Made by a program: the position numbers and the translations under genes. Shown here piece by piece: positions 1-42,804 of a stretch of DNA of 42,804 bases; position 1 is the stretch's first letter, and every line of letters begins with the position of its first letter. The notes below the pieces were generated by a model. It was given only the letters and a program-made list of their open reading frames with translations, was not told the origin of the DNA and searched no databases. This DNA comes from Mycolicibacterium chubuense. Lineage in GTDB: Bacteria; Actinomycetota; Actinomycetes; Mycobacteriales; Mycobacteriaceae. The stretch lies in NCBI RefSeq assembly GCF_001044255.1, contig NZ_JYNX01000091.1, positions 1 to 42,804 on the forward strand. The letters run 5' to 3'.

Positions 1-105
1 ACCGCACCACCGGAGGTCGCGCCCTGCCGCGGACCCACCGGCGAACGCGCCCACTGGTGGTGGTACGAACCGTTCGACCCCCAGCGCCCACCCTCGATCA
101 ACTAG
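1..105 (+). CDS. C-terminal fragment of an unidentified protein (5' end outside window)
   Basis: Frame 1 is open from the first base to a TAG at 103-105, giving 34 residues that end HWWWYEPFDPQRPPSIN. The start lies before the window. The fragment is rich in Trp and Pro and I do not recognise a family. It runs convergently towards proB, whose stop is 32 bases further on. The composition looks like a real C-terminus, but a short open stretch in high-GC DNA can also arise by chance. Confidence 0.4.
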   Translation, partial: TAPPEVAPCRGPTGERAHWWWYEPFDPQRPPSIN

Positions 106-136
106 GTCGAAAAAGGCTGGACGCCTGCTGATCCGG

Positions 137-1237
137 CTAGACCGCGACGAGGTCGTCCGCATGCACCGCGGGCCGGCGCATCTCGGCGGGCAGGTCCGAT
201 GTCGACCGGCCCAGCATCGTCGCCAGTTCCGCGGCGTCGTAGGCGACCACGCCGCGGGCGACCATGGTCGAATCCTGGGTTCGCAATTCGACGACGTCGC
301 CGCCGTAGAACCGGCCCGACACCGCCGTGATACCTGCCGGCAGCAGTGAACGCCGTTGCTTGACAACCGCTTTCACCGCACCATCGTCCAGGGTCAACGC
401 TCCGACCGCTTCGGCGGCGTAGCGCACCCAGAACCGGCGCGCCGACATCCGCTCGGCACGCGGCGCGAACACGGTACCCACCGACGCGCCGTCCAGCGCC
501 GCGGCAGCGTCGGAGGCCGCGGCCAGCAGCACCGGCACCCCCGCGTCGGCGGCCAGCAGCGCCGAGGACAGTTTGGAGACCATGCCGCCGGTGCCCAGGT
601 GACTACCCCGGCCCGCGGTCACCCCCTCCAGATCGTCTGGCCCGGCGACCTCGGAGATGTAGCGTGCGTTGCCTTTTCGTGGATCGCTGTCGTAGAGACC
701 GTCCACGTCGGAGAGCAGGATCAGCGCATCGGCGCCGACGAGGTGCGCGACCAGCGCCGAAAGCCGGTCGTTGTCACCGAAGCGGATCTCGTTGGTGGCC
801 ACCGTGTCGTTCTCGTTGACGATCGCCACCGCGTGCAGCGCCCGCAGCCGGTCGAGGGTGCGCTGGGCATTGGTGTGCTGCACGCGCATCGAGATGTCGT
901 GCGCGGTCAGCAGCACCTGCCCGACGGTGCGCTCATAACGTCCGAACGCCGCACTCCACGAGTTCACCAGCGCCACCTGCCCCACGCTGGCGGCGGCCTG
1001 CTTGGTCGCCAGATCGGTGGGCCGGCGGGTCAGCCGCAGCGGTTCGATTCCTGCGGCGATCGCTCCGGATGACACGATCACCACATCCGAGCCCGACTTC
1101 ATCCGCGCTTCGATCGCGTCGGCGAGGTGTTCCAGACGGCTGCGGTCGAATTCGCCTGTCGGAGTGGTCAGTGCGGTGGTACCGATCTTGACGACCACGG
1201 AGCGCGCGGTACGGATCGCGTCCCGGTGCCGGCTCAT
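137..1237 (-). CDS. proB: Glutamate 5-kinase ProB
   Basis: Cytoplasmic enzyme that phosphorylates L-glutamate with ATP to glutamyl-5-phosphate, the first step of proline synthesis. The 366 residues have the usual two-domain layout: an amino-acid-kinase domain (about 10-255) with [10 protein letters not shown] near the N-terminus, the substrate-binding segment [17 protein letters not shown] around residue 140 and GTGGMVSKL near 215, then a C-terminal PUA domain (about 275-355). Its ATG overlaps the obg stop by four bases (ATGA), so the two genes are probably translationally coupled as the tail of rplU-rpmA-obg-proB, the order known in mycobacteria. Length is normal for the PUA-containing form. 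In this family the PUA domain is linked to proline feedback control; that is family knowledge, not visible here. Confidence 0.97.
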
Positions 1238-2676
1238 TCGTCGTGACTTTCCCGGCGCGCCTTCCGTGCCGCCTTACGCTCGTCGGCCGACACCCGTTCG
1301 CTCTGCTCGAGGCGGATGTCGGTGCCGCGGCCCGACAGGTGAACGTCGACCCCGGCCGGAGTCTGCGGCTCCCAATCGAATGTCATGTCGCCGATCGTCA
1401 CCGCGCACCCGGGCTTCGCGCCGAGCTTGAGCAGTTCGTCCTCGACGCCGAGCCGGGCCAACCGGTCACCGAGATATCCGACCGCTTCGTCGTTGTCGAA
1501 GTTCGTCTGCGCGACCCAGCGCTGCGGGCGGGTACCGCGCACGACGAAGCCGCCCTCGCCGTCGGGCTCCACGGAGAACGCCGTCTCGTCGACGGGCACG
1601 GGCCGGATGACCGGCCGGCGCGGCACCACCTCGGGTTGCGCGGCACGGTAGGCCGCCACCATGTCCCAGAGCGCGAACGTCAACGGCCGCAGCCCTTCTC
1701 GGGTGACCGTGGAGACCTCGAACACGGGCCAGCCGAACCGGCGATCGATCTCCTCGCGGACGAATTCCGCCAGTTCCCGGGCGTCGGGCACGTCGATCTT
1801 GTTGAGCACCACCGCGCGCGGACGCTCCGCGAGGTCACCGAGCGTGGTGTCGCCCTGCAGGGTCGGGGTGTAGGCCGCGATCTCGGCCTCCAGCGCCTCG
1901 ATGTCGGAGACCGGGTCGCGGCCGGGTTCGAGGGTGGCGCAGTCGACGACGTGCACAAGCACCGCGCAGCGCTCGATGTGGCGCAGGAAGTCCAGGCCCA
2001 GGCCACGGCCCTCCGAGGCGCCGGGAATGAGACCGGGCACGTCGGCGACGGTGAACGTGTGATCGCCGGCCGAGACCACGCCGAGGTTCGGAGCCAGCGT
2101 CGTGAACGGGTAGTCCGCGATCTTCGGCTTGGCCGCCGAGATCGCCGACACCAACGACGACTTGCCCGCCGACGGGAAGCCGACCAGGCCCACGTCGGCG
2201 ACCGTCTTCAGTTCGAGCGTGAGATCGCGGACCTCGCCCTTCTCGCCGAGCAGCGCGAAGCCTGGGGCCTTGCGCGCGCGGGAGGCCAGCGCGGCGTTGC
2301 CGAGGCCGCCGCGACCGCCGGCGGCGGCTTCGAAGCGGGTGCCCGCCCCCACCAGATCGGCCAGCAGACGGCCCTGTTCGTCGAGCACCACGGTGCCGTC
2401 GGGAACCTTGACCTCGAGATCGACGCCCGCAGCGCCGTCCCGGTTGCTGCCGGCACCCTGCTTGCCCGAGGGCGCCACCACGTGCGGGTGGAAGTGGAAG
2501 TCGAGGAGCGTGTGCACCTGCGGGTCGACGACGAAGACGATGCTGCCGCCGCGACCGCCGTTGCCGCCGTCGGGACCACCGAGAGGCTTGAACTTCTCGC
2601 GGTGCACCGAAGCGCAGCCGTTGCCGCCGTTACCCGCGCGCGCGTGGATGACGACGCGGTCGATGAACCGGGTCAT
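1234..2676 (-). CDS. obg: GTPase Obg (CgtA)
   Basis: Essential ribosome-associated GTPase acting in large-subunit maturation and stress responses. The 480 residues show a glycine-rich Obg fold (about 1-158, with runs such as GGNGGRGG), a G domain with P-loop GFPSAGKSS near residue 165, the DxPG switch region [11 protein letters not shown], and the NKID specificity motif near 291, then an OCT-type C-terminal domain (about 355-435) and a charged tail. Length agrees with mycobacterial Obg. The ATG at 2674-2676 has a strong AGGAGG ribosome site six bases upstream. It lies 93 bases downstream of rpmA and overlaps proB by four bases. Nothing is missing from the GTPase motifs. Confidence 0.97.
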
Positions 2677-2769
2677 CGGAATCCTCCTCTCTCAGCCGAA
2701 ACCGACGTGTGGGCGCGATCGTGCGAGTGCACGGCACCGGAACGTCGATCTCGACGATGGAGAAAGAAG

Positions 2770-3036
2770 TCAGGCGTCGGTGCGGACGACGCGCACGACG
2801 TTGACGAACTTGCGGCCACGCTTGGTGCCGAATTCGACAGCGCCGGGGGCGGTCGCGAACAGCGTGTCGTCGCCGCCACGGCCGACGTTCACACCGGGAT
2901 GGAAGTGGGTGCCGCGCTGCCGCACCAGGATCTCGCCGGCCTTGACGACCTGACCGCCGAATCGCTTCACGCCGAGCCGCTGGGCTGCGGAGTCGCGCCC
3001 GTTGCGTGAGCTGGAAGCGCCCTTCTTGTGTGCCAT
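2770..3036 (-). CDS. rpmA: 50S ribosomal protein L27
   Basis: Large-subunit ribosomal protein whose N-terminus approaches the peptidyl-transferase centre. The 88 residues begin [16 protein letters not shown], the signature L27 N-terminus, and continue with [22 protein letters not shown], also diagnostic. There is no cleavable N-terminal extension of the kind seen in Firmicutes, as expected for Actinobacteria. It follows rplU after a 17-base gap and has a GGGAG ribosome site eight bases before the ATG. It is surely co-transcribed with rplU. Confidence 0.97.
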
Positions 3037-3053
3037 GTCTGTCGCTCCCGTCC

Positions 3054-3377
3054 CTACTTGATGCCGGTGACCTTGAGAACCGTCAGCTGCTGACGGTGCC
3101 CCTGGCGCTTGTGATAGCCGGTCTTGTTCTTGAACTTGTGGATGCGGATCTTCGGGCCCTTGGTGTGCTCGAGCACCTCACCGGTGACCGCGACCTTCTC
3201 CAACGCCTTGGCGTCGGTGGTCACGTTGGCGCCGTCGACGACCAGTGCGACGGGCAGCGACACGGTGCCGCCGGGCTCGACGTCGAGCTTCTCCACCTTG
3301 ACGATGTCACCGGCGGCGACCTTGTACTGCTTGCCACCGGTCTTGACGATCGCGTACGTGGCTGTTTGCGCTGCCAT
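3054..3377 (-). CDS. rplU: 50S ribosomal protein L21
   Basis: Large-subunit ribosomal protein that binds 23S rRNA. The 107 residues carry [17 protein letters not shown] at the N-terminus and [20 protein letters not shown] near the C-terminus, both classic L21 blocks. It is the first gene of rplU-rpmA-obg-proB. The 160 bases separating it from the rne stop hold its likely promoter and one hairpin (3458-3483). A TTGACC sequence on the minus strand lies in this gap, but I could not pair it with a convincing -10 box. Confidence 0.97.
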
Positions 3378-3457
3378 CGTTGGTCATCCTCTACTTCGCG
3401 TGCGGGCGCGCATCACCCGAGGGTGTGCGTGCGGTTCTGGGTGCGGGATCTGCCGTC

Positions 3458-3483
3458 CCTGCCCCGGGCCCGCCGTGGGCAGG
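3458..3483 (-). terminator. GC-rich hairpin between rne and rplU
   Basis: CCTGCCC (3458-3464) is complementary to GGGCAGG (3477-3483), a 7-bp stem with a 12-base GC-rich loop. It lies 55 bases after the rne stop and 75 bases before rplU. There is no U-tract on either strand, so it may be a mycobacterial-type terminator, part of an rplU leader, or neither. Confidence 0.3.
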
Positions 3484-3537
3484 CCCTGGAGACAACTGGT
3501 CAAGGGTACGTGACCAGCGGGGAGAGGGTCAAACCGC

Positions 3538-6507
3538 TCAGTCCTGGCTGGGTGGACCGGCAGGTCGTGCCGCGGCCCGCCGGCGCTGGCGGACCGGAGC
3601 GGCGACGACGGGCGCAGGCTCGTCGTCCGAGTCGTCCTCGTCGGAGTCGTCCTCGTCGTCGTCCTCATCCTCGTCATCGTCGTCCTCGTCCGAGTCGTCG
3701 TCCTCGTCCGAATCGTCGTCGTCCGCGTCCTCGGAGTCGTCGATGACCTCGATGTCGTCGTCGATGTCGTCGTCCTCGTCGTCGGAGTCGAGATCGATCT
3801 CCTCAGAGTCCTCGTCGTCCTCGTCCTCGTCGTCCGAGTCGTCGTCGTCCTCCGAGTCGTCGAACTCGTCGTCGGCGTCCTCGTCGTCGTCGGCGATTCC
3901 CCGGCGCACGGTACTCGGCTCCAGCTCGACGGTCTCGTCGACGACGTCGGTCGACTCCTCGTCGTGCTCGTCGCCATCGTCCTCGTGCTTGCCGTTGGCC
4001 GCGGCCATCGCCTTGAACATCGGATGCTCGCCGGGCAGGTGCGCCGGCACCTTGGCCACCTGCACCTCCTGCTCGCGTGCGCCGCCGCGCTTGCCACGCT
4101 TGCCGCGGCGGCCACCGCCACCGCCGCCGCCGCCGTTGCTGCCCGGCTCGGACTTGCGCCCGTTGCCGGATGCGGAGTCCACCGGGTCACCGTGCAGGAC
4201 GATGCCGCGGCCCCCGCAGTGCGTGCACGACGTCGAGAATGCCTCGATGAGCCCGGTGCCCAACTTCTTGCGCGTCAACTGCACCAGACCCAGCGACGTC
4301 ACCTCGGAGACCTGGTGGCGGGTGCGGTCCCGGGCCAGCGCCTCGGTCAGCCGGCGCAGCACCAGGTCGCGGTTGGACTCCAGCACCATGTCGATGAAGT
4401 CGATCACCACGATGCCGCCGATGTCGCGCAGCCGCAGTTGGCGCACGATCTCCTCGGCGGCCTCGAGGTTGTTGCGGGTGACCGTCTGTTCGAGGTTGCC
4501 GCCCGAGCCGGTGAACTTGCCGGTGTTGACGTCGACGACGGTCATGGCCTCGGTGCGGTCGATCACCAGGGTGCCGCCCGACGGCAGCCACACCTTGCGG
4601 TCCAGCGCCTTGGCCAGTTGCTCGTCGATGCGGTGCACGGCGAACACATCGGGCCCGTCGGAGCCGGAGGGCTCGTATTTCGTCATCCGCGGCAGCAGTT
4701 CGGGCGCCACCGCGGTCACGTAGTCGTTGATGGTGTTCCACGCGTCGTCGCCCGACACGATGAGGCCGGAGAAGTCCTCGTTGAACAGGTCGCGGATCAC
4801 CTTGACCAGCACATCGGGCTCTTCGTAGAGGGCCACCGCGGCGCCGGCCTTCTTGGCGGTGATCTCGGCGGCCTTGGCCTCGATCTCGTTCCACCGACCC
4901 TGGAGGCGCTCGACGTCGCTGCGGATGTCGTCTTCCTTGACGCCCTCGGACGCCGTGCGGATGATCACGCCCGCGTCGGAGGGAACGACCTCGCGCAGGA
5001 TCTCCTTCAGGCGCTGCCGCTCGGTGTCGGGCAGCTTGCGGCTGATGCCCGTCGACGACGCGCCGGGCACGTACACCAGGTAGCGGCCCGCCAGCGACAC
5101 CTGGGTGGTGAGGCGGGCGCCCTTGTGTCCGACCGGGTCCTTGCTGACCTGCACGACGACGTAGTCGCCGGGCTTGAGGGCCTGCTCGATCTTGCGCTGG
5201 GCGCCGCCGAGGCCGGCGGCCTCCCAGTTCACCTCACCGGCGTAGAGCACACCGTTGCGGCCGCGGCCGATGTCGACGAACGCGGCCTCCATCGAGGGCA
5301 GCACGTTCTGCACGATGCCGAGATAGATGTTGCCCACCAGCGAAGCCGACGCTGCCGACGTCACGAAGTGTTCGACGACCACACCGTCCTCGAGCACCGC
5401 GATCTGCGTGTAGCGGGCGCCTTCGTGCGGGGGCTCGGTGCGGACCTTGTCGCGAACCACCATGGTGCGTTCGACGGCCTCGCGCCGGGCGAGGAACTCG
5501 GCCTCGCTGAGGATCGGCGGCCGGCGACGGCCGGCGTCGCGACCGTCCCTACGGCGCTGGCGCTTGGCCTCGAGCCGGGTCGAGCCGCTGATGCCCTGGA
5601 TCTCGGAGTCGCTGGAGCCCTTGTTGCCCTTGCCCGACTGCCGGGGTTCACGTTCGTGCACGACGGTGTTGGGCGGATCGTCGGGCGACGCGTCGCCGTC
5701 GTCGCCCGAGCCGGACTTGCGGCGCCGCCGCCGGCGCCGGCGGCGGTTGCCGCCCTCCCCGCCGTTGCCGTCGTCCTCGGCATTGTCCTCGTCGGACTCC
5801 TCACCGTTCTCGGAGGTCTCGCCCGCCTCGGCGGACTGGTCCTCGTCGTCGGCGTTGGCGTCGTCGCCGTTCTGCTCGCCCCGCCCGCGACCGCGGCCGC
5901 GACGGCCACGACGACGGCGCTTGGCCGACGGACGTTCGGACTGCTCCTCGTCGGAGTCCGTCTCGGTGTCGTCCTCGTCGTCGTCGGTGTCGTCATCGCT
6001 GTCGTCGCCGGCGTCGGTGTCCTGGTCGAGACGCACCGGTTGCGGCGCGACGAACAGCGGCAGATAGTCGGCGGGCTCGGCCTCTGCAGCGGCGGGTGTC
6101 TCCAGGATCAACCGCGACTCGGGCTCTACTTCCGGCGCGGCTTCGGGCTCAGGGGCCTCGGCGACGTCGGCGCCGTCAGCCGCGGGAACAGCGACCTCGG
6201 GTTCGGGGGCTGCAGCCTCGGGGGCCTCGGGGGCCTCGGCGGCCTCCGGCGCCGGTTCGGCCAGCGCCTCGCGCACCCGGTCGGCCTCTTCGCGGCCGAT
6301 GGTGGAGTGCGCGCTGCGGGTGCGGCCGTCGAGTTCGACCAGCGCGTCGATGATGCGCCTGCTGGTGGTGCCGAGCACCCGCGCCAGGGAGTGGACCCTC
6401 AGCCGTTCGGGCGGTGCGGCCGCCGCCTCACCGGTCGAGCCAGCGGTCTGCTGCGCCTCTTCCGGGAGAGCGTGGGCGGGATCGTGCAGATTCTCATTGT
6501 CGGCCAC
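3538..6507 (-). CDS. rne: Ribonuclease E/G (RNase E)
   Basis: Endoribonuclease central to mRNA decay and rRNA/tRNA processing. The 989 residues hold, in order: an IF2-N-like helical segment (about 36-85), a long disordered arm with Ala/Glu/Pro, Asp-rich and Arg-rich blocks (90-350), an S1 RNA-binding domain (about 375-450), and the RNase E/G catalytic core. The core has the metal-site Asp in VVDVNTGKFTG (near 660) and the second Asp in GGIVVIDFIDM (near 700), then the zinc-link CTHCGGRG near 764. The last 140 residues are almost pure Asp/Glu/Ser. Having arms on both sides of the core is the known mycobacterial arrangement. The GTG start has GAGGAG five bases upstream. The gene stands alone between ndk and rplU; no dctA homologue lies between rne and rplU, unlike M. 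tuberculosis. Confidence 0.97.
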   Translation of the reverse strand: MADNENLHDPAHALPEEAQQTAGSTGEAAAAPPERLRVHSLARVLGTTSRRIIDALVELDGRTRSAHSTIGREEADRVREALAEPAPEAAEAPEAPEAAAPEPEVAVPAADGADVAEAPEPEAAPEVEPESRLILETPAAAEAEPADYLPLFVAPQPVRLDQDTDAGDDSDDDTDDDEDDTETDSDEEQSERPSAKRRRRGRRGRGRGRGEQNGDDANADDEDQSAEAGETSENGEESDEDNAEDDGNGGEGGNRRRRRRRRRKSGSGDDGDASPDDPPNTVVHEREPRQSGKGNKGSSDSEIQGISGSTRLEAKRQRRRDGRDAGRRRPPILSEAEFLARREAVERTMVVRDKVRTEPPHEGARYTQIAVLEDGVVVEHFVTSAASASLVGNIYLGIVQNVLPSMEAAFVDIGRGRNGVLYAGEVNWEAAGLGGAQRKIEQALKPGDYVVVQVSKDPVGHKGARLTTQVSLAGRYLVYVPGASSTGISRKLPDTERQRLKEILREVVPSDAGVIIRTASEGVKEDDIRSDVERLQGRWNEIEAKAAEITAKKAGAAVALYEEPDVLVKVIRDLFNEDFSGLIVSGDDAWNTINDYVTAVAPELLPRMTKYEPSGSDGPDVFAVHRIDEQLAKALDRKVWLPSGGTLVIDRTEAMTVVDVNTGKFTGSGGNLEQTVTRNNLEAAEEIVRQLRLRDIGGIVVIDFIDMVLESNRDLVLRRLTEALARDRTRHQVSEVTSLGLVQLTRKKLGTGLIEAFSTSCTHCGGRGIVLHGDPVDSASGNGRKSEPGSNGGGGGGGGRRGKRGKRGGAREQEVQVAKVPAHLPGEHPMFKAMAAANGKHEDDGDEHDEESTDVVDETVELEPSTVRRGIADDDEDADDEFDDSEDDDDSDDEDEDDEDSEEIDLDSDDEDDDIDDDIEVIDDSEDADDDDSDEDDDSDEDDDDEDEDDDEDDSDEDDSDDEPAPVVAAPVRQRRRAAARPAGPPSQD

Positions 6508-6816
6508 GTATTCTCCTCAAGCCCCCGGGCGCGTCGTTGCTGACGCGGCCACGCGAGGGCTTTTGACTATTGCGCCCGGGCCAGTCACTCCCGAACTGTT
6601 GTTGGTCTCGCTCCGAGTGATCCCGGAGGATCGGTCTCGGTGCCGGTCTGAATGATGGCTGGACGGTCGGCGCCACACCGTGGGTAACGATGGTCGCAGT
6701 CGTCGAAGTCTTCATCCGGATGACCAACCCGGGTTGTCAGGCCGGTCACCCGGCCCCAGTATCCCACATCACTGCGGGTGGACCCGAAACGCGGCGTCAG
6801 CGGGTCGGCGCGCCGC
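6508..6816 (-). promoter_or_regulatory. Intergenic region with rne promoter and leader
   Basis: These 309 bases hold no convincing gene. On the minus strand a GATACT element (6758-6763, in the context TGTGGGATACTGGGG) is a plausible -10 box. It would give an rne leader of about 240 bases, in line with the long 5' leaders known for mycobacterial rne. I see no good -35. The leader ends in a strong ribosome site. The region also holds the ndk-proximal hairpin listed separately. Confidence 0.35.
6740..6755 (-). terminator. Hairpin downstream of ndk
   Basis: GGCCGG-TCAC-CCGGCC forms a perfect 6-bp stem with a 4-base loop, 61 bases after the ndk stop, followed in the direction of transcription by the palindrome AACCCGGGTT (6727-6736). 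There is no U-tract. It may be a terminator without a U-tract, or an element of the rne leader, since it overlaps the likely rne promoter area. Confidence 0.35.
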
Positions 6817-7227
6817 TCAGCGGCCGGGGAACCAGAGCTCGATCTCGCGCGCTGCCGACTCGGCCGAGTCGGATCCGTGAACCAGGTTGTACTGCGTCTC
6901 CAGGCCGAGGTCACCGCGGATCGTGCCGGGGACGGCCTTCTCCACGGGATCGGTGCCACCGGCCAGCTGGCGGAACGCCGCCACCGCCCGCGGGCCCTCG
7001 AGGATGGCCGCGACCACGGGCCCGGACGTGATGAATTCCAGCAGCGACCCGAAGAACGGTTTGCCGTCGTGCTCGGCGTAGTGGGCGCGCGCCAGCTCGT
7101 CGTCGACGTTCTTCAGTTCCAGCGCGGCGACGGTCAGCCCCTTGGCTTCGATCCGGCTGATGATCTCCCCGACGAGGCGGCGCTGCACGCCGTCGGGCTT
7201 GACGAGGACGAGGGTTCGCTCAGACAC
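6817..7227 (-). CDS. ndk: Nucleoside diphosphate kinase
   Basis: Balances NTP pools by moving the gamma-phosphate of ATP to NDPs through a phosphohistidine. The 136 residues are the normal length. [19 protein letters not shown] at the N-terminus and the active-site block [10 protein letters not shown], with its catalytic His near residue 117, are both intact. The start is GTG at 7225-7227. It lies on the same strand as, and downstream of, valS-folC-DUF4233, but a 61-bp tandem repeat fills the 146-base gap before it, so it may have its own promoter. Confidence 0.97.
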
Positions 7228-7239
7228 GGCCGACAGCCT

Positions 7240-7374
7240 ACAGTCGGGCGACGATCAAGCGGCGAGGGACGAGCCGCGTTGAGGAGCCCGACCACTTGGC
7301 ACAGTCGGGCAACGATCAAGCGGCGAGGGACGAGCCGCGTTGAGGAGCCCGACCTCTTGGCACAGTCGGGCGAC
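7240..7374 (-). repeat. 61-bp tandem direct repeat, 2.2 copies, between DUF4233 gene and ndk
   Basis: Copy 1 is 7240-7300 and copy 2 is 7301-7361. They match at 59 of 61 positions, differing only at the 11th base and the 55th base. A third partial copy of 13 bases (7362-7374) runs into the DUF4233 stop codon. Each unit contains GTCGGGC and, later, GCCCGAC, so each can fold as an imperfect hairpin with an inner CGGC/GCCG pair. The size and position between co-directional genes resemble mycobacterial interspersed repeat units, but I do not recognise it as a named family. Confidence 0.9.
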
Positions 7375-7763
7375 TACTCGGGATCGGGCTGCTGGCCCGG
7401 GAGAAGGCCGCGCTTCTGCCGGCGGAGCACCTCGGCGCGCAGGTACGCGATGAGCAGCCACACGACGAGGAACAGCAGACCGATGAACCCGACTCCCGGG
7501 TAGATGAGCCAGCCGGCGACCAGCAGCAGCTGCACGCCCACGTTCGCCCAGATCGCCCAGGGTCGGCGCTGCACGCCCGCCATCAGGATCAGCACCACCG
7601 CCACCCCGACCACATACGCCGTGGACGCCGCCGTCAGGCCTCCGCCGACCGAGCCGATGACCGGGAGCGCGAGCAGCACGACGATGGCTTCGAGGATCAG
7701 CGTGCCGGCCATGACACCCCGAAAGCTCTTCCACGGATCGGGCGGTGCGGCGGGCGTGCTCAT
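7374..7763 (-). CDS. DUF4233 membrane protein
   Basis: Small integral membrane protein of 129 residues, corresponding by position and family to Rv2446c of M. tuberculosis. Four hydrophobic segments are visible (about 18-40, 45-65, 75-105 as a near-continuous pair including WAIWANVGVQLLLVAGWLIYP, ending with a Leu/Val-rich helix), followed by a basic tail LRRQKRGLLPGQQ. Its ATG overlaps the folC stop by four bases (ATGA), so it is coupled to folC. The function is unknown; conservation of the valS-folC-DUF4233 order is the main clue to its importance. Confidence 0.85.
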   Translation of the reverse strand: MSTPAAPPDPWKSFRGVMAGTLILEAIVVLLALPVIGSVGGGLTAASTAYVVGVAVVLILMAGVQRRPWAIWANVGVQLLLVAGWLIYPGVGFIGLLFLVVWLLIAYLRAEVLRRQKRGLLPGQQPDPE

Positions 7764-9178
7764 GCCGGGTCCTTGCCGAACAGGGTGCGCGCGACGCCGG
7801 CGGTGACGACCGAGCCGGTGATGACGATGCCGGCACCGCTCATGCCGCCGGCGCCGTCGACGTCACCGCCCGACTCCTCCACCAGCGCGGTGGCCGTCTC
7901 GATCGCGTCGGGCAGCGTGGCCGCGGCGACAACGCGCTCGGGACCGAAGATCTCCTCCGCCTTGACCGTCAGCGCCTCGACCTCCAGCGCCCGAGGGGAG
8001 CCGTTGGTGGTCACCACGATCTGATCGAACACCGGCTCCAGCGCGGCGAGGATGCCGTCGGTGTCCTTGTCCGCCATCACCGAGACGACGCCGACCAGGA
8101 AGCGGAAGTCGAACTCGTCGGTCAACGCCGACGCCAGTGCCGCGGCGCCGGCCGGGTTGTGCGCGGCGTCGATGAACACCGTCGGCGCGTTGCGCATCCG
8201 CTCCAGCCGGCCCGGCGAGGTGACAGCCGCGAAGCCGGCCCGCACGGCGTCGACGTCGAGTTGGCGCTGCGCCCCGGCGCCGAAGAACGCCTCGACGGCG
8301 GCCAGCGCCAGCACGGCGTTGTGGGCCTGATGCTCGCCGTGCAGCGGAAGGAAGATGTCGGAGTACACCCCACCGAGGCCCTGCAGCTCGAGCATCTGCC
8401 CGCCGATCGCGACCTGGCGGCCCAGCACCGTGAACTCGGAGTCCTCACGGGCGACCGCCGCGTCGGCGCGCACCGCGGCCGCGAGCAGCACCTCCATGGC
8501 CTCGGGAGCCTGGCGGGCGATCACCGCGACGGTGTCGGTGGGCACCAGGTCGTCGGCCTGCCGGGTGATGATCCCGGCTTTCTCGCCGGCGATCTCGGCG
8601 ATCGTGTCGCCGAGGTAGTCGGTGTGGTCCATGCCGATCGGGGTGATCACGGCGACGGGTGCGTTGACCACGTTCGTGGCGTCCCACCGTCCGCCGAGGC
8701 CGACCTCGACGACGGCGACGTCGATCGGTGCGTCGGCGAAGGCGGCGAACGCCATCGCTGTCACCACCTCGAACTTGCTGCAGCGCGGGCCTCCGGCGGC
8801 CTCGGACTGCCGGTCGACCAGCTCGACGAAGGGTTCGACCTCCCGGTAGGTGTTCACGTAGGTGGCCGGGCTGACGGGTCTGCCGTCGATCGAGATGCGT
8901 TCGACCGCGGACTGCAGGTGCGGGCTGGTGGTGCGGCCGGTGCGGCGGTGCAGCGCGGTCAGCAGCGCATCGACCATGCGCGCCACCGAGGTCTTGCCGT
9001 TGGTGCCGGCGATGTGGATCGACGGGTAGCCCCGCTGCGGGGAGCCCAGCAGTTCCAGCAGCGCCGCGATGCGGGCCGTGCTGGGCTCGATCTTGGTCTC
9101 CGGCCAGCGCTGGTCGAGCAGGTGCTCGACCTGCAGAAGCGCTGCGACCTCGTCGGGTGCCGGTTCGGGGGAACTCAC
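7760..9178 (-). CDS. folC: Folylpolyglutamate / dihydrofolate synthase FolC
   Basis: ATP-dependent Mur-ligase-family enzyme that makes dihydrofolate from dihydropteroate and adds glutamates to folates. The reading frame is open further upstream, but the GTG at 9176-9178 is preferred: it overlaps the valS stop (GTGA) and leaves a normal 472-residue protein starting [11 protein letters not shown], whereas the upstream extension is Arg-rich shadow sequence antisense in character. The P-loop [12 protein letters not shown] lies near residue 62, followed by the Mur-ligase central domain with [15 protein letters not shown] and [11 protein letters not shown]. The C-terminal domain has [14 protein letters not shown]. 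It is the middle gene of a coupled valS-folC-DUF4233 chain. Confidence 0.95.
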
Positions 9179-11847
9179 TTGAGGGCAGCCAGCCGTGCCG
9201 TGATCCGCTCCACTTCCTCTGCGGCGAGATCGCGCCGCGCCCGGATCTTGTCGACGACCTCGGCGGGGGCCTTGGCCAGGAAGGCATCGTTGCCCAGCTT
9301 GGCCGAGGTGCCCGACAACTCCTTCTGCGCGGCGGCCAGATCCTTCTCCAGCCGGCGCCGCTCGGCCGCGACGTCCACGGTGCCCGACGTGTCGACCTCG
9401 ACCAGCACGGTGCCGCCGGAGAGCCGGACCTCCACCGACGCCGAGGCCGCGAAGCCCTCGGCCGGCGGGGTGAGCCAGGCCAGCGCGGTCACCGCGGGCA
9501 CGTGGGCGTCCAGGTCCGCGGCGTCGATACCCGACAGCCGCGCCGGCACCTTCTGCCGATCGGCCAGCCCCTGGTCGCTGCGGAACCGGCGCACCTCGGT
9601 GATCAGCTTCTGCATGTCGGCGATCCGTTGCGCCGCGGCCGTGTCGACGGGAATGCCGCTGGCGGTGGGCCATTCGGCGATCACCAGCGACTCCCCGCCG
9701 GTGAGCGTCTTCCAGAGCACCTCGGTGACGAACGGCATCACCGGGTGCAGCAGCTTGAGCAAGGTGTCGAGCACCAAGGCCATGACCGCAGATGTGTGAG
9801 CGGTGTGCTCCTCTTGTCCGAGTTGCACTTTGGCGAGTTCGACGTACCAGTCACAGAACTCGTCCCAGGCGAAGTGGTAAAGCGCCTCGCAGGCCCGGTT
9901 GAACTCGTAGCCGTCCAATGCCGAATCCACTTCGGCGCGAACCTCTTCGAGGCGGCCGAGGATCCACCGGTCGGCGTCGGTCAGCGCCTGCGCCGGCGGC
10001 AGCGGCGCGGGGCTGGCGCCGTTGAGCAACGCGAACCGGGTGGCGTTGAACAGTTTCGTGGCGAAGTTGCGCGAGGCGCGGGCGTGGTCCTCGCCGATCG
10101 CCAGGTCGCCGCCCGGGCTGGCGCCGCGGGCGAGGGTGAACCGCAGTGCATCGGCGCCGAACGTCTCCACCCAGTCCAGCGGATCGATGCCGTTGCCCCG
10201 CGACTTGCTCATCTTGCGGCCGAACTCGTCGCGGATCAGGCCGTGCAGGAACACATTCCGGAACGGGACCTGCGGCCCACGGGCTCCGTTGCCGGTGATC
10301 GCGGCGTCGTCGGCGACGAAGGTGCCGAACATCATCATCCGGGCCACCCAGAAGAACAGGATGTCGTAACCGGTCACCAGCACGGTGGTCGGATAGAACT
10401 TCTCCAACTCGGGGGTGTGGTCGGGCCAGCCCATCGTGGAGAACGGCCACAGCGCCGAGCTGAACCACGTGTCGAGGACGTCGCTGTCCTGTTCCCAACC
10501 CTCCGGCGGCGTCTCGTCGGGCCCGACGCAGACGGTCTGACCGTCGGGGCCGTGCCAGATCGGGATGCGGTGGCCCCACCACAGCTGCCGGGAGATGCAC
10601 CAGTCGTGCATGTTGTCGACCCAGGCGAACCACCGCGGCTCCAGGCTGGCCGGATGGATGACGGTGTCGCCGTTGCGGACCGCGTCGCCGGCGGCCTTGG
10701 CCAGCGACTCGACCTTCACCCACCACTGCAGACTCAGCCGCGGCTCGATCGGTTCGCCACTGCGCTCTGAGTGCCCGACGCTGTGCAGATAGGGACGCTT
10801 CTCGGCGACGATGCGGCCCTGCTCGGCCAGCGCCTCACGCACCGCGACGCGGGCTTCGAAACGGTCCATGCCGTCGAAACGCGTTCCCGTGTCGGCGATC
10901 CGGCCCTTGGTGTCGAGCATCGACGGCATCGGCAGCTGGTGACGCAGCCCGATCTCGAAGTCGTTCGGGTCGTGCGCCGGGGTGACTTTGACTGCGCCCG
11001 TGCCGAATTCGGGGTCGACGTGGTGGTCGGCGACCACGATGATCTGACGGTCCAGGAACGGGTGGGGCAGTGTCGTGCCCACGAGGTCGCGGTAGCGGTC
11101 GTCGTCGGGGTGCACGGCGATCGCGGTGTCGCCCAGCATCGTCTCCAGACGCGTGGTGGCCACCACCAGGTGCGGCTCGTCGTCGGACATCGACCCGTAC
11201 CGGAACGAGACCAGTTCGCCTTCGATGTCTTCGTACTTGACCTCCAGGTCGGAGATCGCGGTCTCGAGCACCGGGGACCAGTTCACCAGTCGCTCGGCCT
11301 GATAGATCAGCCCGGCGTCGAACAGCCGCTTGAAGATGGTGCGGACCGCACGCGAGAGCCCCTCGTCCATCGTGAACCGGTCGCGGCTCCAGTCGACGCC
11401 GTCACCGAGGCGGCGCATCTGGCCGCCGATGGTGCCGCCGGATTCGCGCTTCCAGTCCCACACCTTCTCGACGAACAACTCGCGGCCGAAGTCCTCTTTG
11501 GTCTTGCCGTCGACGGCGAGCTGCTTCTCCACCACCGTCTGGGTGGCGATACCCGCGTGGTCCATACCGGGCAGCCACAGCACCTCGTAGCCCTGCATCC
11601 GCTTGCGGCGGGTCAGCGCGTCCATCAGCGTGTGGTCCAGCGCGTGACCCATGTGCAGGCTGCCGGTCACGTTCGGCGGGGGCAGCACGATCGAGTAGGG
11701 CGGCTTCCCGCTGGCCGGGTCGGCGGTGAAATAGCCGGCCTTCACCCAGCCTTCGTAGAGATCACTCTCGACCGCCCCGGGGTCCCACGACTTGGGCAGG
11801 GCATCGAGCCCGGAGGGTCCGGTGGGGGCGAGCGGCTGGGAGGTCAC
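9175..11847 (-). CDS. valS: Valine--tRNA ligase
   Basis: Class I aminoacyl-tRNA synthetase charging tRNA-Val. The 890 residues carry the HIGH-type motif as HMGH within [17 protein letters not shown] near residue 65, the editing (CP1) domain in the centre with [20 protein letters not shown], the KMSKS motif ([15 protein letters not shown]) near residue 549, an anticodon-binding domain, and a C-terminal coiled coil rich in Arg, Leu and Ala that is typical of ValRS. Length is normal. It starts the valS-folC-DUF4233 chain. The 27 bases between it and the DUF937 gene upstream leave little room for a separate promoter. Confidence 0.97.
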
Positions 11848-11874
11848 CGAGCCATTCTAGGAAGACGCTGCGAG

Positions 11875-12468
11875 CTACTTCTTCCCGCCCAGAAGCCCGC
11901 CGAGGATGTCACCCAGCCCGCCGGCCTTATCGCCGCCCAACACGGAGCCCAGGATGCTCCCGAGCGGGTTGTTGCCACCGGGTGCGGTGCCCCCACCGAG
12001 GATGCTGCCCAGGACGTCGCCGATGCCGCCGCTGCCGGTCTGCCCGGGGACCTGCTGGGCCTGACCACCGGTGAGCCTCTTGCCGATGTAGGCGAGCACG
12101 ATCGGCGCCAGGATCGGCAGCAGTTTCTGAATCAGGTCGCTGTTGCCGGCTCCGCCGCCGGACAGCGCGGAGGCCACCTGTCCGGTGTCGTTGCCGCCGA
12201 AGATCTTCGCGACCGCGCGGGAGCCGTCGGCTTCGTCGACCTGATCGACGCTGACTCCCCCGTCGAGCAGGCCGCTGCTGGCATGCGAACTGGCCGCCGA
12301 GGCGATGCTGTCGGCGGCGCCGGGGTCTTCGGCGTTGTGCCGCAGGCCGCCGACGAGGACCGGAACCAGCGTCTTGACGGCGCTGTCGACCTCGCTCTCG
12401 TCGACACCCAGTCTGCCGGCGATCTGCTGGACCGGGATCTGGCTGTACAGGTCATCGAGGCTGCTCAT
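11875..12468 (-). CDS. DUF937 domain-containing protein
   Basis: Protein of 197 residues from the ATG at 12466-12468 (MSSLDDLYSQIPVQQIAGRL); the frame opens ten codons earlier, but that extension has no ribosome site. The first 140 residues are a helical DUF937 domain with a small hydrophobic segment (LIQKLLPILAPIVLAYIGKRL). The rest is a low-complexity Gly/Leu-rich tail made of imperfect repeats of LGSILGG and LGDILGGLLGG. The family (YidB-like) has no firmly assigned role. It lies between the oxidoreductase gene and valS on the same strand and could share their transcript. Confidence 0.8.
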   Translation of the reverse strand: MSSLDDLYSQIPVQQIAGRLGVDESEVDSAVKTLVPVLVGGLRHNAEDPGAADSIASAASSHASSGLLDGGVSVDQVDEADGSRAVAKIFGGNDTGQVASALSGGGAGNSDLIQKLLPILAPIVLAYIGKRLTGGQAQQVPGQTGSGGIGDVLGSILGGGTAPGGNNPLGSILGSVLGGDKAGGLGDILGGLLGGKK

Positions 12469-12513
12469 GAGCGTCACAGTAGACCCGGCCCGGGCCAATC
12501 GACCCGCGTTCGG

Positions 12514-13764
12514 TCAGGCCAGTTTGGTGACGTCCAGCGAGACCCCGGCGGCCGGGAAGCGGGCCAGCAGCGCATCGCCCATCGCGGCCGCGGGTGTCAG
12601 CACGCCGTGCAGGTCGGGCAGCGCGTCGCGGTCGAGGGCCAGCGCCAGGCCGCTCTCCCCCAGCAGGACCGAGGTGGCCTTGTATCCGGGGTCGCCCTTC
12701 TGCGACATCCGGGCGACGTAGCGCGCCCCGGTCGTCGTCGTGGTGTACGTCTCGACGGTGTAGTGCCCGTTCTCGCGGGTCTGCTCACTCGGACCGGTGC
12801 CCGGCTTGGGCAGGATCCGCTCGAGGGCCCCGCGGGGCACCCGGTTGAGGAACCGGCCGCCGAGCTCGACGGCCGCCACGTTGCCGCCGGTGGCCATCGC
12901 CGCGGCCACCGGCGCGAGCACCGACTTGCCCAGGCTCATCTGCTCGGCGTAGCAGAACCGCCGGCCGTAGGCGTAGTCCAGCAGCGCGTTGCTGCGCCGG
13001 ACGATGCGCGAGTTCGGGATCGCCATCGCGAACGCGCCCACCCAGTAGCCGTCGAGTTCCGGGGCGATCTCGCGCCCGCGGCGCCAACGGGCGTCGGACT
13101 GGCCGCCGAGTTCGGGCTCGGCGCCCCGGTCCGGGGACAGCGTGTAGGGATCGTTGAGCAGCCGGCGCGCCTCGGGATCGGTGGCCGCCTCCCTCGCCAG
13201 CTCGGTCATCGAGGCGATGGTGCCGCCCGACATCCCGCCGGCGAAGCTGCGCACGACGTAGTTGGTGTCGCCCAGCGCGCCGGCGCCGTCCCGTTCGGCC
13301 TGCCGGTACAGCGCGAACACCGTCATGTCCGACGGGATGGAGTCGAATCCGCAGGCGTGCACGATGCGGGCCCCGGTGTCGACGGCCTGCTTGTGGTGCA
13401 GGTCGATCGCCTTGCGGACGAACAGCGGCTCACCGGTCAGGTCGGCGTAGTCGGTGCCGGCGGCGGCGCAGGCCGCGACCAGCGGAAGCCCGTACCGCAG
13501 GTACGGCCCGACGGTCGTGATGACGACTCGGGTGCTGGCCGCCATGGCGGCCAGCGACGAGGGTTCGGAGGCGTCCGCGGTGATCAGGTCCCAGGACTGT
13601 GCGGCAGCGGGCAGAGTCTCGCGCACCGCGAGCAACCGCTCCGTGGACCGGCCTGCCAGGGCGATCCGCGCGTCCCCTGCCGCGGTGGCGAGGTACTGGG
13701 CGGTCAGCGCGCCGACGAACCCGGTTGCGCCGTACAGGACGATGTCGTACTCGCGATCGCTCAT
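12514..13764 (-). CDS. Saccharopine dehydrogenase NADP-binding-domain protein (Rv2449c type)
   Basis: Putative NAD(P)-dependent oxidoreductase of 416 residues, starting at the ATG at 13762-13764 (MSDREYDIVLYGATGFVG); a longer open frame upstream is antisense-like and overlaps the next gene. The N-terminal Rossmann motif YGATGFVGALTAQYL is clear, and DYADLTGEPLFVRKAI and HACGFDSIPSDM are typical of the mycobacterial saccharopine-dehydrogenase-like group that includes the trans-acting enoyl reductases of polyketide lipid synthesis. Position before valS matches Rv2449c. The substrate is unknown; true saccharopine dehydrogenase activity is unlikely. It ends 46 bases before the DUF937 start. Confidence 0.85.
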   Translation of the reverse strand: MSDREYDIVLYGATGFVGALTAQYLATAAGDARIALAGRSTERLLAVRETLPAAAQSWDLITADASEPSSLAAMAASTRVVITTVGPYLRYGLPLVAACAAAGTDYADLTGEPLFVRKAIDLHHKQAVDTGARIVHACGFDSIPSDMTVFALYRQAERDGAGALGDTNYVVRSFAGGMSGGTIASMTELAREAATDPEARRLLNDPYTLSPDRGAEPELGGQSDARWRRGREIAPELDGYWVGAFAMAIPNSRIVRRSNALLDYAYGRRFCYAEQMSLGKSVLAPVAAAMATGGNVAAVELGGRFLNRVPRGALERILPKPGTGPSEQTRENGHYTVETYTTTTTGARYVARMSQKGDPGYKATSVLLGESGLALALDRDALPDLHGVLTPAAAMGDALLARFPAAGVSLDVTKLA

Positions 13765-13775
13765 GAAATCCGACG

Positions 13776-15761
13776 CTACCCGAGCGTCTCCGGCGCCTCG
13801 ATGTCCTGCCCGAGCACGTGGCGGGCCAGGAACGCGGTCACCACCTGGTACCAGATCTTGGCGTGCGACGGGCTGAGCACCCAGTGGTTCTCCGTCGGGA
13901 AGTAGAGGAAGCGGTGTTCGGTGCTGCCGTCTGCGGCGGCGGGCAGCGCCGAGGCGCTGAGCAGTTCGTACCACAGCCGCAGCGCCTCGCCGATCGGCAC
14001 GCGATAGTCCTTGTCGCCGTGGATCACCAGCATCGGGGTGGCGATCTCGGCGACGAAGCGGTGCGGCGAGTTGGCCGCCGTCATCTCCGGTGTCATCTCC
14101 CTGGCCCACCAGTAGCCGCCGTCGGTGGTGGATCCGAACTGGTCGAGCGCCCACAGGCTGGCGTGGGTGACGATCGCGGCGAAGCGGTCGGTGTGCCCGG
14201 CAATCCAGTTGGCCATGTAGCCGCCGAATGAGCCGCCCATCGCCGCGGTGCGGGTCTCGTCGATCCGCGGGTGTGCACACGCCGCGTCGGTCGCCGCCAT
14301 CAGATCGGTGTACGGCGCGAATCCCCATGCGCCCCAGCCACGTTGGATGAACTCCTGGCCGTAGCCGGTGGACAGAGCAGGGTCGGGCAACAGCACCGCG
14401 TACCCGTGCGCGACCATCAGCCATGGATTCCAGCGCCAGTGCCAGGCGTTCCAGCTCGCCAGCGGGCCACCGTGGATCCACAGCAGCAGGGGCGCGCGGT
14501 GCTCCCCGTGGGGCAGCGCCAGCCAAGATCGCACCGGCACCCCGTCGTCGGCGACGGCGGTCAGTTCGGTCAGCGTTCCGGGCAGCTCGGGCAGCGGCAC
14601 GCAGGGCAGCACCGTCACCGCGCCGTCGGCGTCGATCCGCACCGGGTGCGCCGGAGTGCGGTAGGAGCTACGCAGCGCGAACAGGGTTCCGTCGGCACCG
14701 GGATGTACGTCGGAGTAGGTGAAGTCGTCGTCGACGAGGGTGCCCACGTGAGACGACGCCGGGTCGACGAGGAAGATCGGACCGCGACCGGACTGGTCGG
14801 CCGTCACGATCAGCGACGCGCCGTCGGGCGTCCACGTCACCGAGGTCGGCCAGCGGTCCCAGTCACCGGTCAGTTCGATCGGTGATTCGCCGAACCGCGC
14901 CAGCCACACGGTGATTCGCGGCGCCTGCGTCGGGGTGGAGAACGTCTCACGGGTGAAGGCCACCGCTGTGCCGTCCGGCGAGATCGCCGGGGAGTCGAGA
15001 TCGGCGCCGGGATCGTCGACGATGGTCGTCCGCTGTCCCGTCGCGACGTCGACCCGGACCAGGGTGGAGCGCACGGCGGCCCCCGGCGCCGGCACCTGCC
15101 ACGTCGTCACCACGAACGTTCCATCGGGACTGACGTCGAGGTGGGCGTCGCGCAGCGCCCCACCGGGATCCGGGGTGAGATCGCGGGGCCCGTCGACGGT
15201 GAACAGGTGCGTCTGAGCGGGACCGAGGTCGTGGTCCCAGTGGCGCACCGGGTATCCCGTGTGCAGCACGGCGGAGATCTTGCCCTGCTTGCGGATCTCG
15301 CGCAGCCGCCGGTCCTCGTCGATCCCAGTGGCCGACGGCAGCAGTGACGAGGCGACGACTGTGACCGTGCCGGCGCGCGCCGGCACGACCCCGACGACGC
15401 CGCCGGGGAACGCGGCGACCTCGACGGCTTCTCCCCCGGCGCCGGGCAGCAGCCACAGCGACGGCGGCGGGTCGTCGTCACCGCCGGGCCGGGCCGCGCG
15501 GAACAGCAGATCGCCGTCCGCGGTGAACGCCGGTGACGATTCCCCCTTGGCGCCGTGGGTGATCCGGCGTGCCGGCGCCTGGCCGGCAGGGTCGAGTTCC
15601 CAGAGCGCGCTGACGAATTCGGCGCGCTTGTCGTCGAGTTCGGAGACCGTGGTGACCACCCGCGACCCGTCGGGCGCGACGGCCAGCCCCGACACCCGCG
15701 GCAGCGCCAGGAAGCTGTCGAGATCGGCGAAGGGCGTGTCGGGTGACGGGTCGGGGGCCAT
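13776..15761 (-). CDS. S9-family (prolyl oligopeptidase / acylaminoacyl peptidase type) serine peptidase
   Basis: Serine peptidase acting on short peptides. An N-terminal beta-propeller of WD-like blades (about 10-400; for example AVAPDGSRVVTTVSELDDKR) precedes an alpha/beta-hydrolase domain. The nucleophile Ser is in GGSFGGYMANW near residue 510, the Asp in GDKDYRVPIG near 585 and the His in TENHW near 623, so the triad is complete. There is no signal peptide, so it is probably cytoplasmic. GTG at 15767 and ATG at 15761 are both possible starts. I chose ATG (661 residues) because a GAAG ribosome site sits five bases before it but overlaps the GTG. It is divergent from the FAD monooxygenase, with only 38 bases between. 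It stops 11 bases before the next gene, suggesting co-transcription. Confidence 0.92.
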   Translation of the reverse strand: MAPDPSPDTPFADLDSFLALPRVSGLAVAPDGSRVVTTVSELDDKRAEFVSALWELDPAGQAPARRITHGAKGESSPAFTADGDLLFRAARPGGDDDPPPSLWLLPGAGGEAVEVAAFPGGVVGVVPARAGTVTVVASSLLPSATGIDEDRRLREIRKQGKISAVLHTGYPVRHWDHDLGPAQTHLFTVDGPRDLTPDPGGALRDAHLDVSPDGTFVVTTWQVPAPGAAVRSTLVRVDVATGQRTTIVDDPGADLDSPAISPDGTAVAFTRETFSTPTQAPRITVWLARFGESPIELTGDWDRWPTSVTWTPDGASLIVTADQSGRGPIFLVDPASSHVGTLVDDDFTYSDVHPGADGTLFALRSSYRTPAHPVRIDADGAVTVLPCVPLPELPGTLTELTAVADDGVPVRSWLALPHGEHRAPLLLWIHGGPLASWNAWHWRWNPWLMVAHGYAVLLPDPALSTGYGQEFIQRGWGAWGFAPYTDLMAATDAACAHPRIDETRTAAMGGSFGGYMANWIAGHTDRFAAIVTHASLWALDQFGSTTDGGYWWAREMTPEMTAANSPHRFVAEIATPMLVIHGDKDYRVPIGEALRLWYELLSASALPAAADGSTEHRFLYFPTENHWVLSPSHAKIWYQVVTAFLARHVLGQDIEAPETLG

Positions 15762-15799
15762 GCCCACTTCGTAACACAGCCACCCGTTATGGTCAGCCC

Positions 15800-16951
15800 A
15801 TGCCAGCGCAGATCATCGTCGTCGGCGCCGGCATCGCGGGTCTGGCGGCCGCCGTGGCGCTGCGCGCTGCCGACCGCGAGGTGACCGTTCTGGAGCAGCG
15901 CACCGACCTGAGCTCGGGCATGGGGATCAGCATCTGGCCGAACGCGCTGGCCGCTCTGGACGAGATCGGCCTGGGTGACGCGGTGCGGGAGGCGGGCGGC
16001 AGGGTGACCGCAGGCGCGATCCGCTGGCGCAGCGGCAGGTGGCTGCGGCGGCCGTCGCCGCAGCGCATCGTGACCGCGTTGGGCGAACCGTTGGTGGTGG
16101 TGCGCCGCTCGGTGTTGACCGACATCCTGCGCGGCGCGCTCCCGCCGGGCGCCGTGCAGACCGGGTCGACGGCGGCGGCGGTGACCATCGGTCAGTCGTC
16201 GGTGCGGGTCGCCCTCTCAGACGGCGTGGTGCGTGAGGCCGACGCGGTGATCGGGGCCGACGGCGTCAACTCCCTCGTCGCGTCCATCCTCAACGGTCCG
16301 CTGACGAGCCGCTATGTCGGCTACACGGCGTGGCGCGGGGTGGCCGAGCACCGGCTCGATCCCGAGTTGGCCGGCGAGACGTTCGGTGCCGGGGTGGAGG
16401 TCGGCCACGTGCCGCTGGGACCCGACCACACCTACTGGTTCGCGACCGAGCGGGCACCGGAGGGCGGCCGCTCACCCGGTGGGGAGCACAACTACCTCAC
16501 CGGCAAGCTCGCGGACTGGGCGGACCCGATCCCCCAGCTGATCGCCGCGACGGCGCCGGAGAACCTGATCCGCAATGATCTCTACGACCGGGCCCAGCCC
16601 GAGCACTGGTCGCGCGGGCCGGCGGTGATCGTGGGCGATGCCGCTCATCCGATGCGCCCGCATCTGGGGCAGGGCGGCTGTCAGGGGATCGAGGACGCCG
16701 CGATCCTGGCGCGGTGCGTCGCGCTGGCACCTGATGCCGCGACTGCGTTCACCCGCTTCGCCGCCTTCCGCCGGCGGCGGGTGCGCACCCTGGTGCTGGA
16801 GTCGGCGACGATCGGCCGGATCGTCAATCTGCGCCCGGCCGTGCTCAGCGGTGCGGCCAGCCGGGCCAGCGCGCTGATCCCGGAACGTGTGGTGACCCGT
16901 CACCTCGCGTCGATCGCGGCGAGGTCGGCGTTCGTGCTGCCGGACGGCTGA
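15800..16951 (+). CDS. FAD-dependent monooxygenase (PHBH/UbiH-type)
   Basis: Flavoprotein hydroxylase of the single-component class A type, 383 residues from the ATG at 15800. The three family fingerprints are present: GxGxxG in VVGAGIAGLAAAVAL (6-20), DG in AVIGADGVNS (near 150), and GD in VGDAAHPMRPHLGQGGCQG (near 277). The overall pattern resembles salicylate or zeaxanthin-epoxidase-like hydroxylases, but the substrate cannot be read from sequence. It is the only plus-strand gene in a long minus-strand block. It is divergent from the S9 peptidase and converges on the rpf gene with an 8-base gap, so neither end leaves room for a conventional terminator. Confidence 0.9.
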   Translation: MPAQIIVVGAGIAGLAAAVALRAADREVTVLEQRTDLSSGMGISIWPNALAALDEIGLGDAVREAGGRVTAGAIRWRSGRWLRRPSPQRIVTALGEPLVVVRRSVLTDILRGALPPGAVQTGSTAAAVTIGQSSVRVALSDGVVREADAVIGADGVNSLVASILNGPLTSRYVGYTAWRGVAEHRLDPELAGETFGAGVEVGHVPLGPDHTYWFATERAPEGGRSPGGEHNYLTGKLADWADPIPQLIAATAPENLIRNDLYDRAQPEHWSRGPAVIVGDAAHPMRPHLGQGGCQGIEDAAILARCVALAPDAATAFTRFAAFRRRRVRTLVLESATIGRIVNLRPAVLSGAASRASALIPERVVTRHLASIAARSAFVLPDG

Positions 16952-16959
16952 GGCGGGGC

Positions 16960-17597
<638 letters not shown>

Positions 17598-17627
17598 TTA
17601 TCTGGTGTAAGAGGCCTCTGAGAACAA

Positions 17628-17662
17628 CGAGGCGGTGCCGGCATGATGCCGGCACCGCCTCG
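17628..17662 (-). terminator. Perfect 17-bp inverted repeat after the 109-aa rpf gene
   Basis: Bases 17628-17644 pair exactly with 17646-17662 around one central base (core GGTGCCGGCAT / ATGCCGGCACC). It starts 18 bases after the stop of the upstream rpf gene. On the minus strand it is followed by TTGTTCTC, a weak U-rich run, so it is probably an intrinsic terminator separating the two rpf transcripts. Confidence 0.75.
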
Positions 17663-17680
17663 AATGCAGGTATGGGGTGG

Positions 17681-18019
<339 letters not shown>

Positions 18020-18037
18020 CTAGCGCGCGCCGATGTC

Positions 18038-18177
18038 GCCGTGCGAAGACACGGCAGTGCTGCCTGCAAGCAGGCGGGATTTGTCGGGTCGCACCGTCTC
18101 GGTCGGGTGCGACTGGGGAGATCGGAGACGACCTCACCGGGATCGACCCGGTGGCCGGCGGAGGCTGATGCGCCTCC
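18038..18177 (-). ncRNA. Structured 5' leader of the rpfE-like gene (five consecutive hairpins)
   Basis: Within 140 bases upstream of the rpfE-like gene five perfect stem-loops lie end to end. They are 18038-18055 (GCCGTG/CACGGC), 18062-18075 (GCCTGC/GCAGGC, tight loop), 18088-18113 (GTCGCACC/GGTGCGAC), 18135-18153 (CACCGGG/CCCGGTG) and 18160-18177 (GGAGGC/GCCTCC). No credible coding frame runs through them. Actinobacterial rpf genes are known to carry c-di-AMP (ydaO-type) riboswitches. I do not see the conserved blocks of that family that I can recall, so the class stays open. Confidence 0.5.
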
Positions 18178-18969
18178 CGTGGCCCCACACACACGCTGGT
18201 TCGTGGTTTTGAGTTATTTGCTCCATAAGAAGCTGTTTGGGACCGTACAAACCTGGTTAGGCAAAGTCATCTTGATGTCGGCGTGATCGCGGGTAGATCA
18301 CGGAACGATCACAACGCGAATTGGCCCGTGTCTGCGCAGGTCATTCGGGGGTTTCCCGGGATCGACGGCCGCCGCCGACCCGCTGAATTTGGTGAGCCAA
18401 ATCACGATCATTTTGTGAGCTGGGCCACGGGCGGAACCCGGCGCGCACCGACATCGCTGCGCCGAAAGCCCTTTTCGGGGCCTCTCTCGGACTTCTCGGG
18501 ACTTCATCAGCGCACCGACTTCGCTGGGCCGGATTCGAGTGATCCGCTTGGGAGACAGTCGAAATCCGCTGCGAGTGAACCATTATGGAGATCCCTGACT
18601 GTTTCTTCCTGCATCGTATGGCCCGAATCGCGTTGCGGGAGAACATGTTACGAATCCAAGCGGCGGGCGGCGGCCGACAGACAGCCCGAGTGACAATGTT
18701 CCGCCACAGTCATAGGTCAGAGTGACGAATAGAAGCACCTGGTACAGCGCGCGGAAAAGTGTTATTCACCTGGCCTTTCGGCGTGGATGAACATCAGAGA
18801 CATTGCGGCGCAGACGCTTCCACCCCGACGGGCGGCCCGCGAGATCCGCAGCCGCGTACCGGCCGGTGCGACAATTCACGGTCGTGTCGATCACCGGAGG
18901 GTGTCGAAATTCAGTGCCGGCAATTCGTAGAATTCGAGACTTATTCCGCACGCAATTACTTCGAATTTG
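18178..18969. other. Long intergenic region between rpfE-like gene and mobA
   Basis: Nearly 800 bases without a convincing gene. The composition is visibly less GC-rich than the flanks (for example 18920-18975), and short open frames on both strands lack family features and ribosome sites. It should hold the rpfE-like promoter: AT-rich sequence at about 18195-18245 precedes the structured leader. GTGATC at 18283-18288 pairs with GATCAC at 18296-18301, and GATCAC recurs at 18307-18312, a possible operator. M. tuberculosis has two small hypothetical genes in the equivalent position; I see no counterpart here. Confidence 0.5.
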
Positions 18970-19572
18970 CTAGTGCAATCGCGGCGGGACGATCGCCGCC
19001 AGATCCGCCTCGGTGTTGACGTTGGTCAGCGCCACCTGCTCGGGCATGACGATCCGCTGGGTGTCGACCGCGTCGACGAGTGCGCGCATGCTGCGCGCAC
19101 CGGCGGAGACCAGCTGGTCGACCACCGGACACAGCGCGGTGCGGTAGATGCCGGCCAGATAGTGGTCCCGGCCGTCCCACGGCAAGACGATGTCGGTTCC
19201 GAGCCGCTCCGCCGGCCCGGCCAGCATGTCGATGACGTCGGTGGTCAGTTCGGGCATGTCGACCGCGCACACGAAGGCGTGAGAGAAACCGGCGTCGGCG
19301 GCCGCGCGAAGTCCGCGTCCGGTGGCCAGCAGCGGCCCCACGCCGCGCACCTCGTCGCGCAGCACCGTGGCCCGCAGTTCGGGCAGCGCCTGACCGGGTG
19401 CGGCGATCACGAACACCGGCTCGCAGCGGGTCCGCACGATCGACACCACCCGCTCGACCAGCGTGGTCGGCCCGTCCGGGCCGTCGAACGGCAAGGTGGC
19501 CTTGTCCCGGCCCATGCGCCGGGAGGCGCCCCCGGCGAGGATGACAGCGGCCAGCGGCAGCGAAGACGTCAC
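18970..19572 (-). CDS. mobA: Molybdenum cofactor guanylyltransferase MobA
   Basis: Adds GMP to molybdopterin to form the guanine-dinucleotide cofactor of DMSO-reductase-family enzymes such as formate dehydrogenase and nitrate reductase. The 200 residues begin with [20 protein letters not shown], the nucleotide-binding signature of the family, and contain CAVDMPELT, the metal-binding Asp region. The C-terminus has [11 protein letters not shown], also typical. The start is GTG at 19570-19572. It is 45 bases downstream of korB on the same strand, the same order as Rv2453c-Rv2454c, and may share the korAB transcript. Confidence 0.93.
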
Positions 19573-19617
19573 AGCCGTGACGTTAGTGCAGCGCGCGCCG
19601 TCCGAGCCGGAGAAACG

Positions 19618-20694
19618 TCAGTCGACCGACCAGGTGTCCTTGCCACGCAGCAGCGCCTGCAGCGCGGCGGTGTCGTGCGGCCTGGCCTCGCGGGCCGCGG
19701 TGATCTGCTGACGCGCCGCGTCGTCGTAGGTCGGCTTGCTCACCTGACGGAAGATTCCCATGACCATGTGGTCGAGGTTCTGCTCCGAGAGCCGCGACAG
19801 CGCGAACGCGTAGGCGGGATCCTGTAGGTGCGCGTCGTGCACGACGATCTGGTCGGCCGGCACGTCGGCGGTCTTCGCGACCTCCAGCCCGTAACCCGAC
19901 TTGACCACGCAGTACTCGGCGTCCGCGCCGAACGTGATCGGCTCCCCATGGCGCAGGTTGATCAGTCGCTCCTCGGCGCCCTCCTTGCGCAGCGCGTCGA
20001 ACGATCCGTCGTTGAAGATCGGGCAGTCCTGCATGATCTCGACCAGTGCGGCGCCGCGGTGCTCGGCGGCACCGCGCAGCACCTCCGACAGGCCCTTGCG
20101 GTCGGAATCGAGTGCACGCCCGACGAACGTCGCCTCGGCGCCCAGGGCCAGCGACACCGGGTTGAAGGGGTAGTCCAGTGAGCCCATCGGCGTCGACTTG
20201 GTGACCTTGCCGACCTCGGAGGTCGGCGAGTACTGCCCCTTGGTGAGGCCGTAGATGCGGTTGTTGAACAGCAGGATCGTCAGGTTGACGTTGCGGCGCA
20301 GCGCGTGAATCAGGTGGTTGCCGCCGATCGACAGCGCGTCGCCGTCACCGGTGACCACCCAGACCGACAGGTCCTCGCGGGCCAGCGCGAGTCCGGTGGC
20401 GATGGTCGGGGCGCGACCGTGGATGGAGTGGAAACCGTAGGTCTCCAGGTAGTACGGGAACCGGCTCGAGCAGCCGATGCCGCTGACGAACGCGATGTTC
20501 TCCCGCCGCAGTCCCAGCTCGGGCAGGAAATTGCGGATCGTGTTGAGGATGACGTAGTCACCGCACCCCGGGCACCAGCGCACTTCCTGGTCGCTGGTGA
20601 AGTCCTTGGCCTTCTGGGGCTCGTCGGTGGTCGGCACCAGGCTGGTCTTGGTCAGCGGCGTCAGCCCGAGGTCGTTGCCTATCACGTCCGTCAT
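19618..20694 (-). CDS. korB: 2-oxoacid:ferredoxin oxidoreductase, beta subunit
   Basis: Thiamine-diphosphate subunit of the CoA-dependent 2-oxoglutarate:ferredoxin oxidoreductase that gives mycobacteria an alternative TCA-cycle step. The 358 residues contain WCPGCGDYVIL near residue 42 and VSGIGCSSRFPYYL, both typical of the beta subunit. The ThDP/Mg site VVTGDGDALSIGGNHLIHA is followed by LLFNNRIYGLTKGQYSPTS. Its ATG overlaps the korA stop by four bases, so the two subunits are translationally coupled. By family, the enzyme is reduced in activity by oxygen to a variable extent; nothing in this sequence addresses that. Confidence 0.95.
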   Translation of the reverse strand: MTDVIGNDLGLTPLTKTSLVPTTDEPQKAKDFTSDQEVRWCPGCGDYVILNTIRNFLPELGLRRENIAFVSGIGCSSRFPYYLETYGFHSIHGRAPTIATGLALAREDLSVWVVTGDGDALSIGGNHLIHALRRNVNLTILLFNNRIYGLTKGQYSPTSEVGKVTKSTPMGSLDYPFNPVSLALGAEATFVGRALDSDRKGLSEVLRGAAEHRGAALVEIMQDCPIFNDGSFDALRKEGAEERLINLRHGEPITFGADAEYCVVKSGYGLEVAKTADVPADQIVVHDAHLQDPAYAFALSRLSEQNLDHMVMGIFRQVSKPTYDDAARQQITAAREARPHDTAALQALLRGKDTWSVD

Positions 20695-22637
20695 GCGTTC
20701 ACTCCAGTCTCGACGGTGGCCGCAGCCAGCCGCGCGAACTTGGCTTTCTCGTTTTCCTTGTCGCCGAGCGTCCCGTCCAGCGCGGCGTCGATGATGCCCT
20801 CGACCTCGTCGGCCAGGAACGCCATCCCCTCCACCTTCGTCACCGACTGCACGTCGACGAGGTAGCGCCCGCGCAGCAGCAGCGCCAGCTGCCCGAGGTT
20901 CATCTCCGGCACGACGACCGTCGAGTACCCGGCGAGCACGTCACCGAGGTTGGCCGGGAAGGGATTCAGGTGGCGCAGCTGGGCGTGGGCGACCTTGATG
21001 CCCTTGCGCCGGGCGCGCCGGCAGGCCTCACCGATCGGGCCGTAGCTGCTGCCCCAGCCCAGCATCAGCAGGTCCGCCTCGCCGCTGGGGTCGTCGACCT
21101 CGAGATCGGCGACGTCGATGCCCGCGATCTTCTCCTGCCGCAGCCGCACCATCAGGTCGTGGTTCTTGGGCTCGTAGGAGATGTTGCCGGAGCCGTTGGC
21201 CGACTCGAGTCCGCCGATGCGGTGCGCGAGCCCCGGGGTGCCGGGCACCGCGAACTGGCGGGCCAGCGTCTCGGGGTCACGGGCGTAGGGCTGGAACGGT
21301 TCGCCTTCCTTGGCGAAGGTGTGCTCGATGGGCGGGTACGCGGACGTGTCGGTGATGTCGGGGATGCGCCACGGCTCCGAGCCGTTGGCGATCGCGCCGT
21401 CGGACAGGATCATCACCGGCGTGTGGTAGTTGATCGCGATCCGCACCGCCTCCACCGCGACGTCGAAGCAGTCCGACGGGGAGCGGGGGGCCAGCACGGC
21501 CACCGGTGATTCGCCGTTGCGACCGAACATCGCCTGCAGCAGGTCGGCCTGCTCGGTCTTGGTGGGCAGACCGGTCGACGGGCCGCCGCGCTGGACGTCG
21601 ATGACGATCAGCGGCAGCTCGGTCATCACGGCCAGGCCGATGGCCTCCGACTTCAGCGAGATGCCCGGTCCCGACGTGCTGGTGACGCCGATGGCGCCGC
21701 CGTAGGACGCGCCGATCGCGGCGCCGATGCCGGCGATCTCGTCCTCGGCCTGGAAGGTCATCACGTTGAAGTTCTTGTGTTTGGACAGCTCGTGGAGGAT
21801 GTCCGACGCCGGGGTGATCGGGTAGGTGCCGAGCACGACCTGCAGGTCAGCCAGCTGACCGGCGGTCACGATGCCGTAGGCGAGTGCGGTGTTGCCCGAG
21901 ATCTGGCGGTATTCACCGCTCTTGAGCTTGGCCGGCGCCACCTCGTAGGTGGTGCCGAACGCCTCGGTGGTCTCGCCGTAGTTCCAGCCGGCCTTGAGCG
22001 CCAGCACGTTGGCCTCGGCGACATCGGGCTTGCGCGCGAACTTCTCGCGGATGAACGCCTCGCTGTGCTCCAGTTCGCGGCCGTACATCCACGACAGAAG
22101 CCCGAGGGCGAACATGTTCTTCGCGCGCTGGCCGTCCTTCTTGCTGGCCCCGATCGACTCGACCGCACCGAGGGTCAGCGTGGTCATCGCGACGGCCTGC
22201 ACGACGTAGTCGGACAACTCGTCGGACTCCAGCGGGTTGGCGTCGTACCCCACCTTGGCGAGGTTGCGCTTGGTGAACTCGTCGGAGTTGGCGATGATCA
22301 GCCCGCCGCGGGGCAGATCGGAGACGTTGGCCTTCAGCGCGGCGGGGTTCATCGCGACGAGCACGTCGGGGCGGTCGCCCGCGGTGAGGATGTCGTAATC
22401 GGCGATCTGGATCTGGAACGACGAGACGCCCGGCAGGGTGCCCTGGGGCGCGCGGATCTCGGCGGGGTAATTCGGTTGCGTCGCAAGGTCGTTGCCGAAC
22501 AGCGCGGCCTCGGAGGTGAACCGGTCGCCGGTGAGCTGCATGCCGTCGCCGGAGTCGCCGGCGAAACGGATGACGACCTTTTCGAGCTTCTGCCGAGGGG
22601 CGGCGCCGGTAGCGGCGTCACTGCCGTTTTGACCCAC
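20691..22637 (-). CDS. korA: 2-oxoacid:ferredoxin oxidoreductase, fused gamma-alpha subunit
   Basis: Partner of KorB. The gamma domain (about 15-200) opens with VVIRFAGDSGDGMQLTGDRF, is fused to the pyruvate-binding alpha domain (about 220-560) containing GTYPITPASDILHEL and SGPGISLKSEAIGLA, and ends with a transketolase C-terminal-type domain. GTG codons at 22652 and 22637 are both in frame. I prefer 22637 (648 residues) because AAAGG lies seven bases before it while the other has no ribosome site. It is first in korA-korB, with mobA behind. The 5' leader holds an inverted repeat described in the following gap entry. Confidence 0.94.
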   Translation of the reverse strand: MGQNGSDAATGAAPRQKLEKVVIRFAGDSGDGMQLTGDRFTSEAALFGNDLATQPNYPAEIRAPQGTLPGVSSFQIQIADYDILTAGDRPDVLVAMNPAALKANVSDLPRGGLIIANSDEFTKRNLAKVGYDANPLESDELSDYVVQAVAMTTLTLGAVESIGASKKDGQRAKNMFALGLLSWMYGRELEHSEAFIREKFARKPDVAEANVLALKAGWNYGETTEAFGTTYEVAPAKLKSGEYRQISGNTALAYGIVTAGQLADLQVVLGTYPITPASDILHELSKHKNFNVMTFQAEDEIAGIGAAIGASYGGAIGVTSTSGPGISLKSEAIGLAVMTELPLIVIDVQRGGPSTGLPTKTEQADLLQAMFGRNGESPVAVLAPRSPSDCFDVAVEAVRIAINYHTPVMILSDGAIANGSEPWRIPDITDTSAYPPIEHTFAKEGEPFQPYARDPETLARQFAVPGTPGLAHRIGGLESANGSGNISYEPKNHDLMVRLRQEKIAGIDVADLEVDDPSGEADLLMLGWGSSYGPIGEACRRARRKGIKVAHAQLRHLNPFPANLGDVLAGYSTVVVPEMNLGQLALLLRGRYLVDVQSVTKVEGMAFLADEVEGIIDAALDGTLGDKENEKAKFARLAAATVETGVNA

Positions 22638-22976
22638 GACCCTGCCTTTCACGTCTGGTTGAGCGGCTCCGGTGCGTCGCGAGACAAGGCTGCGAGGTCA
22701 CGGCGCTCCAACCGAGTTGTCTGCCAACTCGATTTTCCTGTCACTAGCAGTACCGATTATTGCACTTCTCTTAGGTTGCCCTGCACGCGAGGCGCTGGCA
22801 ACCACCAAGTAAAGATCCGCGAACAGCCCAGTTCAAGCGCGTGCCGGCGCGCGGCATGAGACATCTTTGTGGTTTTCGTCACGTTTTCCGCGCCGCGATT
22901 TTCTAAGACTCTGGTTACCGGTCAGTAGCTGACAGCTAGCACTGAGTTCCGCCTCAGCCGGCGCCGCGGGAGCCGC
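22638..22976. promoter_or_regulatory. Intergenic region upstream of korA, no gene seen
   Basis: These 339 bases separate korA from the carbohydrate cluster. A perfect 7-bp inverted repeat (CGAGTTG/CAACTCG, 22713-22731) is followed on the plus strand by ATTTTCC. It could terminate plus-strand transcription or shape the korA leader. On the minus strand an AATAAT box (about 22756-22761) is a possible korA -10 without a clear -35. TACCGGTCAGTA (22916-22927) is an imperfect palindrome of the kind used by TetR proteins. No open frame here looks coding. Confidence 0.4.
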
Positions 22977-23825
22977 TCAGCCGAGAGACACCGACTTGAC
23001 CCGGCGGCGCTTCTCGAGCTCTTTGGCGACGAGCTCGCTGGCCTGCTCGGCGGCCCGGCGGGGAACATCACCCATGGCGCGGTGGGCCGCGTAGCACGCG
23101 GTGAACATGTCCCCGGCGCCTGTGGTCTGCACGTCGAGCACCCGCCACGCCGCGGGAACGCGATCGACGTCGCCGTCGGTGTAGATGTCACAGCCCTCGG
23201 AGCCGTACGTCACCACGATCTCGGGCACCCCGAGCCGCTCGGCCGCTGCGGCGTCGAAGGGGCCGTCGGCCACCACCACCGCTTCGTCTTCGGCCAGCTT
23301 CAGGACATCGAGGTGAGTGAGCAGGTCGGGCGGGAAGTGACGGTCCTCGAGTAGCGGTCCCAGGCGATCGGCCCGCACCAGCCCCTGCCCGTCGTAGACG
23401 ACGCGGTGTCCACGGGCGGACAGCAGCGCCAGCGTCTCGGCCGGGAAGTCGGTGCGCAGCAGCGGTGCGAGGTGCACCCAGGTGGTGTCGGGGTCCGCGG
23501 CCGCGATCTCGGCCGCACCCCAGACCGGGCCGATCGCGTCGACCGACATGTGGCGGTGGTCGACGTCGTCGTAGTCGAGACGGAATGCGCTCGTGCGGTC
23601 CGCGGGCAGGACCCGGACGAGATCACCGAACCGGTCGAGCAGCGCGTCGAAGAGCTCGTGGTCCTGTTCGGCGCCGAGGGCGACGATCCGGCCGGGACAA
23701 CCGGAGGCTTGCAGCGCCACCCCGGCGAACGACGCGCAGCCGCCCGGGCTCTTGGCCGCGCCGTTGATGACGTCGATCGCCAAATTGCCCAGCACGGTCA
23801 CACCGTTGACGAGTTCTCGCGGCAC
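22977..23825 (-). CDS. PfkB-family carbohydrate kinase
   Basis: Ribokinase-like sugar kinase of 282 residues; the substrate is not known. The N-terminal block VTVLGNLAIDVINGAAKSPGG matches the PfkB start, with the first glycine pair at SPGGCASFAG. The C-terminal signature DVQTTGAGDMFTACY near residue 235 carries the catalytic-base Asp in TGAGD. The start is GTG at 23823-23825 with GGGAG eight bases before it. It is the last gene of the minus-strand pair LacI regulator-kinase, 91 bases behind the regulator, and faces away from the dioxygenase/dehydrogenase operon that the regulator probably controls. A role phosphorylating a sugar or cyclitol derived from that pathway is inference. It is distinct from iolC, which lies 12 kb away. 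Confidence 0.88.
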   Translation of the reverse strand: MPRELVNGVTVLGNLAIDVINGAAKSPGGCASFAGVALQASGCPGRIVALGAEQDHELFDALLDRFGDLVRVLPADRTSAFRLDYDDVDHRHMSVDAIGPVWGAAEIAAADPDTTWVHLAPLLRTDFPAETLALLSARGHRVVYDGQGLVRADRLGPLLEDRHFPPDLLTHLDVLKLAEDEAVVVADGPFDAAAAERLGVPEIVVTYGSEGCDIYTDGDVDRVPAAWRVLDVQTTGAGDMFTACYAAHRAMGDVPRRAAEQASELVAKELEKRRRVKSVSLG

Positions 23826-23916
23826 CGATCGATCTCCCGGGTCTTCATCGGCGCGTTCTCGACACCGTGGGGCGAAATGGTATCCGGGATTACCCGCTTT
23901 CTCCGATTCCTGCGCG

Positions 23917-24921
23917 TCAGACAGGGAGGTTGTAGGGCGTCACGACCTGGATGGGTGCGGGCCGGACGGGCTCGGCGGGCAGCGCGCCGTGCCACTGCAG
24001 GAGGGACCGGATCGCCGATCTGGCATCGGCGCGCAGGTCGTTGTGCAGCACGACCGAGATGCGGCCGTCGCGGAGCAGCCGCCGGTTGTCGGCGTCCAGG
24101 TCGTGGGCGACGAAAACGTGACATCTCCGGCCCAGCCGCTCGAACGCCGCCACGGTCGCGGTGTTGCCGCCACCCGGCGAGTAGACCGCCCCGATGCCCG
24201 GATTGCGCTCGAGCGCCTCCAGGACGAGCCGTTCGTTCGCCGCGTCGATGCCGTCACTGTCGCTCACCTCGACGATCGCCCGGCCCGATCCGCGCAGACC
24301 GCTCCTGAATCCGACCTCACGCTCGCCCTCACCGCGGAACACCGTGCGGCTCAATGTGATCAGCACGTCGGAGGGGGCATCGCCGAGCCACTGGTTCACC
24401 AGGTAGGCGGCGGTCACGCCGGCTCCGTGGTTGTCGATCCCGACGTAGGCGCAGCGTGCGCTCGACGGGACGTCGGTCGCGTAGGTCACCACCGGGACTC
24501 CCCCTGCGACCAGGCGGTCCACCGCCTCGGCGACCTCGGGTTCGTCCTGCGCCTTGAGCACGACGCCGTGACTACCGCGGATCCTGCTCAGCGCATCGAC
24601 CATCTCGGGCACCGAGCCCGACTCCCACAGATGGAAGCGGGCCCGCACCATGGCGGGCGCGAACGCCGGGAGCTCGGCCTCGACGGCCGCCCGGAACGCG
24701 TCGGAGAACCGTTGCGGCGTCTGCATCACCACGTCGACGAGGTAGCGGCGGCCGTTGAGCCGCAGTTGTGTGCGCTGTTTGTCGAGGTCGGCGATCGCCT
24801 GGTTGACCTCGGCGATGGTGGTCTCCCGCACTCCGGGGCGGTTGTTGAGCACCCGGTCCACCGTGGCCTCGCTGAGCCCGCTCTGCTGGGCGATCTCGCG
24901 GACCTTGTAGCGGTGCGCCAT
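23917..24921 (-). CDS. LacI-family transcriptional regulator
   Basis: DNA-binding regulator of 334 residues: an N-terminal LacI helix-turn-helix (YKVREIAQQSGLSEATVDRV, 5-24) with hinge NNRPGVRETTIAEVNQAI, then a periplasmic-binding-protein-like effector domain (about 60-330) expected to bind a sugar or sugar derivative. It is transcribed divergently from the PhyH-dehydrogenase-IolE operon across 89 bases and together with the PfkB kinase. That arrangement is the usual one for a repressor of its neighbours, so it probably senses the substrate of the cluster. The effector side chains GVVLKAQDEPEV and YVGIDNHGAG suggest a cyclitol- or sugar-type ligand, but this does not identify it. Confidence 0.92.
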   Translation of the reverse strand: MAHRYKVREIAQQSGLSEATVDRVLNNRPGVRETTIAEVNQAIADLDKQRTQLRLNGRRYLVDVVMQTPQRFSDAFRAAVEAELPAFAPAMVRARFHLWESGSVPEMVDALSRIRGSHGVVLKAQDEPEVAEAVDRLVAGGVPVVTYATDVPSSARCAYVGIDNHGAGVTAAYLVNQWLGDAPSDVLITLSRTVFRGEGEREVGFRSGLRGSGRAIVEVSDSDGIDAANERLVLEALERNPGIGAVYSPGGGNTATVAAFERLGRRCHVFVAHDLDADNRRLLRDGRISVVLHNDLRADARSAIRSLLQWHGALPAEPVRPAPIQVVTPYNLPV

Positions 24922-25010
24922 CTGCCACCCCTTTCGCCGCGTCTCGCTGAGGTTTTTTTGATGGATTTCTGCCGTTGATTGCGACTCTGATCACAGCAAG
25001 ACTAACGGCC
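24922..25010. promoter_or_regulatory. Divergent promoter region between LacI regulator and dioxygenase operon
   Basis: This 89-base gap must hold promoters in both directions. A TTGATT box at 24975-24980 and AAGACT at 24998-25003 are 17 bases apart on the plus strand, which would place the start of transcription at or next to the ATG at 25011. I see no clean LacI-type palindrome; TGATCA at 24989-24994 is the only short symmetric element. Confidence 0.4.
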
Positions 25011-26186
25011 ATGGCGACACCACTGCACACAGCGTCGGCGCCGTGGCTCGGCGAGTCCGACTTCGACCTGCGGGACTTCCGCGCCGAGGTCGAACGCGAC
25101 ACCGCCCTCGCCGACTATCCGCACGCGGTCGAGGTGCGCGGCAACGTGCTCGTGTACTCGGCGCCGGGCATGGCCCGCGTGCCCGACCGGCGCGCCCTGC
25201 AGGCCGAGTTGATCCGCGCGCTCGCGGACGGGCCGGGCGTCGTGGTGTTCACCGAGGCGTTCGACGCCGGCATCACCGACCGGGCCAGTGAGGCGTTCTT
25301 CGCGATCATCGAGGCGCAGCGGGCCGCGGGCCAGGCTGCCGGGGATCACTTCGGCAAGCCCGGCGCCAACGACCGCATCTGGAACGCCGCGCAGAAGCTG
25401 GCGCTGCACGATCCCCGGGTCTTCGCCGAGTACTACGCCAACGACGCCCTCGCCCTCGTGTGCCAGGCCTGGCTGGGCCCGCGCTACCAGGTCACCTCGC
25501 AGGTCAACGTCGTCAACCCCGGCGGCACGGCGCAGGTGCCGCACCGCGACTACCACCTCGGCTTCGTTCCCGAGGAGCACCTGCTCGGTTACCCCGCCCA
25601 CATCCATCGCACGTCGCCGACGCTGACGCTGCAGGGCGCGGTCGCGCACTGCGATATGCCGGTCGAGAGCGGGCCCACGATGCTGCTGCCGCATTCGCAA
25701 CGCTTCGCCGGGGGCTATATCGCCTTCAATCGGCCCGAGTTCATCGACTACTTCGCTCGGCATCACGTTCAGCTGCCGCTGTGCAAGGGCGACGCGGTGT
25801 TCTTCAGCCCGGCGCTCTATCACGGTGCGGGATCGAACATCTCGTCGGGAGAGTCGGCGATCAAGCGGATCGCGAACCTGATGCAGATCAGTTCGCCCTT
25901 CGGACGGGCCATGGAGGCGATGGACCGCACCGCGATGGTGCGCGCGGTCTATCCCGCCCTGCGGGCGATGCGCGCCGCCGGCCGGTCCCCACAGGAGTTG
26001 GAGAACGTCGTGGTGGCCACCGCGGAGGGCTATGCGTTTCCCACCAACCTCGACAGCGATCAGCCGATCGGCAGCCTGGCACCGGCCAGTCAGGTCGACA
26101 TCGTGCTGGGCGCGCTGGCCGACGGCCTGACCGACGAAGAACTCGACGTCGCACTGCGCGACCGAAACGAACGGAGAAACCCATGA
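25011..26186 (+). CDS. Phytanoyl-CoA dioxygenase (PhyH) family Fe(II)/2-oxoglutarate oxygenase
   Basis: Non-haem iron oxygenase that uses 2-oxoglutarate and O2 to hydroxylate a small substrate. The 391 residues include the iron ligands His and Asp in VPHRDYHLGF (near 179-181), the distal His in ALYHGAGSN (near 269), and an Arg in IKRIANLM (near 285) suited to bind 2-oxoglutarate; the triad is complete. I start at ATG 25011; an in-frame TTG 36 bases upstream is less likely. No ribosome site precedes the ATG, and a possible promoter ends next to it, so the mRNA may be leaderless. It overlaps the next gene by four bases and heads a four-gene coupled operon with an IolE-like dehydratase. That context suggests a cyclitol- or sugar-derived substrate, not a fatty acyl-CoA. 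The exact reaction is unknown. Confidence 0.88.
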   Translation: MATPLHTASAPWLGESDFDLRDFRAEVERDTALADYPHAVEVRGNVLVYSAPGMARVPDRRALQAELIRALADGPGVVVFTEAFDAGITDRASEAFFAIIEAQRAAGQAAGDHFGKPGANDRIWNAAQKLALHDPRVFAEYYANDALALVCQAWLGPRYQVTSQVNVVNPGGTAQVPHRDYHLGFVPEEHLLGYPAHIHRTSPTLTLQGAVAHCDMPVESGPTMLLPHSQRFAGGYIAFNRPEFIDYFARHHVQLPLCKGDAVFFSPALYHGAGSNISSGESAIKRIANLMQISSPFGRAMEAMDRTAMVRAVYPALRAMRAAGRSPQELENVVVATAEGYAFPTNLDSDQPIGSLAPASQVDIVLGALADGLTDEELDVALRDRNERRNP

Positions 26187-27187
26187 CCACCCTCGGCCTG
26201 ATCGGACTCGGCCGCATCGGCGCGTTCCATGCCGACACGCTGACGAACCTGCCGGACGTGTCCGGCCTGGTCGTCACCGACGAACGGCCCGACGTCGTCG
26301 CTGCTGTCGCCGCGAAATACGGTGCCACGCCGGCAGACTCGGTGGACCACCTGCTCTCGTCGGGCGTCGACGGCATCGTCGTCGCGGCAGCCACACCGGC
26401 CCACGCCGAGCTGGCGCTGGCCGCCGTCGAGCGGGGTCTGCCGACCTTCTGCGAGAAGCCGATCGCGTCCACCGCCGCCGAGAGTGCGCGCGTCGCCGAG
26501 ATCATCGCGCGTTCCGGCGTCCCGGTGCAGGTCGGCTATCAGCGCCGCTTCGACGCGGCGTTCGCCGGCGTCAAGGAGGCTGTCGACAGCGGATCACTGG
26601 GTGCGCTGCACACCGTGCGCAGCACGACGATGGATCCGGCTCCCCCGCCGATGGACTACATCAAGGGGTCCGGCGGGATCTTCCGCGACTGCGCCGTGCA
26701 CGATTTCGACGTGATCCGCTGGGTGACCGGGCAGGAGGTCGTCGAGGTGTACGCCACCGGCAGCGTCCAGGGCGACCCGCTGTTCACCGAGTACGGCGAC
26801 GTCGACACCGCCGCGATCGTGGTGCGCTTCGACGGCGGGGCGCTCGGCGTGGTCTCCGCGGCGCGCTACAACGGACGCGGTTACGACTGCCGGCTCGAGG
26901 TGCACGGCTTCGACGACACCATCGTCGCGGGCTGGGACCAGGGCGCGCCGGTGCGCAATGCCGATCCGGCCACGGACTTTCCGACCGGTCAGCCGCACCA
27001 CTTCTTCATGGACCGCTTCACCGAGGCATTCCGCACGGAGCTCGGGGAATTCGTCAAGGTCGTCCAGGGCGGCCCGGTTCGGGGTGCGACGGTCGCCGAC
27101 GCGGTCGAGGTCGCCTGGATCGCCGAAGCCGCCACCGAGTCCCTGCGCCGAGGTGCGCCGGTGCGCATCAAGGAGGTCCAGCAGTGA
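26183..27187 (+). CDS. Gfo/Idh/MocA oxidoreductase, inositol-2-dehydrogenase-like
   Basis: NAD(P)-dependent dehydrogenase of 334 residues. The Rossmann motif LIGLGRIGAFHADTL opens the protein, the catalytic Lys is in FCEKPIAS (near 92), and GGIFRDCAVHDFDVIRW (near 164-180) supplies the Asp and His positions conserved in inositol dehydrogenases. The start at ATG 26183 overlaps the stop of the dioxygenase gene (ATGA), and its own stop overlaps the next GTG, so the operon is tightly coupled. Its GGIFxD..HDFD block is closer to classical IolG than that of the iolG gene at 40836. A role in oxidising myo-, scyllo- or a modified inositol to the inosose is a reasonable inference. Confidence 0.9.
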   Translation: MTTLGLIGLGRIGAFHADTLTNLPDVSGLVVTDERPDVVAAVAAKYGATPADSVDHLLSSGVDGIVVAAATPAHAELALAAVERGLPTFCEKPIASTAAESARVAEIIARSGVPVQVGYQRRFDAAFAGVKEAVDSGSLGALHTVRSTTMDPAPPPMDYIKGSGGIFRDCAVHDFDVIRWVTGQEVVEVYATGSVQGDPLFTEYGDVDTAAIVVRFDGGALGVVSAARYNGRGYDCRLEVHGFDDTIVAGWDQGAPVRNADPATDFPTGQPHHFFMDRFTEAFRTELGEFVKVVQGGPVRGATVADAVEVAWIAEAATESLRRGAPVRIKEVQQ

Positions 27188-28056
27188 AGATTGCAGGAGC
27201 GCCGATCTCGTGGGGCGTGTGCGAGGTACCCGGCTGGGGTCACCAGCTCACGCCGGAGCGCGTGCTGTCCGAGATGCGCCAGGCCGGCCTGACCGCCACC
27301 GAACTCGGCCCCGAAGGGTTCCTGCCCTCGGACACCTCCGAGTTGGTGGCGACGCTCGACGGGCACGGGTTGAGTTGTGTCGGCGGATTCGTGCCGGTGG
27401 TGTTGTTCGACGAGAATCACGACCCGGTCGAGGATCTCGCCGGCCCGCTGGAATCATTGGTCGCGGCCGGCGCCGGCGTGGTGGTGCTGGCCGCTGCCAC
27501 CGGCGCCGACGGGTATGACGCGCGCCCGGCCCTGTCCGAGAAGCAGTGGGAGACACTGCTGTCGAATCTCGATCGGCTCGCCGACGTCGTCGCCCAGCGT
27601 GGTCTGGTCGCCGTGCTGCACCCCCATGTCGGCACGATGGTGGAGAACAGGGCCGAGGTGGATCGGGTGCTCGCGGGTTCGCGCATCCCGCTGTGCCTGG
27701 ACACCGGCCACCTGTTGATCGGCGGCACCGATCCGCTCCAACTGGCCCGCGAGGTGCCCGACCGGATCAGGCACACGCACCTCAAGGACGTCGACGCGGC
27801 GCTGGCCGCCAGGGTGCAGGCCGGTGAGCTCACCTACACCGAGGCCGTCGCGGCCGGCATGTACGTGCCGCTGGGCGCAGGTGACGTCGACATCGCCGGC
27901 ATCGTGAAGGCGTTGGAGGAAAGCGGTTTCGACGGCTGGTATGTGATGGAGCAGGACACCATTCTCGACGGCGAACCCGGCGGCGAAGGACCACTGGCCG
28001 ATGTGCTCGCCAGTGTGGCCTTCCTGACGGGTGCCGCGTCGGGCGTGTCCGCGTGA
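27184..28056 (+). CDS. iolE: Inosose dehydratase-like TIM-barrel protein (IolE)
   Basis: Predicted to dehydrate scyllo-inosose (2-keto-myo-inositol) to the 3,5/4-trihydroxycyclohexane-dione, the second step of inositol breakdown. The 290-residue xylose-isomerase-like barrel begins APISWGVCEVPGWG, a strong IolE hallmark. Metal-ligand positions are visible at ELGPEGF, LHPHVGTMVE (Glu, near 148), CLDTGHL (Asp and His, near 178), HTHLKDVD (near 205) and VMEQD (Glu, near 257). The start GTG 27184 overlaps the preceding stop, and its stop overlaps the next GTG. It lies outside the main iol operon, next to a PhyH dioxygenase. The classical operon downstream lacks its own iolE in this window. Confidence 0.85.
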   Translation: MKIAGAPISWGVCEVPGWGHQLTPERVLSEMRQAGLTATELGPEGFLPSDTSELVATLDGHGLSCVGGFVPVVLFDENHDPVEDLAGPLESLVAAGAGVVVLAAATGADGYDARPALSEKQWETLLSNLDRLADVVAQRGLVAVLHPHVGTMVENRAEVDRVLAGSRIPLCLDTGHLLIGGTDPLQLAREVPDRIRHTHLKDVDAALAARVQAGELTYTEAVAAGMYVPLGAGDVDIAGIVKALEESGFDGWYVMEQDTILDGEPGGEGPLADVLASVAFLTGAASGVSA

Positions 28057-29015
28057 CCCTGCGGATCGGCATCCTCGGGGCGTCGCGGATCGCCGAGAAG
28101 GCGATCGTCGACCCTGCCGAGGAGCTCGGACATCGTCTGGTCGCCGTGGCCGCACGGGACCCGTTGCGCGCTCAGGCATTCGCCGACAAGTACGGTGTGG
28201 AGCGGGTGCTGGCGTCCTATCAGGACGTGATCAGCGACCCGGGGGTCGACGTCATCTACAACCCGCTGGCGAACGCGCTGCACGCTCCGTGGAACCTGGC
28301 CGCCGTGGAGGCGGGCAAGCCCGTGCTCACCGAAAAGCCCTATGCCCGCGATCGTGCCGAGGCGGCTCGCGTCGCGGCGGCCGCCGAGGCGTCCGGCGTC
28401 ACGGTCATGGAGGGCTTCCACTACCTGTTCCATCCCGCGATGCGGCGTGTGCTCGAGCTGACGGGCGAGGGAACCCTGGGCGAGCTCCGCCGCGTCGAGG
28501 TCAGAATGGGGATGCCCGAGCCGCAGCCCGACGATCCGCGATGGTCGCTGGACCTGGCCGGCGGCGCATTGATGGACCTGGGCTGCTACGCCCTGCACAT
28601 CATGCGCCGGTTCGGATCCCCCCGGGTGGTGTCAGCGACTGCGGTAGAGCGCACCCCCGGCGTCGACGAGCGCCTGGACGCCGAATTCGTCTATCCCTCG
28701 GGCGCAACGGGATTGACGACGAACTCGATGGTCGAGCAAGAACACTCGTTCACGCTGCGCGTCGTCGGCACGCACGGGGAGGTTGCCGTGCCCAACTTCA
28801 TCAACCCGCCCGCCGACGATGGCCTGACCATCACCATCGGGGACACCACGACCGTGGAGCATGTCGGGAAGAGGCCGTCCTACACCTATCAGCTCGAGGC
28901 CTTCGCCGCGCACGTCGAACACGGCGCCGCGCTGCCGCTGGACTCCGCGGACGCAGTGGCGAACATGGCGCTCATCGACGAGACCTACTGCGCGGCAGGT
29001 TTGAATCCGCGGTGA
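28053..29015 (+). CDS. Gfo/Idh/MocA oxidoreductase, dihydrodiol/xylose-dehydrogenase-like
   Basis: NAD(P)-dependent dehydrogenase of 320 residues, last in the four-gene operon. It has GILGASRIAEKAIVDPA at the nucleotide site, EKPYARDRAEAAR with the catalytic Lys near residue 93, and GGALMDLGCYALHIMRRFG. The DxGCY block marks the branch with dihydrodiol and glucose-fructose/xylose dehydrogenases instead of the HDxD branch of IolG. So it likely acts on a different carbonyl or carbinol from the dehydrogenase at 26183. The GTG start overlaps the iolE-like stop (GTGA). The substrate is not predictable from sequence alone. Confidence 0.88.
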   Translation: MTLRIGILGASRIAEKAIVDPAEELGHRLVAVAARDPLRAQAFADKYGVERVLASYQDVISDPGVDVIYNPLANALHAPWNLAAVEAGKPVLTEKPYARDRAEAARVAAAAEASGVTVMEGFHYLFHPAMRRVLELTGEGTLGELRRVEVRMGMPEPQPDDPRWSLDLAGGALMDLGCYALHIMRRFGSPRVVSATAVERTPGVDERLDAEFVYPSGATGLTTNSMVEQEHSFTLRVVGTHGEVAVPNFINPPADDGLTITIGDTTTVEHVGKRPSYTYQLEAFAAHVEHGAALPLDSADAVANMALIDETYCAAGLNPR

Positions 29016-29110
29016 GAAAGACGAGTAGTCGACTACGCAGGCGGTGACGAGAACCGTGTAGTGGAGTGTTCCTGAGCAGCGTGTCCGCGCTGGACGAAGG
29101 GGGCCTCGTC

Positions 29111-31048
29111 ATGGTTCAGCTGAGCGCGGCCGATGGCCGCCGAGAGTCGTCCGGGGCGGGGGGTCCGTCAGGGTCCGGCAAGGCGCCGACGATCGACTTC
29201 ATCGCAAACCCGGGCCACCGCGATGCGATCACCGAGAGCGGCACGGAGATCCGCGTGCACGGCGTCGGCGACCACGCCAACTTCAGCGCACTGGGCAGGC
29301 CCGGGTACGAGAACCGGCGCAAGAGTCAAGTGGTCATCTGCGAACCGCCGCAGCTGCCCAGTCATCATCTGCTGCTGATCGCCTGGAGCCGGGCCAACAG
29401 GCACCTCACCCGCACGCTGTGGTGGTACCTGCTGTTCCCGTTCACCTTGATCAACCTCGCCGGCTACATGGCGCCGCGACGCAGGCGCCAGTCGCTGATC
29501 CTGCAGGCGTGCATCTCGATGGTCAGCGTCATCTTGACCGTCAGCCTCGCCGCATGGCTCATCGTCATCGTCGAGACGGTGTGGCTCCCCTTCGTCGGAC
29601 CGGTCGAAGACGTGGATGCCCGGCTGGTGGTCTGTATGTCGGGACCGTTGGCCGTGGCCGCCGTGATCGTCAAAAGACTGCGTCGCAACGATGTCACCAG
29701 CGGATGCGGGGCGGTCTGTTCGTCGGTGCATCTCGTGGCGCTGGCCGCGCTCGCCGTCGTCTGTTACTGGCGGCCCGCGCAGTGGACGTCGTGGTTCTCC
29801 GACCCGTTCGACCCCATGACCTGCTTGCTGATCGGCAGCTCAGGGCTGGTTCTCGCGATCGCCCTGGCTCTGTCGGGCGTCGCGGTCCATGCGCAGGTGA
29901 CGGCGAGCGACATGTGGGCCAAACGCGACGCGTCCGCGCTCGCCGGGGCCGCTCTGCTGTTGCTGTTGGCGACAGCGGTGCTGCACACCGCGGCATCGCT
30001 GATCCGACTCGTCATCGAGTGGATGGCCCGACTGCTCAATGACATCCGGGACGGAGTGACGAACTCCGACCACCCCGTGTCGGCCGTCGCTCAAGCCGGC
30101 GCGCAGCGGGTGGAGCGGGGCCGCCGCGAGCTGCCGCACCTGCTGCTGCCGCACCTCGACGGCCTCAGCCGGATCGACCTTCTCCTCGGGTTCTTCGGGG
30201 TGCTGGTGGTGATCCTCGGGGTGGGCGTGCTCGGCGCGACGGCCGTCAACCTCTGGCTGCGCGCACCCGGTTCGGGCTCGGCGGCGCCCCGGGACCCCGA
30301 CAGGCGATCGATGTCGAAGTGGCACAGCATCCTCCGTCACGCACCGGCGTGCCTGAGTTTCGTGATGCTGGCCACCGCGACGTTGACGCTCGCTGCGTGG
30401 GTCGGCCTGGCGATGCTTCTGCGCCACACCGACAATGCCGCGATCTTGGCTTGCCGCAACATCATTCTCGTCGTCGGCATCGCCGTCATCGGGTTCCTGA
30501 TCATCCGGCGACCCGAACGCGCTGCCGAATCGCTCAAGGTCATCTTCGAGATGGTGGCCGACATCGCGGGGTTCTGGCAGCCGCGTTCGGTGCCGCTGGC
30601 GGGAGCGTCCTACCGCCTCATCTTGATGGACGGCATCGACGAGGCGATCCGGCATGCGGGCGTCCACCCGGTCGCGCTGGTCGGGCACAGCCAGGGATCG
30701 GTGATCTGCGCCTGGTACATGGCAACTCGGCGTGCGCCGCAGTCTCGAATCACGCTCTACACGTGTGGCTGTCCGCTGTGGTCGCTGTACGCCGCGTTCT
30801 TTCCGGCGTACTTCGGGCGCGATTTCTTCGCCAACGTCGCACGGAACTCGGCGGGCCGGCGGTGGTTCAACTACTGGCGACTGACCGACCCGATCGCGAC
30901 CGCACTTCCGTTCGCGCACGACGACGACGTCACCGAACTGCGTTCGGCTCCGCTGTTCGGCCACGGCGAGTACTGGCGTGAGCCGCAGTTACGCGCCGAT
31001 ATCGACGCGGCGCTGCACGGTGCCGACGACCTGGCCGCTCAGGCGTGA
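29111..31048 (+). CDS. Multi-pass membrane protein with alpha/beta-hydrolase (lipase-like) motifs
   Basis: A 645-residue protein I do not recognise by name. The ATG at 29111 is chosen because AAGGGGG lies seven bases before it; an upstream GTG at 29066 has none. Residues 47-55 (IRVHGVGDH) look like the first strand and oxyanion loop of an alpha/beta hydrolase. Eight or nine hydrophobic segments follow (about 102-472). A cytosolic or extracellular C-terminal part has a lipase nucleophile elbow, VALVGHSQGS (near 524), a possible Asp in RLTDPIA (near 591) and a possible His in FGHGEYW (near 618). It may be a membrane-embedded lipase or esterase. It lies alone between the two inositol-type clusters, so its relation to them is unclear. 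Confidence 0.7.
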   Translation: MVQLSAADGRRESSGAGGPSGSGKAPTIDFIANPGHRDAITESGTEIRVHGVGDHANFSALGRPGYENRRKSQVVICEPPQLPSHHLLLIAWSRANRHLTRTLWWYLLFPFTLINLAGYMAPRRRRQSLILQACISMVSVILTVSLAAWLIVIVETVWLPFVGPVEDVDARLVVCMSGPLAVAAVIVKRLRRNDVTSGCGAVCSSVHLVALAALAVVCYWRPAQWTSWFSDPFDPMTCLLIGSSGLVLAIALALSGVAVHAQVTASDMWAKRDASALAGAALLLLLATAVLHTAASLIRLVIEWMARLLNDIRDGVTNSDHPVSAVAQAGAQRVERGRRELPHLLLPHLDGLSRIDLLLGFFGVLVVILGVGVLGATAVNLWLRAPGSGSAAPRDPDRRSMSKWHSILRHAPACLSFVMLATATLTLAAWVGLAMLLRHTDNAAILACRNIILVVGIAVIGFLIIRRPERAAESLKVIFEMVADIAGFWQPRSVPLAGASYRLILMDGIDEAIRHAGVHPVALVGHSQGSVICAWYMATRRAPQSRITLYTCGCPLWSLYAAFFPAYFGRDFFANVARNSAGRRWFNYWRLTDPIATALPFAHDDDVTELRSAPLFGHGEYWREPQLRADIDAALHGADDLAAQA

Positions 31049-31188
31049 TCAACCTGGTCCGCGGGGGCCGCACGTCGTTCGTGCCACCGCAGCCGCAGCA
31101 ACAACAGACCGCGGTGTGCCCGCCATCCCGCCGACAGCGGGTCACGCCAGGCCGGTACCTCGGCCTGCGATTCGAGATCCCTGTCCAT
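31039..31188 (-). CDS. Possible small hypothetical protein
   Basis: A 49-residue frame from the ATG at 31186-31188 (an in-frame ATG also lies at 31195-31197), beginning MDRDLESQAEVPAW and ending in an Arg-rich stretch. It overlaps the 3' end of the lipase-like gene by ten bases on the opposite strand. The ribosome site is weak (GGTG). Codon third positions are GC-rich but not exceptional. It is the only plausible content of the 247-base gap before the ABC ATPase gene; the remainder up to 31295 shows nothing. Confidence 0.3.
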   Translation of the reverse strand: MDRDLESQAEVPAWRDPLSAGWRAHRGLLLLRLRWHERRAAPADQVDHA

Positions 31189-31295
31189 ATGCACCATTGT
31201 GCCGTGCGGGACTGGTGTCGGCCCGCCGACAGCCGAAGCGACACCATGTCGAGACCGTGAACGTTGGTGGGCGCGGTGACGCCCGCGAGACGACC

Positions 31296-32120
31296 TCAGC
31301 CCTTGGCGCTGCGCAGCTCGTGCGACAGTGCCTCGAGTTCGTCACCGCCGGCCATCTGCTGCGTCAGGTGCTCGAGCGTGATGTCGTCGTAGGCGCAGTC
31401 CAGCTTCTGCCTGCCACGGTTGAGCAGGACGAAATGGTCGCCGACGAGGTGCGCGTGGTGCGGGTTGTGGGTGATGAACACCACGCCGAAACCGGCTTCC
31501 TTGGCCGCGGTGATGTATTTGAGCACCACGCCCGATTGCTTGACGCCCAGCGCGGCGGTGGGCTCGTCGAGGATCAGGACGCGCGCCCCGAAGAACACCG
31601 CCCGCGCGATGGCCACACACTGGCGCTGGCCGCCCGACAGCGAGCCGATCGGCGCGTCGACGTCGGGCAGTTCGATGCCCATCTTCGACAGCTCCGTCAG
31701 AGTGGTGGCCCGCATGGCGTTGGCGTCCAGCGAGAACGGGAACGACTTCTTGCGCAGCTCCTGGCCGAGGAAGAAGTTGCGCCACACCGGCATCAGCGGC
31801 ACCACGGCCAGGTTCTGGTACACCGTGGCGATGCCTTTGGCCAGTGCGTCGGCGGGCGAACCGAACCTCATCGGCTCACCGTCGACGAGCAGCTCCCCCT
31901 CCGTCTGCTGATGCAGCCCGGAGATGATCTTGATCAGCGTGGACTTCCCGGCACCGTTGTCGCCGAGGATGCCGGTCACCTCACCGGCGTGCACCCGCAG
32001 GCAGATGCCCTTGAGCGCGGTGATGTTGCCGTAGGACTTGCCGACATCCTTGAGCTCGACCAGCGGAACCTTGCCGCCGGACGGTGCGTCGCTGCTGGGC
32101 TTTTCCATGGAGATGGTCAT
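31296..32120 (-). CDS. Sugar ABC transporter ATP-binding protein (single-domain, FrcA type)
   Basis: Cytoplasmic ATPase of a carbohydrate importer. The 274 residues have one ABC domain: Walker A GDNGAGKST (near 54-62), Q-loop VYQNLAVVP, signature LSGGQRQCVAIARA (near 160), Walker B VLILDEPTAAL and the switch His in FITHNPHH. It has one ABC unit, unlike the double-domain RbsA/XylG proteins, which is the FrcA-like form. It is last in the operon binding protein-permease-ATPase and starts four bases after the permease stop. Its promoter is the shared-operator promoter upstream of the binding-protein gene. Confidence 0.95.
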   Translation of the reverse strand: MTISMEKPSSDAPSGGKVPLVELKDVGKSYGNITALKGICLRVHAGEVTGILGDNGAGKSTLIKIISGLHQQTEGELLVDGEPMRFGSPADALAKGIATVYQNLAVVPLMPVWRNFFLGQELRKKSFPFSLDANAMRATTLTELSKMGIELPDVDAPIGSLSGGQRQCVAIARAVFFGARVLILDEPTAALGVKQSGVVLKYITAAKEAGFGVVFITHNPHHAHLVGDHFVLLNRGRQKLDCAYDDITLEHLTQQMAGGDELEALSHELRSAKG

Positions 32121-32124
32121 CAGA

Positions 32125-33183
32125 TCACTTCTTTGCGGCGTAGTTGCGGAAGGCGTTGTTGGCGATCACCGCGAACAGCAGCATCGCGCCGAGGAAGAAC
32201 TTGAACCAGTCGGGATCCCAGCCGGCGTAGACGATGCCCTGATTGGTCATGCCGAAGATGAACGCACCGATGGCGGCCCCGATCGCGGTGCCGTAACCAC
32301 CGGTCAACAGGCATCCACCGATGACGGCGGCGATGATGTAGAAGAACTCGTTGCCGATGCCCTGCCCGGACTGCACGGTGTTGAACGCGAACAGCAGGTG
32401 CATGCCGACGAACCAGGCGCAGAACCCGACGAACATGAACAGCCCGATCTTGACCTTGGTGACCGGAACACCCACGGCGCGTGCGCTGTCGGCGTCACCG
32501 CCGACGGCGAAGATCCAGTTTCCGATCCTGGTCTTGAACAGCACCCACGTGGCGATCGCGGTGAACACCAGCCACCACACCACCGTGATGCGGATGCTGA
32601 CGCCGAACAGGGTGAACGACGACGCGAACACCTTCTGCGCGGAATCCCAGCCCTGCATGTCGCTGACGCTCTGAGTGGCGACCTGGCCCGAAACCAGTTT
32701 GGTGACAGCGAGATTGATGCCGGCGAGCATGAAGAACGTGCTCAGCGTGATCAGGAAGCTGGGAATCTTCGTCCTCATCACCAGGAAACCGTTGAAGAAG
32801 CCGACCGCCAACGCCAGGATCAACGCCAGGAGCGCGCCCACCCACAGGTTGAGATGCAGGTTGTAGGCCAGCATCGACGCCGCCAGCGAGCTGAACGTCA
32901 CCGCCACACCGGCAGACAGGTCGAACTCGCCGCCGATCATCAGCACGGCCACACCGCACGCCATGATGCCGATGGTCGAGCTGGCGTAGAGCACCGTGGC
33001 CAGCGACCCTGCCTCACGGAACGGGGCCGCCACGACCAGGAAGAAGACAAAGATCCCGATCGCACCGATCGCTGCACCCATCTCCGGCCGGATCAGCAGC
33101 CGCTGCAGTCGATTCCGTTCCTTCACCCGCTCGTCGCGCACCACCTTGTGCTCAGCGACGTCGAGGTCTGCCTGTGTTGTCAT
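32125..33183 (-). CDS. Sugar ABC transporter permease (RbsC/FrcC family)
   Basis: Integral membrane channel of the importer, 352 residues from the ATG at 33181-33183; the open frame continues upstream into the previous gene and that part is not protein-like. It has about nine hydrophobic segments, and the BPD_transp_2 family hallmarks MIGGEFDLSAGVAVTFSSL, KIPSFLITLSTFFML and AVGGDADSARAVGV are clear. The last is the permease loop that contacts the ATPase. It lies 17 bases after the binding-protein gene and 4 bases before the ATPase gene, forming one operon. Confidence 0.94.
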   Translation of the reverse strand: MTTQADLDVAEHKVVRDERVKERNRLQRLLIRPEMGAAIGAIGIFVFFLVVAAPFREAGSLATVLYASSTIGIMACGVAVLMIGGEFDLSAGVAVTFSSLAASMLAYNLHLNLWVGALLALILALAVGFFNGFLVMRTKIPSFLITLSTFFMLAGINLAVTKLVSGQVATQSVSDMQGWDSAQKVFASSFTLFGVSIRITVVWWLVFTAIATWVLFKTRIGNWIFAVGGDADSARAVGVPVTKVKIGLFMFVGFCAWFVGMHLLFAFNTVQSGQGIGNEFFYIIAAVIGGCLLTGGYGTAIGAAIGAFIFGMTNQGIVYAGWDPDWFKFFLGAMLLFAVIANNAFRNYAAKK

Positions 33184-33200
33184 GTCAGTCTCCCCCAGTG

Positions 33201-34193
33201 CTATCGGGTGCCGCCCTTGGCCAGTTCGGCCACGGCGTCGATGTTGGACTTGTCGATGAACGACGGTCCGGTCAGCGTGGCCTGGCCTCCGCCGATCAGG
33301 TTCTTGTTGTTCAGGTACAGCCACAGCGCGTCGACGGCGAGATAGCCCTGCAGGTAGGGCTGCTGGTCGACGGCCCACTGGACGTCACCGCCCTTGATGG
33401 CGTCGACGAGTGCGGCGTTGGTGTCGAAGGTGACGATATTGGCGTTGCTGCCCGCGTTCTTCTTCGACTGGACCGCGGTCAGGGCGATCGGCGCGCCGAG
33501 CGCGACGATCGTGTCGACCGACGGATCCTGCTGCAGCTTGGCGGTGATCGTCGATTCGACCGACGGCATGTCCTTGCTGTTGACGTTCAGCAGTTCGGTC
33601 TGGCCCTTGAAGCCCTGCGTCACGCCGGCGCACCGGGACTCGAGCGCGACCTGGCCCTGCTCCTGGATGACGCAGACGACCTTCTTGGCGCCGTCGGCGT
33701 TGAGCTTCTCCCCCGCCGAGACACCGGCCAGCTTCTCGTCCTGGCCGAAGTACTCCTGCACGCCCATCGACTTCCAGTTGTCGAACCCGGAGTTGAAGGC
33801 GACCACCGGAATGCCCTTGTCGGTCGCAGCTTTCACCGCGGGTGCCATCGCGTCGGGCTTGGCCAGCGTGAGCGCGATGCCGTCGACGCCGCTGTCGAGC
33901 GCGCTCTGCACCAGGTTGGCCTGGTTGGGCGCCTCGGGGTCGTTGGAGTAGCGGAGTTCGATGTTGTCCTTCTTGGCCGCCGTCTCGGCGCCCTTGCGGA
34001 TCAGGTCCCAGAACGAGTCACCCGGCACCTCATGGGTGATCATCGCGATCGTCATCCGCGGCGTGTCGACGGTGCCACCGCCACCGCCGCCGTCACCCGA
34101 GCCCGCGGGCTTGCCGCCGGTCGACGAGCACGACACGATCCCCACCGCCAGAACGCCCGCCCCGGCGAGTGCCGCAAGCCGCTTGAACGTCAT
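33201..34193 (-). CDS. Sugar-binding lipoprotein of ABC transporter
   Basis: Extracytoplasmic binding protein of 330 residues, the first gene of the importer operon. Starting at ATG 34191-34193 (AAGGAG five bases before), it has a lipoprotein signal MTFKRLAALAGAGVLAVGIVSC, with lipobox IVSC, then a Gly-rich linker and the Peripla_BP_4 domain (AMITHEVPGDSFWDLIRKGA, GVDGIALTLAKPDAM, VVAFNSGFDNW, IVALGAPIALTAV). The fold is that of ribose/inositol/rhizopine-type binding proteins. The shared operator with the iol operon makes inositol or a related cyclitol the likely cargo, by inference. Confidence 0.93.
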   Translation of the reverse strand: MTFKRLAALAGAGVLAVGIVSCSSTGGKPAGSGDGGGGGGTVDTPRMTIAMITHEVPGDSFWDLIRKGAETAAKKDNIELRYSNDPEAPNQANLVQSALDSGVDGIALTLAKPDAMAPAVKAATDKGIPVVAFNSGFDNWKSMGVQEYFGQDEKLAGVSAGEKLNADGAKKVVCVIQEQGQVALESRCAGVTQGFKGQTELLNVNSKDMPSVESTITAKLQQDPSVDTIVALGAPIALTAVQSKKNAGSNANIVTFDTNAALVDAIKGGDVQWAVDQQPYLQGYLAVDALWLYLNNKNLIGGGQATLTGPSFIDKSNIDAVAELAKGGTR

Positions 34194-34273
34194 CACATCT
34201 CCTTGTCCTCGAGATCCCGCGCCGCCCTCACCGAACCCTGAGGGGCTGTGCCGGGCGACACGCCTCAGAAGTG

Positions 34274-34319
34274 ATGTAATACGGCTCACAACGGAAAGTC
34301 AAGACTTTGTCCTGACATT
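34274..34319 (-). promoter_or_regulatory. Importer promoter with candidate IolR operator
   Basis: Read on the minus strand: operator core TGTCAGGACA (34308-34317), then a -35 TTGACT (34297-34302) five bases further, then a -10 region TATTAC/TTACAT (34274-34281) with spacing of 15 to 17. The 22-base block 34298-34319 is repeated at 36040-36061 with a single difference. The core, in the other strand, TGTCCTGACA, fits the KGWCHTRACA consensus I recall for the GntR-type IolR of Corynebacterium glutamicum. Confidence 0.65.
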
Positions 34320-34414
34320 AGGACTGCAAGTCATATCCCGTTACGATCACCGCAGATCACGCGAGTGCGCCTCATCGCGTCGACGATCCGCTTCTCTCTG
34401 GATGGGGAACTGAC

Positions 34415-35197
34415 ATGAGCTTTCAGCTGGCCGTGTGCTCGGAGATGGTGTTCCGCGACCTGCCGATCGTCGACCGCGTGAGGCGGATCCACGACCTCGG
34501 ATTCGCGGCCGAGATCTGGAGCTGGCACGACAAAGACCTCGACGCGCTGGCGGCGACGGGCGCGGTGTTCACATCGATGACCGGATATCTGCACGGCGAT
34601 CTCATCGACCCGGACAGCTGCGACGAAGTGGTCCGCACCGCGGAACTCAGCATCAAAGCCGCTGCGACACTCGGTGTTTCACGCCTCAATGTGCATACCT
34701 CCGAACTGGTGGACGGGCAGGCGGCCAGGCCGCGACAGCGGCCGACCGGTCAGATGTGGCTGACGGCCGCCCGCACGCTCGAGCGCCTCGGCGAGCTGGG
34801 CGCCGCGGCCGGCGTGACGTTCGTCGTGGAGAATCTCAACACGATCGTCGACCACCCGGGCGTCCCGCTGGCGCGCGCCAAGGACACGCTCGCACTCGTC
34901 GAAGGCGTCGGGCACCCCAACGTGAGGATGATGCTGGACCTCTACCACGCGCAGATCGGCGAAGGGAACCTCATCGAGTTGCTGCGCCGCTGCGGGCCCT
35001 CGATCGGCGAGATCCAGGTGGCCGATGTGCCGGGCCGGCAGGAGCCGGGCACGGGCGAGATCAACTATCCCGTTATTGCTGACGCGCTGCGCGACATGGG
35101 CTACACCGGGACGATCGGCATGGAGGCCTGGGCGGCCGTCGCAGGCACCGCGGGCAGCGAGGCCGCGCTGAAGGCCTTTCGCGCCGCGTTCTCCTGA
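34415..35197 (+). CDS. Hydroxypyruvate isomerase-like TIM-barrel sugar isomerase/epimerase
   Basis: A 260-residue xylose-isomerase-like barrel. Residues expected for the Hyi/OtnI group are visible: VVENLN (Glu, near 140), MMLDLYHAQ (Asp and His, near 173), EIQVADVPGRQEPGTGEIN (near 199) and GMEAW (Glu, near 237). The ...VADVPGR.EPGTGEINY block is characteristic of hydroxypyruvate isomerases and related keto-acid sugar isomerases. It is transcribed alone on the plus strand, divergent from the importer operon across the operator at 34298-34319 and convergent with the gntR gene, with a gap of 40 bases. It could be an IolH/IolI-type accessory of inositol catabolism, but the substrate is unproven. 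Confidence 0.85.
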   Translation: MSFQLAVCSEMVFRDLPIVDRVRRIHDLGFAAEIWSWHDKDLDALAATGAVFTSMTGYLHGDLIDPDSCDEVVRTAELSIKAAATLGVSRLNVHTSELVDGQAARPRQRPTGQMWLTAARTLERLGELGAAAGVTFVVENLNTIVDHPGVPLARAKDTLALVEGVGHPNVRMMLDLYHAQIGEGNLIELLRRCGPSIGEIQVADVPGRQEPGTGEINYPVIADALRDMGYTGTIGMEAWAAVAGTAGSEAALKAFRAAFS

Positions 35198-35237
35198 CGC
35201 CCGCACCCGCCGAAATTGCATTCCGGCAGAGGGGACC

Positions 35238-35969
35238 TCAGCGGTCGACGAGCGTGGTGTCGAAGTAGTACCGCGACGCGCGATAGCAATGGTTGCCGAA
35301 TTCGACCGCTGCACCGGAGTCGTCGAACGCGGTGCGCGCCATCGTGAGCAACGGTGCGTTCGGCTTCTCGTCGAGCAACTGCGCCTCCGCCCGCGTGGCG
35401 CCGCGAGCGCCGATGCGCTGGCGCGCCAACCGGATGTGCACTCCCCGCGCGCGCAACGACTGATAGAGCCCGCTGCTCTCGAGTTCCTCGGCGCCGGGGG
35501 CGATCTCGACGGGCAGGTAGTTCGTCATCACCGCGAGCGGTTCGCCGTTGGCGCACCGCAATCGGCGAATCGACACCACCTCGCGATCCAGCGCCAGATT
35601 GAGCTCGCGTGCGACCTCTTCCTCGGGCGGGCCGACCTGGTAGTCGAGCAGCGCGGTGGTCGGTTCCTGCCCCGCGCGGGCGAGGTCGTCGAACAGGCTG
35701 GTCAGTTCGACGCGGCGATGCACCGGGTTCTGCACCACCTGCGTGCCGACGCCGCGTTTGCGCACCAGCAGACCCTTGTCGACGAGTTCCTGGATGGCGC
35801 GCCGGGTGGTCGGCCGCGACAGCGAGAGTCGTTTGGCCAGCGCCAGTTCGTTTTCGAAGCGGTCACCCGGGGCGAGCTCACCGTCCCTGATGGCGGCCTC
35901 GATGGCCTGCGCGAGCTGATAGTAGAGGGGGACAGGACTGGACCTGTCGAGCTCCACGGTCAGAGGCAC
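35238..35969 (-). CDS. GntR-family (HutC-type) transcriptional regulator, probable IolR
   Basis: Winged-helix regulator of 243 residues. The GTG at 35967-35969 is taken as start because GGAG lies five bases before it and the protein then has the usual length; the open frame extends 45 codons upstream into the operator region and has no such site. N-terminal domain: PVPLYYQLAQAIEAAIRDGEL, FENELALAKRLSLSRPTTRRA (recognition helix) and GLLVRKRGVGTQVV. The C-terminal UTRA effector domain (about 95-240) follows. It is divergent from iolC across the operator at 36040-36061. The same operator precedes the importer operon, so it likely controls both. No effector was identified; family members bind sugar or polyol phosphates. 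Confidence 0.9.
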   Translation of the reverse strand: MPLTVELDRSSPVPLYYQLAQAIEAAIRDGELAPGDRFENELALAKRLSLSRPTTRRAIQELVDKGLLVRKRGVGTQVVQNPVHRRVELTSLFDDLARAGQEPTTALLDYQVGPPEEEVARELNLALDREVVSIRRLRCANGEPLAVMTNYLPVEIAPGAEELESSGLYQSLRARGVHIRLARQRIGARGATRAEAQLLDEKPNAPLLTMARTAFDDSGAAVEFGNHCYRASRYYFDTTLVDR

Positions 35970-36039
35970 GGCGGCTCCGATCTCGAGTTTGCCCTGGGCT
36001 TGCCAGAGGAAGCGTAGCACCCGATTGACAACAAGATAG

Positions 36040-36062
36040 AATGTCAGGACAAAGTATTGACA
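36040..36062 (+). promoter_or_regulatory. iolC promoter with candidate IolR operator
   Basis: On the plus strand TGTCAGGACA (36042-36051) is followed five bases later by a perfect consensus -35, TTGACA (36057-36062). The same order and spacing occur upstream of the importer operon. A -10 box is less certain; CACAGT at 36081-36086 (18-base spacing) and CATAAC at 36087-36092 are candidates. Operator placement just upstream of, and touching, the -35 fits repression or activation. Confidence 0.65.
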
Positions 36063-36126
36063 TGATGGTGTGGCGGGAGGCACAGTCATAACAGCCACCC
36101 ACACCTATCCGTCGGAGTGACTTGTG

Positions 36127-37095
36127 ATGACCAATCAGCCATATGACGTGCTCGCCATCGGGCGCAGCGGCGTCGACGTGTATCCGCTCCAGGTCGGCGT
36201 GGGCCTCGAAGACGTCGAATCCTTCGGCAAGTTTCTCGGGGGCAGCGCCGCCAACGTCGCCGTCGCCGCGGCCCGGCTGGGCAACCGCACGGCCCTGATC
36301 TCGGGAGCCGGCGACGACCCGTTCGGCCGGTTCGTCCGCAACGAACTCGCCCGCCTGGGGGTGGACAACCGGTTCGTCTCCACCCACGGTGAGTTCCCGA
36401 CGCCCGTGACGTTCTGCGAAATCTTCCCCCCTGACGACTTTCCGCTGTACTTCTACCGCAAGCCCAGCGCACCTGACCTGCAGATCCGCCCCGACGAGAT
36501 CGACGCCGACGAGGTGCGCTCGTCGCGCCTGTTCTGGGCCACGGTCACCGGATTGTCCGAAGAGCCAAGCCGCAGTGCACATTTCGCGGCCTGGGAAGCA
36601 CGCGAACGTCGACCCCTCACCGTGCTGGATCTCGACTACCGGCCGATGTTCTGGGACTCCCCCGCCGCCGCCACCGAACAGGTGCGCAAGGCGCTGGCCC
36701 ACGTCACCGTCGCCGTCGGCAACCGGGAGGAGTGCGAGATCGCCGTCGGCGAGTCGAACCCGCACAAGGCAGCAGACGCGCTGCTCGACCTCGGCGTCGA
36801 ACTGGCCATCGTCAAGCAGGGTCCGCGGGGCGTACTCGGGAAGAGCCGCCGGTCGTCGGTGACCGTCGCACCCAACGAGGTCGACGTCGTCAACGGCCTC
36901 GGCGCCGGCGATGCGTTCGGCGGCAGCCTGTGCCACGGACTGCTCCACGGCTGGTCGCTCGAGAAGACCCTGCGCTACGCCAACGCCGCGGGCGCCATCG
37001 TCGCCGGGCGGCTGGAATGCTCGACCGCCATGCCGACGGCCACCGAGGTCGCCGAACTGGCCGAACAAACCGCAGAGGAAGCCGTCAATGTCTGA
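36127..37095 (+). CDS. iolC: 5-dehydro-2-deoxygluconokinase IolC
   Basis: PfkB-family kinase that phosphorylates 5-dehydro-2-deoxy-D-gluconate at C6 in inositol catabolism. The 322-residue protein carries LGGSAANVAVAAARLG (about 38-53), a central lid, and VNGLGAGDAFGGSLC (near 255-270) with the catalytic Asp. The DVYPLQVG and GKFLGGSAANVA segments are those of IolC, not ribokinase. A GTG at 36124 directly precedes the ATG at 36127; GGAG (36114-36117) serves either, so the start is uncertain by one codon. It is the first gene of the iol operon, with the last eight bases overlapping the aldolase-like gene. Unlike proteobacterial IolC it has no fused DUF2090 aldolase domain; a separate gene supplies that step here. 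Confidence 0.93.
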   Translation: MTNQPYDVLAIGRSGVDVYPLQVGVGLEDVESFGKFLGGSAANVAVAAARLGNRTALISGAGDDPFGRFVRNELARLGVDNRFVSTHGEFPTPVTFCEIFPPDDFPLYFYRKPSAPDLQIRPDEIDADEVRSSRLFWATVTGLSEEPSRSAHFAAWEARERRPLTVLDLDYRPMFWDSPAAATEQVRKALAHVTVAVGNREECEIAVGESNPHKAADALLDLGVELAIVKQGPRGVLGKSRRSSVTVAPNEVDVVNGLGAGDAFGGSLCHGLLHGWSLEKTLRYANAAGAIVAGRLECSTAMPTATEVAELAEQTAEEAVNV

Positions 37096-37972
37096 AACTG
37101 CCCTCTGCCAGGACTATTCGGCCATCACCGATCTGCGGGCCACCGATCCCGGCGCCGTCGCCCGGGCGTGGCAGAGCCGTACCCCCCGGCCGACGACGCG
37201 CGGCAACGGCCGTCTGATGATCGTCGCCGCCGACCATCCCGCGCGCGGCGCACTGGCCGTCGGCTCGCGTCCGACCGCGATGAACAGCCGCACCGATCTG
37301 CTCGACCGGCTGCGCGCAGCGCTGGCCGATCCGGGGGTGGACGGGGTGCTGGCCACCGCCGACATCCTCGATGACCTGGTGCTGCTCGGCGCGCTCGAGG
37401 ACAAGGTCGTGTTCAGCTCGTTCAACCGCGGCGGTCTGGCGGGCTCGTCGTTCGAGCTCGACGACCGGATGACCGGTGCCACGGCCGCGTCCACCGCGGC
37501 GGCCAACATGAACGGCGGAAAGATGCTGTGCCGCATCGATCTCGACGACCCGGGTACTGTCGCCACGCTGGCATCGTGCGCCCAGGCCGTCGACGAGCTC
37601 GCCGCGCACGGGCTGATCGCCATGCTGGAGCCGTTCATGTCGTCGCGGGTCAACGGCAAGGTCCGCAACGACCTGTCGCCGGATGCGGTGATCAAGTCGG
37701 TGCACATCGGTCAGGGCCTGGGCTCCACGTCGGCCTACACGTGGATGAAGCTGCCGGTGGTCGACGAGATGGACCGGGTGATGGACTCCACCACCATGCC
37801 CACCCTCCTGCTGGGGGGCGACCCGACCGACCCCGACGAGGCGTTCGCGAGCTGGGAGAAGGCGCTCGCCCTGCCGTCGGTGCGCGGGCTGATCGTCGGC
37901 CGCACCCTGCTATACCCGCCCGACGACGACGTCAGCTCGGCCGTCGCGACCGCGGTGGCGATGGTCCGATGA
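37088..37972 (+). CDS. Class I aldolase-like TIM-barrel protein (Cgl0158 family)
   Basis: A 294-residue (beta/alpha)8 barrel of the family annotated as Cgl0158-like (DeoC/LacD-type aldolase group). Start at ATG 37088 overlaps iolC by eight bases; the frame is open further upstream but not protein-like. MIVAADHPARG (near 44) and GKMLCRIDLDDPG (near 142) are typical, and a Lys in TWMKLPVV (near 220) is a plausible Schiff-base residue. It sits exactly where an aldolase is needed to split 2-deoxy-5-keto-D-gluconate 6-phosphate into dihydroxyacetone phosphate and malonate semialdehyde, a role filled by class II IolJ in Bacillus. The role is inferred from position. The stop overlaps the iolB start by four bases. 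Confidence 0.85.
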   Translation: MSETALCQDYSAITDLRATDPGAVARAWQSRTPRPTTRGNGRLMIVAADHPARGALAVGSRPTAMNSRTDLLDRLRAALADPGVDGVLATADILDDLVLLGALEDKVVFSSFNRGGLAGSSFELDDRMTGATAASTAAANMNGGKMLCRIDLDDPGTVATLASCAQAVDELAAHGLIAMLEPFMSSRVNGKVRNDLSPDAVIKSVHIGQGLGSTSAYTWMKLPVVDEMDRVMDSTTMPTLLLGGDPTDPDEAFASWEKALALPSVRGLIVGRTLLYPPDDDVSSAVATAVAMVR

Positions 37973-38871
37973 ACTCGAAGCTCTACATCCCCGCCAACAG
38001 CGCCGCCCCGCCGTTCACGGTCGCGATCACCCCCGAAGACGCGGGCTGGGCCGAATCCTCCCTGCACGTGCTCGATCTCGGTGACGGCAGAGAGGTGTCG
38101 CTGGCCACCGAGGGCACCGAGGTGATGATCCTGCCACTCGCGGGTGCCGCGACCGTCGAGTGCGCCGGTGAGACGTTCGCACTGTCGCCGCGGGTCTCGG
38201 TGTTCGACGGACCCGCCGACATGGTCTACCTCGGCATCGGTCAGGAGTACACGCTCTCGGGCCGCGGCCGGATCGCGATCTGCGGCGCCCGGGCATCGGC
38301 GTCGTTCCCGAACCGGCGGGTGGCCGCGGCCGACGTGCCGGTCGAGCTGCGCGGCGCCGGCAACTGCAGCCGCGAGGTGCACAACTTCGGCACCGCGACG
38401 ACGTTCGAGGCGGATTCGCTGATCGCGTGCGAGGTGCTCACCCCCGGCGGCAACTGGTCGAGCTATCCCGCCCACAAGCACGACGAGAACACCGACGTGG
38501 AGACCCAGCTCGAAGAGATCTACTACTTCGAGATCGACGACAGCCCCGCCGGCACACCGGGATTCGGTTATCACCGGGTCTACGGAACACCCGAGCGCCC
38601 CATCGAGGTGCTCGAGGAGGTGCGAACCGGCGACGTCGTGCTGGTGCCGCACGGCTATCACGGCCCGTCCATCGCCGCGCCGGGGCACCACATGTACTAC
38701 CTCAACGTGATGGCCGGCTCGGGACCCACCCGCGCCTGGATGATCTGTGACGACCCCGCCCACACCTGGCTGCGCGGCAGCTGGGAGCACCAGCAGATCG
38801 ACCCGCGCCTTCCCTTCACCCCGTCCTCGCCGTCAACCACAACTCGAACGCCGGCTTCGCCGGCTGGATAG
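37969..38871 (+). CDS. iolB: 5-deoxy-glucuronate isomerase IolB
   Basis: Isomerises 5-deoxy-D-glucuronate to 5-dehydro-2-deoxy-D-gluconate, the substrate of IolC. The 300-residue bicupin has metal-binding motifs in the C-terminal cupin: HKHDENTDVE (near 168), a Glu in LEEIYYFEID (near 181), and VPHGYHGPS (near 228). Start ATG 37969 overlaps the preceding stop (ATGA). The last 20 residues (Ser/Thr/Pro-rich) look like a tail without family conservation; the DNA there contains a GC-rich hairpin. Apart from this tail the length and motifs are typical. Confidence 0.93.
   Translation: MNSKLYIPANSAAPPFTVAITPEDAGWAESSLHVLDLGDGREVSLATEGTEVMILPLAGAATVECAGETFALSPRVSVFDGPADMVYLGIGQEYTLSGRGRIAICGARASASFPNRRVAAADVPVELRGAGNCSREVHNFGTATTFEADSLIACEVLTPGGNWSSYPAHKHDENTDVETQLEEIYYFEIDDSPAGTPGFGYHRVYGTPERPIEVLEEVRTGDVVLVPHGYHGPSIAAPGHHMYYLNVMAGSGPTRAWMICDDPAHTWLRGSWEHQQIDPRLPFTPSSPSTTTRTPASPAG
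38850..38864 (+). repeat. GCCGGC-TTC-GCCGGC hairpin at the iolB/iolD boundary
   Basis: A perfect 6-bp stem with a TTC loop lies over the last codons of iolB, six bases before the GGAG ribosome site of iolD (38871-38874). GC-rich hairpins of this sequence type are common in mycobacterial genomes. It could act as a mild translational or RNA-processing element, or it may be only a repeat. Confidence 0.5.
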
Positions 38872-38883
38872 GAGACTGACACA

Positions 38884-40830
38884 GTGGTTTCCACCGCGCC
38901 GAAGTCGACCGAGAAGCTCGCCGACACCGAACCGACGGTGCGCCTCACCGTCGCCCAGGCGACCGTCCGCTTCCTGGCCAACCAGTACGTCGAGCGGGAC
39001 GGGCGGCGGCATAAGTTCTTCGCCGGGTGCCTGGGCATCTTCGGGCACGGCAACGTGGCCGGCGTCGGCCAGGCCCTGCTGCAGGATGAGGTCGAAGCTC
39101 ACGAGGCCGGCGTGGAGCCGGGGCTCAAGTACGTGCTCGGCCGCAACGAGCAGGCGATGGTGCACACGGCGGTGGCCTACGCCCGCCAGCAGGACCGGCT
39201 GCAGGCCTGGGCGGTGACCGCCAGCATCGGTCCCGGCTCGTCCAACATGCTCACCGGCGCGGCCCTGGCCACGATCAACCGGCTACCGGTGCTGCTGCTG
39301 CCGTCCGACACGTTCGCGACCCGGGTGAGTTCGCCGGTGCTGCAGGAACTGGAGTTGCCCTCGAGCGGCGACGTGACGGTCAACGACGCGTTCAAGCCGC
39401 TGTCCCGGTATTTCGACAGGGTGTGGCGTCCCGAGCAGCTGCCCGCCGCGCTGCTGGGTGCGATGCGTGTGCTGACCGACCCCGCCGAGACGGGCGCGGC
39501 GACGGTGTCGCTGCCGCAGGATGTCCAGGCGCAGGCCCACGACTGGCCGGAATCGCTGTTCGCCGAACGCACCTGGCACGTCGCCCGGCCGCCGGCCGAG
39601 CGGTCGGTGATCGCTCGTGCCGCCGAGGTGGTGCGCTCGGCGCGCAAGCCGCTGATCGTGGCCGGCGGCGGCGTGATCTACTCCGGCGCCGACGACGCGC
39701 TGGCGCGATTCGCGGTGCAGACCGGAATCCCGGTGTGCGAGAGCCAGGCCGGCAAGGGGTCGCTCCTGCACGAGCATCCGCAGTCGGTCGGTGCGGTCGG
39801 ATCCACCGGCACGACGGCCGCCAACGCGCTGGCCGGCGAGGCCGACGTGATCATCGGCATCGGCACCCGCTACAGCGACTTCACGTCGGCATCGCGGACC
39901 GCCTTCAACAACCCGGACGTGCGGTTCGTCAACATCAACGTCACGTCGCTGGACGCGGTCAAGCAGGGCGGCATCAGCGTCGTCGCCGACGCCCGCGAAG
40001 CCCTCGAGGCGCTCGCCGCGGCGGTCGGCGACTACACGGTCAGCGACGAATACCGCTCCCGCACAGCCGAACTGATGGCCGAGTGGAACGACACGGTCTC
40101 AGAGGTGTACCGCACCGACGACGGCGCCGCACTGAACCAGAATCAGGTGATCGGCCTGGTGAACACCCTGTCCGACCCGCGAGACGTGGTGGTGTGCGCG
40201 GCCGGATCGATGCCCGGGGATCTGCACAAGCTGTGGCGGATGCGTGACCGCAAGGGCTATCACGTCGAGTACGGCTACTCCTGCATGGGCTACGAGATCG
40301 CCGGCGGTATCGGGGTGCGGATGGCTGCGCCGGACCGCGACGTGTTCGTCATGGTCGGCGACGGCTCCTATCTGATGATGGCCACGGAGATCGTGACCGC
40401 CGTGCAGGAGGGCGTCAAGATCATTCCGGTGCTGGTGCAGAACCACGGGTTCGCCTCGATCGGCGGGCTGTCGGAGTCGTTGGGCTCTCAGCGATTCGGC
40501 ACCGCCTACCGCTATCGCAGCGAGGACGGCCGGCTCGACGGCGACACCTTGCCGGTCGACCTGGCTGCCAATGCGGCGAGCCTGGGCGCCGAGGTCATCA
40601 AAGTGACGACGGCCGCCGAGTTCGCCGATGCGGTCAAGGTCGCCAAGGCCGCCGACCGCATCACGGTGATCTACGTCGAGACCGATCCGCTGATCTACGC
40701 CCCCGACAGCCACTCCTGGTGGGACGTCCCGGTCAGCGAGGTGTCCTCGCTGGAATCGACGCAGCAGGCCTACCAGCGGTACGCGGACTGGAAGAAGGTC
40801 CAGCGCCCGTTGATCAGGCCGTCGGAGTGA
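38884..40830 (+). CDS. iolD: 3D-(3,5/4)-trihydroxycyclohexane-1,2-dione acylhydrolase IolD
   Basis: Thiamine-diphosphate enzyme that opens the cyclohexane-dione ring to 5-deoxy-D-glucuronate. The 648 residues show the catalytic Glu in VLGRNEQAMVHTAVAYARQ (near 88), a central domain (about 210-360), and the ThDP/Mg motif VGDGSYLMMATE...VQNHGFASIGG (about 490-525). Start GTG 38884 has GGAG nine bases before it, 12 bases after the iolB stop. Five bases separate its stop from iolG. Length and motif order fit IolD closely. In this protein 15 of 16 Lys codons are AAG, a useful baseline for the mmsA gene that follows. Confidence 0.95.
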   Translation: MVSTAPKSTEKLADTEPTVRLTVAQATVRFLANQYVERDGRRHKFFAGCLGIFGHGNVAGVGQALLQDEVEAHEAGVEPGLKYVLGRNEQAMVHTAVAYARQQDRLQAWAVTASIGPGSSNMLTGAALATINRLPVLLLPSDTFATRVSSPVLQELELPSSGDVTVNDAFKPLSRYFDRVWRPEQLPAALLGAMRVLTDPAETGAATVSLPQDVQAQAHDWPESLFAERTWHVARPPAERSVIARAAEVVRSARKPLIVAGGGVIYSGADDALARFAVQTGIPVCESQAGKGSLLHEHPQSVGAVGSTGTTAANALAGEADVIIGIGTRYSDFTSASRTAFNNPDVRFVNINVTSLDAVKQGGISVVADAREALEALAAAVGDYTVSDEYRSRTAELMAEWNDTVSEVYRTDDGAALNQNQVIGLVNTLSDPRDVVVCAAGSMPGDLHKLWRMRDRKGYHVEYGYSCMGYEIAGGIGVRMAAPDRDVFVMVGDGSYLMMATEIVTAVQEGVKIIPVLVQNHGFASIGGLSESLGSQRFGTAYRYRSEDGRLDGDTLPVDLAANAASLGAEVIKVTTAAEFADAVKVAKAADRITVIYVETDPLIYAPDSHSWWDVPVSEVSSLESTQQAYQRYADWKKVQRPLIRPSE

Positions 40831-40835
40831 CGGGC

Positions 40836-41855
40836 ATGTCCGACCTCAGAGTCGCCGTGCTCGGTGTCGGAGTGATGGGTGCCGACCACGTCGCCCGCAT
40901 CACGTCCCGGATCTCCGGGGCGCGGGTGACGGTCGTCAACGACTTCGTCGCGGAGAAGGCCGAGCAGATCGCGTCCGAGATCGACGGCTGCCGTGCGGTG
41001 TCCGACCCGTTGGACGCGATCGCCGACGCCGACGTGGATGCCGTGGTACTGGCCACCCCGGGCAGCACCCACGAGAAGCAGCTACTGGCCTGCCTGGAGC
41101 ACGGCAAGCCGGTGATGTGCGAAAAGCCCTTGACCACCGATGTCTTTACGTCGTTGGAGATCGTCAGGCGGGAGGCCGAGCTGCAGCGCCCGCTGATCCA
41201 GGTCGGTTTCATGCGGCGGTTCGACGAGGAGTACATCGCGCTCAAGGCGCTGCTCGACGGTGGCGAGCTGGGCACTCCGCTGGTGATGCACTGTGTGCAT
41301 CGCAACCCGAGCGTGCCCAGCTACTTCGACAGCTCGTTGATCGTCAAGGACTCGCTGGTGCACGAGGTCGATGTGACCCGGTTTCTGTTCGGCGAGGAGA
41401 TCGCCAGCGTGCAGATCGTCCGGCCGGCCTCGAATCCCGGTGCGCCCGAGGGTGTCATCGATCCTCAGATCGCAATCCTGAAGACGGTGAGCGGCCGGCA
41501 CGTCGACGTCGAGTTGTTCGTCACCACCGGCGTGGCCTACGAGGTGCGCACCGAGGTGGTCGGCGAACGCGGCAGCGCGATGATCGGTCTTGACGTCGGG
41601 CTGATCCGCAAGTCCGCGCCCGGAAAGTGGGGCGGCCGGATCACCCCCGGATTCCGTGAACGGTTCGGCCGCGCCTACGACACCGAGATCCAGCGGTGGG
41701 TCGACGCGGTGCAAAGCGGGCACACCACGGGGACATACATCGACGGCCCCACCGCCTGGGACGGCTACGCGGCGGCCGCGGTGTGCGCCGCGGGCGTCGA
41801 ATCCCTCGACACCGGTCTGCCCGTCGACGTGCAGCTCGCAGACCTCAAGCCCTGA
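40836..41855 (+). CDS. iolG: Inositol 2-dehydrogenase-like Gfo/Idh/MocA protein IolG
   Basis: NAD-dependent oxidation of myo-inositol to scyllo-inosose. The 339 residues from ATG 40836 have VLGVGVMGADHVARI at the nucleotide site, MCEKPLTTD with the catalytic Lys (near 98), and VKDSLVHEVDVTRFLFGEE (near 170-187) with the Asp and His equivalents of known IolG enzymes. The start follows the iolD stop by five bases; the open frame before it is iolD sequence in another frame. It belongs to the same branch as the dehydrogenase at 26183, so the locus has at least two IolG-like enzymes, perhaps for different inositol isomers. All ten Lys codons are AAG. Confidence 0.88.
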   Translation: MSDLRVAVLGVGVMGADHVARITSRISGARVTVVNDFVAEKAEQIASEIDGCRAVSDPLDAIADADVDAVVLATPGSTHEKQLLACLEHGKPVMCEKPLTTDVFTSLEIVRREAELQRPLIQVGFMRRFDEEYIALKALLDGGELGTPLVMHCVHRNPSVPSYFDSSLIVKDSLVHEVDVTRFLFGEEIASVQIVRPASNPGAPEGVIDPQIAILKTVSGRHVDVELFVTTGVAYEVRTEVVGERGSAMIGLDVGLIRKSAPGKWGGRITPGFRERFGRAYDTEIQRWVDAVQSGHTTGTYIDGPTAWDGYAAAAVCAAGVESLDTGLPVDVQLADLKP

Positions 41856-41874
41856 GACAGAAGGAACAAACGAC

Positions 41875-42804
41875 ATGACCAACACGATTGCCCATTGGGT
41901 CAATGACGAGGTTTTTGCTGGTTCTAGTGGCGCGACGGCGCCGGTGACGAATCCGGCGACGGGGGTGGTGACCGGGCAGGTCGCGTTGGCCAGCGTGGAG
42001 GACGCCCGCCACGTGATCGACGCCGCCGCCGCAGCGTTCCCCGCCTGGCGGGACACCTCGCTGGCCAAACGCACCCAGATCCTGTTCCGGTTCCGCGAAC
42101 TCCTCAACGAGCGCAAAGGTGAGCTGGCCGAGATCATCACCGCCGAACACGGCAAAGTCGTCTCCGACGCCCTGGGCGAAGTGTCCCGCGGTCAGGAAGT
42201 CGTCGAGTTCGCCTGCGGCATCCCCCACCTGCTCAAAGGCGGCTACACCGAGAACGCCTCCACCAAAGTCGACGTCTACTCCCTGCGCCAACCCCTGGGC
42301 CCGGTCGCCATCATCTCCCCGTTCAACTTCCCCGCCATGGTCCCGATGTGGTTCTTCCCCATCGCCATCGCCACCGGCAACACCGTCGTCCTCAAACCCA
42401 GCGAGAAAGACCCCTCCGCGTCGCTGTGGCTCGCCGCGCTGTGGAAAGAAGCCGGGCTGCCCGCCGGGGTGTTCAACGTCCTGCACGGCGACAAAACCGC
42501 CGTCGACGAACTGCTCACCAACCCCACCATCAAATCGGTGTCGTTCGTCGGATCCACCCCCATCGCGCAGTACGTCTACACCACCGGCACCGCCGCCGGC
42601 AAACGCGTCCAAGCCCTCGGCGGGGCCAAGAACCACGCCGTGATCCTGCCCGACGCCGACCTCGACCTGGCCGCCGACGCCATGGTCAACGCCGGCTTCG
42701 GCAGCGCCGGAGAACGCTGCATGGCCATCTCCGCCGCCGTCGCGGTCGGCCCCATCGCCGATGACCTCGTCGCCAAAATCGCCGAACGCGCCGCCACCAT
42801 CACC
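41875..42804 (+). CDS. mmsA: CoA-acylating methylmalonate-semialdehyde dehydrogenase MmsA/IolA (cut by window end)
   Basis: Converts malonate semialdehyde (and methylmalonate semialdehyde) to acetyl- (propionyl-) CoA, the last step of inositol breakdown. About 310 of the expected 500 residues are present. Aldehyde-dehydrogenase hallmarks include PLGPVAIISPFNFPAMVPMW, VLKPSEKDPSASLW, FVGSTPIAQYVY, LGGAKNHAV, and the catalytic Cys in GSAGERCMA (near 282). The ATG at 41875 follows AAGGA by eight bases and the iolG stop by 19, so it is the last operon member seen. Codon use differs sharply from its neighbours: 12 of 13 Lys codons are AAA, and C-ending codons dominate after about 42000. This may reflect a separate origin or gene conversion. 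Confidence 0.93.
   Translation, partial: MTNTIAHWVNDEVFAGSSGATAPVTNPATGVVTGQVALASVEDARHVIDAAAAAFPAWRDTSLAKRTQILFRFRELLNERKGELAEIITAEHGKVVSDALGEVSRGQEVVEFACGIPHLLKGGYTENASTKVDVYSLRQPLGPVAIISPFNFPAMVPMWFFPIAIATGNTVVLKPSEKDPSASLWLAALWKEAGLPAGVFNVLHGDKTAVDELLTNPTIKSVSFVGSTPIAQYVYTTGTAAGKRVQALGGAKNHAVILPDADLDLAADAMVNAGFGSAGERCMAISAAVAVGPIADDLVAKIAERAATIT

Follow-up and report, generated by a model that had tools for sequence, protein, structure and literature searches.

The GntR/HutC-type protein encoded at positions 35238-35957 of the window (the whole 42,804-nucleotide stretch of Mycolicibacterium chubuense DNA analysed) is very probably the counterpart of IolR, repressing an ABC importer promoter and the iolC promoter through an operator core beside each -35 element until an inositol-derived ligand is present. 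As read from the sequence, the regulator would bind TGTC-NN-RACA next to the -35 of both promoters, and repression would last until the ligand binds its UTRA domain; this ligand-relieved step is drawn from published relatives. The core lies one helical turn from TTGAC, such that bound protein would cover the -35 element and keep the sigma factor off.

A duplicated block beside the importer and iolC genes

The two copies share the form AATGTCAGGACAAAGT[C/A]TTGAC, are identical at 21 of 22 bases and lie on opposite strands, with five bases between the end of the core and TTGAC in each. The original prediction had described exactly this: its coordinates (those of Table 1), the opposite orientation and the 21/22 identity are exact, the five-base spacing holds in both copies, and our gene calls agree that one copy reads toward the importer on the minus strand and the other toward iolC on the plus strand. 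The gntR gene is divergent from iolC across site B, again as predicted. The duplicated block is real, and its description as a 22-bp operator-plus-promoter block calls for two corrections. Conservation runs past the 22 bp on both sides, and a consensus promoter scan found no TATAAT-like -10 at either site; the word promoter thus rests on the conserved TTGAC and on conserved bases 17-18 nt downstream. Site A also faces the divergent isomerase-like gene (34415) on the side opposite the importer, an arrangement absent from the original prediction.

Table 1. Sites and genes of the region, in window positions.
Feature	Positions	Strand	Sequence	Remarks
Site A block	34298..34319	-	AATGTCAGGACAAAGTCTTGAC	Toward ABC importer; 33 unique genus contexts before importer
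Site A core operator box (candidate)	34308-34317	-	TGTCAGGACA	From sequence
Site A possible second operator box	34297..34306	-	AGTCTTGACT	Contains -35 TTGACT (34297-34302); suggested by sequence and base frequencies
Site A CRP-like palindrome	34275..34290	-	TGTGAGCCGTATTACA	9/10 to TGTGA-N6-TCACA; overlaps candidate -10 TTACAT; binder putative
Site B block	36040..36061	+	AATGTCAGGACAAAGTATTGAC	gntR-iolC intergenic, toward iolC; 44 unique genus contexts before iolC
Site B core box (candidate)	36042-36051	+		From sequence
Site B possible second operator box	36053..36062	+	AGTATTGACA	Contains -35 TTGACA (36057-36062); suggested by sequence and base frequencies
Site B CRP-like palindrome	36069..36084	+	TGTGGCGGGAGGCACA	8/10 to TGTGA-N6-TCACA; overlaps candidate -10 CACAGT (36081-36086); binder putative
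ABC ATP-binding protein	31296..32120	-		PF00005
ABC permease	32125..33378	-		PF02653; open frame, true start probably inside
Sugar/inositol-type binding protein, first importer gene	33201..34193	-		PF13407; best NCBIfam rhizopine SBP, 188 bits, below cut-off 420
Hydroxypyruvate-isomerase-like TIM barrel	34415..35197	+		PF01261; best NCBIfam TIGR03234, 128.6 bits, below cut-off 353
gntR, GntR/HutC-type regulator with UTRA ligand domain, about 239 aa	35238..35957	-		PF00392, PF07702; start codon from homology
iolC, 5-dehydro-2-deoxygluconokinase, first of catabolic unit	36124..37095	+		TIGR04382, 393 bits, cut-off 300
Cgl0159-like protein	37091..37972	+		PF22649; start approximate
iolB, 5-deoxy-glucuronate isomerase	37948..38871	+		TIGR04378, 276 bits, cut-off 205; start approximate
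iolD, trihydroxycyclohexane-dione acylhydrolase	38884..40830	+		TIGR04377, 908 bits, cut-off 715
Inositol-dehydrogenase-like, Gfo/Idh/MocA type	40833..41855	+		Best NCBIfam InsChiInosDhIolG, 279 bits, below cut-off 540; start approximate

A whole-genome scan for the 22-mer had been proposed as a check. With up to three mismatches, the 22-mer occurs in the 5.9-Mb genome only at sites A and B and its reversed pattern not at all, and the full block is absent from unrelated loci. The 10-base core alone is unremarkable in the window (2 matches with one mismatch vs 2.08 expected), and genome-wide it gives 4 matches against 2 for the reversed pattern; the two further matches, one intergenic (L001) and one at a coding junction (L002), both lack the remainder of the block. 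Looser patterns are swamped by background yet place sites A and B first. Searching the same genome for TGTCNGGACA-N5-TTGAC with up to two mismatches yielded 30 matches vs 17 for the reversed pattern, only sites A and B having fewer than two; for the 20-mer TGTCNNNACAAASTNTTGAC with up to three mismatches the figures were 14 vs 16, only sites A and B having fewer than three. The genome held no further convincing site for a wider regulon: all 12 other 20-mer matches carry three mismatches, and the reversed pattern yields as many. The rarity of the 22-mer in the genome, together with its conservation in the genus, rules out a chance repeat.

Conservation in the genus and across Actinomycetota

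A gntR ortholog (74-100% identity) is found in 36 of 118 genomes of the genus, three of which also carry a paralog at 34-37% identity. The iolC gene occurs in 37, namely the same 36 and, as a partial match, a genome that is 84% complete. The degenerate block TGTCNNNACAAASTNTTGAC was detected in 38 of the 118 genomes, that is, in 36 of 36 with gntR and in 2 of 82 without it, and the reversed pattern in none of the 118; these genomes are related, and such counts are not independent. Two copies are present in 34 of the gntR-bearing genomes, three in G041 and one in G093, and 35 of the 36 hold at least two exact copies. Of the 80 unique contexts in the genus loci collected, 44 lead to iolC and 33 to the importer, leaving 3 that face neither. 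Two of these three come from the genomes with the block and without gntR: in G070 (73% complete) the block precedes a sugar-porter MFS gene, and in G026 comparison with the window proteins recognised no inositol-type gene nearby. The remaining one is the third copy of G041; the TIM-barrel gene that follows it matches IolE weakly (41 bits vs cut-off 290). The original prediction of a probable inositol regulon over two operons is thereby supported: the block is conserved in relatives with the same genes, and nearly all copies in relatives lie before inositol-type genes.

The genus consensus (capitals, at least 90%) reads GAATGTCaGgACAAA.T.TTGACA-N7-GtG.cg.gggGCACagTC at site B and CCTAATGTC.g.ACAAAGT.TTGACTTTC.g.TGTGAgccGTATTACATC at site A. 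The copies are 1.7 kb apart, as a recent local duplication devoid of regulatory meaning might leave them, but their flanks differ except at scattered conserved positions. Such an origin, to which we give practically no credence, is contradicted by the retention of both copies throughout these relatives and by the separate flanking consensus of each.

Conservation extends beyond the genus. Among 298 genomes of the order, each at least 90% complete, 91 genomes from 27 of 66 genera encode a gntR ortholog. We collected 116 gntR loci with flanks of 1.5 to 4 kb, the genus included and some representing the same gene fetched twice. Of these, 99 have iolC near gntR and 17 have none, and 11 of the 17 also lack a match to iolB, iolD and the Cgl0159-like gene within those flanks; some regulators in the set may therefore serve other genes. 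The TGTC-NN-RACA core (TGTCNNNACA) is present in 92 of 106 distinct regions upstream of gntR and absent from 14. TTGAC follows exactly 5 bases past the core in 79 of the 92, at four other distances once each, and not within 50 bases in 9. Genus g4 belongs to the same family, and four of its five genomes examined have gntR without adjacent iolC, and TGTCATAACA without TTGAC at +5.

When named genomes were scanned with ATGTCMKRACAAASTNTTGAC, at least 117 stretches matched. The genera among the matches listed include Mycobacterium, Rhodococcus, Gordonia, Streptomyces, Arthrobacter, Nonomuraea, Nocardioides, Janibacter, Micromonospora and Geodermatophilus, besides others. The matches listed contain 130 sites, and 117 of them lead within 1.5 kb to iolC (53), a permease (26), a binding protein (23) or a Gfo/Idh-type gene (15), the last at 28-33% identity and so not proven to be inositol dehydrogenases. 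The 13 remaining listed sites comprise one with iolC beyond 1.5 kb (L237), four near stretch ends that adjoin gntR or a Gfo/Idh gene (L220, L227, L232, L238) and eight without a match, in four of which (L181, L216, L257, L277) the stretch ends within 450 bases. Of the other four of these eight, the site at L193 precedes an IolE-like gene (141 bits vs cut-off 290), and those at L235, L247 and L276, in MAGs titled as other phyla, are taken as chance matches. The taxonomic reach of the block across Actinomycetota was not part of the original prediction.

These surveys also bear on whether the block might be nothing more than a common type of -35 promoter, or might belong to another regulator, with the GntR protein not binding it. 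TTGAC is a general -35 element, and among the listed named loci the block precedes importer genes with no gntR in view. Against this, the presence of the block follows that of gntR from one genome of the genus to the next, and conservation begins 15 bases upstream of TTGAC, where the TGTC-NN-RACA symmetry resembles that typical of GntR/HutC sites. We therefore consider it very unlikely that the GntR protein is uninvolved, and retain it as the putative repressor of both promoters.

The regulator and its relation to IolR

The regulator combines a GntR winged helix (PF00392, 51 bits, cut-off 27) with a UTRA domain (PF07702, 121 bits, cut-off 23.8), the architecture of GntR/HutC proteins, and is thus HutC-type. 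Operators of this type are short near-palindromes of GT-N-NN-N-AC form. The protein scores below the NCBIfam equivalog cut-offs for PhnF (119.9 of 156.8) and HutC (117.6 of 220), and it passed no curated cut-off among the 22 NCBIfam families listed, which do not include an IolR model. Its closest solved chain is PDB 2ra5, a putative regulator of the same family by sequence (E 6e-77). YvoA and DasR, GntR/HutC proteins that act on amino-sugar genes, likewise belong to the family by sequence, at a much greater distance (E 2e-35 and about 5e-29, respectively). The winged helix is conserved across 184 regulator sequences, some of them the same gene twice. In 104 sequences below 70% identity, from a comparison set in which some entries are the same gene fetched twice, the DNA-binding domain is better conserved than the rest (mean 69% vs 52%), as expected if one operator is kept.

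By sequence identity, the window regulator is orthologous to C. glutamicum IolR. It is 43% identical to PDB 2p19, which we take to be a C. glutamicum protein, and its gene lies next to iolC, the placement looked for in an IolR-type repressor. A 3.2-Mb genome (G640) encodes, beside iolC, a regulator 93% identical to PDB 2p19; since 2p19 is presumably from C. glutamicum, we treat G640 as its near relative. Identity between the window and G640 regulators is 51% overall, 68% for the winged helix and 45% for the remainder. Both are GntR plus UTRA proteins divergent from iolC, and the identical TGTCAGGACA core lies between gntR and iolC in the Corynebacterium-like G640. The two differ in that G640 has a second box, TGTCATAACA, 19 bp away and no TTGAC 5 bp past the core. 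The core had been predicted to fit KGWCHTRACA, presumably the C. glutamicum IolR consensus; it does so on the opposite strand (TGTCCTGACA) and does not as written (TGTCAGGACA). KGWCHTRACA is not enriched in the G640 genome (62 matches vs 80 reversed). The consensus was not found in print in the accessible parts of the open-licence literature searched, including those of PMC12298647.

C. glutamicum IolR is described as a GntR-type repressor of inositol genes that is released by myo-inositol (PMC9603128, PMC8634428). SCO6974 of S. coelicolor is named as a GntR-type repressor of myo-inositol catabolism (PMC6608401, PMC6295645), and SCO6974 and SCO6256 are both presented as GntR-type regulators of this same pathway. 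The same block is found ahead of iolC or the importer in other Streptomyces genomes. Clusters of iol genes are reported in 28% of 395 Mycobacteriaceae species surveyed (PMC9430895). That the inositol regulon described here belongs to the known IolR type is well supported; its contribution lies in how deeply it is conserved, in its fixed composite layout and in a possible CRP-type site. Site B lies between the divergent gntR and iolC genes and would thus probably control gntR as well, making the regulator autoregulatory.

Promoter layout and a CRP-like palindrome

The TTGAC -35 region may double as a weaker second operator box (GT[AC]TTGAC). From centre to centre, the core and AGT[C/A]TTGAC[A/T] are 11 bp apart, with the core upstream. 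The left half of the second box is only partly kept: among 34 reduced order-level sites, from a set for which TTGAC was required at selection, 12 have GTC and 30 have its middle T; GTC is also found in 33 of 127 reduced contexts. If two boxes occupied one helix face, the second coinciding with the -35, no activator would be needed to account for the rigid spacing. We also considered one long palindrome with the middle A at its centre; this is equivalent to the two-box arrangement, is best at site A and is only partly conserved. At site A, GTCAGGAC-AAA-GTCTTGAC scored as terminator-like, which we attribute to its symmetry.

Activators, too, bind upstream of the -35, where the core is found, and this counts against repression. 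The GntR protein could instead be an activator, or act in both ways, bound at a fixed distance above the -35 to touch the sigma factor. Of the 83 regions that have TTGAC no more than 50 bases from the core, 79 show the 5-bp spacing, which would fit such contact, as would the failure to find a good -10. However, a second box over the -35, 11 bp from the core, accounts for the spacing just as well, the core occurs without the 5-bp spacing in the Corynebacterium-like relative, and the characterised relatives are called repressors in the reports available. We consider activation improbable and favour repression from the core beside the -35.

Both window promoters contain a further element absent from the original prediction, a CRP-like palindrome starting exactly 7 nt past TTGAC. 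After reduction of 233 contexts to 127 by flank identity, 47 contexts reach 8/10 at offset 7, whereas each of the other offsets between 0 and 19 has at most 7 such contexts. Counted over all 233 unreduced contexts, the palindrome stands at offset 7 in 58/73 and 25/32 Mycobacterium contexts (two sets, partly of the same species), 15/15 from Rhodococcus, 3/4 from Gordonia, 2/2 from Geodermatophilus, 1/1 from Blastococcus, 10/11 and 5/6 from the groups f14 and f1 g3, and 1/16 others. It is absent from this offset in the Arthrobacter group (0/22) and under 24 further labels (0/31), and Streptomyces differs from the window in lacking it in all 20 contexts. The Arthrobacter group has a CRP-like match at other offsets in 21 of 22 contexts, placed in the printed examples within the spacer, before a separate ATGAT.

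Lying over the -10 of both promoters, the palindrome would probably add a second, global input of CRP type, and its overlap with the -10 would suit repression. The genome has eight matches above the cut-off to the Crp-type helix model PF13545. The M. tuberculosis CRP site is given as GTGnnAnnnnnCACA (PMC4005916); both window sites deviate from this form in lacking the inner A, and site A has TACA for CACA. Many CRP sites are predicted in a Rhodococcus (PMC5327559), and the accessible part of that report does not mention iol genes. Activation by CRP from a suitable distance to a later start is not favoured, because conservation stops about 25 nt past TTGAC and, by arithmetic, such a start at site B would hit the ribosome-binding site. 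There is a real chance, though well below even, that TGTG-N8-YACA past TTGAC is merely a conserved -10 region and no CRP-type site. The right half of the palindrome overlaps the candidate -10 hexamer, and the absence at offset 7 from the Streptomyces contexts and from those of the 24 other labels fits that view. Yet the left half is also conserved despite lying within the spacer, and the matches at other offsets in the Arthrobacter group speak against a -10 element alone.

In much of Actinomycetota, inositol promoters may be a single ancient composite of about 45-60 bp, with two repressor boxes a helical turn apart, the second being the -35, and, in some lineages, a CRP-type site whose placement is lineage-specific. 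We advance this tentatively, judging it not quite an even chance. The CRP-type site would lie over the -10 at the fixed 7-nt offset in mycobacteria, rhodococci, Gordonia and relatives of Geodermatophilus, and would be placed independently, inside the spacer, in the Arthrobacter group. No description of this layout was found in the accessible parts of the open-licence literature searched, and it may still be published. In such a composite, the core promoter by itself would receive both specific and global carbon signals.

The block has the look of an ancient repressor switch of a familiar type, with an unusually fixed layout. It provides a precise, testable candidate operator for inositol use in environmental mycobacteria, and in very distant Actinomycetota the operator, the -35 box and their spacing have been retained together with the pathway. 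The block can be used as a search tag for inositol genes, in relatives also flagging MFS transporter and isomerase-like genes, and could serve in inositol-inducible promoters for GC-rich hosts. If the CRP-like element is real, inositol use in these bacteria would be tied to global carbon control.

Bases upstream of site A and a very close relative

Beyond the importer-facing copy of the 22-bp operator-promoter block (site A), the genus consensus of block contexts shows strong conservation on the upstream side, reading TGAC-N-TGCAGTCCT followed by AATGTC. These bases may form part of the promoter that drives the divergently oriented isomerase-like gene. The permease, ATPase, and isomerase-like proteins of the window are 99%, 100%, and 98% identical, respectively, to those encoded at locus L286 of Mycolicibacterium chlorophenolicum DSM 43826, and the window organism is therefore very close to this species.

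Features compared across loci
Feature	Locus	Position	Strand
Conserved bases upstream of site A	window	34320-34340	
Stretch with matching proteins	L286	1-3600	
Three block copies	L288	453, 1384, 1641	
Third block copy	L314 (G041:C134)	3591	minus
Block before MFS gene	L312 (G070:C524)	429	plus
5S rRNA-like copies	L002 (G000:C34)	about 2440-2990	

Block copies at other loci

In Mycolicibacterium komossense a single locus (L288) carries three block copies; the additional one lies 371 bp ahead of the binding-protein match, with gntR at a distance of 95 bp. The third copy in genus genome G041 is located upstream of a TIM-barrel isomerase-like gene; by eye, an apparent LacI-type regulator gene lies nearby. 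The block also precedes a sugar-porter MFS transporter gene, a possible inositol transporter, in G070, an incomplete genome with no gntR match. At L002, where the window's own genome holds another core copy, three near-identical copies of an apparent 5S rRNA gene, judged by eye, are separated by an N, which suggests assembly collapse.

The regulator in a second genus of the family

Four genomes of genus g4 encode a gntR ortholog (~68-70% identity) with TGTCATAACA upstream of it, and iolC was not found within these stretches (L119, L303, L306, and L309); in a fifth g4 genome (L118), iolC is present. The regulator may have become separated from its own pathway, or may serve another.
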